53,355 bases of DNA from Streptomyces sp. ICBB 8177 (GTDB lineage: Bacteria; Actinomycetota; Actinomycetes; Streptomycetales; Streptomycetaceae): assembly GCF_003144095.1 (NCBI RefSeq), contig NZ_NSKH01000001.1, forward strand, positions 1-53,355, given 5' to 3'. Below, piece by piece: positions 1 to 53,355 of the stretch (position 1 is its first letter; each line of letters starts with the position of its first letter). The notes under the pieces were generated by a model. That model did no database searches. It saw only the letters and a list, made by a program, of their open reading frames with translations, and had not been told where the DNA came from. The position numbers were made by a program, and so were the translations under genes.

Positions 1-228
1 AGCGGGACTTCGTCCCGCTACCGGGCTTCCGCTTCGCTTCAGCCCGGTTGGCGGGTCCGCTGCGCTCCCCCGCCTGTCGGTTCTTCCGGCTGCGCCTCCA
101 GAACCGCTGGGGCCCGCTGACGCGGGCGAAGCTGGCTACGAGGGTGGGGGTGCTCGTTTGTGTAGGTTGCAGTGTACCGGTGGGTTCCATCTGATGCAGC
201 ATGTAACATTGGCAGAAACTAGGTAGGG
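1..228. repeat. left terminal hairpin array (telomere-like)
   Basis: The first 127 bases are five hairpins in a row. Stems are AGCGGGAC/GTCCCGCT (1-19, TTC loop), CCGGGCT/AGCCCGG (21-27 with 41-47), GGCGGG/CCCGCC (50-55 with 69-74), GGTTCT/AGAACC (79-84 with 100-105) and GCCCGC/GCGGGC (112-117 with 122-127). Several loops hold GCTTCGC or GCTGCGC-type sequence, as in Streptomyces telomeres. The order and sequence differ from the right end, and the outermost base is not an obvious replicon end, so a few terminal bases may be missing. Bases 131-228 hold no feature I can name. Telomere identity is inferred from hairpin architecture and the nearby ttrA gene. Confidence 0.6.
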
Positions 229-904
229 GTGAGGGTGCCAATCGACGAGGGAATCCCGGAAGGGCTTACCCGTAGAGCACGGTACTTTATTGGGTGCCAC
301 GGCTACTGGACTGGCAGCGTTGATATCGAGCACTACCGGGCTCTCTGGAAAGGGCATGGCGTTCCGGAAGAGCAGATCGATCGGGTGGCGGCCTTCGAAG
401 CTGTCTGGGGTGGCCTGGCCCTTCCCCCCGTCTCCTCACTACGACGGGGGCCCCCGGGCGTTCCGCGGGGGCGTTCCCAAAGGGCCGGCCCCTGACTGGC
501 TCTTCAAGGCCGGGGCGCGGCGTACGGCTCTTCCCTATGCGTTCGTGGTGGGTCCGAACGGGGAGTTCGGGCTCGAGGCCGGGAAGTGGGTGCCCTTGCA
601 TGCGAGTGTCGAGGGGTGGGTGGAGGCCTTGGCTTTGGCGGATCATGCCCGTCGGTATGCGCGTACGACCAGGACGCTGACGGGTGCTGCCGTGGACGAG
701 CTTGAGCTGGCCGAGTTCGAGGCCGTGCCAGAGGTCGCCGGTTGTGCGGACACCTGGTGGCGCGGCACCGACTCGCTGATCGCCTTCTACCGCGGCGAAG
801 CAGAAGTCATGGAGGCGCCACGTTGCCAGACCGCCACCATCTACGCCGGACTGGATGCGTGGAGGCTCAAAGGACTCGATGACATCGGTACGCCCTCGAA
901 ATAA
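229..904 (+). pseudogene. frameshifted conserved hypothetical gene next to left telomere
   Basis: A coding frame opens with GTG at 229 (or 235) and reads VPIDEGIPEGLTRRARYF and onward up to about base 423. The same protein then continues one frame over, from LPPSPHYDGG to the stop TAA at 902-904. Removing one C from the C6 run at 424-429 joins both halves into one ORF of about 220 residues, so a single-base insertion is the likely lesion. It could be a real mutation or a sequencing error in the homopolymer. The protein has several Trp and acidic patches and no motif I recognise; I cannot assign a function. It lies 47 bases upstream of ttrA on the same strand and may be cotranscribed with it. 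Confidence 0.6.
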
Positions 905-951
905 CCTGACGCCCGCAACCTGAATCCCGCCCCGGAAAAGGGAACCAGAAA

Positions 952-3618
952 ATGCAGGTCATCTCACTCAGGGAACACCAAGTAGATCAGCGCTACGCGT
1001 TTCGTAAGTGGGTGGGATTCCCTGCAAGGTCGTCTGTGCCCCCGCAGGGCGCCCGGGGCACGATCGTGTCAGCGACCGGCTCGGGCAAGACGATCACGGC
1101 CGCCGCGTGCGCGCTGGAGTCGTTCGCGGACGGCCGGATCCTCGTCACGGTTCCGACCCTGGACCTGCTCGCCCAGACCGCCCAGGCATGGCGCCTGGTG
1201 GGCCACCGCGCCCCGATGTTCGCGGTGTGCTCGCTGGAGAACGACCCGGTCCTCAAGGCACTGGGAGTGCGCAGCACCACCAACCCGATCCAGCTCGCCC
1301 TGTGGTCCAGGTCCGGGCCCGTGGTCGTGTTCGCCACCTACGCCTCCCTGGTCGACCGTGAGGACATCGACGCACCCGAGGGCCAGCGGAAGGTTCGCGG
1401 GCCACTGGAGGCCGCTCTGGCAGGCGGCCAGCGACTCTACGGCCAGCGCATGAACGGCTTCGACCTCGCCATCGTAGACGAGGCCCACTCAACCGCAGGT
1501 GATCTTGGCAGGCCCTGGGCGGCGATCCACGACAACCAGCGCATCCCCGCCGACTTCCGCCTCTACCTCACAGCCACCCCCCGCATCCTCGCCTCCCCCC
1601 GGCCGCAGAAAGGCGCGGACGGCCAGGAGCTGGAGATCGCCTCAATGGGCCAGGACTCCGAGACCTACGGGCCCTGGATCGCCGAACTCGGGCTCTCGGA
1701 GGCGATCGAACGCGAGATCCTCGCCGGGTTCGAGATCGACGTGCTGGAGATCCGCGACCCCTCCTCGGTCCTCGGGGAATCAGAGGAGGCGCGGCGCGGC
1801 CGGCGCCTGGCCCTGTTGCAGACCGCGCTCCTGGAACACGCCGCCGCACACAACCTGCGCACCGTCATGACGTTCCACCAGAAGGTCGAGGAAGCCGCCG
1901 CGTTCGCCGACAAGCTCCCCGAGACCGCGGCTGCGCTGTACGTCAACGACGCCACGGACGAGGACCTGGCCGCCGCCGACAAGCTCCCCGCGTCCACGAT
2001 CGACGCGGCCTTCTACGAGCTGGAGACCGGCCGCCACCTACCCCCGGACCGCGTCTGGTCGGCCTGGCTCTGTGGCGACCACACCGTCGCCGAACGGCGC
2101 GAAGTGCTACGCCAGTTCGCCAACGGCATCGACGCCGCCGGCCGACGGGTCCACCGCGCCTTCCTCGCAAGCTGTCGCGTCCTCGGAGAAGGCGTCGACA
2201 TCACCGGCGAACGAGGCGTCGAGGCCGTCTGCTTCGCCGACACCCGCGGCTCCCAAGTCGAGATCGTGCAGAACATCGGCCGCGCACTCCGGCTCAACAG
2301 GGACGGCAGCACGAAGGTGGCCAGGATCATCGTGCCGGTCTTCCTGGAGCCCGGCGAGGACCCGACCGACATGGTCGCCTCCGCCAGCTTCAAGCCGCTC
2401 GTGGCCGTGCTCCAGGGCCTACGCTCTCATGATGAGCGCCTGGTCGAACAACTCGCCTCCCGCGCGCTCACCAGCGGCAAACGCAAGATTCACCTCCAGC
2501 GCGACGAGAACGGCCGGATCGTCGGGGCCGCCGGCGGCCCGAGCCACAGCCAGGACCAGGAGCACGACGACGACACCGACGCCGCTGCCGAATCGGCCCT
2601 GCTGCACTTCTCCAGCCCCCGCGACGCGACGACCATCGCGGCGTTCCTGCGCACCCGGGTCTACAGGCCCGAATCGCTGGTCTGGCTGGAGGGATACCAA
2701 GCCCTGCTCCGGTGGCGGAAGGAGAACGAGATCACCGGCCTCTACGCCGTCCCCTATGACGTAGAGGTCGAGGTCGGGGCGACGAAGGCGTTTCCGCTTG
2801 GCCGATGGGTCCACCAGCAAAGGAAGGCGCTGCGGGCCGGGGAGCTGGAGGAGCGGCGCAAGACGCTGCTGGACGCTCCGGAGGCCGGGATGGTCTGGGA
2901 GCCGGGTGAGGAGGCGTGGGAGGCCAAGCTGGCCGCGCTGCGGTCCTACCGGCGGGCCATGGGGCACCTCGCGCCGCGTCAGGACGCGGTATGGGGCGAA
3001 GGCGAGACGATGGTGCCCATCGGGCAGCACATGGCCAACCTCCGCCGCAAAGGCGGACTTGGGAAGGATCCGAAGCGCGCGGCGGAGCGGGCGAAGCAAC
3101 TGGCGGAGATCGACCCCGACTGGAACTGCCCCTGGCCACTGAACTGGCAACGCCACTACCGCGTCCTGGCCGACCTCGTCGACGCCGACGGCCACCTCCC
3201 CCACATCCGGCCCGGGGTGCTGTTCGACGGCGACGACATCGGGCGCTGGCTCCAGCGGCAGTCTCAGCCGGGTACTTGGGCGCAGCTGTCGACCGAGCAG
3301 CAGGAGCGACTGGCCGCGCTGGGCATCAAGCCCGCCCAGACGCCGTCTCCCGCGCCTGCGGCCACGCGTGCCACGAAGGGCCCGGGCAAGGCGCAGCAGG
3401 CGTTCCAGCGCGGCGTTCAGGCCCTTGCACAGTACATCGCCCGGGAGGGCCACCACTGCGTCCCCAGGGCCCACGCAGAAGAGATCGCGGTGGAGGGCGA
3501 GGCCGCCTCGGTGGTCGTCAAGCTGGGTGTGTGGGTCTCGAACACCAAGACCCGGCGGTACAAGCTCAGCGCGGAGCAGCTGGACGCGCTGCGGGAGCTG
3601 GGCGTGGAGTGGGCGTGA
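952..3618 (+). CDS. ttrA: telomere-associated SF2 helicase (TtrA-like), left copy
   Basis: This 888-residue DEAH-type superfamily 2 helicase has Walker A ATGSGKT at 41-47, Walker B DEAH at 176-179, motif III LTATP shortly after, and motif VI QNIGRALR at 440-447. The C-terminal third carries Trp-rich helicase-associated repeats (GYQALLRWRKENE, EEAWEAKLAALRSYRR, NWQRHYRVLADL) typical of actinobacterial terminal helicases. Streptomyces chromosomes and linear plasmids carry such genes a few hundred bases from their telomeres, and ttrA has been linked to conjugal transfer of linear ends. A second, strongly similar copy lies in inverted orientation at the other end (49053-51731). The start is the ATG at 952, preceded by a purine-rich stretch. 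Helicase assignment is firm; the telomere role is inferred from position and family. Confidence 0.85.
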   Translation: MQVISLREHQVDQRYAFRKWVGFPARSSVPPQGARGTIVSATGSGKTITAAACALESFADGRILVTVPTLDLLAQTAQAWRLVGHRAPMFAVCSLENDPVLKALGVRSTTNPIQLALWSRSGPVVVFATYASLVDREDIDAPEGQRKVRGPLEAALAGGQRLYGQRMNGFDLAIVDEAHSTAGDLGRPWAAIHDNQRIPADFRLYLTATPRILASPRPQKGADGQELEIASMGQDSETYGPWIAELGLSEAIEREILAGFEIDVLEIRDPSSVLGESEEARRGRRLALLQTALLEHAAAHNLRTVMTFHQKVEEAAAFADKLPETAAALYVNDATDEDLAAADKLPASTIDAAFYELETGRHLPPDRVWSAWLCGDHTVAERREVLRQFANGIDAAGRRVHRAFLASCRVLGEGVDITGERGVEAVCFADTRGSQVEIVQNIGRALRLNRDGSTKVARIIVPVFLEPGEDPTDMVASASFKPLVAVLQGLRSHDERLVEQLASRALTSGKRKIHLQRDENGRIVGAAGGPSHSQDQEHDDDTDAAAESALLHFSSPRDATTIAAFLRTRVYRPESLVWLEGYQALLRWRKENEITGLYAVPYDVEVEVGATKAFPLGRWVHQQRKALRAGELEERRKTLLDAPEAGMVWEPGEEAWEAKLAALRSYRRAMGHLAPRQDAVWGEGETMVPIGQHMANLRRKGGLGKDPKRAAERAKQLAEIDPDWNCPWPLNWQRHYRVLADLVDADGHLPHIRPGVLFDGDDIGRWLQRQSQPGTWAQLSTEQQERLAALGIKPAQTPSPAPAATRATKGPGKAQQAFQRGVQALAQYIAREGHHCVPRAHAEEIAVEGEAASVVVKLGVWVSNTKTRRYKLSAEQLDALRELGVEWA

Positions 3619-3621
3619 GCC

Positions 3622-3679
3622 CGGACTCAGGCCCTGTCCGGTCTTCGGGGCAGGACCTGAGCCGGACGGCCTTGTTTTT
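3622..3679. terminator. terminator between convergent ttrA and ABC ATPase genes
   Basis: CTCAGG at 3626-3631 pairs with CCTGAG at 3656-3661, and the inner CCTGTCC/GGCAGG partly extends the stem around a GTCTTCGG loop. A T5 run follows at 3675-3679. The element lies in the 60-base gap between two convergent genes and can act on the ttrA transcript. Confidence 0.6.
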
Positions 3680-5667
3680 CAGCCCGTCTCGTCATCGATC
3701 AGGCCGTAGGGCGGCTCTGTCTCGTCTCGGCTGAATCGGACGATCACACGGTCCTCGATCAGCTCGGGTGGGCTGTTGTCTGCGACGATGACCTGTGCCC
3801 CGTTGCCATGACGTGCCAGCCACTGTGTGAGGTGCCGATAGAAGTCGTCGGTGCTGACAGCATCCGCGATGAGGGAGTCACGGCCGGTGCCGTGTCCAAG
3901 ATTCTTCTGCGGGCTGTCGATCATGAGAAAGCCAGGGTGCGATGCCCCGCTCTCGAAGGCCGTTTCGAAGACGGCCAGTTGCCATGCGAGGGTGATGAGC
4001 GTCCTAGCTCCTGAAGATGCCACCTGGTAAGGCTCACCACGCACAAGGGGAGTCAGGTCGTTCGCCACGTGAGCCTGGCTGAGTTTGGGATAGTGCCACT
4101 CAGCAAGAAGACGACCAAACCGCGTGCTGATCTGCCGGAGCACCTCATTCCGGTCCTGGGTGGCATCACCCAGTTGCGCAAGTTCCTCACGAAGCTGGCT
4201 CAGGTTCGCCTCTTGCCGGTTCACGAGTCCAGCCCGCTTGGCCAAGCCTTCTTGGAGTTTGGACGCGGTGTTCAACTGATCGATCTGGCGCGTAACTGCC
4301 TCTTTGCGGCGATGCAACTCGTCTCGGGCCACGAGGAAGGTGGAGACGGTCGGCGAGGTGGCTTCGTCGAGGGCTTTCGCCGCACGCTGTTCTTCCAAGC
4401 TGGCGGTCTGAGCCCGCTGCCTGGCAGAGGAGAGCGAGGCATCGAGTTCCTCGATGTACGTAGTGATCTCTCTGAGCCGGGCCTTCGTCGAACGGATCTC
4501 AGCCGCGACGTCCAGCTGCTCAGCTTGTTCGCTGGTGTTGTTGCCGGCAGCGGCACCGAGGGTCAGGTCCGGCGGCTCCGGCAAGTCGTGGTCGCACATA
4601 CTGCAGCGCCCGTCGATGACATGGGGCGGGACAGACAACGGGTTCAAGCAGGCGGGACACGTGCGGACACGGAGCGGATCAAACAACTGCCGCGCTTGAG
4701 CCAGCATGCCGAGTTTGAGGAGGTCGTCGGCGTATTGGGCGCGCAGGGGAAGCATGCGTGCAAGCTGCGTTTCCCGGTCACGCAGAACGGCGGAAGCTGT
4801 GCGGGCCTCCTCTGCAGAGCGCCGGTGGGTCTGGCGCAGCTCTTCGGCGAAGGTGGTGGCGGCGTGGGCCCGCTCATCGAGCTCTTCAAGCTGTGCAGTG
4901 ATCGACGCCAACTGGCGCTCGGCATCCAGGCGGGTCTGCGGGTCGGTGGCCGTTTCACCGTCTTGTTCGGCGACAAAGGCGGTGGCTGCGGCTAGCTCAG
5001 CCCGCGAACGGTTGAGGCGTCCCTCGAGCTGTTTGATGCGTGATCCGAGTTCTACTGCGCGGTCGTCGTGGACGCCGAAGACGACATCGACGACCTGGCG
5101 CAGCTTGTGCTTGCGCGGAGGGCTGTTCTCGAAGAGGAAGTTCTTGTCAGCGACCCGTTCGTTGGGCAGGAAGGTCAGCCACATCAGGTCGCGGATGCTG
5201 AGCGGGTCGGTGCGTGATTCTGCGTCGGTTGGCGCTTCCCGCAGTTCCACGCCTTCCAGCTTGCAGTGGCTCAGCAGTAGAGAGGACAGGCTTTGAGGGT
5301 CGCCGGCCGGGGCGATGACCTTCTTTTCGATGGTGGCGAAGGAAGGCTGGTCCAATCGTCCGCGGCGGACGAAGGCCACGGTGGAGGGCTCGCCTACGGC
5401 GCGTTCGATGATGTGGCTGTCGCCGGAGAGCTCGACTTCCAGCAAGGCCGAGCGGACCTTCCGGAGGACTTCGGGGTGTCTGGGATGGTTCTTGGCGCCG
5501 AGACCATAAGCGACGAACTCCAGGACGGCTGTCTTGCCGGAGCTGAAGGCTCCCGAGATGACAGAGAGATCTTGGACTCGGCCCTCTGTGGTGAAGTCGA
5601 TGTCGTAGTTACGACCGATACCCACCAGGCGGAGACGTCGTACGCGGATGCCATGTGCTTCGGTCAT
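3679..5667 (-). CDS. Rad50/SMC-like ABC ATPase of an ABC three-component system
   Basis: A 662-residue SMC/Rad50-type ATPase. Walker A GAFSSGKT is at 39-46. Long coiled-coil arms (about 200-330 and 375-520) flank a zinc hook with C337-P-A-C340 and C355-S-M-C358. The ABC signature region SSGARTL begins at 551 and Walker B FLMID ends at D584. The N-terminal EAHGIRVRRLRLVGIG and the compact size match the ABC component of ABC-3C systems rather than true Rad50, and no Mre11 partner is nearby. Its ATG overlaps the stop of the upstream gene (5664-5667, ATGA), so the three minus-strand genes form one translationally coupled operon. Expected role: nucleotide-dependent sensing or clamp that licenses the nuclease encoded first in the operon. 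The system assignment is inferred from gene order and motifs. Confidence 0.8.
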   Translation of the reverse strand: MTEAHGIRVRRLRLVGIGRNYDIDFTTEGRVQDLSVISGAFSSGKTAVLEFVAYGLGAKNHPRHPEVLRKVRSALLEVELSGDSHIIERAVGEPSTVAFVRRGRLDQPSFATIEKKVIAPAGDPQSLSSLLLSHCKLEGVELREAPTDAESRTDPLSIRDLMWLTFLPNERVADKNFLFENSPPRKHKLRQVVDVVFGVHDDRAVELGSRIKQLEGRLNRSRAELAAATAFVAEQDGETATDPQTRLDAERQLASITAQLEELDERAHAATTFAEELRQTHRRSAEEARTASAVLRDRETQLARMLPLRAQYADDLLKLGMLAQARQLFDPLRVRTCPACLNPLSVPPHVIDGRCSMCDHDLPEPPDLTLGAAAGNNTSEQAEQLDVAAEIRSTKARLREITTYIEELDASLSSARQRAQTASLEEQRAAKALDEATSPTVSTFLVARDELHRRKEAVTRQIDQLNTASKLQEGLAKRAGLVNRQEANLSQLREELAQLGDATQDRNEVLRQISTRFGRLLAEWHYPKLSQAHVANDLTPLVRGEPYQVASSGARTLITLAWQLAVFETAFESGASHPGFLMIDSPQKNLGHGTGRDSLIADAVSTDDFYRHLTQWLARHGNGAQVIVADNSPPELIEDRVIVRFSRDETEPPYGLIDDETG

Positions 5668-6269
5668 CGGCCGTCCTCCACGAAGGGCTGCTCAAGTGGC
5701 TGAAGTACCGTCCTGCCGCTGTCTACGGTTGCAAGAACGCTGGCGAGAGCTGCGGCGGGCCGGTTGCTGCCGTCGACACGCAGCCAGCCAGCGGTCTCCT
5801 TGCGCAGGCGGGCGTCACTGAGCCGACGTAGCTTTCCGACGACCATTTCGGCTGCGGTGGTGAAGGATCTGGCGTAGGTCGTGGTGAGGTGAGCGCTCAA
5901 ATCACGTCCGGCAGAGGTGATGCGGTAGACGAGGCCACCCTGCTCATTCGCGGCGGTGCAGCATCCGTAGGCCACCAGCAGGCTCAAGTCATGCTGAATG
6001 CGCTCACGGCGGCTGGTGAATCGCTGTCCCGAAGACGCGTAGGACAGCACCCGCGGGTCGAAGCCCGCGAGACGCAGCAGGGATGCCTCCCGGCTGTCCG
6101 GCTCCACCACCAGGAAGGGGTTCGCGGAGAGGAAGTCGTAGTAAGCAATGCGTTCCAGGTTCGCGCCCGGCGGCTTCTGGTTGGCCATGGCGTTCATGAG
6201 AAGAAGGAGCTGTGCCAGCCGGAACTGGACCTCGTCCTCCGGCATGACTACCGGACGGTCGGCGTCCAC
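5664..6269 (-). CDS. ABC-3C middle component
   Basis: A 201-residue protein between a nuclease and an SMC-like ATPase, overlapping both neighbours (start inside the upstream gene, ATGA overlap with the downstream one). Residues about 10-90 (VQFRLAQLLLLMNAMA, ERIAYYDFLSANPFLVV, RRERIQHDLSLLVAYGC) resemble a winged-helix fold. The pattern of a bulky hydrophobic start helix, a YYDFLSANPF-type motif and a winged-helix tail is what I know of middle-component proteins, which are thought to link ATPase and effector. No catalytic motif is seen. Confidence is moderate because it rests partly on context. Confidence 0.65.
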   Translation of the reverse strand: MDADRPVVMPEDEVQFRLAQLLLLMNAMANQKPPGANLERIAYYDFLSANPFLVVEPDSREASLLRLAGFDPRVLSYASSGQRFTSRRERIQHDLSLLVAYGCCTAANEQGGLVYRITSAGRDLSAHLTTTYARSFTTAAEMVVGKLRRLSDARLRKETAGWLRVDGSNRPAAALASVLATVDSGRTVLQPLEQPFVEDGR

Positions 6270-7294
6270 GGCGACTCCTCATCGTCGGTCGGGGGCTCGT
6301 GCCGGGACTGCTGGGTGTGTGAATCGGTTTCGGAGTGCGCGGCGGCAACGGTGCGCCAGTGCTTGACCCAGCCGGCCTTTCGGTTGTCCACGAGCCGGTG
6401 AACCAGGCCCCAGGCGTGCGCTACCTCCAGCCTCAACTGCTTGGGCAGCTGAGGGTGCTCCGTCCGGACGTCAGCCCAGACCAGACTGTGCAGTTTGCGC
6501 ATGCTGTCGTCAGCGCAGCACTCGTTGAAGCGGGTCTCCCACACGCCGTGGAGGGTCGCGTCGGTGGACACCAGAGCGTTGACCTCCGACGGCACTCCCT
6601 TATGGGCGATCTCGCGCGCGACCAGGTCCGCATTGAAGAACTGGCGCTTGGCACCATCGAGCTCAAGATGGCCGGCCTCCCTCATCTGCCTGACGAAGAG
6701 CGCAGAGTCGAAGGCAACCGCCTTGTCGTCGTCCACTTCCAGGACGGGTCGGGCTTCCCCGTCAGCGGGAGGCACTCCCGTGGGCAGTTCGTAGTATGCG
6801 CGGCGCACTTGATCAGCTTCCGGAGCCCGCAATCTCACCGTCAGCTGCGTCTCATCCCACAAGTCGATGACCAGGTGGTGGTCACGTTCCTGGGTCCTCT
6901 TCCACTTGTCCCACCACTTCGTGGTCGGCCCATCCATGCTGGAGGGGATACACAGGATCCACATCTTCACCGTGTGCCCGTGCTCGGCCGCCTGCTTGAT
7001 CACCGACTGGAAGGACTCCCTGATCGTCCGCTGGTGTGTAGCCGCGGTGACGGGATGAAAGTACTTGGACTGCCAGACCGTGATGGAGCCACCGAGGTCG
7101 CCAGCGAACGCGTCGATGCCCCAGTCACCCGGGTTGGCTGCGATGGTGCGGACCCCTGGCATCGTGGCGTTGGCGAGCTCAATGATCATCTTCTCGAAGT
7201 CGTCCCGGGCACCGCCCATTCCACCCGTACGCATCTGGTGAGCCACGAAACTGATCGGCGGCACACCAGCCGCCATCGTCACGTGATCTTTCAC
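6248..7294 (-). CDS. PD-(D/E)xK nuclease effector of ABC-3C system
   Basis: A 348-residue first gene of the operon. Residues 33-79 (FEKMIIELANA, then GDWGIDAF, then TVWQSKYF) form an Mrr-like restriction endonuclease core with E34, D61 and Q75-S-K77 as the likely catalytic set. The rest is helical, with conserved-looking Trp and Arg positions, and probably binds the middle component or DNA. GTG at 7294 follows a GGGGGGTG ribosome-binding site; ATG at 7276 is an alternative start. It overlaps the middle-component gene by 22 bases. Function as a DNA-cleaving effector follows from the fold; the trigger is unknown. Confidence 0.7.
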   Translation of the reverse strand: MKDHVTMAAGVPPISFVAHQMRTGGMGGARDDFEKMIIELANATMPGVRTIAANPGDWGIDAFAGDLGGSITVWQSKYFHPVTAATHQRTIRESFQSVIKQAAEHGHTVKMWILCIPSSMDGPTTKWWDKWKRTQERDHHLVIDLWDETQLTVRLRAPEADQVRRAYYELPTGVPPADGEARPVLEVDDDKAVAFDSALFVRQMREAGHLELDGAKRQFFNADLVAREIAHKGVPSEVNALVSTDATLHGVWETRFNECCADDSMRKLHSLVWADVRTEHPQLPKQLRLEVAHAWGLVHRLVDNRKAGWVKHWRTVAAAHSETDSHTQQSRHEPPTDDEESPWTPTVR

Positions 7295-7815
7295 GGCACC
7301 CCCCAGCGCACGGTACCCACCGCTTTCAGCCCGTGCTTCTTCCGTGACGCAAAGTCAGGAGTGGCACCGTAACGCTGTTCTCCTCTATCGATCAAGAGGA
7401 TGCCCAGGGGCTCTTCGGCATCTAACGGACGCTTACCGCTCCAAGCTCGATCGGCACAGTGCGGTACACATCGCCTTGCGTAATGAGTGCCGTAGCCCGG
7501 TCTGCCACTCGCAGCGTTCTCGAGTGCCCGGCGGTCGATGTCCGTGTACCCAGCGGTCGCCTGTGCGCCCCGTCGGCAGTGGTGGTTCGGCCTCTGTGCG
7601 GCCGCAATTGGCTGGTCAGATGCTGGGCGGGGAGATGGCTGGCTGCCACACTCAGCCGGTTGAACTGATCACTGCACGGCCGTGGGGCCGTACGGAGAAG
7701 TCCGGGGGGATCCTTGTCGAGCGCACGCCCAAGCGGAGGCCGCTACATCCGATCAGGCTCACCCTCCCGGCCGTCCGCGCTGTCATCGCTTGCCGCCTTG
7801 GGTGTGGTGTTCCTA
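7295..7815. other. intergenic region upstream of ABC-3C operon
   Basis: This ~520-base stretch lies between the ABC-3C operon start and an IS remnant. The open frames in it (for example 7422-7649 on the minus strand) lack recognisable domains and good ribosome-binding sites. It should contain the operon promoter, but I cannot place -35/-10 boxes with confidence. Confidence 0.4.
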
Positions 7816-8128
7816 GGCGGTGTCTTCAATTGATCTTGGGTGGTGGATCATGGTCGAGTGATACGTCGTCATGAACTGACCGACATGGAGTGGGAGTTCG
7901 TCCGGCCGTTGCTGCCCGAGTCACTGCGCGGGCGGAAGCGTCTTGATGACCGCACTGTGCTCAACGGGATCGTGTGGAAGTTCCGGACTGGGACCGCGTG
8001 GCGGGATGTGCCCGAGCGGTACGGGTCGTGGCACACGCTGCACACCCGCTTCCGCCGGTGGGCTCTGGACGGCACGTTCGAGCGGATGCTGCGGGCCGCC
8101 CAGACCCGGGCGGACGCGGCTGGTGACA
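7816..8128 (+). mobile_element. 5' remnant of an IS5-type insertion sequence
   Basis: The stretch starts with an IS end (GGTGTCTTCAATTGATCTTG, from 7819) and encodes the first ~97 residues of an IS5-type transposase from GTG 7840 (HELTDMEWEFVRPLLP, NGIVWKFRTGTAWRDVPERY). The reading breaks off after AAGD near 8128, where an integrase-like frame begins. The DDE residues and the right end are missing, so it cannot move. It is nearly the same element as the longer remnant at 10724-11459. Confidence 0.75.
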
Positions 8129-9147
8129 TGAACCGTGCTGTCCGGCTTCCGCGAAGGTGAGTCGATCCGATACTCCGAGCTCTTCCCTGCCCTACGAGTC
8201 CGTGGGCTCCCCGTCGTGCGGACCGCCGAAGTCCTCGACTGTCTGGGCCTGTTCGACGACGACCGGGCACCTGCAGTCGACCGCTGGTTGGAGCGAAAAC
8301 TCGACGGGATATCTCCGGGCATTCGTCGCGCCGTCGAAGCCTGGGTTCACACTCTCCTCGACGGTGGCCCGCGGTCCGAGCCTCGCTCGCCTCATACGAC
8401 ATGGGCCTACCTGGGTGAGATCCAGCCGGTGCTGCTGGAGTGGTCCAGCCACTACGACCACCTGCGAGAGGTCACCCGGGAGGACATCATCGCGGCCCGG
8501 GACGCTGTCACCGGCAAGCAGCGCGAGAGCCGGATCGTCGCGTTGCGGTCTCTGTTCCGGCACGTGAAGAAGAAGGGCCAGATCTTCCGCAACCCCACGA
8601 TCCGCGTCCGTGTCCCCCGGCAGACTGGCGGTGTTCTCCAGGCTCTCGTCCAGGAAGATATCGACGAGGCCATCGCCACCGCCACCACCGCGGACATCCG
8701 GCTCATCGTCGCTCTGGCTGCCGTCCACGCGGCACGGCCGAAGATGATCCGCACGATGCAGATGGAGGACGTCGACCTGGGCAACCGGCGCATCACCGTC
8801 GGCGGCCACGTCCGCCCACTCGATGACCTCACCCACCGTGCTCTCCTGGACTGGCTCGACCACCGCCACAACCGCTGGCCGAACACGGCCAACCCCCACC
8901 TGCTGATCACCCAGAAGACCGCCGTCGAACTCGGCCCGGCCGGCAAGCTCTGGACCACCCGGGCCACCCGCAACCTCACCGCCACCCTCGAACGCCTCCG
9001 CGTCGACCGACAGCTCGAAGAGGCCCTCACGGCGCAGACCCCCTCCACCTCGCCCTGGTGTTCGGCATCGACGAGAAGACCGCCATCCGCTACGCGGACT
9101 CCGCACGGGCCCTGCTAGACCAGGCTGCTGAACAGCCACTTCGGTGA
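8129..9147 (+). pseudogene. truncated, frameshifted site-specific integrase-like gene
   Basis: From about 8135 the frame reads GLPVVRTAEVLDCLGLFDDD and continues as an actinobacterial tyrosine-recombinase-like protein (TTWAYLGEIQPVLLEWS, LRSLFRHVKKKGQIFRNP, IRTMQMEDVDLGNRRITVGG). The 5' end is cut by the IS remnant. Near 9030, after RQLEEALT, a deletion of a few bases shifts the frame. The native tail (GADPLHLALVFGIDEKTAIR, then YADSARALLDQAAE) continues in another frame to TGA at 9145-9147. I do not see a complete R...HxxR...Y catalytic set, so even the parent may have been a degenerate integrase-family protein common on Streptomyces plasmids. Confidence 0.7.
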
Positions 9148-9201
9148 AGTCAGCTCGACCGGTACACGCCTTTGACGGGGGAGCATGCCGTCAGGGCAGA
9201 G

Positions 9202-9726
9202 TCAGCAGCCGGGGCAGGTCGGCGGAGACGATGTCAGGGCGAGCGCGGCGATCCGCAGCTCGGCCGCCCACGTCTGCTGGTCAAGCCCCAACGTGTACTC
9301 AATGCAGCACGCGCATTGCGGGATCAGCGATACGAACGATCGCTCCTCAACGGTTTCGACCTCCGTCTCCCACCAGTCGTCCGTGGCCAGATCGGCGGGA
9401 GCGACGTCCCCATTGATCAGCCTCGCCGCCAGCCGACGCAGCGCGTGGCGCCGGGCCAGGCCCGGATCAGGCAACTCGACTCCGGCCTCGGAGAGTGCTT
9501 GCTCGAACGCGTCGCGGATATCGCGGGCATCCGCGTTGCGAGGCAAACCGGCGAGCTCGCACAACGTCGGGGTGTCCAGCCCGGCCGCGAGTGCCTCGGC
9601 CGCAACCATCGGCAGGTCCTCCAGTCGGATCTCATCCGCCTGATAACGGCAGGCCACCTCACCCAGAGACGTGAGGCCACTCCGTGTCGAGGATTCCGGT
9701 TCCGGTGTCGTTCCTGCTGTTGTCAT
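9202..9726 (-). CDS. conserved hypothetical protein (174 aa)
   Basis: ATG at 9726 opens a 174-residue frame: a short disordered N-terminus (TTAGTTPEPESSTRSG), then helices with MVAAEALAAGLDTPTLCELA, and a C-terminal segment with DDWWETEVETVEE and a CACC motif. Acidic/Trp patches and balanced composition support a real gene. I do not recognise a family with known function. It lies between a broken integrase and an intact IS, convergent with the integrase remnant, and may be a survivor of a larger lost module. Confidence 0.6.
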   Translation of the reverse strand: MTTAGTTPEPESSTRSGLTSLGEVACRYQADEIRLEDLPMVAAEALAAGLDTPTLCELAGLPRNADARDIRDAFEQALSEAGVELPDPGLARRHALRRLAARLINGDVAPADLATDDWWETEVETVEERSFVSLIPQCACCIEYTLGLDQQTWAAELRIAALALTSSPPTCPGC

Positions 9727-9790
9727 GACTCGTACGATGCCAGCACTGTTCCCAAGGAGGGTTGCCCAGGGGGCGGTCCGCTCGGCACTA

Positions 9791-10721
9791 GGTTCTGTCT
9801 GACAAATGATCTTGGGTAGGTTCCCGGAGTTAGAGGATGAGTGAGGCGAGGCGGATGCCGGCCTTGTAGCGGTCGGCGAGTTTGTCGAAGCGGGTGGCGA
9901 TCGCGCGGAACTGCTTGAGGCGGTTGAAGCAGCGTTCGACGACGTTGCGGGCCGTGTAGAGGTCGCGGTCGAAGGCCGGTGGTCTGCCGCCGGCCCGGCC
10001 GCGCCGCATCCGGTTGGCCTTCTGGTCCGCCCGTTCGGGGATGACGGCACGGATGCCCCGGCGCCGAAGCGTCTGGCGGATCGCCCGTGACGAATACGCT
10101 TTGTCGGCGATGACCGCGTCGGGCCTGCGGCGCGGCCGGCCGACGCCGGCCCGGGGCACTCTCACCGCGTCCAGGACCGCGTCGAAGGCGGTGGAGTCGT
10201 TGACGTTGCCCGGCGTGACCAGGACGGCCAGGGGCAGGCCCCGGCCGTCACAGGCGAGGTGGACCTTGGTGGTCAGCCCACCGCGGGACCGGCCGAGCGC
10301 CTGACGATCCGCCGCGCGTTCCGGATCTTCCAGTTCGTCCCCCCGACGCCGCCCTTTTTGCGGGCTCCGGCGGCGTGCTGGTGAGCACGGTTGATCGTGG
10401 AGTCGACCGACACCGTCCACTCCACCGCCCCGACCGAGTCGTCGCGGACCTGGACCTCCTCGAGCAGGCGGCCCCAGGTCCCGTCCGCCTCCCACCGGGC
10501 GAACCGCTCATAGACCGTCCGCCACGGCCCGAACCGTTCCGGCAGGTCACGCCACGGAGCACCCGTCCGCAACCGCCACAACACCCCGTTGATCACCTGC
10601 CGGTGATCCCGCCACGGACGACCCCGCCCGTCAACACCCGGCAACAGCGGCGCTATCCGCTCCCACGCCGCATCCGTCAACTCACCACGACCCACCACAA
10701 GATCAATTATCAGACAGAACC
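9791..10721. mobile_element. intact IS5-family (IS427-like) insertion sequence
   Basis: The ends are inverted repeats: GGTTCTGTCTGACAAATGAT from 9791 and its complement, with one to two mismatches, ending at 10721 (reading ATCAGACAGAACC). The flanks read ...CTA before and TAG after, giving a TA-centred short target duplication as in IS427-type elements. The element is 931 bp. It inserted two bases before the left end of the second IS5-type remnant (10724). Confidence 0.85.
9830..10698 (-). CDS. IS427-like transposase made by ribosomal frameshift (orfA/orfB)
   Basis: OrfA starts at GTG 10698 (VVGRGELTDAAWERIAPLLP) and runs to 10273. OrfB occupies another frame down to TAA at 9830-9832 (GRSRGGLTTKVHLACDGRG, VLVTPGNVNDSTAFDAVLDA, RNVVERCFNRLKQFRAIATR). 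The two together give the DDE transposase: D in VSVDSTINRAHQHAAG, D in IADKAYSSRAIR, E in ARNVVERCFN. The change of frame falls near 10310-10350 in the RKKGG region, which contains a C-rich/G-rich run suited to slippage. Two overlapping ORFs are the normal arrangement for IS427-type elements, so this is not evidence of decay. Copy appears functional. Confidence 0.8.
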
Positions 10722-10723
10722 TA

Positions 10724-11459
10724 GGGGGTGTCTTCAAATGATCTTGCATGGTGGATCATGGTCGGGTGATACGACGCCATGAACTGTCCGATGCCGAGTG
10801 GGAGTTCGTCCGGCCACTGCTGCCTGTGCCCTTGCGGGGCCGGAGGCGGTTGGACCACCGAAGGGTCCTCGACGGGATCGTGTGGAAGTTCCGTACCGGC
10901 ACCGCCTGGCGGGACGTGCCCGAGCGGTACGGGCCGTGGCAGACGCTGCACACCCGCTTCCGCCGGTGGGCCCTGGACGGCACATTCGAGCGGATGCTCC
11001 GAGCCGCCCAGGCAGAGGCGGACGCGGCCGGGGACATCGACTGGCTGGTGTCGGTCGACTCCACCGTCGTGCGAGCCCACCAGCACGCCGCCGGGGCCCG
11101 AAAAGGGGGCTCTGCCCACCGGCACTCGGACGCTCCCGGGGCGGCCTGACCAGCAAAATTCACCTGGCGTGTGATGCCTTCGGCCGCCCGCTCGCCTTCG
11201 TGGTCACGGGCGGGAACACCAACGACTGTACGCAGTTCACCGCCGTGATGGACGCGATACGAGTGCCCCGCATCGGCCCCGGACGGCCCCGCAACAGGCC
11301 CGCCCACGTCCTGGGCGACAAGGGCTACAGCTCCAAAGCCATCCGCACCTGGCTGCGACGGCGCGGTATCAGCCACACCATCCCCGAGCGGTCCGACCAG
11401 ATCCGCAACCGGCTCCGGCGCGGCAGCCGGGGCGGACGCCCGCCAGCCTTCGACAAGCA
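10724..11459 (+). mobile_element. IS5-type remnant with frameshifted, 3'-truncated transposase
   Basis: The left end (GGGGTGTCTTCAAATGATCT, from 10724) and transposase N-terminus (HELSDAEWEFVRPLLP, VSVDSTVVRAHQHAAGARK) are present. Near the A4G5 run at about 11100-11108 the frame changes, and the protein continues as GRSRGGLTSKIHLACDAFGR, VLGDKGYSSKAIRTWLRRRG up to PPAFDKQ at about 11459. There the element stops, losing the catalytic Glu region and right end. The frame change may be the programmed slip of this group, but the truncation makes the copy inactive. It is a direct repeat of 7816-8128. Confidence 0.75.
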
Positions 11460-12082
11460 GCCTCCGGTACACGTCCGGGGTTGGCCGGCTGGACGTCAGT
11501 GTAGTTCGGCGGGGCGCGAGTTGCGGCGGGCCGGGGTCCGCAAGCACTGTTCAGCTCGAACGACCCACTGCTGGACGCCGACAAGGCGTTCACCAGCCGT
11601 GAGGCCCGGTGGCCGGACGGCGAGGGCCCGCGTTCGCCGAGCACCTGCACCACGCCTCCCAGCCGGCCGGGCTTCGACCCGAAATGGAGGCGCCGCAAAC
11701 ACGACGTGCTGGTCTCCCTTGGCGTGGGAGGCATTGGCAAGTGCCCTGCGGCCTGCCCTGACCGGGATGGCAGCCACTGCCCGCGTTCGATCTGGCGCTG
11801 CGTCACCACTGGGAGACCTACCCCGGCCATCCGCTGGAGGATCACCTGCGTCGTGCCGGGCCGGCAACCCACTTCGACCGCGCCCTGCCCAGCAACTCCA
11901 AGGATCGCCCATCCCTCACCCCGCCCGACATGGCGGGATCCGCCGCAGCTCCATGACGCCGGCCAATGGTGCGGCTTCGACCGCAGCTTCGTCACACTAC
12001 CGAGCTTGGATACCCTTCGCCCCTTTGCCGGCGCGGAACTTCGGGATGTACTTGAGCCTGCCCCGGATTCGGCCGGGGGAGC
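11460..12082. other. decayed DNA between IS remnant and SDR gene
   Basis: No intact gene. Short coding-like pieces appear in different plus-strand frames, for example SSNDPLLDADKAFTSREARW near 11550-11620, LALRHHWETYPGHPLEDHLR near 11790-11850 and FDRSFVTLPSLDTLRPFAGA near 11980-12030. They suggest genes broken by deletions and frameshifts; I cannot identify their parents. A GGGGGAG ribosome-binding site for the next gene sits at its end. Confidence 0.4.
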
Positions 12083-12880
12083 ATGAGGGGAGTGGCGGGC
12101 GTGGGGGAACTTGACGGCAGGACGGCACTGGTCACAGGCGGCTCGCGCGGGATCGGGCGCGCGATCTGCCTGGGGCTCGCCGCCGAGGGGGCGCTGGTCG
12201 CGGTCCACTACGGCGGCAACGACGCGGCCGCCGCGGAGACCGTGGCGCTGATCGGCAAGGCCGGAGGCCGGGCGTTCGCGGTGCAAGCCAGGTTCGGTGA
12301 GAGCGGCGCGGTGGACACGTTGTTCGACGGACTCACCACCGGGCTGGCGGACCACGGCGCGGACGGCCTGGACATCCTGGTCAACAACGCGGGTGTCCAC
12401 TCAGTCAGTTCGATCGGGCAGTTGACTGAGGAGGAGTTGGAGCGGCTTCTGGCGGTCAACGTGAGCACGCCGATCTTCGTGATCCAGCGGGCGCTGCCAC
12501 TGCTGCGCGACGGCGGACGGATCGTCAACGTGGGCTCGGCGGCCACCCGGATCGCGAATCCTCTCCAGATCGGCTACACCGTCACCAAGGCCGCGCTGGC
12601 CGCCCTCAGCCCGTCGCTCGCCAACGAACTGGGCCGACGCGGAATCACGGTGAACACGGTCGAACCCGGGGTGGTGCTCACCGATATGACCGCCGGGTGG
12701 ACCGGCGTTCCCGAGGCGGTGGCCGGACTCGAGTCGATCACCGCGCTCGGACGGATCGGCGAGCCGGAAGACGTCGCAGACGTGGTGGGCTTCCTGGCGG
12801 GCCCGCGGGGGCGCTGGGTGACCGGCCAGATCATCGATGTCTCCGGTGGCACCTACCTCGGTCCGATCGCGGCCGGGTGA
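12083..12880 (+). CDS. short-chain dehydrogenase/reductase
   Basis: A 265-residue classical SDR. The NAD(P)-binding motif TGGSRGIG is at 18-25, NNAG follows at about 97, and the catalytic set is Ser in NVGSAATR plus YxxxK (YTVTKAAL). The C-terminus ends with GQIIDVSGGTYLGP, as in FabG-like reductases. The Arg/His near TGGSRG would allow NADPH use, but the substrate cannot be told. Start is ATG 12083 with GGGGGAG upstream; the GTG at residue 7 is an alternative. It lies next to a divergently organised XRE regulator/second SDR pair, and may belong to the same small metabolic unit. Confidence 0.85.
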   Translation: MRGVAGVGELDGRTALVTGGSRGIGRAICLGLAAEGALVAVHYGGNDAAAAETVALIGKAGGRAFAVQARFGESGAVDTLFDGLTTGLADHGADGLDILVNNAGVHSVSSIGQLTEEELERLLAVNVSTPIFVIQRALPLLRDGGRIVNVGSAATRIANPLQIGYTVTKAALAALSPSLANELGRRGITVNTVEPGVVLTDMTAGWTGVPEAVAGLESITALGRIGEPEDVADVVGFLAGPRGRWVTGQIIDVSGGTYLGPIAAG

Positions 12881-12906
12881 TCCGCCGCCCGTAAACGCAT
12901 GGCACG

Positions 12907-13692
12907 TCACAGAAGACGCGTCAGGGCCGTCTCGGACGGGCTCCCGGCCGTCGCCTGGTACACGATGATCACCTGTTGCTCGGCGCCGCCGACGGTGAGG
13001 GCCTGCCGTCGAAGGGCGAGGCTGCCGACGACTGGGTGCGCGAAGCGCTTGAGTTCGTCACGGACGGGCCGCGTCTCGTGCCGATCCCACAGACGACGGA
13101 ACTCCTCGTCCGTCTCCAGCTCGGTGACCAAGCGGATGATCCTGGGGTCGCGTGGGTCGGCTTCGGCGCGCAGGGCCGCCGCGGTCTGTGCAGCCACCTC
13201 CGCCCAGTCGGGGAAGAGCCGGCGGGACGCCGGATCGAGGAACACCGCCCGGACAAGGTTGAGTCCGGGCTCGTACATCGGGGCGAGCGCGCGGGCCCGC
13301 TTGTTCGCCGCCAGCACGTCGAAGCACCGGTCGCGCACGTACGCAGGGCGGTCCGCCCACGCGTCGAGGAGCCGGTGCACGTCCGCGGAGACCTCGGTCC
13401 GCGATGGTGGCACAGGGGCGGGGCCAGCAAGGGCGTGCAAGTGGGCGGAGGCGTCGGCGTCCAGTTCCAGCGCCCGAGCGAGGGAGCGCAGCACCTGGGG
13501 CGAGGGGTGCCGGTCGACGCCCTGCTCGAGCCGGACCAGGTACGGCTCGCTGATTCCGGCGAGCCGGGCCAGTTCCTCCCGGCGCAGTCCTGCCACCCGG
13601 CGACGTCCGCCAGCGGGCACCGCCTCTTCCGCCGGAGCGACCCGTCCGCGCCGGGCCTTGAGGAAGTCTCCCAGAAGATTGTCGACCGCCAT
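12907..13692 (-). CDS. XRE-family regulator with MmyB-like ligand-binding domain
   Basis: A 261-residue protein from ATG 13692 (MAVDNLLGDFLKARRGRV). Residues about 30-75 hold the HTH (GLRREELARLAGISEPYLVR, LEQGVDRHPSPQVLRSLA). The C-terminal ~170 residues match the MmyB-like ligand-binding domain found in Streptomyces regulators of this type (FDVLAANKRARALAPMYEPG, NLVRAVFLDPASRRLFPDW). Such regulators often repress the divergent dehydrogenase gene, here the SDR starting 63 bases away at 13756. The shared 63-base spacer should hold the operator. Confidence 0.85.
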   Translation of the reverse strand: MAVDNLLGDFLKARRGRVAPAEEAVPAGGRRRVAGLRREELARLAGISEPYLVRLEQGVDRHPSPQVLRSLARALELDADASAHLHALAGPAPVPPSRTEVSADVHRLLDAWADRPAYVRDRCFDVLAANKRARALAPMYEPGLNLVRAVFLDPASRRLFPDWAEVAAQTAAALRAEADPRDPRIIRLVTELETDEEFRRLWDRHETRPVRDELKRFAHPVVGSLALRRQALTVGGAEQQVIIVYQATAGSPSETALTRLL

Positions 13693-13755
13693 GGTGTGAG
13701 GGTAACCCTGTGGGGGTGCTGGCTGCCGAGGTGCGCACGGCGCAGGCTCGATGCC

Positions 13756-14562
13756 ATGAAGACCTGGTTCATCACCGGCGCGTCCCGCGGCCTCGGCCGT
13801 ATCTGGGCCGAGGCCGCTCTCGACCGCGGCGACCGCGTCGCCGCCACCGCACGTGATCTCGAGGCCCTGCGGCCCCTCGTGGACGCCCACGGGAACGACG
13901 TGCTCCCGCTCTGCCTCGACGTGACCGACCGCACCGCCGCGACTGCCGCGGTGCAGCGGGCCGCCGAGACCTTCGGCCGCCTCGACGTGGTCGTCAACAA
14001 CGCGGGCTACGGCCTGTTCGGCATGGTGGAGGAAGCCACCGAGGAACAGGCTCGCGCCCAGCTCGACACCAACCTGTTCGGCCCGCTGTGGGTGACGCAG
14101 GCGGCCTTGCCCTACCTGCGGGCCCAGGGCAGCGGTCACATCCTGCAGGTCTCCAGCCTCGGTGGCCTCGCCGCCTTCCCCACGCTCGGGCTGTACAACG
14201 CCTCCAAGTGGGCCCTGGAAGGGATGAGCGAGGCCCTGGCCCAGGAGATCGCCCCGTTTGGGATCAACGTGACCCTGGTCGAACCCGGCCCCTACGGCAC
14301 CGACTGGTCGGGCGCCTCCGCGGTGCGCACCGAGCCGCTGCCCGCCTACGAACCCGTGCGCGCCGCGCGCCGGGCTGGTGCGTCCGCCCGCACGCCCCAG
14401 GATGCGCGAGCCACCGCCGCCGTCGTCCTCGAACTCGTCGACACCGACGCACCACCCCTGCGGCTCTTCCTCGGCACGTACCCCTATCCGGTTGTCGAGG
14501 CGGCCTATCGGAAGCGGCTCGACACGTGGAACGACTGGCGGTACCTCGCGTCCCGGGCGTGA
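13756..14562 (+). CDS. short-chain dehydrogenase/reductase (divergent from XRE regulator)
   Basis: A 268-residue classical SDR from ATG 13756. ITGASRGLG (residues 6-14) binds the cofactor, VVNNAGYG follows, and the catalytic residues are Ser in QVSSLGG and Y-x-x-x-K in LYNASKWALEGM. It carries the EPGPYGTDW loop common in oxidoreductases of this regulator-linked subgroup. The same frame is open further upstream, but only in antisense to the regulator, so the ATG at 13756 is chosen. Probably controlled by the adjacent XRE protein; the substrate is unknown. Confidence 0.85.
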   Translation: MKTWFITGASRGLGRIWAEAALDRGDRVAATARDLEALRPLVDAHGNDVLPLCLDVTDRTAATAAVQRAAETFGRLDVVVNNAGYGLFGMVEEATEEQARAQLDTNLFGPLWVTQAALPYLRAQGSGHILQVSSLGGLAAFPTLGLYNASKWALEGMSEALAQEIAPFGINVTLVEPGPYGTDWSGASAVRTEPLPAYEPVRAARRAGASARTPQDARATAAVVLELVDTDAPPLRLFLGTYPYPVVEAAYRKRLDTWNDWRYLASRA

Positions 14563-14785
14563 CCGGCACGGAGTACTCCGCGGCATCCAGGGTCTCCGCG
14601 CATCACCTGGTGCAGTTTGTCACCGGCGTTTGGTACGCGACGCCTCGACGGTAGTCGGAGCACCTTGTCGGCGTGGCACGAACAGATACGCCGCCGCGCA
14701 GGTCGGTGACAACAAGCCTGCCTCTGTGACAACTACCGAGCTTCGGCTCATTGGGGGCGAGTGCGCAGCAGGCGCGGGGCGACGA

Positions 14786-15373
14786 TCATGCGGCGATGCC
14801 GACCGATGTGACGTAGGCGTAGGCACGGAAGGCGCTGTCGAGGTCGCAGATGATGTCGTCCCACACCTCGTCCATCGCCCCGAGATCCTGGGCGGCCCAG
14901 GCGTCCACCGCGTCGTTCCACAGGTAGCGCACGCGGATGGTGCGGTCGGTGACGTTCGAGCGTGCCCGGCCGGGCTGGACGGCGGACTGGTCGACGGCGT
15001 GGATCTCGATCTGGCGGCCTCGGCCGTCGTTGTCGAGTAGCCGCTTGAGGTAGCCGCTTTTGATGACGTTCTCGCGGCGGCGGGTCCAGTAGGCGTTGTC
15101 GAGCTTTTCGCGGCTTGTCGGGCTGGGTGTTGCTTTTCCGGATCGCCATGCTCGGATGCGGGCCGGGCTGATGCCCTGGGCGCGCATCTCGGCGCGGCCT
15201 GCTGCCGAGTCGAGGTAGCGCAGGCGGGCGTTGAGTCCGCGGGTGGTGGTGATGGGTGATTTGATGCCGGATTCGTAGACGATGCGGTTGATTTCGTAGA
15301 TGAGGGCTTCGGCGCCGGTGATGCCGTGGGCTCCGTAGTAGCCGAAGTTGGTCCACAGGTCGGAGGCGGCCAT
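14786..15373 (-). CDS. tpg: Tpg-like putative terminal protein
   Basis: A 195-residue basic protein, close to the usual size of Streptomyces Tpg (about 185). A central HTH-like segment (residues about 45-90: LNARLRYLDSAAGRAEMRAQ, GISPARIRAWRSGKATPSP) mirrors the HTH region of Tpg, followed by a basic AYWTRRRENVIKSGYLKRLL stretch. It begins immediately after the tap-like stop codon (TAA ATG, no spacer), the standard tap-tpg arrangement. Tpg is covalently bound to telomere 5' ends and primes end patching. I cannot point to the linkage residue. The N-terminus (WTNFGYYGAHGITGAEALIY) does not resemble the archetypal Tpg start I know, so this may be a divergent class. Confidence 0.6.
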   Translation of the reverse strand: MAASDLWTNFGYYGAHGITGAEALIYEINRIVYESGIKSPITTTRGLNARLRYLDSAAGRAEMRAQGISPARIRAWRSGKATPSPTSREKLDNAYWTRRRENVIKSGYLKRLLDNDGRGRQIEIHAVDQSAVQPGRARSNVTDRTIRVRYLWNDAVDAWAAQDLGAMDEVWDDIICDLDSAFRAYAYVTSVGIAA

Positions 15374-17134
15374 TTACTTGCCTCCGAGGGTGTAGGTTTC
15401 CTTGGCTTTCATGTCGGTGAGTTGGCGGCCCTCGGTGAAGACGGTGTGCCAGTCTCCGGTGACGTGGAGTTCGTCGGTGCCTTGCATGCGGACGACGGTG
15501 AGTCCGGCGGAGTGTGCTTTGTGGGCCTTGAGCCACAGGTTCGCGAACGCCTGCGAGCGCAGGATGTGGGTCCAGTCGGGTCGGCAGATTTCGCGGTTCG
15601 CGGAGGATTGGCCGATGGTGGAGACGAATTTGGCGTACATGGCTTTCACGTACTCGGTGGTGAGGGTGTCGCCCGCGGCGATGGCGTCCTCGCGGGCGGC
15701 CGCCAGGGCCCGGCGCAGCTTCTCCAGCAGGCCCTCGGTGGAGCCGGAGGTGTAGGACTCGTGGATGGTGGGCGCGCCGCACAGGGCGTACTTGGGGCCT
15801 GCCAGGCGTAGCAGGAGCCGCAGGGTGGGGCCGGTGACCCACACGGGTCCGGCCTCGCGGCGGGCGCCCATGGGGTTGGGGAGGTCGGGGTGCTGCCAGG
15901 TGGGTGGGGTGATGAGGTAGACGCCGGAGCGTTTCGGGTCCCAGCTGCCGGTGGGGTCGTGTTCCAGGCGGCCGATGGGCAGGTGGGCTTTGAACGCCGC
16001 GAGATACGCCGCGTTCGCATCCAGGGCCGTCACCTCGAACGGTCCTTCGCCTTTTTTGACGGACTGGAAGATGGTTTCGTTCCGCCATTTCGGGCGGGCT
16101 TCCCAGATCTCGTCAGCGGCCTTCTGGGAGCGCTTTTGCAGGATGGCGACCTCGCGCATGAACACGGTGTGCTCGTACCGGCCGCCCACGCGGGACAGGT
16201 CGAACAGCGCCATCACGTCCGGGATCGCGCGACGGATCAGCACGGTCTGCGCCGCCTCCAGGTCGCCCGCCTTTTCCTCCAGCACGTCCGCGACCGTGCG
16301 GCGGATACGCCCCGTCAGTTCATCGATGCCGGGGCCGGCGTCGTCGCGGGCGCGAGCCGGGCGCAGCGCGGTGTCGACGGCCGGGGCGGCGGGGTGCTCG
16401 ACGTCGGCAGGCGCCGAGGCCGGAGCCGGGACCGGGGCGGGAGCTGGGACGGGGGTCGTGGCGGTCTGGCACAGGCCCCACGGGTGCTGCGGGCGGCCCG
16501 CCGCCCGGTAGGGCGTGGCGTGCCCGCACAGCACACAAGGAGCGGGCGCCTCGCGGACGTTGCTGCCGTCCGCATTCAGGTCTGGCCCGGCAGGCTCGAC
16601 CACCGGCGCCGCGACGGGGGCGGGGACGCGGCCGGTGTCGGGCAGTTCGACGTCGGCCGCCGGGCGCTCGGGCAGCACCCCGGGTGGCGAGCCCTGGCCT
16701 GCCCGGTCGACCACGGCCTGCGTGGCCGCCTCGCGGTTGCCGTCGTGTCGCGCCAGCTCGTTGCCGATGGGCTGGGCCACGGCGTCGCGCACATCGGGTG
16801 ACGCGGTGTCTGTCGCGGTTGCCTTCGGTGCCTGCTTCCGGGTCGGGTCGGGCACGGCGAGCAGTGTCTGGGCGCCGCCGAGGGTGGCGCTCACCCGGTG
16901 AGCCGGCAGCCTGGATGCCGCGTGTGTGGGGCCCGCCAGCAGGTCGAGGACGGGCATCTCCCAGTGCGCGGCCAGCCGGTCACAGTCGTCCAGCGACCAG
17001 TTACGCTGGCCCTTCTGCTTACGGCTGACCTGCGTCTGCGACAAGCCCACCGCAGCAGCGAGATCACCCTGAGTCTCCCCGGTACGCGCCATCAACGCCG
17101 ACACCGTGAGCCGGAGAAGGTCTTCCGTACTCAT
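15374..17134 (-). CDS. tap: telomere-associated protein Tap-like, with polymerase-B-like motifs
   Basis: About 586 residues from ATG 17134 (MSTEDLLRLTVS); an ATG-like start 24 bases earlier is possible. Residues about 10-65 are an XRE-type HTH (GETQGDLAAAVGLSQTQVSR). A Pro/Ala-rich linker holds a zinc-ribbon-like CVLCG...GLC near 200-222. The C-terminal half contains LDANAAY (~371), KAMYAKFVSTIG (~497) and GTDELHV (~553), which resemble motifs A (DxxSLYP), B (KxxxNSxYG) and C (DTDS) of family B DNA polymerases, with some key residues replaced. Tap binds telomere 3' overhangs and recruits Tpg. Archetypal Tap is longer, so this is a shorter or divergent form. The polymerase relation is my inference. 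Confidence 0.7.
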   Translation of the reverse strand: MSTEDLLRLTVSALMARTGETQGDLAAAVGLSQTQVSRKQKGQRNWSLDDCDRLAAHWEMPVLDLLAGPTHAASRLPAHRVSATLGGAQTLLAVPDPTRKQAPKATATDTASPDVRDAVAQPIGNELARHDGNREAATQAVVDRAGQGSPPGVLPERPAADVELPDTGRVPAPVAAPVVEPAGPDLNADGSNVREAPAPCVLCGHATPYRAAGRPQHPWGLCQTATTPVPAPAPVPAPASAPADVEHPAAPAVDTALRPARARDDAGPGIDELTGRIRRTVADVLEEKAGDLEAAQTVLIRRAIPDVMALFDLSRVGGRYEHTVFMREVAILQKRSQKAADEIWEARPKWRNETIFQSVKKGEGPFEVTALDANAAYLAAFKAHLPIGRLEHDPTGSWDPKRSGVYLITPPTWQHPDLPNPMGARREAGPVWVTGPTLRLLLRLAGPKYALCGAPTIHESYTSGSTEGLLEKLRRALAAAREDAIAAGDTLTTEYVKAMYAKFVSTIGQSSANREICRPDWTHILRSQAFANLWLKAHKAHSAGLTVVRMQGTDELHVTGDWHTVFTEGRQLTDMKAKETYTLGGK

Positions 17135-17162
17135 CACGACAACCACCCTACACAGCATCTAT

Positions 17163-17184
17163 GCCGAATCGGCGAAACCTCGCC
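17163..17184. promoter_or_regulatory. overlapping inverted repeats upstream of tap (candidate operator)
   Basis: GCCGAATCGGC (17163-17173) and GGCGAAACCTCGCC (17171-17184) are two short inverted repeats sharing the GGC at 17171-17173, about 30 bases before the tap start. An A/T-rich patch (CCAAATAGG) borders them, unusual for this GC-rich DNA. The HTH at the Tap N-terminus makes autoregulation plausible. Confidence 0.4.
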
Positions 17185-17340
17185 AAATAGGAATGAGCGG
17201 CTTGGCTGGCTGGCTCGCTCCGCAGTGCAGTGCAGGCGCGGGCGGCATCGGGCGACGGTCAGCGGGCCGCGCAAGCGGTCAGTCCCTCAGCCCGGCCACT
17301 GCGGCCCGGTATCGCTCGCACAACAGTTCAAGCGCTTGTA

Positions 17341-19122
17341 TCAGCCGTGTCCGCCCAGCACGATCTTCCATACTCGGGTCGCCACCTGGAGGTTCAGCCG
17401 GTCCTCGACGTTCGCGAGGTCGTTGCCGCTGATGTCGCGGATGCGCTGGAGCCGGTAGCGGAGCGTGCTGCGGTGGATCGCGAGGGATTCGGCGGTCTCG
17501 TCGTAGTTGCCGCCGCAGTCGAAGTACCGGGAGAGGGTCTCCACCATGGCCGCGTGGTGTCGGGAGTCGTAGTCGATGAGCTGCCCGAGCCACTCGTGGA
17601 CGAACGTCTCCAGTTCCCGGTAATCGCTGCCAGGTCCTAGGATGCGGTAGAGACCAAGCTCGTCGAAGAACGTCGTGCCGTAGTGCTCGCGGGAGTGGCG
17701 GCGCACTTGCAGGGCGCGCTGCGCCTCCTGGTAGCGGTGGGGGATGCCGTCCAGGGAGTCGCAACGGGCGCTCACCCCGATCGCCCCAGACCGTGTCCCG
17801 GTCTCCCGGGCGAGCGCCTCGTACAGTGCGCGGGCGCGCGGCCTGTCGTCGGCGACCAGGACCACGTGGTCGGAACGCCGGGTCAGCAGAGAGCGCATGC
17901 CCACCGCAGCGGCCGCCCGGCCCACGGTCTGCGCGAAGGAGTCGTCCGCAGTCCGGTTCGACCACTGCACCACGACGACGTAGTGGCTGCGGTGCAGGTC
18001 GTGTCCGACTGCCTCGGACCGGGCGTAGGCGCTCGCTTCGTCAGTCCCTGCCAGGAGGTCGTCGACCAGCTCGCGGTGCAGCCTCAGCTCCACTTCGGCC
18101 AGATTGCGCAGGTGCACCAGTTCCAGGGCGAGCGACGTGGCGGCGTGTTCCAGGGCGAGCACGGTGTGCCCGTCGGCCTCGTCCCGCGCATCGACCAGGG
18201 CCAGCACGCCCAAGATCTCGCCATGCGGGCGGACCAGGGTGATCAGCCGGTCCCTTATCCGCACCGGCCCGACCTCTCGGGCGACGGCGTGCAGCATTTC
18301 GTCCTGGCGCACGGGGTCCGGTTCCGGATAGGGGTCCGGTCGGCCAGGACCGGTCCAGGACCGCAGTCGGCCGAAGCGGTCCTCGACCAGCGCGGGGAGT
18401 CCGGTGAGCCCGTGCAGTGCGCGGGTGATGGCTTCCTCGCCGCCGCCCGAGGCAGCGACGTCGGCCATGAGCGCGTGAACGGCCCGCTGGTACCCCAGCT
18501 CAGCCGCGACGGAGATCAGCTGCCGCTGGAGGACTGTGCGTTCCTCCCTTAGCCGGTGCAGTTCCAGCGCGTCCTCGCGTTGGCGGCGGTGTGCGAAGGC
18601 GACTGACAGTGCAGCGGCGGTGTGCCGGACGAGCGTGACTAGCAGGGAGTACTCGGCCTCGGTAGGCCGGGAGCGGGACGTCACCACGAGGTAGCCGTGG
18701 AGCCTCTCAAGTCCGCGGAGGCCCAGGGCCCGGCCCCAGGGCCGGCCGGGTACGGTCACACGGCCGTCTTGCCCGGCCAGTTCCCGCACCCTGGAGTCCA
18801 CGGCCCGGGCATGGATCTCCCCGTTTCTGGGGCTGGGGACCAGGTCGTCGTCCACCTCGAGGTATCCGGCGACGGCGCTGTACGGCCCTGCGGCGGCTAC
18901 CTGGTCCATGGCCAAGCGCAGGATCTCGCCTTCGTCCGGGGTGTCGAACAGGGCGCGGGAGAGCGCCATCAGTTCGTGTGAGGCGTGGTCGGCTGGGGTT
19001 GGAGCAGGTGGGCGAGGCTCTTTGCGCGCGGCCCTGGGGTGCCGCCCGGCGCTGCCCCGCGGAAGGCTGCCCTCCCGGTCGGAGCGCCGACGGTGCACGT
19101 TGTGCGCCCGGGGGCCGACCAT
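17341..19122 (-). CDS. PucR/CdaR-type transcriptional regulator with GAF-like region
   Basis: A 593-residue regulator from ATG 19122 (GGAGTG ribosome-binding site). Two GAF-like sensory regions lie at about 50-180 and 210-330. A GGDEF-like central part (LVDDLLAGTDEASAYARSEA, HYVVVVQWSNRT) follows. The PucR C-terminal HTH is at about 525-585 (LSRYFDCGGNYDETAESLAI, HRSTLRYRLQRIRDISG). Members respond to small molecules or stress. It is transcribed away from the chaperone operon at 19812, with a 689-base spacer, and could control it; nothing in the sequence proves this. Confidence 0.85.
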   Translation of the reverse strand: MVGPRAHNVHRRRSDREGSLPRGSAGRHPRAARKEPRPPAPTPADHASHELMALSRALFDTPDEGEILRLAMDQVAAAGPYSAVAGYLEVDDDLVPSPRNGEIHARAVDSRVRELAGQDGRVTVPGRPWGRALGLRGLERLHGYLVVTSRSRPTEAEYSLLVTLVRHTAAALSVAFAHRRQREDALELHRLREERTVLQRQLISVAAELGYQRAVHALMADVAASGGGEEAITRALHGLTGLPALVEDRFGRLRSWTGPGRPDPYPEPDPVRQDEMLHAVAREVGPVRIRDRLITLVRPHGEILGVLALVDARDEADGHTVLALEHAATSLALELVHLRNLAEVELRLHRELVDDLLAGTDEASAYARSEAVGHDLHRSHYVVVVQWSNRTADDSFAQTVGRAAAAVGMRSLLTRRSDHVVLVADDRPRARALYEALARETGTRSGAIGVSARCDSLDGIPHRYQEAQRALQVRRHSREHYGTTFFDELGLYRILGPGSDYRELETFVHEWLGQLIDYDSRHHAAMVETLSRYFDCGGNYDETAESLAIHRSTLRYRLQRIRDISGNDLANVEDRLNLQVATRVWKIVLGGHG

Positions 19123-19811
19123 GGGATCACTCCGTTCTATCCAACCCTACAGGGAGGTGAGCGGCTTTCGCGTACCCGCTCATGGCCGTCTTATCCGATT
19201 TGCCTGAATAGTTCTTTTCGTTCCCTCGGGGGGACCGGACCCGTGCATTTCTGACTCGCCAGGCGCAGGCGTGGAGTCGCTCGGCTCGCCACACTGGGGA
19301 GTGTTCGAAAAACCCTCCGCGCGCGTCGGCAGGAAGGGTCGGGCGATGACCGAGCAGCATCGCGGGCCGGTGCCTCGTACAAGACGTACCGGGAAGCCGA
19401 ACACACCGTTGACACCTCTCCGACCATGAGTTTCCCGTGGAGACGGTGGCGATCGCCGACCAGGACGTGTGCATGGTCGAGCAGGTGATCGGCCGGATGG
19501 ACTACGGAAGGGCCATGGGTCGAGCGGTTCGCTCTCCGGTGTCCTGACGGCTGGCTGTTCGGCCTTGTGACGGGCTCGACCCCGTCCTCTCCGCCCTGGC
19601 CGCCGCAGGCCCTGCAGGGCGGTCGCTGGGACTGCGCCTCGCTCTGCTCGATGCAGCCGAGCCGGTACGAGGTCGTGGCGGACGAGGCGGTCGCCGACGA
19701 GGCCGTACGGCTGATCGGCGGGTTGCTGCAGACGGCGGCTGAGGTTCCAGTCGTACCTGAAAAACGTGATCCGGAGAGTCGGCGCAGGCACCGGACCGGG
19801 AGGAGTTCCTC
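19123..19811. other. spacer between pucR-type gene and chaperone operon
   Basis: No intact gene. A plus-strand fragment (FPVETVAIADQDVCMVEQVI near 19432-19491, ending at a stop near 19547) and a second near 19650-19760 look like gene remains I cannot name. The region must hold promoters for both divergent genes. I looked for the HAIR element (CTTGAGT-N7-ACTCAAG) that HspR binds upstream of the chromosomal dnaK operon and did not find it. The dnaK ribosome-binding site GGGAGGAG ends just before 19812. Confidence 0.4.
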
Positions 19812-21710
<1,899 letters not shown>

Positions 21711-21718
21711 GGCTCGCC

Positions 21719-22327
21719 ATGCCTACCCACCCCCAGAAGCCCGACCGGGCAGCGTCCGACCCGGACGTACGGGTCCCGGAAGGCGCCGGAGGCCCCCCTC
21801 GCGGGGACCTGCCCCAGCCGGGCGCGCCCCGGCCCGAAGCGGCGAACGGCGAACCGGGACCCGATGCCGCCGGACCCGCGCCCGCCGAGGACGAGTACAC
21901 GACCGCGATCCGGGAACTGGAGGACCGCTGGCGGCGCGCACTCGCCGACCTCGACAACCTTCGCAAGCGCCACGCCAGGGAACTGGAGCGCGAACGGGCG
22001 GTCGAGCGTTCCCGCACGGCGGCCGCCTTCCTACCCGTCCTCGACAACCTCGAACTCGCCCTGACCCACGTCGGCGCCGATCCGGGCGCGATCGCGGAGG
22101 GCATCCGGGCCGTACGCGACCAGGCGGTGAACGTCCTCGAACTGCTCGGCTACCCGCGGCACGCGGAGACCGGCGTCGCCTTCGACCCGGCCCGGCACGA
22201 GGTGGTCGGCGTCGTCCACGACCCCGACGCCCCCCCGGGCACCGTCGTCGAGGTGCTGCGCCCCGGCTACGGGGACGGCGAACGGCAGCTCAGGCCCGCC
22301 GCCGTGACGGTCACGAAGCGGGAGTGA
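21719..22327 (+). CDS. grpE: nucleotide exchange factor GrpE
   Basis: 202 residues. The first ~55 are a disordered Pro/acidic tail (RVPEGAGGPPRGDLPQPGAP). A long helix (YTTAIRELEDRWRRALADLD, NLRKRHARELERERAVERSR) leads into the head with AAFLPVLDNLELALTHVGAD and the C-terminal beta region (DPARHEVVGVVHDPDAPPGT). GrpE releases ADP from DnaK. It starts 8 bases after the dnaK stop. The sequence is clearly diverged from typical chromosomal GrpE in the head, in line with an accessory partner set. Confidence 0.93.
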   Translation: MPTHPQKPDRAASDPDVRVPEGAGGPPRGDLPQPGAPRPEAANGEPGPDAAGPAPAEDEYTTAIRELEDRWRRALADLDNLRKRHARELERERAVERSRTAAAFLPVLDNLELALTHVGADPGAIAEGIRAVRDQAVNVLELLGYPRHAETGVAFDPARHEVVGVVHDPDAPPGTVVEVLRPGYGDGERQLRPAAVTVTKRE

Positions 22328-22333
22328 CCGATC

Positions 22334-23287
22334 ATGGCACGGGACTTCTACGAGGTGCTGGGCGTGCCGCGGGCCGCAAGCCAGGACGAGATCCAGCAGG
22401 CATATCGCAAACTCGCCCGTAAGTACCACCCCGACGTCAACAAGGACCCCGGGGCGGAGGAACGCTTCAAGGACCTCAACGAGGCATACAGCGTGCTGTC
22501 CGATCCCAAGACGCGAGCCCGCTACGACCGCTTCGGCGAGGACTTCCGCAAGATCCCTGAGGACTTCGACGAACGGGTCGCGGCCGGAGCGGGCGGCGGC
22601 TTCCGCGCTCGAAGGACCTCGGGCGCGGGCGGCCCTCGCGTCCGGTACACCACCGGCTTCGGCGACGACTTCGGAGCGGAGGACATCGACATCGAGGACC
22701 TGCTCGGCTCCATGTTCGGAGCCGGCGCCACCCGAGGCGGCGTCCCCGGAGCGGACCAGGAGGCCGAACTGCCGCTCACCGTCGAGGAGGCGTACCGAGG
22801 CGGCCGTCGCACCGTCACACTCGCCGGTCCCACCGGTCAGCCGCGGCGGTACGAGGTCGACGTGCCGCCGGGAGTCACCGACGGGCAGCGCATCCGGCTG
22901 TCGGGCGAGGGCGGCCGGGGCAGTGGTGACGCCCCCGCGGGCGACCTGTACCTGCGGGTCCGTATCCAGCCCCACTCCCGGTTCCGGCTGGACGGCCGCG
23001 ACGTGCACGTACAGGTCCCGGTCGCTCCATGGGAGGCGGCCCTGGGCGCGACGGTGCCGGTGCCCACCCCCGGCGGCGGCACGGGCAAGGCAACGGTGCC
23101 CGCGGGCTCGTCCAGCGGCCGGCGGCTGCGGCTGCGCGGCGAGGGCATGCCGAACCCGCGAGGCACGAACGGCGACCTGTACGCCGAACTCCGTGTCACG
23201 GTGCCTCCCGCCCTGAGCGACCGGGAGCGCGAACTGTTCGAGGAGCTGGCCGCCACTTCCTCGTTCGACCCCAGGAGGACGCGATGA
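22334..23287 (+). CDS. cbpA: DnaJ/CbpA-type co-chaperone
   Basis: 317 residues. The J domain occupies 4-70 with H32-P33-D34, followed by a Gly/Phe-like linker ([12 protein letters not shown]). Two C-terminal beta domains ([40 protein letters not shown]) complete it. The four CxxCxGxG zinc repeats of DnaJ are absent, so it is a class B (CbpA-like) Hsp40. That fits with the MerR-like CbpM partner encoded next. It stimulates the DnaK ATPase and delivers substrates. It overlaps the next gene by ATGA (23284-23287). Confidence 0.93.
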
Positions 23288-23681
23288 ACGACCGACCCGC
23301 GGGAGCTGGGGGCATCGGCCGGGCCGGCGTGGACGCCCGTCCGGTACGAACGGGCGCCGACATCACCGCCCCGACGGCTGTCCGGTACGCGCTCGTGCCC
23401 GTCCCCAGGCTCTCCCTGCCCGCCGTTGCCCTTCGCTCGGGCCTGCACCCCGACCTGATCCGCCGGTTCGTCGCCCTCGGGCTGGTCGACGCCGAACGCG
23501 ACTCCGCGGGGCGACTGGTGTTCGACCCCACGGCCCCGGCGGTTCTCGCCCGTATCCAGCGGCTGCGCACCGGACTCTGCCTCAACTACGCATCCATCGG
23601 CCTGGTGCTCGACCTGCTCGACCGCATCAGCCTGCTCGAAGCCGCCCTGCGCGGCCGCGGCACGAGGAGTGAAACACCCTC

Positions 23682-23691
<10 letters not shown>
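23284..23691 (+). CDS. MerR-like chaperone modulator (CbpM/HspR-like)
   Basis: 135 residues from ATG 23284. After ~35 disordered residues, [40 protein letters not shown] forms a MerR-type HTH. A terminal helix follows ([20 protein letters not shown]). CbpM proteins bind the J domain of CbpA and tune its activity, while HspR, a related MerR, represses dnaK operons. Position between dnaJ and clpB suits either. No HspR operator is visible upstream of the operon, so I favour the CbpM role. Confidence 0.75.
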
Positions 23692-26317
<2,626 letters not shown>

Positions 26318-26321
<4 letters not shown>

Positions 26322-26776
26322 GCACCGTGCAAGCCGCCAACGTCGCCTGCCCGCACTGCGGGCGCACCAACCGGGTGCCGGCGGCGGCCGAGGGACGCCC
26401 CAGGTGCGGCGCCTGCAAGCAGCCGCTGCCGTGGATGGCCGACGCGGGCGACGACGACTTCACCGACGTCGTCGAGCAGGCCACCGTGCCCGTTGTCCTG
26501 GACCTGTGGGCCACCTGGTGCGGCCCCTGCCGCATGGTGAGCCCCGCGCTGGAGGAAGTCGCCACCGATCTCGCAGGAACGATCAAGCTGGTCAAGGTAG
26601 ACATCGACAAGAGCCCGCGCCTGGCACGGCGGTTCGAGGTCCAGGCGGTACCGACGCTGCTGGTCCTCGACAAAGGGCAGACCATCGCCCGGCAGTCGGG
26701 TGCCGCACCTGCCCCCGCCTTGCGACGGTGGGTGGAGCAGTCGATCGCGGGCCGCGCACCGGCTGGGAAAGGATGA
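26318..26776 (+). CDS. trxC: zinc-ribbon thioredoxin (Trx2/TrxC type)
   Basis: 152 residues. An N-terminal zinc ribbon (C11-P-H-C14 and C30-G-A-C33) precedes a thioredoxin fold with the active site W67-C68-G-P-C71 and the cis-Pro in [10 protein letters not shown]. TrxC proteins reduce disulfides under oxidative stress, and the Zn site makes them redox-responsive. It follows clpB with an ATGA overlap, and a possible reductase partner is two genes downstream. This is a strong sign that the operon couples protein refolding with thiol repair. Confidence 0.93.
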
Positions 26777-26782
26777 TCGGCC

Positions 26783-27043
26783 ATGACCGTACGGATCGAC
26801 CCCCACCTCGCCCTCGTACGCCCCGTCGCCCCGCGTGCCCCGGGGTGCGAGGAGTGCCTGGCCACACATTCCCCCTGGGTCCACCTCAGGCTCTGCCTCA
26901 CCTGCGGCCACGTCGGCTGCTGCGATTCCTCGCCGAACCGGCATGCCCGCCGTCACGCCGCCGCCGACGGTCATCCGATCGTGGCGTCGCTGGAGCCCGG
27001 CGAGGACTGGCGGTGGTGCTTCGTCCATGAGGCGTTCGTGTGA
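26783..27043 (+). CDS. UBP-type (ZnF_UBP) zinc finger protein
   Basis: 86 residues holding almost nothing but one zinc-binding domain: C22-E-E-C25, then LRLCLTCGHVGCCDSSPNRH, then ARRHAAADGHPIVASLEPGE, W and H ligands. This is the UBP-type finger used in eukaryotes to bind ubiquitin C-termini. In actinobacteria it occurs as a small stand-alone protein often near thioredoxin-reductase-like genes; its function is not known. The downstream ATG overlaps its TGA (TGATG). Confidence 0.85.
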   Translation: MTVRIDPHLALVRPVAPRAPGCEECLATHSPWVHLRLCLTCGHVGCCDSSPNRHARRHAAADGHPIVASLEPGEDWRWCFVHEAFV

Positions 27044-28824
27044 TGCCCGGCGACGAGACGCGGCCCGGCGCAGCACCTGTGCCGGACGAGGGGGGAGCGA
27101 GCGTCCCCTTCGAGACGCCCGACATCTACGGCGCCTATCCCCGCCTGGCGGACGACCAGATGGCCCGCCTGGCGCAGCACGGCCGACGGCACGCGGCCGA
27201 CGCCGGTGACGTGCTGATCCGGGAGGGGGAACGGTGCGAGTCGTTTTACGTCGTCCTCAGTGGTTCGGTCGCCATCGTCGAGGGCTACGGCACGCCCGAT
27301 GAACACCTTCTACGTGTGCACGGCCCAGGCCGTTTCATCGGCGAACTCGGCCTCCTGAACGGGCAGGTGGCCTTCTACACCGCCGTGGTCAGGGACCCCG
27401 GTGAGATCCTCGTACTGTCCATGGATCAGCTGCGTGACCTGGTGACCCGGGACTCCACCCTTGGTGATGTGGTGCTGCGCGCCTGCCTGGGGCGCCGTGC
27501 TCTGCTCGTCGGGCAGGGCGCCGGTTTCCGCATCATCGGCTCGCGCTACTCGCCCGACACCCGGCGGCTGCGCGAGTTCGCCGCCCGCAACCGGCTGCCA
27601 CACCGCTGGATCGATCTGGAGACGGACGAGGAGGCCGAGGCGCTGCTGCGGCGCTTCGCGGTCGATCCGGAGCAGACGCCGCTGGTGATCTGGCAGGACA
27701 CGACCTTGCTGCGCAATCCGAGCAACGCCGAACTGGCCCGCTTCATCGGCCTGCCGCCCCTGGAATCGGGCAACGACCGCGGCGATCTCCTCATCGTCGG
27801 CTCCGGACCGGCAGGTCTCGCCGCCGCGGTGAACGCGGCCTCGGAGGGCCTCGACACGACCGTGGTCGAGGCGCTGGGCACCGGCGGCCAGGCCGGGACA
27901 TCCTCCCGGATCGAGAACTGCTTCGGCTTCCCTTCCGGCATCTCCGGCGCCGAACTCACGGAGCGCGCGGTGCTCCAGGCGGACAAGTTCGGCGCCCGGA
28001 TCAGCGTCCCTGCGGAGGCGGCCCGGCTCGAACGGAGGGACGGCCACTACACCGTTGGGTTCGCCGACGGTAGCGAGGTGACCGCCCGTGCCGTCGTTCT
28101 GGCCACCGGCGCCCGGTACCGGCGCCTCCAGGTGCCCGGCGTCGAGCCGTTGGAGGGCGCGAGCGTCCACTACTCGGCGACCGTCTATGAGGCTCAGCAG
28201 TGCAGTACCGACCCTGTGGCGGTGGTCGGAGGCGGCAACTCCGCGGGCCAGGCCGTGCTCTTCCTGGCCGGGTTCGCACCGCAGGTGTATCTGCTAGTCC
28301 GTGGGCAGAGCCTCGATGCGCACATGTCCCGTTACCTGATCGATCAGATCGAGCACCATCCGCGGGTGCGCGTGCTGCTGCACACCGAGATGACCAAGGC
28401 ACTCGGCGACAAGGCGCTGGAGGCGGTCACCGTGGTTGACCACCGTACGGGCGAGCACCGCCACCTCGCGGTGCGGGCCCTGTTCGTCTTCACCGGCGCA
28501 GACCCTCACACCGAGTGGCTGTCTGGCGCGCTCGCCCTCGACACGCGCGGCTACGTGCTGACCGGCGCACAGGCGCAGGCGTGCTCCGTTCCCGAGCTGT
28601 GGCAGAGCCAGGGCCGTGACTGCCTGACGTTGGAGACCAGCCTGCCTGGCGTCTTCGCCGCAGGCGACGTTCGCAGCGGCTCGGTGAAACGTGTGGCCTC
28701 CGCGGTCGGAGAAGGCGCGATGAGTATCCACTTCGTGCACCGCTACCTGGGCCACGCGGCCGCGCCGGGCGGCACCGACAGCTCCCCGTACATGCGTCCG
28801 AAGGAGTCCGCTTGGCTTGCATGA
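27043..28824 (+). CDS. cNMP-domain/thioredoxin-reductase-like FAD oxidoreductase
   Basis: 593 residues with three parts. A cyclic-nucleotide-binding domain is at about 30-150 (SFYVVLSGSVAIVEGYG, GPGRFIGELGLL). A thioredoxin-like segment lies at 160-240 (HRWIDLETDEEAEALLRRFA). A two-dinucleotide-binding reductase begins near 248 (LLIVGSGPAGLAAA, VAVVGGGNSAGQAVLFLAGF, FAAGDVRSGSVKRVASAVGE). The CxxC redox pair of classical thioredoxin reductase is missing; the region reads YEAQQCSTDP with one Cys. It may act by another electron route, or partner with the upstream TrxC. ATG 27043 overlaps the preceding stop. Confidence 0.9.
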   Translation: MPGDETRPGAAPVPDEGGASVPFETPDIYGAYPRLADDQMARLAQHGRRHAADAGDVLIREGERCESFYVVLSGSVAIVEGYGTPDEHLLRVHGPGRFIGELGLLNGQVAFYTAVVRDPGEILVLSMDQLRDLVTRDSTLGDVVLRACLGRRALLVGQGAGFRIIGSRYSPDTRRLREFAARNRLPHRWIDLETDEEAEALLRRFAVDPEQTPLVIWQDTTLLRNPSNAELARFIGLPPLESGNDRGDLLIVGSGPAGLAAAVNAASEGLDTTVVEALGTGGQAGTSSRIENCFGFPSGISGAELTERAVLQADKFGARISVPAEAARLERRDGHYTVGFADGSEVTARAVVLATGARYRRLQVPGVEPLEGASVHYSATVYEAQQCSTDPVAVVGGGNSAGQAVLFLAGFAPQVYLLVRGQSLDAHMSRYLIDQIEHHPRVRVLLHTEMTKALGDKALEAVTVVDHRTGEHRHLAVRALFVFTGADPHTEWLSGALALDTRGYVLTGAQAQACSVPELWQSQGRDCLTLETSLPGVFAAGDVRSGSVKRVASAVGEGAMSIHFVHRYLGHAAAPGGTDSSPYMRPKESAWLA

Positions 28825-28865
28825 CGCCCAGCGGGTGAGGGGATCACGAGAAGGAGGCGATGGGA

Positions 28866-29330
28866 ATGACCATGTCCCGCGCCACCGTGGTGGTGCAGTG
28901 CAGGACAGGCCCCTGGGCTGAGCACGCGATCCGCTGACGGAGTTCGACCAACTGCTCGGCGAGATGAGTTCCACGATGGGAGGCCTGGCGCCCGCAGTCG
29001 CGTGGACACTCCTGGCGGATGTCACTGAGTCCGCCGCCTTCCACGTCGAGATCGAACTCCCCGGCGTCAAGAGCAAGGGCATCGACGTCGAAGCCAGCGG
29101 CCAGGAGTTGGTGGTCACCGGAAAAATCAAGGAGAAAGACGCAAAGGCGTCCTGCGCCGGAGCACCCGCCGCACCGGAGCCTTCGAGCACCGGCTTCCGA
29201 CACCGAAAAGATCAATGCGCAGATGTCGGAGGGGGTGTCACCGTACCCAAGGCCGAGGTTGCAAAGCCGCGAGATCAGCGAGACGAGTGAAAGCACCGAG
29301 AGCAGCGGCCAAGACGCGACTCCACGGCCG
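28866..29330 (+). pseudogene. decayed small heat shock protein (Hsp20)
   Basis: Alpha-crystallin pieces are spread over the three plus frames. ESAAFHVEIELPGVKSKGID then EASGQELVVTGKIKEKDA is in one frame. VLRRSTRRTGAFEHRLP continues in a second, DTEKINAQMSEGV in a third, and TVPKAEVAKPR returns to the first. Joined, they make one Hsp20 of about 140 residues, so at least three indels have hit the gene. It lies downstream of the reductase in the same orientation and was probably the last gene of the chaperone operon. Confidence 0.8.
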
Positions 29331-29462
29331 AACAGCTTCAGCGCGCTCTGCCTCCTCGACTGCCGCAACGACCCGCCGGCTCGCCGCAGGCCCTCGTCCA
29401 CGTCCGCGTCCAAGGTGCTGCCGAAAGCGGTCCTGGTCTGCGCCGCCTGGTCCGGTCGCCAC

Positions 29463-29912
29463 TCACAACAAGAGGTCGAAGACGGCTCGGGCCTCATCCC
29501 AGTGCTGGGTCTGGGGGTTCTTCAGGTGGGGGTCGAGGATCTTGAAGCACTGAGCAAGGGCCAGGCTGAGTCCGCCGATGATGTCCGGATACCTTGCCTC
29601 GGTCTCCTCGTCGGGCGTGCGGTCCAGAGCGGGGTGGGTGGCGAGCTGTTCCAGGATCGGTTTGAGTTCTACTTCCTGGTCGATCTTCCGGAAGTGGTGA
29701 ATGCTCTCCTGCAGGCCTTTCGTGATCGGTAGGTCACAGGTCCGGATGATGTCGCGCCCGTTGGCCTTGGCTGTGGCCTGGGCGACGGTCAGCAGATCGT
29801 AGAGCTTGGCGTCGACGAAGTCGCTGTAGCGCTTGAGATCGTTCTTGTCGACATCCAGCCCCGCGGCGGCGCGGAAGAACCTTTCGAACCTGGCGATGGA
29901 CATCACGGTCAT
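29463..29912 (-). CDS. DUF1931 histone-fold protein
   Basis: 149 residues from ATG 29912 (AGGTTGCCGTC ribosome-binding region; ATG 29903 is an alternative). IARFERFFRAAAGLDVDKND, then AKANGRDIIRTCDLPITKGL, then EVELKPILEQLATHPALD match the DUF1931 family. Structures from that family show two histone-like folds in one chain. Bacterial members are suspected to bind DNA; no enzymatic motif is present. It is convergent with the chaperone operon. The RDIIRTCDLP segment has Thr-Cys where a Pro is common, and whether that affects folding is unclear. Confidence 0.85.
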   Translation of the reverse strand: MTVMSIARFERFFRAAAGLDVDKNDLKRYSDFVDAKLYDLLTVAQATAKANGRDIIRTCDLPITKGLQESIHHFRKIDQEVELKPILEQLATHPALDRTPDEETEARYPDIIGGLSLALAQCFKILDPHLKNPQTQHWDEARAVFDLLL

Positions 29913-30721
29913 GACGGCAACCTCCGGCTGCGGGCTCCCGGCCCATGAGCTTCCCGTTCAGCCTGGCCGACGGGGCGCGCGAACGCATGCGCATGTCGGG
30001 CCCAATTAGCCTCCCTGTATTGCCCTGCCAGGCCCAGGCGTCCGACTGTCCGGGTAGTCGGCGGGCGTGCGGATCGACGGCAGGGCAAACACCGCGTCGG
30101 GGGGACTGCCCCACCTAAAGGGTGACCCCAGATGCCGCTGCTCATAAGGCCGAACGCTGGGGTGGCGAACACGCCAGCGAGCGCTCGGGAGAGGCCGGTG
30201 ATCAGCACGGCCAGGGCCGGTTGACGCGGACCATCCCGCCTAGCAGCCGCAACCGCCCGCGGAGGTGCGGTGCCTCGCTGGCGTACTGGATCCTTCCGGG
30301 TGGCAGGGCGTCGTCGGGCTCCGGGATCAGCGTTCCGATCATGCCGAGGGCCGCCGCCTCAGCCGGTGGGCGGCGCGCATCAGCCGAGCATGGGCAGCGA
30401 CAGCAGCGCGAGGTGCCCTGCGGGCCGATCACGGCGATGAGGGGGCGGATGCAGTCCAGGTAGCGCAGGTCCGTCATCCTTCTTCAGTCGCTTCGCGACC
30501 TCCGTTCGGCCATCCCGGAACGGCCGCGAGGACGACGTCGATCCGCGGCCGCTTGGCCTGACAGCTGGAGCTGGGGGGGTCCACGATCGCCCTGTATGCG
30601 AGGGTGCCGGTTTGTGAGTGTAGGTCGGCCCGGGATCGCGCGTTCGCCGAGCGTGGCGCCGCCAAACGGCGACGGCGTGGCCGACGCACTCGGCAAGGGC
30701 GTTCCGGCTAGGCTCACACCC
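29913..30721. other. decayed region with possible membrane-protein remnant
   Basis: Long enough for a gene but no intact one. On the minus strand, between about 30480 and 30100, LRGRLRLLGGMVRVNRPWP and, in another frame, ITGLSRALAGVFATPAFGLM look like two halves of one frameshifted membrane protein of a type common in Streptomyces (two-helix C-terminal portion). I see no clear promoter or terminator. The sequence from 30490 to 30720 is the 5' leader of the FUSC gene. Confidence 0.35.
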
Positions 30722-32896
30722 GTGACGTGGCTGCGGGCCTTCGGGGAGGTCGTGCGATCTGGGCTCACGATCGAGGAGACGCGGCTGGAGCCCCTGCTCG
30801 CGCTGCGCACGGCCGCTGGGATGGCCATCGTCATCGGGCTGGCGCTGTGGCTGGTCTCCCCTGCGTATGCCGCGTCCGCCGCCCTCGGTGCCTACTCCGC
30901 GGGCGGGGCCACCTTCCAGCGCACCTGGCGTCCACGCAAGGTGATCGCACTCGGCGCCGGCGCGGGCCTGGCGCTCAGCACCTTCGTAGGCTACCTGGCG
31001 GCGGGGCGACTCGTGACGTTTCTTCCGCTGCTGGCCGTGTGGGCCTTTGCCGCGGGTATGGCGTGGGCCGTCGGATCGACCGCTGGGATCGTCGCAGCGA
31101 CGACCGTGGGCAGCATGCTGGTGACCGTCACCTTGCCCACGAGCGTCGGGGGCGCCCTGGAGCACGCCGGGGTCATCGCGCTCGGAGGCGTGACGCAGGC
31201 CGCGCTGATCTTGCTGTTCCCGATCCGGCGTTGGGGGGCGCATCGTGACGCGCTCGCCGACGCCCTGGCCGCGGTGGCGGACTACGCCCGCCGGTTGCGG
31301 CACGATCCGACCGCCCCGTTCGATCCGGAGCCGTTGATGACGGCCCGGGACGCGGCTGCCGTGACGCCGTCACAGGCCCGAACCCGTCCCCCCGCCCTCC
31401 ACGGCCCCCGAGGACTCGCCGAGCGCATTCGGCCGGTCGTCGCCGCGCTCGCCGATCCGGACGTAGGCGCCCCGGCGGAGGGCCCTGGGCGGGACCGCGC
31501 GCGGGAGTTGCTCGACGCGGCCGCCGACGTTCTGGATGCGGTCGCCCGTTCGATTCGCCGCGGCACTCCTGCCGAGGTGCTGCCCGGGAGCACGGACGTC
31601 CTGTGCGCCGACGAGGAGCACGAGGTGCTGGAAGGCCCCGCGAGGCAGGCCGCCGAGCGGCTCGTGGAACTGCTCGGCGAGGCGTTGGAGATCGCCGGGA
31701 GCGGCTGCGAGCCGGGGAGGACGCCCACGCTGCCCGGCCCCGCCAGCGCCGAGTTCCTGATGCGCCCGACAATGTTCCGGCTGGTCCCGGTCGTCGTTCG
31801 GGCGGTCCAGCGTGAGTTCCGCCGGGACTCGCCCGTGTTCCGGCACGCCGTCCGCCTGGCGGCGGTGGCCACGCTCGGATATCTGATCGCCGCCCGGCTA
31901 CACCTGGGCCACGGCTACTGGGCGCCCATCGCCTCCGTGATGGTGATGCGGCCGGACTTCCACCGGACGTACGCGCGTGCGGTGGGCCGTCTCGCTGGGA
32001 CCCTGGCGGGGGTCGCGCTCGCCACCGGCATGGTGCGGGCCCTGAGCCCGGACGCCCGTGTCTCCGGCGCGCTGGCCGTGGGCTCAGCAGCCCTGTCGTA
32101 CACGCTGAACCGAACCGGCTACGCCTACTCCCAGTGCTTCACCGCTGCGTACGTCGTCTTCCTGCTCGGCATGGGCGGCCAGGCATGGGAGCAGACGGTC
32201 CCGGAACGGGTGGTGCTCACCCTGCTCGGCGGGGCCCTGGCAATGCTGGCCTACGTGGTGTTCCCCGCATGGGAGACGCCCCGGCTGCCTGGCCGGCTTG
32301 CGGACTGGCTCGCCGCCAACGGCCGCTACGCGACCGCGGTGCTCCGCAACTACGCCGAACCGACCCGCGAGCATCACGCCGACATGCGCAGGGCACTGTT
32401 GGCGAGCAGGGAAGCACGCGCCGCCTGGCAGGAGGCGTACGACCGGGCAAGGCAGGAACCCGTCCGCCCCAGGGGACTGACGTCGCGCGAGGCGCAGGAG
32501 GCGCAGGAGGCGCTCAAGGGGTTCGGCCGCGCGGCGATGCTCATGGAGAGCCACGTCCCGGGGGCCGACAGCCGTGTCGTCCCCGAGGCGGAGCGGTTCG
32601 CCGACGCCCTGGAGACGGACACCGCGAAGGCAGCAGCCGCCGTACGCGAGCACCGAAATCCGGACTGGGGACGCGTGGAGGAGGCGCTTCACACGTGGGA
32701 GAACGCGGCCGGGGACCGGAGCCCGGTCGTGCGGCGCGAGGCGGAACTGCAAAGCAGGGCCTTGGAGGACCTCGCGACGGCCGTGAGCCACACACCCCTG
32801 GAACGGGACGTCGGCTCTGTTCGCGAAGAGCAGCGAGTGCGGGCGGCCGCGGCGGCGGAAGGTGACGGATCAGGTGCCGCGCACCGGAGTGGGTGA
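30722..32896 (+). CDS. FUSC-family membrane protein (YccS-like)
   Basis: About 724 residues from GTG 30722 (VTWLRAFGEVVRSGLTIEET). Two blocks of about six hydrophobic helices each are visible: AAGMAIVIGLALWLVSPAYA onward to about 180, and FRHAVRLAAVATLGYLIAAR onward to about 500. The second block contains HGYWAPIASVMVMRPDF, the FUSC hallmark where the Pro-Asp-x-x-x-T region lines the pore. A soluble domain separates them and an acidic/helical tail follows. FUSC proteins export aromatic acids or similar compounds; the substrate here is not predictable. Upstream in-frame codons back to 30596 have weaker coding character. Confidence 0.85.
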   Translation: MTWLRAFGEVVRSGLTIEETRLEPLLALRTAAGMAIVIGLALWLVSPAYAASAALGAYSAGGATFQRTWRPRKVIALGAGAGLALSTFVGYLAAGRLVTFLPLLAVWAFAAGMAWAVGSTAGIVAATTVGSMLVTVTLPTSVGGALEHAGVIALGGVTQAALILLFPIRRWGAHRDALADALAAVADYARRLRHDPTAPFDPEPLMTARDAAAVTPSQARTRPPALHGPRGLAERIRPVVAALADPDVGAPAEGPGRDRARELLDAAADVLDAVARSIRRGTPAEVLPGSTDVLCADEEHEVLEGPARQAAERLVELLGEALEIAGSGCEPGRTPTLPGPASAEFLMRPTMFRLVPVVVRAVQREFRRDSPVFRHAVRLAAVATLGYLIAARLHLGHGYWAPIASVMVMRPDFHRTYARAVGRLAGTLAGVALATGMVRALSPDARVSGALAVGSAALSYTLNRTGYAYSQCFTAAYVVFLLGMGGQAWEQTVPERVVLTLLGGALAMLAYVVFPAWETPRLPGRLADWLAANGRYATAVLRNYAEPTREHHADMRRALLASREARAAWQEAYDRARQEPVRPRGLTSREAQEAQEALKGFGRAAMLMESHVPGADSRVVPEAERFADALETDTAKAAAAVREHRNPDWGRVEEALHTWENAAGDRSPVVRREAELQSRALEDLATAVSHTPLERDVGSVREEQRVRAAAAAEGDGSGAAHRSG

Positions 32897-33019
32897 CGAC
32901 GTCGGCGACGGGGAGCGCCGCGCCTCCTGGAGCGAAAAGTAGTCTCCCGACCGCGTCGAGCGCCGCCACACGTACACCGCTGTCGCCATCACGAGGACCA
33001 GCCCCGCCAGGACGAGCAA
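32870..33019 (-). CDS. putative small single-pass membrane protein
   Basis: A 49-residue frame opening with TTG at 33019 reads LVLAGLVLVMATAVYVWRRS, a clear membrane helix with positive C-terminal flank, then a Ser/Pro-rich tail. It overlaps the FUSC gene end on the opposite strand by 27 bases. An in-frame TGA lies just upstream, so the start must be TTG or the gene has lost its 5' end. Small proteins of this kind are frequent beside DNA ligase genes in Streptomyces, and a ligase fragment lies 87 bases away. Confidence 0.35.
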   Translation of the reverse strand: MLVLAGLVLVMATAVYVWRRSTRSGDYFSLQEARRSPSPTSSPTPVRGT

Positions 33020-33105
33020 GCGCGCCGACCCTCATGCCTCGGCGGTCGCCACCCGGGCGTATGCCGTCCTGTGCAGAACGCGCCGCCGCGCGGGATGGTG
33101 GGCGC

Positions 33106-33310
33106 ATGAGTCAGCCGCGCCCTGCCGGACGCGCCGATGCTCGCCACGGCGGTGGACGAGGTGCCGGGCGGGCCGGGATGGGCGCACGAGCCCAAGTGGG
33201 ACGGGTTCCGTGCCCTGCTGCTGCGCCCGGAAGGCGACGGGCCGGTACGGCTGGTCTCCCGGCGCGGCAACCCGCTCAGTGCCTGTGTCACATCCTCTTT
33301 CCGCAGGTAG
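33106..33310 (+). pseudogene. 5' fragment of an ATP-dependent DNA ligase gene
   Basis: From ATG 33106 (MSQPR), one extra C in the CCC at 33120-33122 shifts the reading. The native frame then gives PDAPMLATAVDEVP, GWAHEPKWDGFRALLLRPEG and LVSRRGNPL. EPKWDGFR holds the active-site Lys of ATP-dependent ligases (motif I). The match ends near 33284, and a stop (TAG 33308) follows in foreign sequence. The gene was cut by an event linked to the neighbouring IS5-type element. It cannot make a ligase. Confidence 0.75.
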
Positions 33311-33341
33311 CGACGTTGTGAGGTCGGGTGCTGATTGAGGT

Positions 33342-33383
33342 TGCCGTTCGGGTGGGCGTCCATGGACGCCCACCCGAACGGCA
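33342..33383. repeat. 42-bp perfect palindrome
   Basis: GCCGTTCGGGTGGGCGTCCA (33343-33362) is followed without spacer by its exact reverse complement (33363-33382), and the flanking T/A at 33342 and 33383 also pair. It lies 11 bases beyond the stop codon of the adjacent transposase, so it may be part of the IS end or a bidirectional terminator. Confidence 0.8.
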
Positions 33384-33394
33384 GTTGTAGATCG

Positions 33395-34261
33395 TCAGGC
33401 TGCTGTCGCAAGAGGAGCCGGGACAGCCTCGACGCGGGGGTTTCGGCGGGTGAGGCGACGGCTCATGAGGGTGATGAATGCCCACTGGATGTGAGCCTCG
33501 GCGTGGGACATCAGGCGCTCGTAGTCCCTCGCGTTGCGGCGGGCCCGCATCGTCCACGAATTCGACCGCTCGACAACCCAGCGTTTCGGCAACAGGACGA
33601 AGCCTTTGGCGTCCTTGGGGCGGGAGACGACCTTGACGGTGATGCCGAGGGCGTCCTGTGCCCAGGTGGCGAACTCCTCGCCTCCGTAGCCGTTGTCGGC
33701 CCAGACGAGCACGATCTCGGGGTGCTCGGTGTGCAGGCGGGCGAGAAGGACGCGGGCCGCATCGCGGTCCTGGACGTCGGCGGGGGTGACGAGGAGGTCC
33801 ACGAGGAGGCCGTCCTGGTCAACCAGGAGATGCCGCTTCCTCCCATTTATGTGCTTATTCGCGTCGTAGCCGCGAGTCGCTTTCGAGACGGTCTCGGCGC
33901 CCTTGACGGACTGGGAGTCGACGATCACGCGGACCGGCCAGGGACACCGGTGCCGCCGAAGACGAAGCCGTCGGCGGAGCTGGTCAAGGATGTGCCGCAG
34001 GACGCCGGCCTTCGCCCAGCGGGCGAAGTAGCCGAACACGGTGCGCCAGGGGATGCCGAAGTCGGCGGGCAGCGCCCGCCACTTCGCGCCGTTGTCGGTG
34101 ATGTAGCGGATCGCGTCGACGATGCGTCGGCGGGGCCACTTCTCCGGCGCCCCGCCCCTGGCGGTCCGGCAGGCGGGAGGCGGCAACAGCCGTTCCAGGA
34201 GAGCCCATTCGAGGTCGCTGGTGTCGGACGGGTAGCGGTAGCGGGGCAGGTCCAGCGGCAT
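33395..34261 (-). CDS. IS5-family transposase
   Basis: About 288 residues from ATG 34261 (MPLDLPRYRYPSDTSDLEWA). The N-terminal DUF4096-like segment (ALLERLLPPP, RRIVDAIRYITDNGAKWRAL) is followed by the DDE domain: D in VIVDSQSVKGAETVSKATRG, D in VLVWADNGYGGEEFATWAQD, E in KRWVVERSNSWTMRARRNAR. The frame is intact. I could not find convincing matching terminal repeats; the left border falls near 33285 (end of ligase homology) and the right border before 34339. The element separates the ligase fragment from the RacP/DUF6192 module. Confidence 0.85.
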   Translation of the reverse strand: MPLDLPRYRYPSDTSDLEWALLERLLPPPACRTARGGAPEKWPRRRIVDAIRYITDNGAKWRALPADFGIPWRTVFGYFARWAKAGVLRHILDQLRRRLRLRRHRCPWPVRVIVDSQSVKGAETVSKATRGYDANKHINGRKRHLLVDQDGLLVDLLVTPADVQDRDAARVLLARLHTEHPEIVLVWADNGYGGEEFATWAQDALGITVKVVSRPKDAKGFVLLPKRWVVERSNSWTMRARRNARDYERLMSHAEAHIQWAFITLMSRRLTRRNPRVEAVPAPLATAA

Positions 34262-34269
34262 GGCGGGGT

Positions 34270-34321
34270 GACGGGCCGCGACCTGTGCTGGGAGCCAACT
34301 GCGGGGCGGTCGCGGCCCGTC
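34270..34321. repeat. inverted repeat upstream of the IS5-family transposase
   Basis: GACGGGCCGCGACC (34270-34283) pairs exactly with GGTCGCGGCCCGTC (34308-34321) around a 24-base loop. It lies between the transposase start (34261) and the RacP-like stop (34339-34341). It could stop transcripts from the upstream operon or guard the transposase mRNA, or be part of the IS end. Confidence 0.6.
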
Positions 34322-34338
34322 GCCTTCCTCGGATGGGG

Positions 34339-34749
34339 TCACTCCAGGTTGGCGAGGAGGTGCAGGGTGGACTCGATCGCGCCCATCTGCGCCATGACCG
34401 TGCGGATGTAGGGGTCGTCGGGCTTTTTCTTGCGGTGCGCGAGGAGGATGCCCTCGATGAAGTTGACGATCCGGTGGTGGGTGGACTCGAAGAACGCCCG
34501 CTCGTAGCCGATCCAGATCTCCGGCGCGTCCTCCAGCATCCGGTAGCCCCAGGTCCTGTCCCAGGTGATCGGCGGTAGGTCCTTCGCTGCGGCGACCTTG
34601 CGCAGATGCGCGAGACCGGTGTGGACCTGCGCGCGGGTGCGCTCGGTGGCCGCCATGAGCTGGACGACGGTCAGTCCGGCGGGACGGGCCTCCAGGAGGG
34701 CGGACAGGATGGCTTCGGCGTGGACGTGAGCGGGAACGCCCCGCCCCAC
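34339..34749 (-). CDS. RacP-like winged-helix protein
   Basis: 136 residues. HVHAEAILSALLEARPAGLT, VVQLMAATERTRAQVHTGLA, HLRKVAAAKDLPPITWDRTW form a winged-helix DNA-binding domain; the rest is helical (ESTHHRIVNFIEGILLAHRK). It resembles small plasmid proteins annotated RacP in Streptomyces, whose function is not established. It starts 2 bases after the DUF6192 stop, so both form an operon. I suspect a role in plasmid gene control or maintenance. Confidence 0.65.
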   Translation of the reverse strand: MGRGVPAHVHAEAILSALLEARPAGLTVVQLMAATERTRAQVHTGLAHLRKVAAAKDLPPITWDRTWGYRMLEDAPEIWIGYERAFFESTHHRIVNFIEGILLAHRKKKPDDPYIRTVMAQMGAIESTLHLLANLE

Positions 34750-34751
34750 GA

Positions 34752-35660
34752 CTACTCGCCCGAGCCCTTCAGCAGCTTCTGGAGCTGCTCGTCGAGGTCT
34801 ACCTCGCCGCGGGTGACCGCGTTCTCGATCCAGTCGGCCGAGGCCCGCACCCTGGACAGGCCGTGCAGGACCGTCTCACGTTCGGCGTCGTCGAACGGCG
34901 CCCCGCGCAGGTTCGGCACGATCCTGCCGGCGGTGACGACGAACTGGGTGCAGGCCGCGACCAGGTCCATGAACTGGACGTTGTGCTCCATCCGCGCCAG
35001 CTGCGGCAGCGGCGCCGCCTCGTCGTGCACGAACGCGGCCTCCTGGCGGAAGCGGTCGAACTGCGCCTCGTTCACGGCGTGCCGGGCAGTGTCGTCGGCC
35101 ATCGCCTTCGAGGCGACCGCGGGCCGGCGCAGGAAGTCCGTCGTCACCTTCGCCGCGACCTGGTCGTCGGCCGCCAGGTCGTGGATCGCGTCCACCTTCT
35201 CCTGGACGCTCTCGGGGGTGTCGACCTTCCAGCCCACGATCCGCTTCGCGCTGTCGTGCGTCCACCGTGCCGGGCCCCCGCGCGGGTGGGCCGGGGGGCT
35301 GGCGACCGCCTCGAACCGTTCCTCCTCGTCCGGGATCGACGCGAGGATCTTGTGGATCGTGTGCGAGACGTCCGCGCGGCGGTGCTCCTTGGGCCAGCGC
35401 GAGGCCACCCACCGGTAGTCCCGCACCGTCGTGTAGGCGAGGCCGACGTCCTCGGCGAACATCCGCAGGGCCTCGCTGACGGTGAACAACTCCTCGCTCC
35501 CCGGCGGGTTCACCCCGCCGTGGGCGCGCATCGGCTCGATCTCCCCGGCCGCGTCCCCCAGCCGCCACTGGACGGAGCTCATCTCCGCGACCCAGTCCCG
35601 TCCCAGCTTCACCAGCTCGTCGTAGCGCTGCCGGGTCACACTGCCGACCATCCCGGTCAT
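34752..35660 (-). CDS. DUF6192 family protein
   Basis: About 302 residues from ATG 35660 (MTGMVGSVTRQRYDELVKLG). RDWVAEMSSVQWRLGDAAGE then IEPMRAHGG marks the family. SEALRMFAEDVGLAYTTVRD followed by YRWVASRWPKEHRRADVSHT looks like a DNA-binding HTH region similar in logic to ParB/KorB-type proteins. The C-terminal half is helical. These proteins are frequent on Streptomyces plasmids and integrative elements together with RacP-like genes. Function is unknown; the HTH-like part and the coupling to RacP suggest replicon maintenance or regulation. Confidence 0.75.
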   Translation of the reverse strand: MTGMVGSVTRQRYDELVKLGRDWVAEMSSVQWRLGDAAGEIEPMRAHGGVNPPGSEELFTVSEALRMFAEDVGLAYTTVRDYRWVASRWPKEHRRADVSHTIHKILASIPDEEERFEAVASPPAHPRGGPARWTHDSAKRIVGWKVDTPESVQEKVDAIHDLAADDQVAAKVTTDFLRRPAVASKAMADDTARHAVNEAQFDRFRQEAAFVHDEAAPLPQLARMEHNVQFMDLVAACTQFVVTAGRIVPNLRGAPFDDAERETVLHGLSRVRASADWIENAVTRGEVDLDEQLQKLLKGSGE

Positions 35661-35823
35661 CCGGACACCACCCCCACGAGCCCCTGGGGGACGACACCCG
35701 ACCAGTGCCGTCAACTCGCCCTGGAGACCCTCCACTTCGCACGATCCGACCGCCTCGCCTTCGGCGGGAAGAGCGTACGGACCCGGCGCACGAAGCGGCC
35801 CCGCCGACCGGCGGCGTGCGGGC

Positions 35824-36159
35824 TCACTCCTCGTCAGTCTGCGCGCGCCGCGTGTGCCAGGCCCGTTTGCGGCAGACGGGAGAGCAGTAGACCGCCGAGA
35901 CGAGGCGGTCGACCCCGACCGTCCACTTGGCCCCGCACTGCGGGCATGAGGCCCTCACGCCGGCCGTCACCGCCTCGATCCGCGCCCTCGTCCGCCGCGT
36001 CCGACGCCAGCTCCGCGACCGGCAGGCGGACGAACAGAACACCGCCGTCGCCTTGGCCGACGGCATCAACGGATCACCGCACCCACGACACAACCGCGGG
36101 CCCGCGTCGTCGTCCGCGACGACGACCAGCCGCAGCCGGGGAACTCCGTCCCTGCCCAT
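35824..36159 (-). CDS. double zinc-ribbon protein
   Basis: 111 residues from ATG 36159 (MGRDGVPRLRLVVVADDD). Two similar zinc-binding units are seen: CRGCGDPLMPSAKATAVFCS, then ACRSRSWRR, and CPQCGAKWTVGVDRLVSAVY followed by CSPVCRKRAW. Each has CxxC plus FCSxxCR-type ligands and basic residues that suit nucleic-acid binding. It lies upstream of DUF6192 on the same strand with a 163-base gap. No family name with a known role comes to mind. Confidence 0.65.
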   Translation of the reverse strand: MGRDGVPRLRLVVVADDDAGPRLCRGCGDPLMPSAKATAVFCSSACRSRSWRRTRRTRARIEAVTAGVRASCPQCGAKWTVGVDRLVSAVYCSPVCRKRAWHTRRAQTDEE

Positions 36160-36261
36160 GCGGCCACCGTAGAGAACGAAGAGAGCCGCCGGGAATCCCC
36201 CATCGCGCTGGCGATCAACTGTCCCCAGTGTCATGTACGGAGAGCGGCCTCGCCATCCTGG

Positions 36262-36627
36262 TCAGGCGAGATCTGTCAGGTCCTCCGCGAACACCTGCGA
36301 CAGAGGCTGCGGTCCCACATACTGCTGGCAGTTGCACTGACCAGCCTCGTAACGCAGCGGCTTCTTGTTCTCATCCCAGGCCACTGGCACCTCGACGCGC
36401 TCGTGGCACTGGCCCTGCTTGTCGTGTTTGGCGAGATGGTGCGTGCATCCGCACACCGGCTCCGGAGACTTGTTCGCTGCTTCAACGGCCAAACGTTCCT
36501 GTCTCGCCGCCTCCAGCAACTGCAACTTGCGCTCATGCCGATTGCGCAGTGCGGTGCGCACGTTGTCAGCTGCCCACGCGAAGCCACCCGTCCAAAAGAC
36601 GATGAGAACCCACCAGAACCAGTCCAT
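36262..36627 (-). CDS. small membrane-anchored protein with Cys/His cluster
   Basis: 121 residues. MDWFWWVLIVFWTGGFAWAA is an N-terminal membrane anchor. A basic helix (RNRHERKLQLLEAARQERLA) leads to a C-terminal CGCTHHLAKHDKQGQC...CNC segment likely to bind a metal. This type of protein is common in Streptomyces mobile DNA, with unknown function. It lies upstream of the zinc-ribbon gene, same strand. Confidence 0.65.
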   Translation of the reverse strand: MDWFWWVLIVFWTGGFAWAADNVRTALRNRHERKLQLLEAARQERLAVEAANKSPEPVCGCTHHLAKHDKQGQCHERVEVPVAWDENKKPLRYEAGQCNCQQYVGPQPLSQVFAEDLTDLA

Positions 36628-36738
36628 CCGCTATCCCCCCTGCGATGCTGCGGACCAGCATAGATGGCTCATCGGAAGGGCGTTCGCATTGTCATGCAGG
36701 CCTCAGACACAGCTTCTCAGCGGGACACGGGGAGCTCA

Positions 36739-37057
36739 ACTCGCCGGACGCGCCACCCTCGTCGACTGCGGCCCCCTCCCCGCCCGCCACGGCACCCGCC
36801 ACCCGTTCCGCGACGCCATCACCGACATCGAAAACAACCTCGACCTGCACCGCCACAAACCCGGCACCCTCCCCCGCCACGCCCCCTACCTCCACCAGCG
36901 CACCGCCGGCCGCATCGGATCCCTCACAAGGCTCATCCGCCAAGCCGCCATCACCGCCATCCACGACGGCACCGAACGCATCACCAAAACCGCCCTCGAC
37001 GCGGTACGACTCGACCACCTCGCCGAAACCCACCACCACCCCCGCCGAGGCCGCTAA
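36739..37057 (+). pseudogene. 3' fragment of a TniB-like transposition ATPase
   Basis: The plus-strand frame reads VDCGPLPARHGTRHPFRDAI, LHRHKPGTLPRHAPYLHQRT and AGRIGSLTRLIRQAAITAIH before the stop at 37055-37057. This is the C-terminal part of a TniB/AAA-type ATP-binding protein of Mu/Tn7-like transposons in actinobacteria. The Walker motifs and N-terminus are missing; homology begins near 36739 just beside the start of the membrane-protein gene. It is a footprint of a lost large transposon. Confidence 0.65.
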
Positions 37058-37286
37058 ACCACCACACCCGTCAGCGCAAACAGCTCTGACCAGCAAAAAC
37101 GCCAACCGAGCCTTTACACGCTAGCGAAACCCACAACAAACCCATCCGCCCTCAGCACAGAACACATAACCCCAGCCCACACACCCCGGCCTCCCCGCTG
37201 GAACCGATCAGCCGACCCCTCAATAAACCCGCAATACCCCAGACCAGCCACCACCCCGCACACCAACAAACCCCCACCGAGCGTTA

Positions 37287-37322
37287 GGTGCTGACGGGAC
37301 GGCGCGGCGCCCCGTCAGCACC
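37287..37322 (-). terminator. hairpin terminator of the immunity-like gene
   Basis: GGTGCTGACGGG (37287-37298) and CCCGTCAGCACC (37311-37322) form a perfect 12-bp stem with a 12-base GC-rich loop. It starts 24 bases beyond the stop of the minus-strand gene 37346-37891. No T tract follows, which is normal for Streptomyces terminators. The AC-rich 37058-37286 stretch before it holds no gene. Confidence 0.6.
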
Positions 37323-37345
37323 ATGAGTCCTGCCGCGTCGGGTGG

Positions 37346-37891
37346 TCAGGCTCCAGGGGCGGGCAGCATGGTTTTTCCGTATGTGTCTGTCTGCTTGTGC
37401 ACGTACAGCGGAGTGGCGGGGGCGCCCCAGACCTGGATCAGGTGTTCTTCGACAGGCTCGGTTCCCTCGGGCAGGTCCATGAGTTCATTCGCGGCGTCCC
37501 TGCCTCGCGCATGCACGCGCACCCGGTACGGGCCCGGGCCTGCTTGGGAGAAGTCAGGCAGTTCCATGAGCCCGTCGGTCGGGATCATGGTCGACAACCC
37601 TGGTCGCGAGCCGCCCAGGGTCAGGCTCGCTTCGACGATCTCGTCCCACTCCCCGCGGTCGACCACCGTGGGCGGTTCCGCGCGGACATCGACGGTCACG
37701 CAGACCTCTCCCGAGTTCAGACCAGTGATGACCACCGCGAACTCCCCCGGGTCACACGGGTGGCCCTGCGCGTCCAAGACGCCGACGAGGCCGTTGAAGT
37801 TGTCGTAGGACCACTGAGAGGTGTCGTAGTCGTCGCCGTGGATGTAGTACTGGCTGTAGTCGACGAAAATGGTGCGTGTCACCGGAGCCAT
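37346..37891 (-). CDS. putative immunity protein for a NucA/NucB-type DNase toxin
   Basis: 181 residues, strongly acidic: TRTIFVDYSQYYIHGDDYDT, then NGLVGVLDAQGHPCDPGEFA, then GPYRVRVHARGRDAANELMD. The family is widespread as hypothetical proteins in Streptomyces. Its ATG lies 2 bases after the stop of a DNase-type C-terminal fragment on the same strand. Acidity, size and tight coupling fit an immunity protein that blocks the DNase; this is inference. The promoter now must lie in IS or fragment sequence, so it may be an orphan. Confidence 0.6.
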   Translation of the reverse strand: MAPVTRTIFVDYSQYYIHGDDYDTSQWSYDNFNGLVGVLDAQGHPCDPGEFAVVITGLNSGEVCVTVDVRAEPPTVVDRGEWDEIVEASLTLGGSRPGLSTMIPTDGLMELPDFSQAGPGPYRVRVHARGRDAANELMDLPEGTEPVEEHLIQVWGAPATPLYVHKQTDTYGKTMLPAPGA

Positions 37892-37893
37892 GG

Positions 37894-38106
37894 CTACACC
37901 TCCACGTAGAACGGGTCACCCTTCAGCACCCGATTCTGCACCTGGAACGCGGAGACCATGCCGCCTTGCTTGCGCTGCTCCGCTGCAGGGACCCAGGTTA
38001 CGGCTCGCTGCGTCGCAGGCAGGGCCGTGCCGCCTTCGTCCGTGCTGGCAAACGGATACTCATCGCACTGCATACCCGCGGGTCGGGGAGGCAGTGCTCC
38101 AGGGCA
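37894..38106 (-). pseudogene. C-terminal fragment of a NucA/NucB-type DNase (toxin tail)
   Basis: Reading from the IS256-type element, the frame gives CPGALPPRPAGMQCDEYPFA, then STDEGGTALPATQRAVTWVP, then NRVLKGDPFYVEV and a stop at 37894-37896. CDEYPFAST is the conserved core of NucA/NucB deoxyribonucleases, and the ending matches toxin domains carried at the C-terminus of large secreted proteins. Everything upstream has been cut off by the IS256-family element, so no toxin can be made. Confidence 0.75.
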
Positions 38107-39498
38107 GGGAGTGTCAACTTAACGGCTGATCTTGTTTGTTGAGGTGGTCAGCGGTTGCTTGGGGTCAGTCGGCCGTCGAAGGCGATCTGGAAGGCGTTCA
38201 GCGGCGCCTTCCAGCGCATGGTCCACCTGCGTCGTCCCTTGCCGGTTGGATCAAGGCTCATCAGCGCGAGATAGACACATTTGAGGGCGGCGGCTTCGGT
38301 CGGGAAGTGCCCGCGAGCTCGCACGGCCTTGCGGATGCGGGCGTTGACCGACTCGATCGCGTTCGTCGAGCAGATGACTTTACGGATTTCCACGTCGTAG
38401 GCGAGGAAGGGGACGAACTCCGCCCAGGCGTCTGACCACAGCTTCACGATCGCCGGGTACTTCTTCCCCCAGACCTCGGTGAACTCCAGGAACCGTTCCT
38501 CGGCCGCCTCGGCCGTAGGCGCGGTGTAGACGGGCCGGAGGGCCTTGGCGAGTTTGTCCCAGTCCTGGCGGGCCGCGTAACGGAACGAGTTGCGCAGGAG
38601 ATGCACCACACAGGTTTGGACAATCGTGGGAGGCCAGACGGTCTCCACCGCGTCGGGCAGGCCCTTCAGCCCGTCGCAGACCAGCATCAGCACGTCTTCG
38701 AGGCCGCGGTTCTTCAGCTCGGTGAACACCTGCAGCCAGTACTTCGCGCCCTCGCCGCCGTCGCCGGCCCAGATGCCGAGGATGTCCCGCTCACCCTCCA
38801 CGGTGACCGCCATGACCAGGTAGATCGGCCGGTTGGCGACCTGCTGGTCGCGGATCTTCACGTTGATCGCGTCAACGAACAGGACCGGGTAGACGCGGTC
38901 CAGCGGGCGGCTCTGCCAGGCGGCCATGCCCTCCATGACCTGGTCGGTGATGGTAGAGATGGTCTGCTTGGACACCTCGGCCCCATAGACCTCGGCCAGG
39001 TGGGCGGCGATCTCGCCGTGGGTGAGGCCCTTCGCGGACAGCGACAGCACCATCTCGTCGACTCCGGTCAGCCGCCGCTGCCGCTTCTTGACGATCTGCG
39101 GCTCGAACGTGCCCGAGGTGTCACGCGGGACCTTGACCTCGACCGGCCCGACGTCGGTCAGCACGGTCTTGGCCCGGCTTCCGTTGCGGGAGTTGCCGCT
39201 GCCCCGGCCGGCGACATCGTGCTTCTCATAGCCGAGGTGATCGGTGATCTCACCTTCCAGGGCAGACTCCAAGACCCGCTTGGTCAGCTGCTGCAGCAGC
39301 CCACCCTGCCCGGTCAGCTGCAGTCCCTCCGACCGGGCACGCTCCACCAGCATCGCGACGAGCTGCTCGTCGGACACAGGCACAGGCTGCCCGGACTCAG
39401 CACTCTCGGCAGACTCCACGGTCTCCAACTCCACGGCGGTATCAGTCACTTGACGTCTCTCCCATGATCGTCGGATCCGCCGTTAGATTTACACTCCC
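38107..39498. mobile_element. IS256-family insertion sequence
   Basis: The ends are GGGAGTGTCAACTTAACGGC (from 38107) and, reversed, GGGAGTGTAAATCTAACGGC (ending at 39498), an imperfect inverted repeat. The element is 1392 bp with an intact transposase gene. The flanking 8-mers (CCAGGGCA before, GCACAGGG after) do not match, so the usual 8-9 bp target duplication is missing, which suggests a later deletion next to one end. Bases 39499-39643 on the far side hold nothing recognisable. Confidence 0.85.
38148..39449 (-). CDS. IS256-family transposase
   Basis: 433 residues, full length for the mutator-like IS256 group. The DDE core shows D in YPVLFVDAINVKIRDQQVAN, D in DVLMLVCDGLKGLPDAVETV and E in ICSTNAIESVNARIRKAVRA. 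The HTH region contains GLTHGEIAAHLAEVYGAEVS. It appears functional. Insertion beside the DNase fragment explains the loss of that gene's 5' part. Confidence 0.95.
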   Translation of the reverse strand: MTDTAVELETVESAESAESGQPVPVSDEQLVAMLVERARSEGLQLTGQGGLLQQLTKRVLESALEGEITDHLGYEKHDVAGRGSGNSRNGSRAKTVLTDVGPVEVKVPRDTSGTFEPQIVKKRQRRLTGVDEMVLSLSAKGLTHGEIAAHLAEVYGAEVSKQTISTITDQVMEGMAAWQSRPLDRVYPVLFVDAINVKIRDQQVANRPIYLVMAVTVEGERDILGIWAGDGGEGAKYWLQVFTELKNRGLEDVLMLVCDGLKGLPDAVETVWPPTIVQTCVVHLLRNSFRYAARQDWDKLAKALRPVYTAPTAEAAEERFLEFTEVWGKKYPAIVKLWSDAWAEFVPFLAYDVEIRKVICSTNAIESVNARIRKAVRARGHFPTEAAALKCVYLALMSLDPTGKGRRRWTMRWKAPLNAFQIAFDGRLTPSNR

Positions 39499-39643
39499 GC
39501 ACAGGGACGTGGTGCGCCCGAGTTGGGACCGCTCCGCAACGGTGCCGCTGGTGGAGGGCCGCCGCAGGGCTGGATGCTCTGTCCTGGATATTGATGGAAG
39601 CCAGCCGCAGTGGTGTCGGGGGAGAGGCACTGAGTGGGGGTCC

Positions 39644-41146
39644 CTACCGGAAGGCGTGTGCGAATGTGTTCCAGGAGGCCTCGAGGATCTGGTTACGCAG
39701 TGGGCTGCGCTGGCCGGTGATGGTCTTGAGCGCCCAACCTTCGACGGTGGGGTCGCGGACGGCCTTCAGGACGATGTCGCTCATCGAGGGATTCTCCGCG
39801 ATGACCAGGAGTTCCAGTTCGTCGGCTGAGCAGATGAGCGTAGGCGTGGACGTGACGGGCAGTTCCTGCCGTACGGGATAGCCCTGGGCCAGGTGGAAGG
39901 GCTCGAGCGTGACGACCAGTCCGATGATGGGCCGGTCGCTGGGGATAGCGGTGAACTCCTCGCGTCGCTCGCGGATGAAACCAGCTGTCAGATCGATCTG
40001 CTTGAACGCGTCGCTGATCTTTCCCTGGGCGGTTGAGACCCCTTCGGCCCATCCGAGCCGGTAGTCCTGGGTGGGCATCGCGGACTTCACCTCCACGATG
40101 AGCACAGCGTCGTCGTGCACGACGATCCAGTCCGCGCTCTTGCCTCTCTGTCTGCCGCGTATGCGGTAGTCGATTTCGGGCAGGACGTCGGCGGCGGGCA
40201 GCAGTGCCAGCTGACTGCCGACGTACTGCTGGAACAAGTGGCCCAGGTCCCGGGTGAAGGCGGTGCGCCAGCGAGCCAGGCCCGCGAAGTAGATGCCCGC
40301 CGGACCGGCCTTGCGCGGCAGGAGTGCCGGGACCGGGCACAGGTAACCCGGGCCCATCCCACGCACGAGCGGGTGGCTGGTGAGCGGGTTGTAGGCGTAC
40401 CTGCGGTGGTCGGGCGTCCAGTTCGGGGAGCTCTTGGAGCGGGCCAGGACCGTGGCATGGTCCCTGCGTAGTTGGTCACGGTCAGCGGCGAAGTGCCCAT
40501 CGACGAGGGTGAGCAGCTCCTCGCGGGGAGCAGCTTGCTCGAACTGTTCGGCTTCCGGGCCGCTGTAGAGCCGGTCGGGTATGAAACGGCCGCTGAACTG
40601 TGATGCCGCAACGTAGAGAAGCAGAGCGGTCCGGCTGTAGGCGGCCAGGTCAGTCCCGAACAACTCCCGGTCCCAACCGGGTCTGATGCACTCGGGCGTG
40701 TAGTCCCGCGGGAAGCCTGCGTCGAAGATCGCCTTGGTACGGGCGAATTGTGGATACGCCTCATCCTGGTACGGAAACTGCAGGTTGGAGGTGAGAAGCA
40801 GGATTTCGCGGGCGGTCGCGCTGCCGGTGGCATGGCTGTGTGCGCCGACGGAGGCGTTGTAGAGACTCACGAGTTCCCGGAGCTGGCGTGGTGTTGCATG
40901 GTGACGGCGCGGGGCATCGCGGGCGGTCAGCGACACCGACGCGATGTCGGCGAGTGCCCAGGGATAGTAGGTGATGCCCTCATCCGGGCGGTGCATCCAG
41001 CCGCGTCCGATTTCCGGTATGCCGAACTGTGCCGAGACCGACGCAATATGCGGGATGAGACTCTCCGGCGCGTAGCGCCGTACGCTCTTGACGTACCGCC
41101 GTTCCGGTATGACCTCGAATTCGGCATTATCCATGCCCTGGATCAT
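39644..41146 (-). CDS. PD-(D/E)xK nuclease-like protein (500 aa)
   Basis: About 500 residues from ATG 41146 (MIQGMDNAEFEVI; ATG 41134 is an alternative). The C-terminal half has SADWIVVHDDAVLIVEVKSA with D339, E352 and K354, the core of a restriction-like nuclease. It is preceded by LPEIDYRIRGRQRGK and followed by helices that could hold DNA. The N-terminal half (PHIASVSAQFGIPEIGRGWM, HRPDEGITYYPWALADIASV) has no match I know. A 227-base gap separates it from the upstream 761 aa gene, so it may have its own promoter. It may be a part of the helicase cluster or an independent defence protein. Confidence 0.7.
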   Translation of the reverse strand: MIQGMDNAEFEVIPERRYVKSVRRYAPESLIPHIASVSAQFGIPEIGRGWMHRPDEGITYYPWALADIASVSLTARDAPRRHHATPRQLRELVSLYNASVGAHSHATGSATAREILLLTSNLQFPYQDEAYPQFARTKAIFDAGFPRDYTPECIRPGWDRELFGTDLAAYSRTALLLYVAASQFSGRFIPDRLYSGPEAEQFEQAAPREELLTLVDGHFAADRDQLRRDHATVLARSKSSPNWTPDHRRYAYNPLTSHPLVRGMGPGYLCPVPALLPRKAGPAGIYFAGLARWRTAFTRDLGHLFQQYVGSQLALLPAADVLPEIDYRIRGRQRGKSADWIVVHDDAVLIVEVKSAMPTQDYRLGWAEGVSTAQGKISDAFKQIDLTAGFIRERREEFTAIPSDRPIIGLVVTLEPFHLAQGYPVRQELPVTSTPTLICSADELELLVIAENPSMSDIVLKAVRDPTVEGWALKTITGQRSPLRNQILEASWNTFAHAFR

Positions 41147-41373
41147 GACACTTCCCTTCAGCCTCGCGCCCGCGAGCCCATGCCCTGGAGTGTCCACTTC
41201 TGCGACGACACCGCAGCCGGTGCGCGAGCGCTTTTCCGCCTGCTGCCGAGGTAGGCGGGAGAAAAAGTGCACCAGGGAGCGGAGGAAGGGGCACGGACGC
41301 CAGCCTACGACGCTGCCAGCCTTCCCGGGCGTCTGCGAGAGCATGGCCCGGACGGGGCCGCCGCCTCTCTGGC

Positions 41374-43659
41374 TCAGTTGCGTCCGAGCAGGCGGTCGAG
41401 GAGTCCGCGTCGACGTTCGGGCTGCACCGGAGGTGCTGGTGGTGAGGGTGGCTGCTGCGGGGTCGGTGTCGAGGTGTTTGCGGGGGTCGGGGGGAGTGGA
41501 GGGGGTGTGGGCTGTGTGGCGGGTTCTTGTTCTGCCTCGGTGGTACGGGTGAGGGGGAGGTCGAGACGGGCCTGCTGGGTGGCGGCGGTATAGGCCGGGT
41601 AGGTCAGGCCTTCCGGCCAGGTGTAGGACGGTGCGCGGAATTCCTTTTCGGTGGGGGTGCGGCCGAGGAGTTCTTCGAGCTGGATGAGGCGGGGGGCTTG
41701 AGCCACGAGGCGGGTCATGGCCCAGCTTCGCTGGAAGCCGGGCACGTCGCCGCCGGTGTTGGTGACGTAGCGGCCGCCCAGGGCATGGAACACGTGGCGG
41801 CACAGGGCGGTGCGGTCGTAGGGCAGCAGGTGGATGCGTTCTTGCTGCACGGGGGTCTTCTCGCCGATGGCCGCGCACAGGGCGGCCAGGTCGCCGCCGA
41901 ACCACCGGTTCGCGACGGGCGCGGCGATCCGAGCGAACTGCTTGACGGTCAGGGGTTTCCCGCGGCCGTTGGCGGCCCGGTTGAGCTCGCGGGAGACCTC
42001 CTGCAGCTGTCCTTCCCATGAGCCGAGTGCGGTCTCGAGGTGTTGGCGGGCCCAGGCCCGGCGGTGGCGAGTGATGATGTCGCGTAGGAGGGGGAAGCCG
42101 TCGCGGCGCTGGCCGACGGTTGTGGTGGCGGTGATGGTGTAGCCGTCGGGGTGGTCCATCTTGATGGGGCGCTGGATGTCCTGGGGCGGTCCAAGGCGCT
42201 GTTCTGCGTCGGCGAGTTCGGTGAACAGGCTTAGATCGACCGGGGTGCCGGTGGCCTTCAGGGCGTTGGTGCGGCGGGCGTGGTAGTCAGCCAGGCCGTG
42301 TAGGTCGCTGCGGGCGTAGGGGCCTTCGCAGATGTACCACGTGCTCAGGGCGATTTCGTGCCAGAACGTGAGTGCGGGCCCGAACGCTTCGGCCATGCTG
42401 GCCTGGGGCAGCAGCGCGGAGACCAGGCGGTCGGGGTAGCGCGGATGGCATTCCGAGCCCCACAGCTTCTCGGTTTCGGCGAGGAGCTGCGGCGGCAGGA
42501 CGCGCTCGTAGACGGGGGTGGGGAAGGCTTCGTCCTCGTCCGGCGGGATCCAGGGGTTGCCGACCAGCTCGAACAGGGGCGGCTGGGCGGCGTGGAGGGC
42601 GTCGAAGGTCTCCCAGTAGTGGCGCAGCACGGTGACGCGCTGCTCGATGGGGGAGCGGATCTCGTCGCTGCCCAGGTAGCTGGCGACCATCGAGGCGACC
42701 TGCTCGACGGGCAGCTTCTGCTGTGCGGCGATCTGCTCGACTTTCGCGGAGGCGCGCACATACAGGCGGGCAGTGGGCAGGGCCGTGACGATCTGTTCGT
42801 CGTCGGCCGGCTGCTCGCCCAGGTAGTCGAGGAACGCTAGCCAGTCGCCGTCGAAGAACGCGGCGAGGGTGGGCTGCAGCGCCTTGGTGAGGACAGCGCG
42901 GGCGGTAGGGCGGCCAGTCTTCGCCTTGAGGTAGTAGCGCTGCAGCAGCACCGCCAGCTGGGTGGCGCGCCAGCGGGCGGTGATGGTGTCGATCGCCGGC
43001 GTGAGCGCGTGGACCAGGGCTTGGCGGGCGGTGATCTGCTGGTCCGTGGTCAGGCGGGACCAGCCGCCTCCCGGGCGCAGCCGGGCGAGCGCTGTTTCCA
43101 CGGGCGCGGTGAGCAGGCCCAGGGCGCGGTAGCGGGCCTCGGCGTCGGCCCAGGCGGCACCGGCTGCGGTGGGCTCGAGGGCGCCGGCCTGCGGTCCGCG
43201 CAGGGCCAGCGGGGCGAGCAGGTCGGTGGCGTAGGGGATGAGCAGCGCCCAGCAGGCGAACGCGTCCGAGTTGCCGGCAAGTGGGGAGCGCGCGGAGACC
43301 ATGGCGGCGATGTTCGCGGCCCACCGCGGGTTGTTGCCCGTGTAGTAGGCGGGCAGATTGACCGGGCCGGCTTTGACCACGGTGCTCTCGGGTAGCCACC
43401 AGGCACCCTTGGCCTGCTGCCTTGCGAGGTCGAACCAGCCGTTCATGGCTGTGCGCGTCGACGGCGGCAGGCGCAGGGACAGGTGTCCGTCGGCGGACAG
43501 CTCCACCGGCGCCGTACCGGTGAAGCTGGTCGTCATGACGGTCGCGGCCAGCTCCTCGAACGGAGCGAAGCGCCCTGCCTGTCCGTCGGCACGTTCGGCC
43601 GCGAGGAAGGCGTCGGGGCCGGTGGCGGCCGCGAGGGTGCGGCCGAGGCTGTCAGTCAT
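41374..43659 (-). CDS. unknown 761 aa protein of helicase-nuclease cluster
   Basis: From ATG 43659 (MTDSLGRTLAAATGPDAFLA). The start overlaps the end of the helicase gene by 8 bases, so the two are coupled. The sequence is mainly helical, with Trp/Tyr-rich islands (AYYTGNNPRWAANIAAMVSA, FELVGNPWIPPDEDEAFPTP, ALSTWYICEGPYARSDLHGL) and ends in a Pro/Thr-rich linker and a basic tail (RRRGLLDRLLGRN). No catalytic motif is apparent. I do not recognise the family. By context it could bind the helicase product or act as sensor or adaptor. Confidence 0.75.
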   Translation of the reverse strand: MTDSLGRTLAAATGPDAFLAAERADGQAGRFAPFEELAATVMTTSFTGTAPVELSADGHLSLRLPPSTRTAMNGWFDLARQQAKGAWWLPESTVVKAGPVNLPAYYTGNNPRWAANIAAMVSARSPLAGNSDAFACWALLIPYATDLLAPLALRGPQAGALEPTAAGAAWADAEARYRALGLLTAPVETALARLRPGGGWSRLTTDQQITARQALVHALTPAIDTITARWRATQLAVLLQRYYLKAKTGRPTARAVLTKALQPTLAAFFDGDWLAFLDYLGEQPADDEQIVTALPTARLYVRASAKVEQIAAQQKLPVEQVASMVASYLGSDEIRSPIEQRVTVLRHYWETFDALHAAQPPLFELVGNPWIPPDEDEAFPTPVYERVLPPQLLAETEKLWGSECHPRYPDRLVSALLPQASMAEAFGPALTFWHEIALSTWYICEGPYARSDLHGLADYHARRTNALKATGTPVDLSLFTELADAEQRLGPPQDIQRPIKMDHPDGYTITATTTVGQRRDGFPLLRDIITRHRRAWARQHLETALGSWEGQLQEVSRELNRAANGRGKPLTVKQFARIAAPVANRWFGGDLAALCAAIGEKTPVQQERIHLLPYDRTALCRHVFHALGGRYVTNTGGDVPGFQRSWAMTRLVAQAPRLIQLEELLGRTPTEKEFRAPSYTWPEGLTYPAYTAATQQARLDLPLTRTTEAEQEPATQPTPPPLPPTPANTSTPTPQQPPSPPAPPVQPERRRGLLDRLLGRN

Positions 43660-45718
43660 GCAGCGCTCGTACGACGTCGGCGTATTGCTCGAACGACACA
43701 GGGCTGTGGGTGCCGGCCGCATACAGTGCGTAGCGCTGGGCGAGGGCTTCGCGTTCGCGTTCGGCGCGCCGGGTCTCGACGCGCTCGGAGTCGTGCACGA
43801 CGCGGCTGGTGATCTCGCCGCGTTCGAAGAGCACGAATGCGTCCATCCGGCCGGTTTCGTCGCCGCCCCGGCTGCCGGGAAGCGGGGCGGTGCCGATCGG
43901 CTCGGGCGCGTCGTCGGCGACCGTGCCGGTGGCCGGGTCCATGTCGTTCTCGGCGTAGAGGGTGTCCAGGTGGTCGTCCAGGCCGAGCTCGGCGTGTAGG
44001 ACGATGTCGAGGAACTGCTGCTGGGGGCCCACCCGGCCCTGCAGCGAGGGGTGGGACAGGATGCGGATGCCGCGGCCGATGAACTGGTAGAACTCGCTGA
44101 AGCTGCCGTAGGGGCGCATGGGCACCACCAAGCAGATGGGAGGGAAGTCATAGCCCTGGCCCAGCATCTTCAGCTGCACGATGCCGTCGAGGTCTCCGGC
44201 GTCCGACTCGAACCGCTCGCGGACCTTGGCGATGGCCGCGTCGGTCATCGAGTGGTGCAGGACGTCGCAGGTGATGCCGTGTTCGTTGGCCAGGCGCGCG
44301 ATCTGCTCCGCGTGCTGGCGGCCCATGGCCGCGAACAGCACCCGGGGCTTGACCGGGAACAGCAGGTCGCGCTGTTGGTCGAGCAGGCGTTTCACGACGC
44401 GCATCACCTGGCGGATCGGCTCGGTCGACCTGGCCGTGATACGCGAGAGCTTACGCTCGTCTTTGAGGATGGCCAGCAGCTCGTCCCGGCCGTTGATCTC
44501 CTCCCGTCGGCCGTCCGGCCACACCAGCTCGTAGGTGGTGGCCGCGCTGTCGGGGGTGAACCGGTGCACGCGCAAGTTCTTGGCGTTGCCGTCCGCGATG
44601 GAGTCGATGAGGCGGTACCGGTAGACCACCTCCGCATCGATCGGCTTGCCGTCCAGGCGGGTGAAGCAGGCACTCATCAGCACGACGCGCGCCGAGGCGA
44701 AATGCGCGAACAATCGCTGGTAGGACTCGGCCGCCGCGATGTGCGCCTCGTCCACGACGATGAAGTCCACATCGTCCGGGGCCAGCTTGGCCAGCAGATC
44801 GTCGGGGTCCTGCCCACTGCCCAGGGAGTGGAAGTTCGTGACGATGACGTCGGCGGCCAGCAGCTTCTGTCGATCTACCTTGCGAACACCCCCGGCGTCC
44901 CGGTCCACCGTGAGCACCGAGGGCGGCTGGCACCCTGGGATCAGCGGCCCGCCGTGCAGCCCGTAGAGGGCGTTACCGACAGCCCAGTGGTCCAAAGCTG
45001 TGTCGAACGTCCCGCGGATTACGTTGCCCGGTGTGACGACCAGCGCGCGCCTGCGGGTCACGGCGAGCAGAGCGGCCACCCCCAGCGCGGTCTTGCCGGC
45101 GCCGACGCTCATCACACACGCGGCCTTGGTGCCGCCGACTGCGTAGAAGTCCTTCAGCGCGGCCAGCGCCTGCTTCTGGCACTCGCGCAACGTCCGCACA
45201 TCGACGGCCTCTCGCGCAAGCGTGAAGTAGTCGCGGTCGCCGGCCACGGTGCTGATGCGCGGCGAGGGGCCGAAGGCGGCCCGGGGATCGGGGTCCATAG
45301 CGGGTGTCTCCACGAGCGGATGGGCGATGACAAGCAGGGCCAAGGCGGGGTCACGGGCCATGACCGCCTGCAGTTGGGCGACGCAGCGGGCCGTGTTCGT
45401 GCGGATGGAGTCGTAGGAGAACCGGACCACCGCGTGCCCAGCAGCAGTGAGGTCGTTCTGCCGCAGCCGGTCGCGGGTGAACGCCTCCCGGCCGCTATGG
45501 GCCGCGAAGCCGTCGAGTTCGACCGCCACCTGCAGCCGGTCGCCCGCCACGAGATAGTCGAGCCGGTAGCAGTGCCCGCCCACATCCAGCGGCGCCTGTG
45601 CCCGCACTCGGTCGACGATGGCCGGATGAGCCGCAGGGGTCAGCACCCATCGCACGAACGCGTACTCCAGGAACGACTCGCTGGGCAGGACCTGCGCCAG
45701 ACCGGGATGCCCCGTCAT
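43652..45718 (-). CDS. DUF559 (Vsr-like) nuclease-SF2 helicase fusion
   Basis: 688 residues. Residues 50-110 form a DUF559/Vsr-like PD-(D/E)xK domain: D54, E67-L-D69 in VAVELDGFAAHSG, RDRLRQNDL and VVRFSYDSI. A helicase follows with VGAGKT at 205-210 (K209), DEAH at 323-326, an SACFT motif III equivalent and QFIGRGIRIL as motif VI. The tail is charged. Such fusions are expected to load on and cut invading DNA. It overlaps the preceding gene (ATGA, 45715-45718) and the following one (8 bases), making a three-gene translational unit. Confidence 0.8.
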   Translation of the reverse strand: MTGHPGLAQVLPSESFLEYAFVRWVLTPAAHPAIVDRVRAQAPLDVGGHCYRLDYLVAGDRLQVAVELDGFAAHSGREAFTRDRLRQNDLTAAGHAVVRFSYDSIRTNTARCVAQLQAVMARDPALALLVIAHPLVETPAMDPDPRAAFGPSPRISTVAGDRDYFTLAREAVDVRTLRECQKQALAALKDFYAVGGTKAACVMSVGAGKTALGVAALLAVTRRRALVVTPGNVIRGTFDTALDHWAVGNALYGLHGGPLIPGCQPPSVLTVDRDAGGVRKVDRQKLLAADVIVTNFHSLGSGQDPDDLLAKLAPDDVDFIVVDEAHIAAAESYQRLFAHFASARVVLMSACFTRLDGKPIDAEVVYRYRLIDSIADGNAKNLRVHRFTPDSAATTYELVWPDGRREEINGRDELLAILKDERKLSRITARSTEPIRQVMRVVKRLLDQQRDLLFPVKPRVLFAAMGRQHAEQIARLANEHGITCDVLHHSMTDAAIAKVRERFESDAGDLDGIVQLKMLGQGYDFPPICLVVPMRPYGSFSEFYQFIGRGIRILSHPSLQGRVGPQQQFLDIVLHAELGLDDHLDTLYAENDMDPATGTVADDAPEPIGTAPLPGSRGGDETGRMDAFVLFERGEITSRVVHDSERVETRRAEREREALAQRYALYAAGTHSPVSFEQYADVVRALHD

Positions 45719-46242
45719 ACGGCCGCGTCCTCAGCGGCCACACGCGCTGCCCGCTCCCGCGCTTTGCGGACGCGGGGCCTGTCACCGGCCCCGACGTGTT
45801 CGGCGGCTTCCGCCACCCACAGGGCATCTGCCAGCAGCCCCTCCGTGAGGTACATCTCCAGCAGCCAGTCCACGGCCCCGATGTACACGAACTGGCCCTC
45901 GGCGAACGAGACCGCGTCCGGAACGGCCAGGGCCAGCTGCAGATCCAGGCGGCACAGCCGCTCGATCTCGCCAAAAAGTTCCGGACTTGTCTGGCGTCGC
46001 CTACGCAGCTCCGCGACCGTGCTCTGCAGCGCGTAGTGGTAGTCCGACGCCTGGCCCGGGAGCTCGAGCACCTCCGCGAGGTTCACAAGCACCTCAGCGG
46101 TCGAGACGTCTTCGGTGCGCTGCAGGGCATGCTGCTGAGCCGGCGACTGGGTGGTGTTTCCCCACCACAGCGACGGCTCACGCCCCTGGAACCGCTCGAT
46201 CCTTGGGCGTTGCCCCCAACCGGCGGCCCGTAGCCGGTCCAT
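45715..46242 (-). CDS. small helical protein, first gene of helicase-nuclease cluster
   Basis: About 175 residues from ATG 46242 (MDRLRAAGWGQRPRIERFQG). The frame is open further upstream to 46512, so the start is uncertain. It is helical with many Leu and Glu (VLVNLAEVLELPGQASDYHY, AELRRRRQTSPELFGEIERL, WLLEMYLTEGLLADALWVAE). No known domain. It overlaps the helicase-fusion ATG. It might be a regulatory or structural subunit. Confidence 0.65.
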   Translation of the reverse strand: MDRLRAAGWGQRPRIERFQGREPSLWWGNTTQSPAQQHALQRTEDVSTAEVLVNLAEVLELPGQASDYHYALQSTVAELRRRRQTSPELFGEIERLCRLDLQLALAVPDAVSFAEGQFVYIGAVDWLLEMYLTEGLLADALWVAEAAEHVGAGDRPRVRKARERAARVAAEDAAV

Positions 46243-46646
46243 ATTCAGACCGGTAGGAGGCTGATAGACCACTCCGCGTACCGCAGCTAACCGCGCATAC
46301 CACCCGGGTGCCGCCACAACCCCCCCGTTCCAGAGCCTGATTCCGCATCCTGGCAGGTATGTGAAGGTGATGTGATGGCCAATGGCGCTTCGTGACCCAA
46401 TAGTTGCCGTGGCCACAGAGTCATGGTCCGTCCAGGCAGCAGCGCCGCGGGCACTTCCGCCCCTGACCGACTTCGCCGCCATGGCATACCGCGACTTCGA
46501 GGCCAGCACCACCCCTGCCGCGGCGGCGGTGCCCGTCGCGGCAGGACGGGGGTGGCGCAGGACAGTGGCTTCTGTGTTGGCACGCCCACCTGGCCGCCCT
46601 GCTACAGACTGGTTTGCTCGCGATCTCGAATGAAGGATGGATTCGC
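46243..46646. other. divergent intergenic region (cluster/DUF6308)
   Basis: About 400 bases between the minus-strand cluster and the plus-strand DUF6308 gene. It would have to carry both promoters. The minus-strand frame is open through part of it, so the upstream gene may begin here. I see no clear operator. A GAAGGA ribosome-binding site at 46633 serves the GTG at 46647. Confidence 0.4.
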
Positions 46647-47330
46647 GTGATCTCTCTCAGTGGAGCGTCGTTGTCGCCGTTGGGGCAGCGGTTGAAAGAA
46701 CTGCTGGGTGCCGAGCGTGCCGTGGGTGATCTGCGGCGTTACTTCGGCATAGGCATGTCACCCGGTGAGGCGACGTTCACCGGCAGCCGGTTCGAGCATC
46801 TGGCCGGTGGGGGAGACCAGCCGGAGATCGCCGACCGGATCACGGCGGAGGACCTGGTCGCGGTGCAGACCTTGTCGGTGACCGTTCCGGCTTCTGTCGC
46901 GCTGGACATTCTGGAGGGCACCCTCGGCGCGCAGCTGTCTGGTCTGCTGCACGACATCCCCGCGGACGTCGACATGGTCGACGCCGAAGCGGACGTCTTG
47001 GCCGGGGGCTCGCCGGCGGACCGGGCCTGGCACCTCCTCTGCGCACAGCACGGAGTTGACTGGGTCATCGCTGGGAAGCTCTTGGCTCGTAAGCGTCCGC
47101 AGCTGTTGCCGGTCTACGACAAGGTGGTGCGCTGCGCTCTGGGCCGCCCGCGCCCCTCGTTCTGGCTTGCGCTGCATGCCGCGCTGCGCGCGGACGACCG
47201 TTCCCTGCACCGCCAGTTGCTCGCGCTGCGCCAGGTCGCGGGGGTGCCGGAGACGGTGAGTGCGCTGCGGGTATGCGACGTGGCGGTGTGGATGGGGCAC
47301 CGGTCGGAGGGTCACGCTTGTCCTCGCTGA
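46647..47330 (+). CDS. DUF6308 family protein
   Basis: About 227 residues from GTG 46647 (VISLSGASLSPLGQRLKELL) with GAAGGA upstream. The family markers ITAEDLVAVQTLSVTVPASV, DVDMVDAEADVLAGGSPADR, DWVIAGKLLARKRPQLLPVY and ALRVCDVAVWMGHR are all present. DUF6308 is a conserved actinobacterial family of unknown activity; the KLLARKRP...YD region looks like a nucleic-acid-binding part. It stands alone, divergent from the helicase-nuclease cluster, and may or may not belong with it. Confidence 0.75.
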   Translation: MISLSGASLSPLGQRLKELLGAERAVGDLRRYFGIGMSPGEATFTGSRFEHLAGGGDQPEIADRITAEDLVAVQTLSVTVPASVALDILEGTLGAQLSGLLHDIPADVDMVDAEADVLAGGSPADRAWHLLCAQHGVDWVIAGKLLARKRPQLLPVYDKVVRCALGRPRPSFWLALHAALRADDRSLHRQLLALRQVAGVPETVSALRVCDVAVWMGHRSEGHACPR

Positions 47331-47392
47331 CTTCGGCAGCGAAGGTCCCCTCCGGTGTTCTGGCGTATGAGGGTGACGGACTTTACCAACCG

Positions 47393-48346
47393 TCACTGGG
47401 GTGTGTGGGACGTTCGCGTGGGGGGCCACCGGGGTGGGCAAGAGGTGCGGACTCGCGGCCGGGGTGCCGCCGGCGGTGCGGTCCTGGGGCTGGAGGAGGC
47501 GTGTCCGGCGCTGGGCGTTGTGGGATCCGGGGGCTGGGCCGTGATGCGCAGGAAGGAACATTGCTTGGTGATCGGGTTCAGCACCGCGACTTTCAGCGGG
47601 GTGCGGGCGGCGGCCTGGATGCGGGCCAGCCAGGTCTGGCCGGGGACCAGGATGGTCAGCTCGGCCGGCCACTGGGCGAGTGCCTGGGGATCGGGGCACA
47701 CCACACCGGCGAGGGTGAACGCGCGGCCCGGGCGGGGCCTGCTGTAGACGAGCAGGCCGTTGCCGTGGGCGGGGCTCTGCACGCCGTACTCGACCGGTTT
47801 GCCGGATGCGCTGCGGAGCAGTTGCGTGAAGGCGGGCCACAGGTGGGCGTCTATTGCGGCGTGTTCGAGGAAGGCGGCCAGACGTTCCTGCTCGGCCTGC
47901 CGTTCCTGGGCCCGCTGCAGGGCGTCTTCAAGGCACCGTTCGGCGGCGGCGGCCCGCGCCGCGGCCGCCCGGCGGGCCTGCTCGGCCGCCCGGGCACGTG
48001 CGGCGGCCTCGGCTTCCGCCTCCATCCGGGCGCGGGCGGCCGCCAGTTGCACGTACGCGTCGGCCGTCCACCACACCGTGCCGCCCGGGCCGGTATGAGG
48101 GTGCACCCGCCCTTGGAGGATCCACCGGATGGCATCGCCGAGCGGGCATGTGATGTGGGTCTGCCGGTGGCCCGTCGCTGGCCTCAGCGTCCCTGGGCAG
48201 GGCAGCGGCGGCGACGAGACTGCCGCTGCCGTCGCACGATGCCGGCCCACCCCCTCGGCGCGCAGGACACGCAGCGCCGCCTGAGCGGTGTCCCCGGGGG
48301 AGGGTGCACTGCTCCTTGGGGCTGCGCACGGCAGGCCGCCGTTCAC
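47393..48346 (-). CDS. hypothetical protein with Ala/Arg-rich coiled coil
   Basis: 317 residues from GTG 48346; the actual start may be further in. A segment CPLGDAIRWILQGRVHPHTG is followed by a long coiled coil (RARMEAEAEAAARARAAEQA, LEDALQRAQERQAEQERLAA). A folded region (HLWPAFTQLLRSASGKPVEY, NGLLVYSRPRPGRAFTLAGV) and a disordered basic tail come next. No family recognised. It converges with DUF6308 (62-base gap) and lies downstream of a small HTH-like gene on the same strand. Confidence 0.55.
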   Translation of the reverse strand: MNGGLPCAAPRSSAPSPGDTAQAALRVLRAEGVGRHRATAAAVSSPPLPCPGTLRPATGHRQTHITCPLGDAIRWILQGRVHPHTGPGGTVWWTADAYVQLAAARARMEAEAEAAARARAAEQARRAAAARAAAAERCLEDALQRAQERQAEQERLAAFLEHAAIDAHLWPAFTQLLRSASGKPVEYGVQSPAHGNGLLVYSRPRPGRAFTLAGVVCPDPQALAQWPAELTILVPGQTWLARIQAAARTPLKVAVLNPITKQCSFLRITAQPPDPTTPSAGHASSSPRTAPPAAPRPRVRTSCPPRWPPTRTSHTPQ

Positions 48347-48463
48347 CCGGCCACAGCCGGCCGGCCAGCATCTGCCGCCTGAAGGCCTGCGGCGGATCCG
48401 CTGGCAGGCAGGCAGCAGGGCAAGGGACCGAAGTCGGCAGCGGCGTGGCGTCGGCCGCCGTGG

Positions 48464-48877
48464 TCACCGACTGCCGGCGGTGTCGCGGCGGGGCCGGTTC
48501 GGTTCCCGGCCGATCTGCGCGGCGACGTGCCTGATCTCCGCCTCGCCGTAGGCGGTGCGCACTCCGGAGGGGCTGTATCCGGCGTGGCGGGCGAGTTCCT
48601 CCAGTTGGTAGGGGCGGCTGCCGTGGAACTCCCTCCCGTAGGCCAGCAGTTGCCGGATCCGGGCGTCCACGGCCTCCTTCTGCGCCTTCAGGTCGTCCAG
48701 CGCCAGCAGCAGCGGGTCCGTCTCGAGCTCCTGGCTCGCGGCCTCCAGGCCGAGGGCGTCGTTGCTGCGCTGCTCCGCCACCTGTTCGCAGGCGTCGGCG
48801 TAGCAGTCCTCGGGGGTGACGGTGCCGGGTTCGGGCATGGGGTGGCGCAGGGCGGCCAGTTCTTCAAGCGGATGCAT
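48464..48877 (-). CDS. putative small DNA-binding protein with autoregulatory operators
   Basis: 137 residues from ATG 48877 (MHPLEELAALRHPMPEPGTV). A long helix (DPLLLALDDLKAQKEAVDAR) precedes YQLEELARHAGYSPSGVRTA, a likely HTH, and a basic end. Two palindromic boxes lie between 48880 and 48912 directly upstream of the start, which fits self-repression. The role in the region is unknown; it is upstream of the coiled-coil gene. Confidence 0.6.
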   Translation of the reverse strand: MHPLEELAALRHPMPEPGTVTPEDCYADACEQVAEQRSNDALGLEAASQELETDPLLLALDDLKAQKEAVDARIRQLLAYGREFHGSRPYQLEELARHAGYSPSGVRTAYGEAEIRHVAAQIGREPNRPRRDTAGSR

Positions 48878-48879
48878 GG

Positions 48880-48912
48880 TGCGATCATCGCAACTATTTG
48901 CGATGGTCGCAA
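48880..48912 (-). promoter_or_regulatory. duplicated palindromic operator TTGCGA-N3-TCGCAA
   Basis: TGCGATCATCGCAA (48880-48893) and TTGCGATGGTCGCAA (48898-48912) are two copies of one inverted repeat, centred about 19 bases apart and placed 3-35 bases before the gene at 48877. The AT-rich CTATT between them is probably part of the promoter. Two in-phase sites suggest cooperative binding by a dimeric repressor, possibly the adjacent gene product. Confidence 0.65.
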
Positions 48913-49052
48913 TAGGCTGGCAGAGGACAGGGCGAGGAAGACATGGGCGGGCGGGGCAGGAAGCCCGGCGCGGGTCGACGAGTTCTACGCCCACGCCGTC
49001 GTGCGCAGGTACGACCCGGAGGGCGGCCTGGGCACCCCGCAAACACAGGCAG

Positions 49053-51731
49053 TCATGCCCACTCAACCCCCAGCTCCGCGAGGGCAGCGCGCTGCTCCTG
49101 AGTGAGCTTGTCGCGGCGGGCCTTGGTGTTGGAGATCCACACGCCCAGCTTCACGGCCACCGGCTCGGCCTCGTCGTCGACGACGATTTCTTCGCTGTGC
49201 GCGCGTGGAACCGGCCTGCCCGCGCCTTCCCGCTCGATCCACTGGGCGAGGGCCCTCACACCGCGTTGGAAGGCCGCTGACGCCTTCCCTGATGCCTTGC
49301 CGTTCTTGATGGCTGGTGCCTGGGTGGGCCGTTCAGCGGGCTTCACACCGAGCTCGGACAGCCGCTGCTGCTGCTCTTCGGACAGCTCCGCCCAGGATTT
49401 CGCCTGTCGCTGGAGCCACTGTCCGAGGTCGTCGCCTTCGAAGAGCACACCGGGCTGGATGTCGGGTAGGAAACCGTGGGGTTCGTCGGCTGCGAGGTCG
49501 GAGAGGATGCGGTAGTGGCGTTGCCAGTCCAGCGGCCACGGGCAATCCCAGTCCGGGTCGATCTGAGCGAGCTGAGCAGCGCGGGCCGCGGCACGCTCGG
49601 GATCTTTCCCGAGGCCGCCCATCCTGCGGAGGTTGGCCATGTGCTGCCCGACGGGGATCAAGCTGTCTCCTGCACCTTGGCTCGCCCCCTCGCCCCAGAG
49701 AGCGTCCTGCCTCGGTGCGAGGTGCCCACGTGCACGGCGGTAGGAGCGGAGAGCGGCGAGCTTGTTCTCCCACGCCTCCTCACCCGGCTCCCACACCATC
49801 CCGGCCTCGGGCGCGTCCAGCAGCTCCTTGCGCCGTTCCTCCAGCTCTCCGGCTCGCAGTGCCTTGCGCTGCTGGTGCACCCACCTCCCAAGGGGAAAAT
49901 TTTTCGTGACGCCGACTTCGGTCTCGGTGTCGTAGGGCACGGCGTAGAGGCCGCTGATCTCGTTCTCGGCCCGCCAGCGGATGAGGGCCTGGTAGCCCTC
50001 CAGCCACACCAGTGAGTCCGGCCGGTACACCCGGGTACGCAGGAAGGCCGCGATGGTGGCCGCGTCGCGGGGGGTGGAGAAGTGGAGCAGGGCGGATTCG
50101 GCGGCGGCCTGGGTGTCGTCGTGCTCCTGGTCCTCGCCGTCGCCTTCGCCGCCGGCGCCGACGATCCGGCCTTCTTCGTCGCGCTGCCCGTGGACCGTGC
50201 GGGCGTGCTTGCTGCGGGTGAGGGCGCGGGAGGCGAGCTGTTCGACCAGGCGTTCGTCATGCGAGCGCAGGCCCTGGAGCACGGCCACGAGCGGCTTGAA
50301 GCTCGCGCTGGCCACCATGTCGGTCGGGTCCTCGCCGGGCTCCAGGAAGACCGGCACGATGATCCTGGCGATTTTCGTGCTGCCGTCGCGGTTCAGCCGG
50401 AGGGCGCGGCCGATGTTCTGCACGATCTCCACCTGGGAGCCGCGGGTGTCGGCGAAGCAGATGGCCTCGACCCCGCGTTCGCCGGTGATGTCGACCCCTT
50501 CCCCGAGGACGCGGCAGCTGGCGAGGAAGGCGCGGTGGACCCGGCGCCCGGCGGCGTCGATGCCGTTGGCGAACTGGCGCAGTACCTCGCGCCGCTCGGT
50601 CATGAGGTGGTCGCCGCACAGCCACGCGGACCAGACCCGGTCCGGGAGTACGTGGCGGCCAGGCTCGAGCTCGTAGAAGTGCGCGTCGATCGACGACGCG
50701 GGGAGCCGATCGGCGGCCGCCAGGTCCCCGTCGGTGGCGTCGTTGGCGTATAGCTCGGCCGCCGTTTCCGGCAGCTTCTCCGCGAACGCGGCTGCCTCCT
50801 CCACCTTCTGGTGGAAGGTCATGACGGTGCGCAGGTTCCACCTCGCCGCGTGCTCGAGGAGCGCGGTCTGCAGGAGCGCCAGGCGCCGGCCCCGCTGCGC
50901 CTCCTCCGATTCCCCGACGACCGGGGAAGGGTCGCGGATCTCCAGCACGTCGATCTCGAACCCCGCGAGGATGCCACGCTCGACCGCCTCCGAGAGCCCA
51001 AGCTCGGCAAGCCACGGCCCGTAGGTCTGCGAGTCCTGGCCCATCGATGCCAGCTCCAGCTCCTTGCCCTCCGCGCCCTTCTGCGGCCGGGGTGAGGCGA
51101 GGATGCGCGGGGTGGCGGTGAGGTAGAGCCGGAAGTCGGCGGGGATGCGGGCGTTGTCGTGGATGGCCGCCCATGGACGACCGAGATCGCCTGCGGTCGA
51201 GTGGGCTTCGTCCACGATGGCGAGGTCGAAGCCTGCCATCTGCTGGCCGTAGAGCCGCTCCCCGCCCGCCAGAGCGGCCTCCAGCGGCCTACGGACGTTT
51301 CCCTGACCGAACGGGTCCTCCGGGTCCTCGCGGTCCACGAGGGAGGCGTACGTGGCGAACACGACCACCGGCCCGGACCTGGCCCACAGCGCCAGCTGGA
51401 TCGCGTTGGTGGTGGTGCGCACCCCCAGTTCGTTCAGGACCGGGTCGTTCTCCAGCGAGCACACCGCGACCATGGGCGCGCGATGCCCCACCAGGCGCCA
51501 TGCCTGGGCGGTCTGCACGAGCAGGTCGAGGGTCGGCACGGTGACCAGGATCCGGCCGCTGGGGAAGCACTCCAGCGCGCACGCGGCAGCCGTGATGGTC
51601 TTGCCCGACCCGGTCGCGGACACGATCGTGCCCCTCGCACCCTCCGGCGGCACCGGTGATCTTGCAGGGAATCCGACCCATTTACGGAACCGTGATTTCT
51701 GTTCCACCTGGTGTTCTCGGAGCTGAATCAA
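49053..51731 (-). CDS. ttrA: telomere-associated SF2 helicase (TtrA-like), right copy
   Basis: 892 residues from ATG 51731 (MIQLREHQVEQKSRFRKWV). Walker A ATGSGKT is at 39-45, DEAH lies at about 174-177, and QNIGRALR is retained. It matches the left copy (952-3618) almost throughout. Differences cluster in the N-terminal 15 residues, around the variable RSKHARTVHGQRDEEGR region, and in a short insert GASQGAGDSLIPV near 690. The gene points away from the telomere end, as its partner does. It overlaps the upstream gene stop (51728-51731, ATGA). Confidence 0.85.
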   Translation of the reverse strand: MIQLREHQVEQKSRFRKWVGFPARSPVPPEGARGTIVSATGSGKTITAAACALECFPSGRILVTVPTLDLLVQTAQAWRLVGHRAPMVAVCSLENDPVLNELGVRTTTNAIQLALWARSGPVVVFATYASLVDREDPEDPFGQGNVRRPLEAALAGGERLYGQQMAGFDLAIVDEAHSTAGDLGRPWAAIHDNARIPADFRLYLTATPRILASPRPQKGAEGKELELASMGQDSQTYGPWLAELGLSEAVERGILAGFEIDVLEIRDPSPVVGESEEAQRGRRLALLQTALLEHAARWNLRTVMTFHQKVEEAAAFAEKLPETAAELYANDATDGDLAAADRLPASSIDAHFYELEPGRHVLPDRVWSAWLCGDHLMTERREVLRQFANGIDAAGRRVHRAFLASCRVLGEGVDITGERGVEAICFADTRGSQVEIVQNIGRALRLNRDGSTKIARIIVPVFLEPGEDPTDMVASASFKPLVAVLQGLRSHDERLVEQLASRALTRSKHARTVHGQRDEEGRIVGAGGEGDGEDQEHDDTQAAAESALLHFSTPRDAATIAAFLRTRVYRPDSLVWLEGYQALIRWRAENEISGLYAVPYDTETEVGVTKNFPLGRWVHQQRKALRAGELEERRKELLDAPEAGMVWEPGEEAWENKLAALRSYRRARGHLAPRQDALWGEGASQGAGDSLIPVGQHMANLRRMGGLGKDPERAAARAAQLAQIDPDWDCPWPLDWQRHYRILSDLAADEPHGFLPDIQPGVLFEGDDLGQWLQRQAKSWAELSEEQQQRLSELGVKPAERPTQAPAIKNGKASGKASAAFQRGVRALAQWIEREGAGRPVPRAHSEEIVVDDEAEPVAVKLGVWISNTKARRDKLTQEQRAALAELGVEWA

Positions 51732-52291
51732 AAGAGCTCTCCCGGCTCGGGAAGGACCTGTTTGACAGAAGCGATGCGGTGTCCGCCGCGCTGGTAGAGG
51801 CCGCCGTCTCTTCCGTGGATGGCCCAGGCTCTCGCGGCCGCTTCATCGGGGGATGCGGCCATCAGGTGGACGGTGGGGGCGGGCATGTCCAGACGAGAGC
51901 GGCCAGCGGACCGGGCGTCGATCCGGTAGACGCGGTGCCGCGAGATCTCCGGAGCCGCGTTCCCGGACCACTCAGCTTCCACCACGTCCGTCATCAACCG
52001 CTGCAGACGCTGCTCTTCGTAGCGGAGAGCACGCGAGTCGCGGCACGGCGCGTACGTGGCCATCTGCTCCGCGTCCATGAGAGCAGCGATCCGTTCCCAC
52101 TGAAGGCGTCGCCGTTCCGCGATGAACAACTCGCTCAAGGGATGCGGTTCTGCAGAGCGCGTTCGTGCGCGCCCGGCGCGTTCCTGTGCCAGGCATACCT
52201 GCGCGCCCACCTGCTGTCGATCGAGTCCGGCAGCTTTCGCGACCACCCCGAGCCGGGCAAGCTCATGCGGAAGATACTCGTAGATCAACAC
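51728..52291 (-). CDS. hypothetical protein coupled to right ttrA
   Basis: 187 residues from ATG 52291 (MLIYEYLPHELARLGVVAKA). An HTH-like stretch (ELARLGVVAKAAGLDRQQVG) opens it, and a middle helix (RRRLQWERIAALMDAEQMAT) plus a C-terminal beta-like part (GLYQRGGHRIASVKQVLPEP) follow. Its stop overlaps the ttrA ATG. No family recognised. The left ttrA has a different, frameshifted gene in the same upstream position. Confidence 0.6.
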   Translation of the reverse strand: MLIYEYLPHELARLGVVAKAAGLDRQQVGAQVCLAQERAGRARTRSAEPHPLSELFIAERRRLQWERIAALMDAEQMATYAPCRDSRALRYEEQRLQRLMTDVVEAEWSGNAAPEISRHRVYRIDARSAGRSRLDMPAPTVHLMAASPDEAAARAWAIHGRDGGLYQRGGHRIASVKQVLPEPGELF

Positions 52292-52443
52292 GCAAACCGC
52301 TCCCCACCGGGTGTCTCTGAATTACGCCAATGCTACATGCTGCATCACATTGAGATGTAGACGTGCGAGACGCCCCGGAAAGCCTCCTGCACAAGATTCC
52401 TTCCGCCCTGATGGTCGTGGCACATCGGGGTACACGGCCCCGC

Positions 52444-52722
52444 ATGGCACCGATGACCGAACGCATCCAGTTCCTGCGGGCCGTGCGGCAGCTGCACCGC
52501 GTCCGCTCCTTCTACGCCGCGGGTGTCCTGCTGTGGGCGGCCTCCGCTGCCTGGACCGGCTGGCAGGCCCCCGGGAGCCGGCAGATGTGGGTATCTGTCC
52601 TCCTCCTGGCCGTCTTCACCGGTCTCCTCGCCACCGCCAGCCTGTCCTTGCGGCGTCTCGCAGTCCCCGCGCATCACGCCGCCCCGCACAAGGCGGCACA
52701 TACCCGCCACGCCCACGCCTGA
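52444..52722 (+). CDS. small two-helix membrane protein
   Basis: 92 residues from ATG 52444 (or 52453, MTERIQFLRAVRQLHRVRSF). Two membrane helices are visible: YAAGVLLWAASAAWTGW and MWVSVLLLAVFTGLLATASL. The tail is His/Ala-rich (HHAAPHKAAHTRHAHA), a possible metal-binding end. This type of gene is common next to Streptomyces telomeres. Function unknown. Confidence 0.65.
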   Translation: MAPMTERIQFLRAVRQLHRVRSFYAAGVLLWAASAAWTGWQAPGSRQMWVSVLLLAVFTGLLATASLSLRRLAVPAHHAAPHKAAHTRHAHA

Positions 52723-52835
52723 GGACCCGTCAGCCTGCCTGCACGAACCGGCCGGAGCACTTCGGAGGCGCCGCCCATGTCTGTGGGGGCGGTGGCCGGG
52801 CATACGGGGTTCACTTCCTATGAGAGGGGCTCGTC

Positions 52836-53003
52836 ATGCTCGGCATAGTCGCGGCAGTGCTGTTCTTTATCGCGTTCCTCATCAACGCGGCCGAGATCAG
52901 CACCAATCACACGTTCTCGTCAGTCAACGTCATGCTCCTGGGGCTAACCGCGCTGGCCCTGCACGTTGCGGGAATCGGTAGTACTTGGTCCCGTAGACGC
53001 TGA
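52836..53003 (+). CDS. small two-helix membrane protein (55 aa), last gene before telomere
   Basis: ATG 52836, preceded by GAGAGGGG, opens a 55-residue frame: MLGIVAAVLFFIAFLINAAE, a short loop (STNHTFSSVN) and VMLLGLTALALHVAGI, ending SRRR with TGA at 53001-53003. Two membrane helices and a basic end suggest both termini are inside. Similar tiny membrane proteins are found near Streptomyces telomeres; role unknown. Confidence 0.7.
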   Translation: MLGIVAAVLFFIAFLINAAEISTNHTFSSVNVMLLGLTALALHVAGIGSTWSRRR

Positions 53004-53016
53004 TCCGGCGGCAAGC

Positions 53017-53355
53017 CCCAGAACCCGCAGGGGTCAGCCGGAGGACAGCCCACCCCCCACCCTTGCTGCTGCTCGGGCCGTAGGCCCGTTGGCCCGCCCC
53101 GCGCAGCGGGGCCGGCCTTTGTGGCGCGAAGCGCCACCCGGTGACCGGAGCGCAGCGGAGGCACCGGGTGGGGGGCGCAGCCCCCTCCGCTCCGGGAGCG
53201 CAGCGGACGGAGCGTCACCCGCCTTGCTGCGCAAGGCGGGTGCGCTGACCGCGCAGCGGTCAGCCAGCGCTCCCGCGGAGCGGGAGCGCAACACTCGTGC
53301 GCAGCACGGGTGTTCGCTTGCATCGCGCGCAGCGCGATGGGACCCGCTCCGCGGG
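53017..53355. repeat. right telomere (archetypal Streptomyces-type palindromes)
   Basis: Read from the end inwards, the palindromes are CCCGCGGAGCGGG (53343-53355), CATCGCGC-GCA-GCGCGATG (53321-53339), ACACTCGTGC-GCA-GCACGGGTGT (53291-53313, one mismatch), GCGCTCCCGC-GGA-GCGGGAGCGC (53267-53289) and GCTGACCGC-GCA-GCGGTCAGC (53244-53264). CACCCGCCTTGC-TGC-GCAAGGCGGGTG (53216-53242) and further nested repeats down to about 53080 follow. The GCA/GGA loops closed by G:C are the telomere hallmark, needed for folding the 3' overhang. The last base appears to be the true end. Confidence 0.92.

Follow-up and report, generated by a model that had tools for sequence, protein, structure and literature searches.

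A conserved three-gene cassette on a linear Streptomyces plasmid, probably a system that degrades invading DNA by means of a nuclease-motor and two partner proteins

Comparison with 26 other loci identifies genes A, B, and C of a small linear plasmid from Streptomyces sp. ICBB 8177 as a conserved three-gene cassette, which probably destroys invading DNA with the help of a DNA-cutting motor, B, and two partner proteins of no known type. At a probability of about 0.6, the cassette represents an undescribed, mobile, putative system attacking the DNA of phages or incoming plasmids, in which B would be the effector and C would serve recognition or assembly. The putative defense role is based on the conserved overlapping unit, the invariant catalytic and motor residues, the patchy spread over three phyla, and the defense genes in the neighborhood of some copies. 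The set A-B-C is not described in the titles, abstract openings, and passages of open papers covered by a literature search. The window, meaning the whole stretch of DNA that was analyzed, comprises the entire contig of 53,355 bases.

Organization of the cassette

Genes A, B, and C and the neighboring gene D are four intact open reading frames on the minus strand. Gene A (45715..46317) and gene B (43652..45718, 688 aa) overlap in an ATGA at 45715-45718, and B shares 8 bases with gene C (41374..43659, 761 aa) at 43652-43659, in agreement with the three overlapping genes proposed previously from the letters of the DNA. Gene D (39644..41146, 500 aa) follows after a gap of 227 bases on the same strand, again as proposed. 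Given the base composition, the probability that a frame stays open by chance is about 8e-7 for 688 codons and about 2e-7 for 761 codons; together with the homologues in other loci and the dN/dS values, these odds place the reading frames of B and C beyond chance. The residues named in the sequence-only reading, E67, D69, K209, and D323-H326 of B and D339, E352, and K354 of D, are all found in their places.

Gene A encodes a small TPR-like helical protein. The start is most likely the GTG at 46317, leading to a protein of 200 aa, and not the ATG at 46242, leading to one of 175 aa, since homology with the N termini of relatives extends upstream of the ATG, with the first residues of the 200-aa form aligning in the pattern W-[YF]-x-R-[LM]-A-A, and since a G-rich stretch precedes the GTG. 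The small helical gene noticed earlier stands, but the start assumed for its product of ∼175 aa cuts off a conserved N terminus. The AlphaFold model reaches a pLDDT of 89, the only matches are weak and of the TPR/PPR type, and a scan of the 175-aa form shows no PADLOC 2.0.0 family up to an E value of 1. Neither A nor C exceeds the cutoff of any model in the libraries searched.

Gene B combines a DUF559/MTES_1575-type PD-(D/E)xK nuclease with an SF2 motor (ResIII/Helicase_C). The Pfam scores all exceed their cutoffs, with 28.2 bits for PF04480 DUF559 (cutoff of 20.6), 49.6 bits for ResIII (22.5), and 34.8 bits for Helicase_C (23.5), which confirms the fusion of a Vsr/DUF559 nuclease to a DEAH helicase read from the sequence before. 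Walker A, DEAH, and motif VI are intact, and D54, E67, D69, K209, the DEAH box at 323-326, R549, and R552 are invariant in an alignment of 25 rows. The identity of B amounts to 59 to 65% across three phyla. In the tree, B of the window groups with rows from Rhodococcus, Chloroflexota, a cyanobacterium, and actinobacterial metagenome-assembled genomes (MAGs), outside the Streptomyces clade (96/91).

Gene C and its variable end

Gene C encodes a mostly helical protein of unknown family, taken here as the partner of B. The model shows a pLDDT of 83, with values under 50 for residues 708-723 and 725-761. For the C protein of the window, neither NCBIfam nor PADLOC nor PHROGs gives a match at E values up to 1, and Pfam yields a sub-threshold HNH_repeat only (E value of 0.0063). 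This repeat is seen in 3 of 24 C proteins and hints at DNA binding near the C terminus, too weakly to support a claim. Comparison of the whole-chain model with the PDB and with viral models yields no Foldseek match at an E value of ≤0.001, and VIA Z is at most 5.3. The possibility of C being an enzyme was considered and rejected, with nothing above a Pfam cutoff, nothing in NCBIfam, PADLOC, or PHROGs, and no PDB profile match.

Alignment of the C proteins indicates an end that differs between lineages, with TerD in Streptomyces and, outside it, either a short basic-hydrophobic tail or no such module. TerD forms the C terminus in 16 of the 24 proteins and is missing from the other 8, among them the window copy, which has no TerD match. 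The earlier description of the 761-aa protein as having no recognized family holds for the window copy but not for the relatives carrying TerD. In the window, the C-terminal module seen in the alignment (41374..41540, minus strand) consists of a proline-rich disordered linker and the short basic-hydrophobic tail, and four other copies end in such a tail in place of TerD. The tail motif is present in 5 of the 8 TerD-less proteins, as judged by a regular expression composed after the tails had been seen. In none of the 8 do the terminal 12 residues have a hydrophobic moment above that of shuffled sequences at the 5% level, which leaves a membrane-binding tail at the stage of an idea.

Distribution and selection

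A and B are present in 26/26 other loci and C is present in 25/26, the record of locus L029 ending before C. The order is A, B, C; judged by the called starts, A overlaps B in 25/26 loci, the start of B being masked in L027, and B overlaps C in 25/25. The hosts are Streptomyces, other Actinomycetota, Chloroflexota, and one cyanobacterium, the copies of the last two groups being contained in Chloroflexota MAGs and a Stenomitos MAG. The occurrence is patchy: C is found in 1 of 21 genomes and B, at an E value of ≤1e-100, in 1 of 41, in both cases only in the genome of the window itself. The dN/dS ratios of seven pairs of Streptomyces copies, 0.13 to 0.37, show A-B-C to be under purifying selection; C has a higher ratio than B in 7/7 pairs, with all values under 0.4. 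The frame of C is split in four copies, L003 and L004 on plasmids as well as L025 and L032, from which it may follow that the system is easily lost or costly, or that some drafts contain errors. A phage or viral origin was likewise considered and rejected: no relative of C is contained in 50,697 phage records or in the viral_contigs scan, and B has one distant, motor-only match there.

This distribution bears on a possible role of the cassette as a DNA repair or stress response complex, with B as a RadD-like repair motor carrying a nuclease and the TerD of C tying it to the Ter network of chemical stress. The helicase part of B does resemble RadD, with 33.5 bits for NF053632, TerD is carried by two-thirds of the C proteins (16/24), and the ter operon is connected with oxidative stress, partly with UV resistance, and also with phage inhibition in an excerpt of PMC8123226. 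Such a role is unlikely, as the NF053632 cutoff of 720 bits is far from reached, the patchy presence (B in 1/41) over three phyla is unlike that of core repair functions, some cassette neighbors are defense genes, and the 8/24 C proteins lacking TerD include that of the window.

The replicon and its telomeres

The alignment of both contig ends identifies the contig as an almost entire linear plasmid of the Streptomyces type, with roughly 150 bases lacking on the left. On the right, it aligns with the final 198 bases of NC_004933 (SLP2), up to the very end of that record, which places the right telomere at 53156..53355 (no strand assigned), and the left end aligns 54 to 274 bases, mostly 150 to 170, inside the ends of other linear-plasmid records (15 matches listed of 125 records). 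The last 130 bases of the right telomere fold into hairpins with a folding z of -7.8. The subtelomeric position claimed for the genes is thereby not only correct but understated, the start of gene A lying 7.0 kb from the right telomere. A TtrA-like HA-domain helicase (49053..51731, minus strand) with four HA stretches in Pfam faces inward from this telomere and shares 81.6% identity with an inverted copy at 952-3618. TtrA is reported at the same kind of telomere-proximal, inward-facing position, and conjugation of SLP2 requires it, according to an excerpt of PMC8743542.

The location could point to a function for the linear replicon itself, comparable to that of TtrA and serving either the upkeep of telomeres or conjugal transfer, and the two inward-facing HA helicases, the short distance to the telomere, and the need for TtrA in SLP2 conjugation (PMC8743542, same excerpt) all fit this. 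Three records titled complete chromosomes add to it, in which the cassette is reached 0.7, 35, and 87 kb after the first base of the record. Such a function is distinctly unlikely given the copies in the Stenomitos and Chloroflexota MAGs and the copies L003 and L004, which on their two linear plasmids are separated from the closer end by about 159 and 375 kb. Neither the Stenomitos cyanobacterium nor the Chloroflexota are known to possess linear replicons of this kind.

The same plasmid setting could be read as competition between plasmids, the linear plasmid killing its rivals or protecting itself instead of defending its host against phages. B occurs at 62 to 63% identity in four PLSDB records, three of them annotated as linear, besides the linear plasmid of the window, and a passage of PMC10482375 describes Wadjet and Lamassu, both with anti-plasmid activity, as enriched at Streptomyces chromosome ends, a location shared with the cassette. 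With the three copies on records titled complete chromosomes, competition of this kind is quite improbable. The reading preferred here, a system attacking invading DNA, covers phages and incoming plasmids alike.

Gene D, a neighbor of the cassette

Gene D encodes a distant GapS1-type (NERD-like) nuclease and, from the comparison of loci, is a neighbor outside the cassette. Its match to NF047931 (antiphage_GapS1), the only one in its genome, reaches 30.7 bits (30.3 in the scan of the whole genome) with an E value of 1.4e-7, under the cutoff of 320, and spans residues 59-428 of D and positions 33-386 of the 455 of the model, i.e., most of it. D has a recognizable relative in GapS1. The nucleases of B and D both presumably belong to the PD-(D/E)xK superfamily, so that the two distinct nuclease folds assumed in the sequence-only reading are doubtful.

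That reading had joined D to the cassette as the second nuclease of a four-gene system, to which its place 227 bases past C on the same strand lends some credit. No relative of D is found around the 26 other cassettes (0/26) in flanks of up to 8 kb, with almost no flank for L014 and L029. The relatives of D have a distribution of their own in 24 plasmid records, and on the one plasmid carrying both, from Streptomyces sp. NBC_01527, the cassette at 517-523 kb and the D relative at 892-894 kb are unlinked. Downstream of D in the window follows a Mutator-family transposase (38148..39449, minus strand; Pfam Transposase_mut, 1.1e-124), which we take to be IS256-type. A four-gene unit was rejected on the basis of these comparisons and, with a very slim chance left to it, appears close to refuted. 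The conserved cluster lacking a name in the searched libraries is thus retained for A, B, and C and given up for D; the four genes rarely occur together, and the three regularly do.

Defense genes in the neighborhood

The earlier expectation that relatives of the cassette lie near known defense genes is correct for some loci, as seen from PADLOC-type matches of their neighbors. The scan covered 98 of 112 called neighbor proteins from 20 of the 26 loci, with 4 of the 26 left out. Among the 25 families listed of 99 are pPIWI_RE, PprDinG, JetC/JetD (Wadjet), GajA, LmuB, class II pAgo, and PDC-S37, and McrBC is also matched among the neighbors of some copies; the models are those of pPIWI-RE, Wadjet, Gabija, Lamassu, pAgo, and McrBC systems. 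Defense matches are placed at four loci, L023, L024, L012, and L011, the GajA, LmuB, and pAgo matches being known for the pooled neighbors and not per locus. Three of nine large neighbors examined singly show no PADLOC match. The best matches of the controls, 80 proteins from 8 non-member loci, are no better than 3e-51, compared to several between 1e-94 and 0 for the cassette neighbors, in a control set that is small, unmatched for taxon or protein length, and has 30 matching families at 1e-10.

Outside A-B-C, no gene family is shared by more than 6 of the 31 loci that were compared; examples are a protein of up to 1,753 aa (6 loci) and one of the NB-ARC/TPR type (5 loci). The position near the record start in the three complete-chromosome records also speaks for defense, Lamassu and Wadjet being enriched at Streptomyces chromosome ends (PMC10482375). 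As evidence for defense the neighborhood is indirect, since chromosome arms and plasmids gather accessory genes of all sorts.

Proposed function

In the proposed mechanism, B would act as an ATP-driven motor on DNA and cut with its own nuclease, like an HsdR-type subunit or SauUSI. C would recognize the target or assemble B and may restrain B until the target or a signal is met; this role is a guess from conservation and evolutionary rate. A could link B to C as an adaptor. The cassette has no recurrent methyltransferase at its side, and discrimination of self from non-self would therefore fall to C, through a DNA structure, a modification, or a phage product rather than through a protective mark of the cassette's own making.

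Several observations speak against defense: B is most similar to restriction-modification systems, yet these lie mostly away from chromosome ends according to a passage of PMC10482375; the window copy lacks TerD, a domain tied to phage inhibition in the literature; and the frame of C is split in four copies. A speculative and unlikely variant makes the cassette a new class of invader-DNA nuclease system, in which C, as a large scaffold, would govern B and the exchangeable end of C would set the trigger or the placement, with TerD as a ligand sensor in Streptomyces and a short MinD-like membrane tail in other bacteria. With a C protein of the tail type, DNA would be caught at the membrane on entry.

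Comparison with known systems

The best NCBIfam match of B is the type I subunit HsdR (EcoAI/FtnUII, NF046051) with 42.3 bits, compared to a cutoff of 550. HsdR carries an N-terminal PD-(D/E)xK-type nuclease and an SF2 motor on one chain. In contrast, the nuclease of B is of the DUF559 type, and neither HsdM nor HsdS is a regular companion of the cassette (no outside family in more than 6/31 loci). The best PADLOC match, mREase_IV, covers only the motor (residues 309-553, 6.2e-11). This family and PDB entry 7clg, named "Putative helicase," are taken here to be the type IV enzyme SauUSI, a single chain of nuclease and SF2 motor that works without a methyltransferase and has a phospholipase D-type nuclease ahead of the motor. 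Instead, the N terminus of B is DUF559/MTES_1575, with no phospholipase D among 6 Pfam matches up to an E value of 1, and B has two conserved partners.

The DUF559-bearing helicases PDC-S37 and Hhe match B weakly, at residues 47-106 (E value of 0.005) and 61-100 (E value of 0.044), respectively. They are long SF1-type proteins, unlike B, an SF2 protein of 688 aa. GapS1 is comparable with gene D only, which is homologous over most of the NF047931 model with a score under the cutoff and lies outside the cassette.

If active, the cassette would add a three-gene nuclease-motor system to the defenses of Streptomyces and linear plasmids, with A and C as two partner families not represented in the searched libraries. 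An excerpt of PMC3710099 names an anti-phage system that depends on TerD and includes a McrBC-like restriction-modification system, and Ter proteins are implicated in phage inhibition in the excerpt of PMC8123226. The cassette shares TerD with such systems through C of the Streptomyces relatives, not through that of the window, and differs in the lack of any further gene family, of the Ter group or otherwise, that accompanies it widely. In an active cassette, a TerD joined directly to the partner protein of a nuclease-motor would open a concrete way of asking what TerD domains sense, and its role could be probed by deleting or swapping the domain.

Gene content and family assignments

Four minus-strand genes occupy positions 39644 to 46317 of the window: A, for a small helical protein; B, for a 688-aa nuclease-SF2 motor protein; C, for a 761-aa protein; and D (39644 to 41146), 3′ of C, for a 500-aa GapS1-like nuclease. 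An ORF check agrees with the sequence-only reading on the gene coordinates except those of the small gene, on the overlaps (ATGA at 45715 to 45718 and 8 bases at 43652 to 43659), on the 227-base gap between C and D, and on the positions of the residues it named. Its start for A, ATG 46242 (∼175 aa), gives way to GTG 46317 as the probable start because of homology: the N terminus of the resulting 200-aa protein can be aligned with relatives. A G-rich stretch lies directly upstream of this codon.

In Pfam, B matches DUF559 (28.2 bits; cutoff, 20.6), ResIII, and Helicase_C, with MTES_1575 under its cutoff (35.2 versus 38.2 bits). The 175-aa form of A (P0005) has no match up to an E value of 1 in Pfam, PADLOC, NCBIfam, or PHROGs. 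At the same limit, C has none in PADLOC, NCBIfam, or PHROGs and a single subthreshold match in Pfam; its earlier description as a protein without a recognized family is true of the window copy, which no library model matches above cutoff. Since D scores 30.7 bits against NF047931 (antiphage_GapS1), with a cutoff of 320, it ranks as a distant relative of GapS1 outside membership by the NCBI cutoff. AlphaFold models of A and C, built from the window and genome-contig rows alone, show A as helical (pLDDT 89), TPR-like by weak matches, and C as helical for the most part (pLDDT 83), with residues 708 to 761 largely disordered; a fold search with the whole-chain model of C assigns no clear fold.

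Conservation of the three-gene unit

A profile scan of genome contigs with a three-row alignment of B reveals 34 loci. Twenty-six of them (L007 to L032) match most or all of B, L029 as far as residue 597, where its contig stops; the remaining eight have the nuclease part of B alone in common. A is found in all 26 and C in 25, the contig of L029 stopping before it. With the gene starts used in this analysis, B overlaps A in 25 of 26 loci (the B start of L027 is masked) and C in all 25 loci that have C. Nineteen loci are from Streptomyces, one each from Rhodococcus and Paractinoplanes, and five from MAGs (two actinobacterial, two Chloroflexota, and one Stenomitos), whose contigs could have been binned wrongly. 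Against the window copy, B is 59 to 65% identical (in an alignment of 25 rows that covers 23 of the 26 loci), C 33 to 43% (24 rows), and A 29 to 41% (30 rows). No gene family outside the cassette occurs in more than 6 of 31 compared loci, as counted with a simple gene caller in flanks of up to 8 kb, less at contig ends. In the same flanking DNA, relatives of D adjoin none of the 26 other cassettes. The four-gene cluster first proposed is thus narrowed to A-B-C, which forms a conserved unit, with D outside it.

The C frame is split in L032 and in the plasmid copies L003 and L004, and both B and C are split in L025; L006, from Nonomuraea, is a truncated copy. In L003 and L004 (8953 to 11684 in each), a frame change splits C at about residue 295, and C of a third plasmid, NBC_00055, is matched in the same two pieces.

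The nuclease and motor residues are intact, and dN/dS ratios for seven pairs of Streptomyces copies (B, 0.13 to 0.20; A, 0.18 to 0.37; C, 0.25 to 0.36; higher in C than in B in every pair) indicate purifying selection. In the B tree, the window copy stands beside Rhodococcus, Chloroflexota, cyanobacterial, and two actinobacterial-MAG rows (96/91), outside a separate Streptomyces clade (100/100); one change splits the 20 counted Actinomycetota rows from the rest. This position suggests transfer, short of proof because of several long branches and a midpoint root.

A TerD domain (PF02342) is present on 16 of 24 C proteins. A TerD profile made here detects it in all 18 Streptomyces genome loci reaching the end of C (in a different frame in L032) and all three Streptomyces plasmid loci, and in none of the eight other loci reaching that end, the window among them; L006 and L029 lack this end and are left out. 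C of the window, L009, L010, L011, and L015 ends in a linker and a short basic-hydrophobic tail, and C of L007, L008, and L023 has neither TerD nor tail. The end of C, which evidently varies between lineages, is read as a putative exchangeable module. The tail may resemble the MinD membrane tail, a likeness that a hydrophobic moment test of the C tails does not support. TerD domains are proposed to recognize specialized nucleotide derivatives in an excerpt of PMC7159879, and an excerpt of PMC8123226 implicates ter genes in the inhibition of phages.

Replicon and location

The window, an entire contig of 53,355 bases, aligns at its right end to the last 198 bases of NC_004933, which we take to be SLP2 (best 15 of 86 records), and at its left end to stretches lying 54 to 274, mostly 150 to 170, bases in from the termini of other Streptomyces plasmid records (best 15 of 125). 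Hairpin folding at both ends beats 200 of 200 shuffles. Both ends carry inward-facing HA-domain helicases, 81.6% identical, placed as reported for TtrA in an excerpt of PMC8743542. The cassette is therefore carried by an almost complete linear plasmid with an SLP2-like right telomere and a left end ∼150 bases short. Segment 9968 to 11454 matches its reverse complement at 63% across 1,552 alignment columns, which may reflect an extended imperfect palindrome or simply base composition. Heat shock genes for an Hsp70 and a ClpB-type AAA protein, separated by three short genes, lie on the plasmid at 19812 to 26321.

A starts 7.0 kb from the right telomere, which bears out the proposed subtelomeric position. 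In three records titled complete chromosomes, the distance between the start of the record and the cassette is 0.7, 35, and 87 kb; on two linear plasmids, the cassette and the closer terminus are about 159 and 375 kb apart. That the unit serves the linear replicon itself is rather unlikely. At Streptomyces chromosome ends, Lamassu and Wadjet are enriched and restriction-modification systems are not, according to an excerpt of PMC10482375. The distribution of the cassette is patchy, C occurring in 1 of 21 genomes and B in 1 of 41 (E ≤ 1e-100), each time the window's own. Relatives of D occur on 24 plasmid records and lie within 10 kb of a record end in 8 of 15 Streptomyces records (2.0 expected from record lengths). 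For A-B-C, a role in plasmid competition, which would overlap with defense, is quite improbable.

Neighboring genes

A simple script called 112 neighbor genes from 24 of the 26 loci, and 98 proteins from 20 loci were scanned (L022, L025, L026, and L030 left out). PADLOC at 1e-10 yields 99 families, a count of families and not proteins, many being several models of one protein. The best 25 of these include pPIWI_RE (3 members), PprDinG (2), AriA (2), GajA, LmuB, JetC/JetD, class II pAgo, and PDC-S37; Pfam adds McrBC at L007. Six of nine large neighbors scanned singly matched PADLOC, with PprPIWI and PprDinG at L023, PprDinG and a second protein with matches of the same kind as the window HA helicase at L024, JetC at L012, and PDC-S37 at L011; the three without a PADLOC match belong to L009 (two) and L010. 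A control of 80 proteins from 8 nonmember loci gives 30 families (best, 3e-51), the best 25 comprising mad3 (5 members), AriA (3), mad8 (3), AbiEi (2), and families matched once; many of the single matches are to models of helicases. Because neighbors and controls are not alike in taxa and protein length, the comparison is supportive and not a measured enrichment.

A large protein of up to 1,753 aa, possibly a further defense gene, recurs in L016, L019, and, downstream of C, L018, L022, L025, and L026. An NB-ARC/TPR protein (assigned by Pfam on the L003 copy) starts ∼3.4 kb past the end of B in L003, L004, L017, L030, and L031.

Proposed function and comparison with known systems

Anti-invader defense is the favored function of A-B-C, with a probability of roughly 60%. 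B would translocate and cut, C may act in recognition, assembly, or restraint, and A might be an adaptor. The RadD model matches B weakly (33.5 of 720 bits in NCBIfam), and a function in repair or stress is unlikely. For A and C, no model exists in PADLOC 2.0.0, NCBIfam 20.0, or PHROGs 4, and none above cutoff in Pfam. The A-B-C set was not found in the literature searched, newer defense catalogues being outside its scope; the earlier statement that no named system has the set, made for the four-gene cluster, holds for A-B-C in these four libraries and this literature. Besides RadD, the nearest named relatives match B weakly, as does the EcoAI-type HsdR model (42.3 of 550 bits in NCBIfam), or in the motor alone, as does mREase_IV of PADLOC (6.2e-11, residues 309 to 553). 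Defense by a nuclease and a motor is of a known kind, within which A-B-C is rated a putative novel form.
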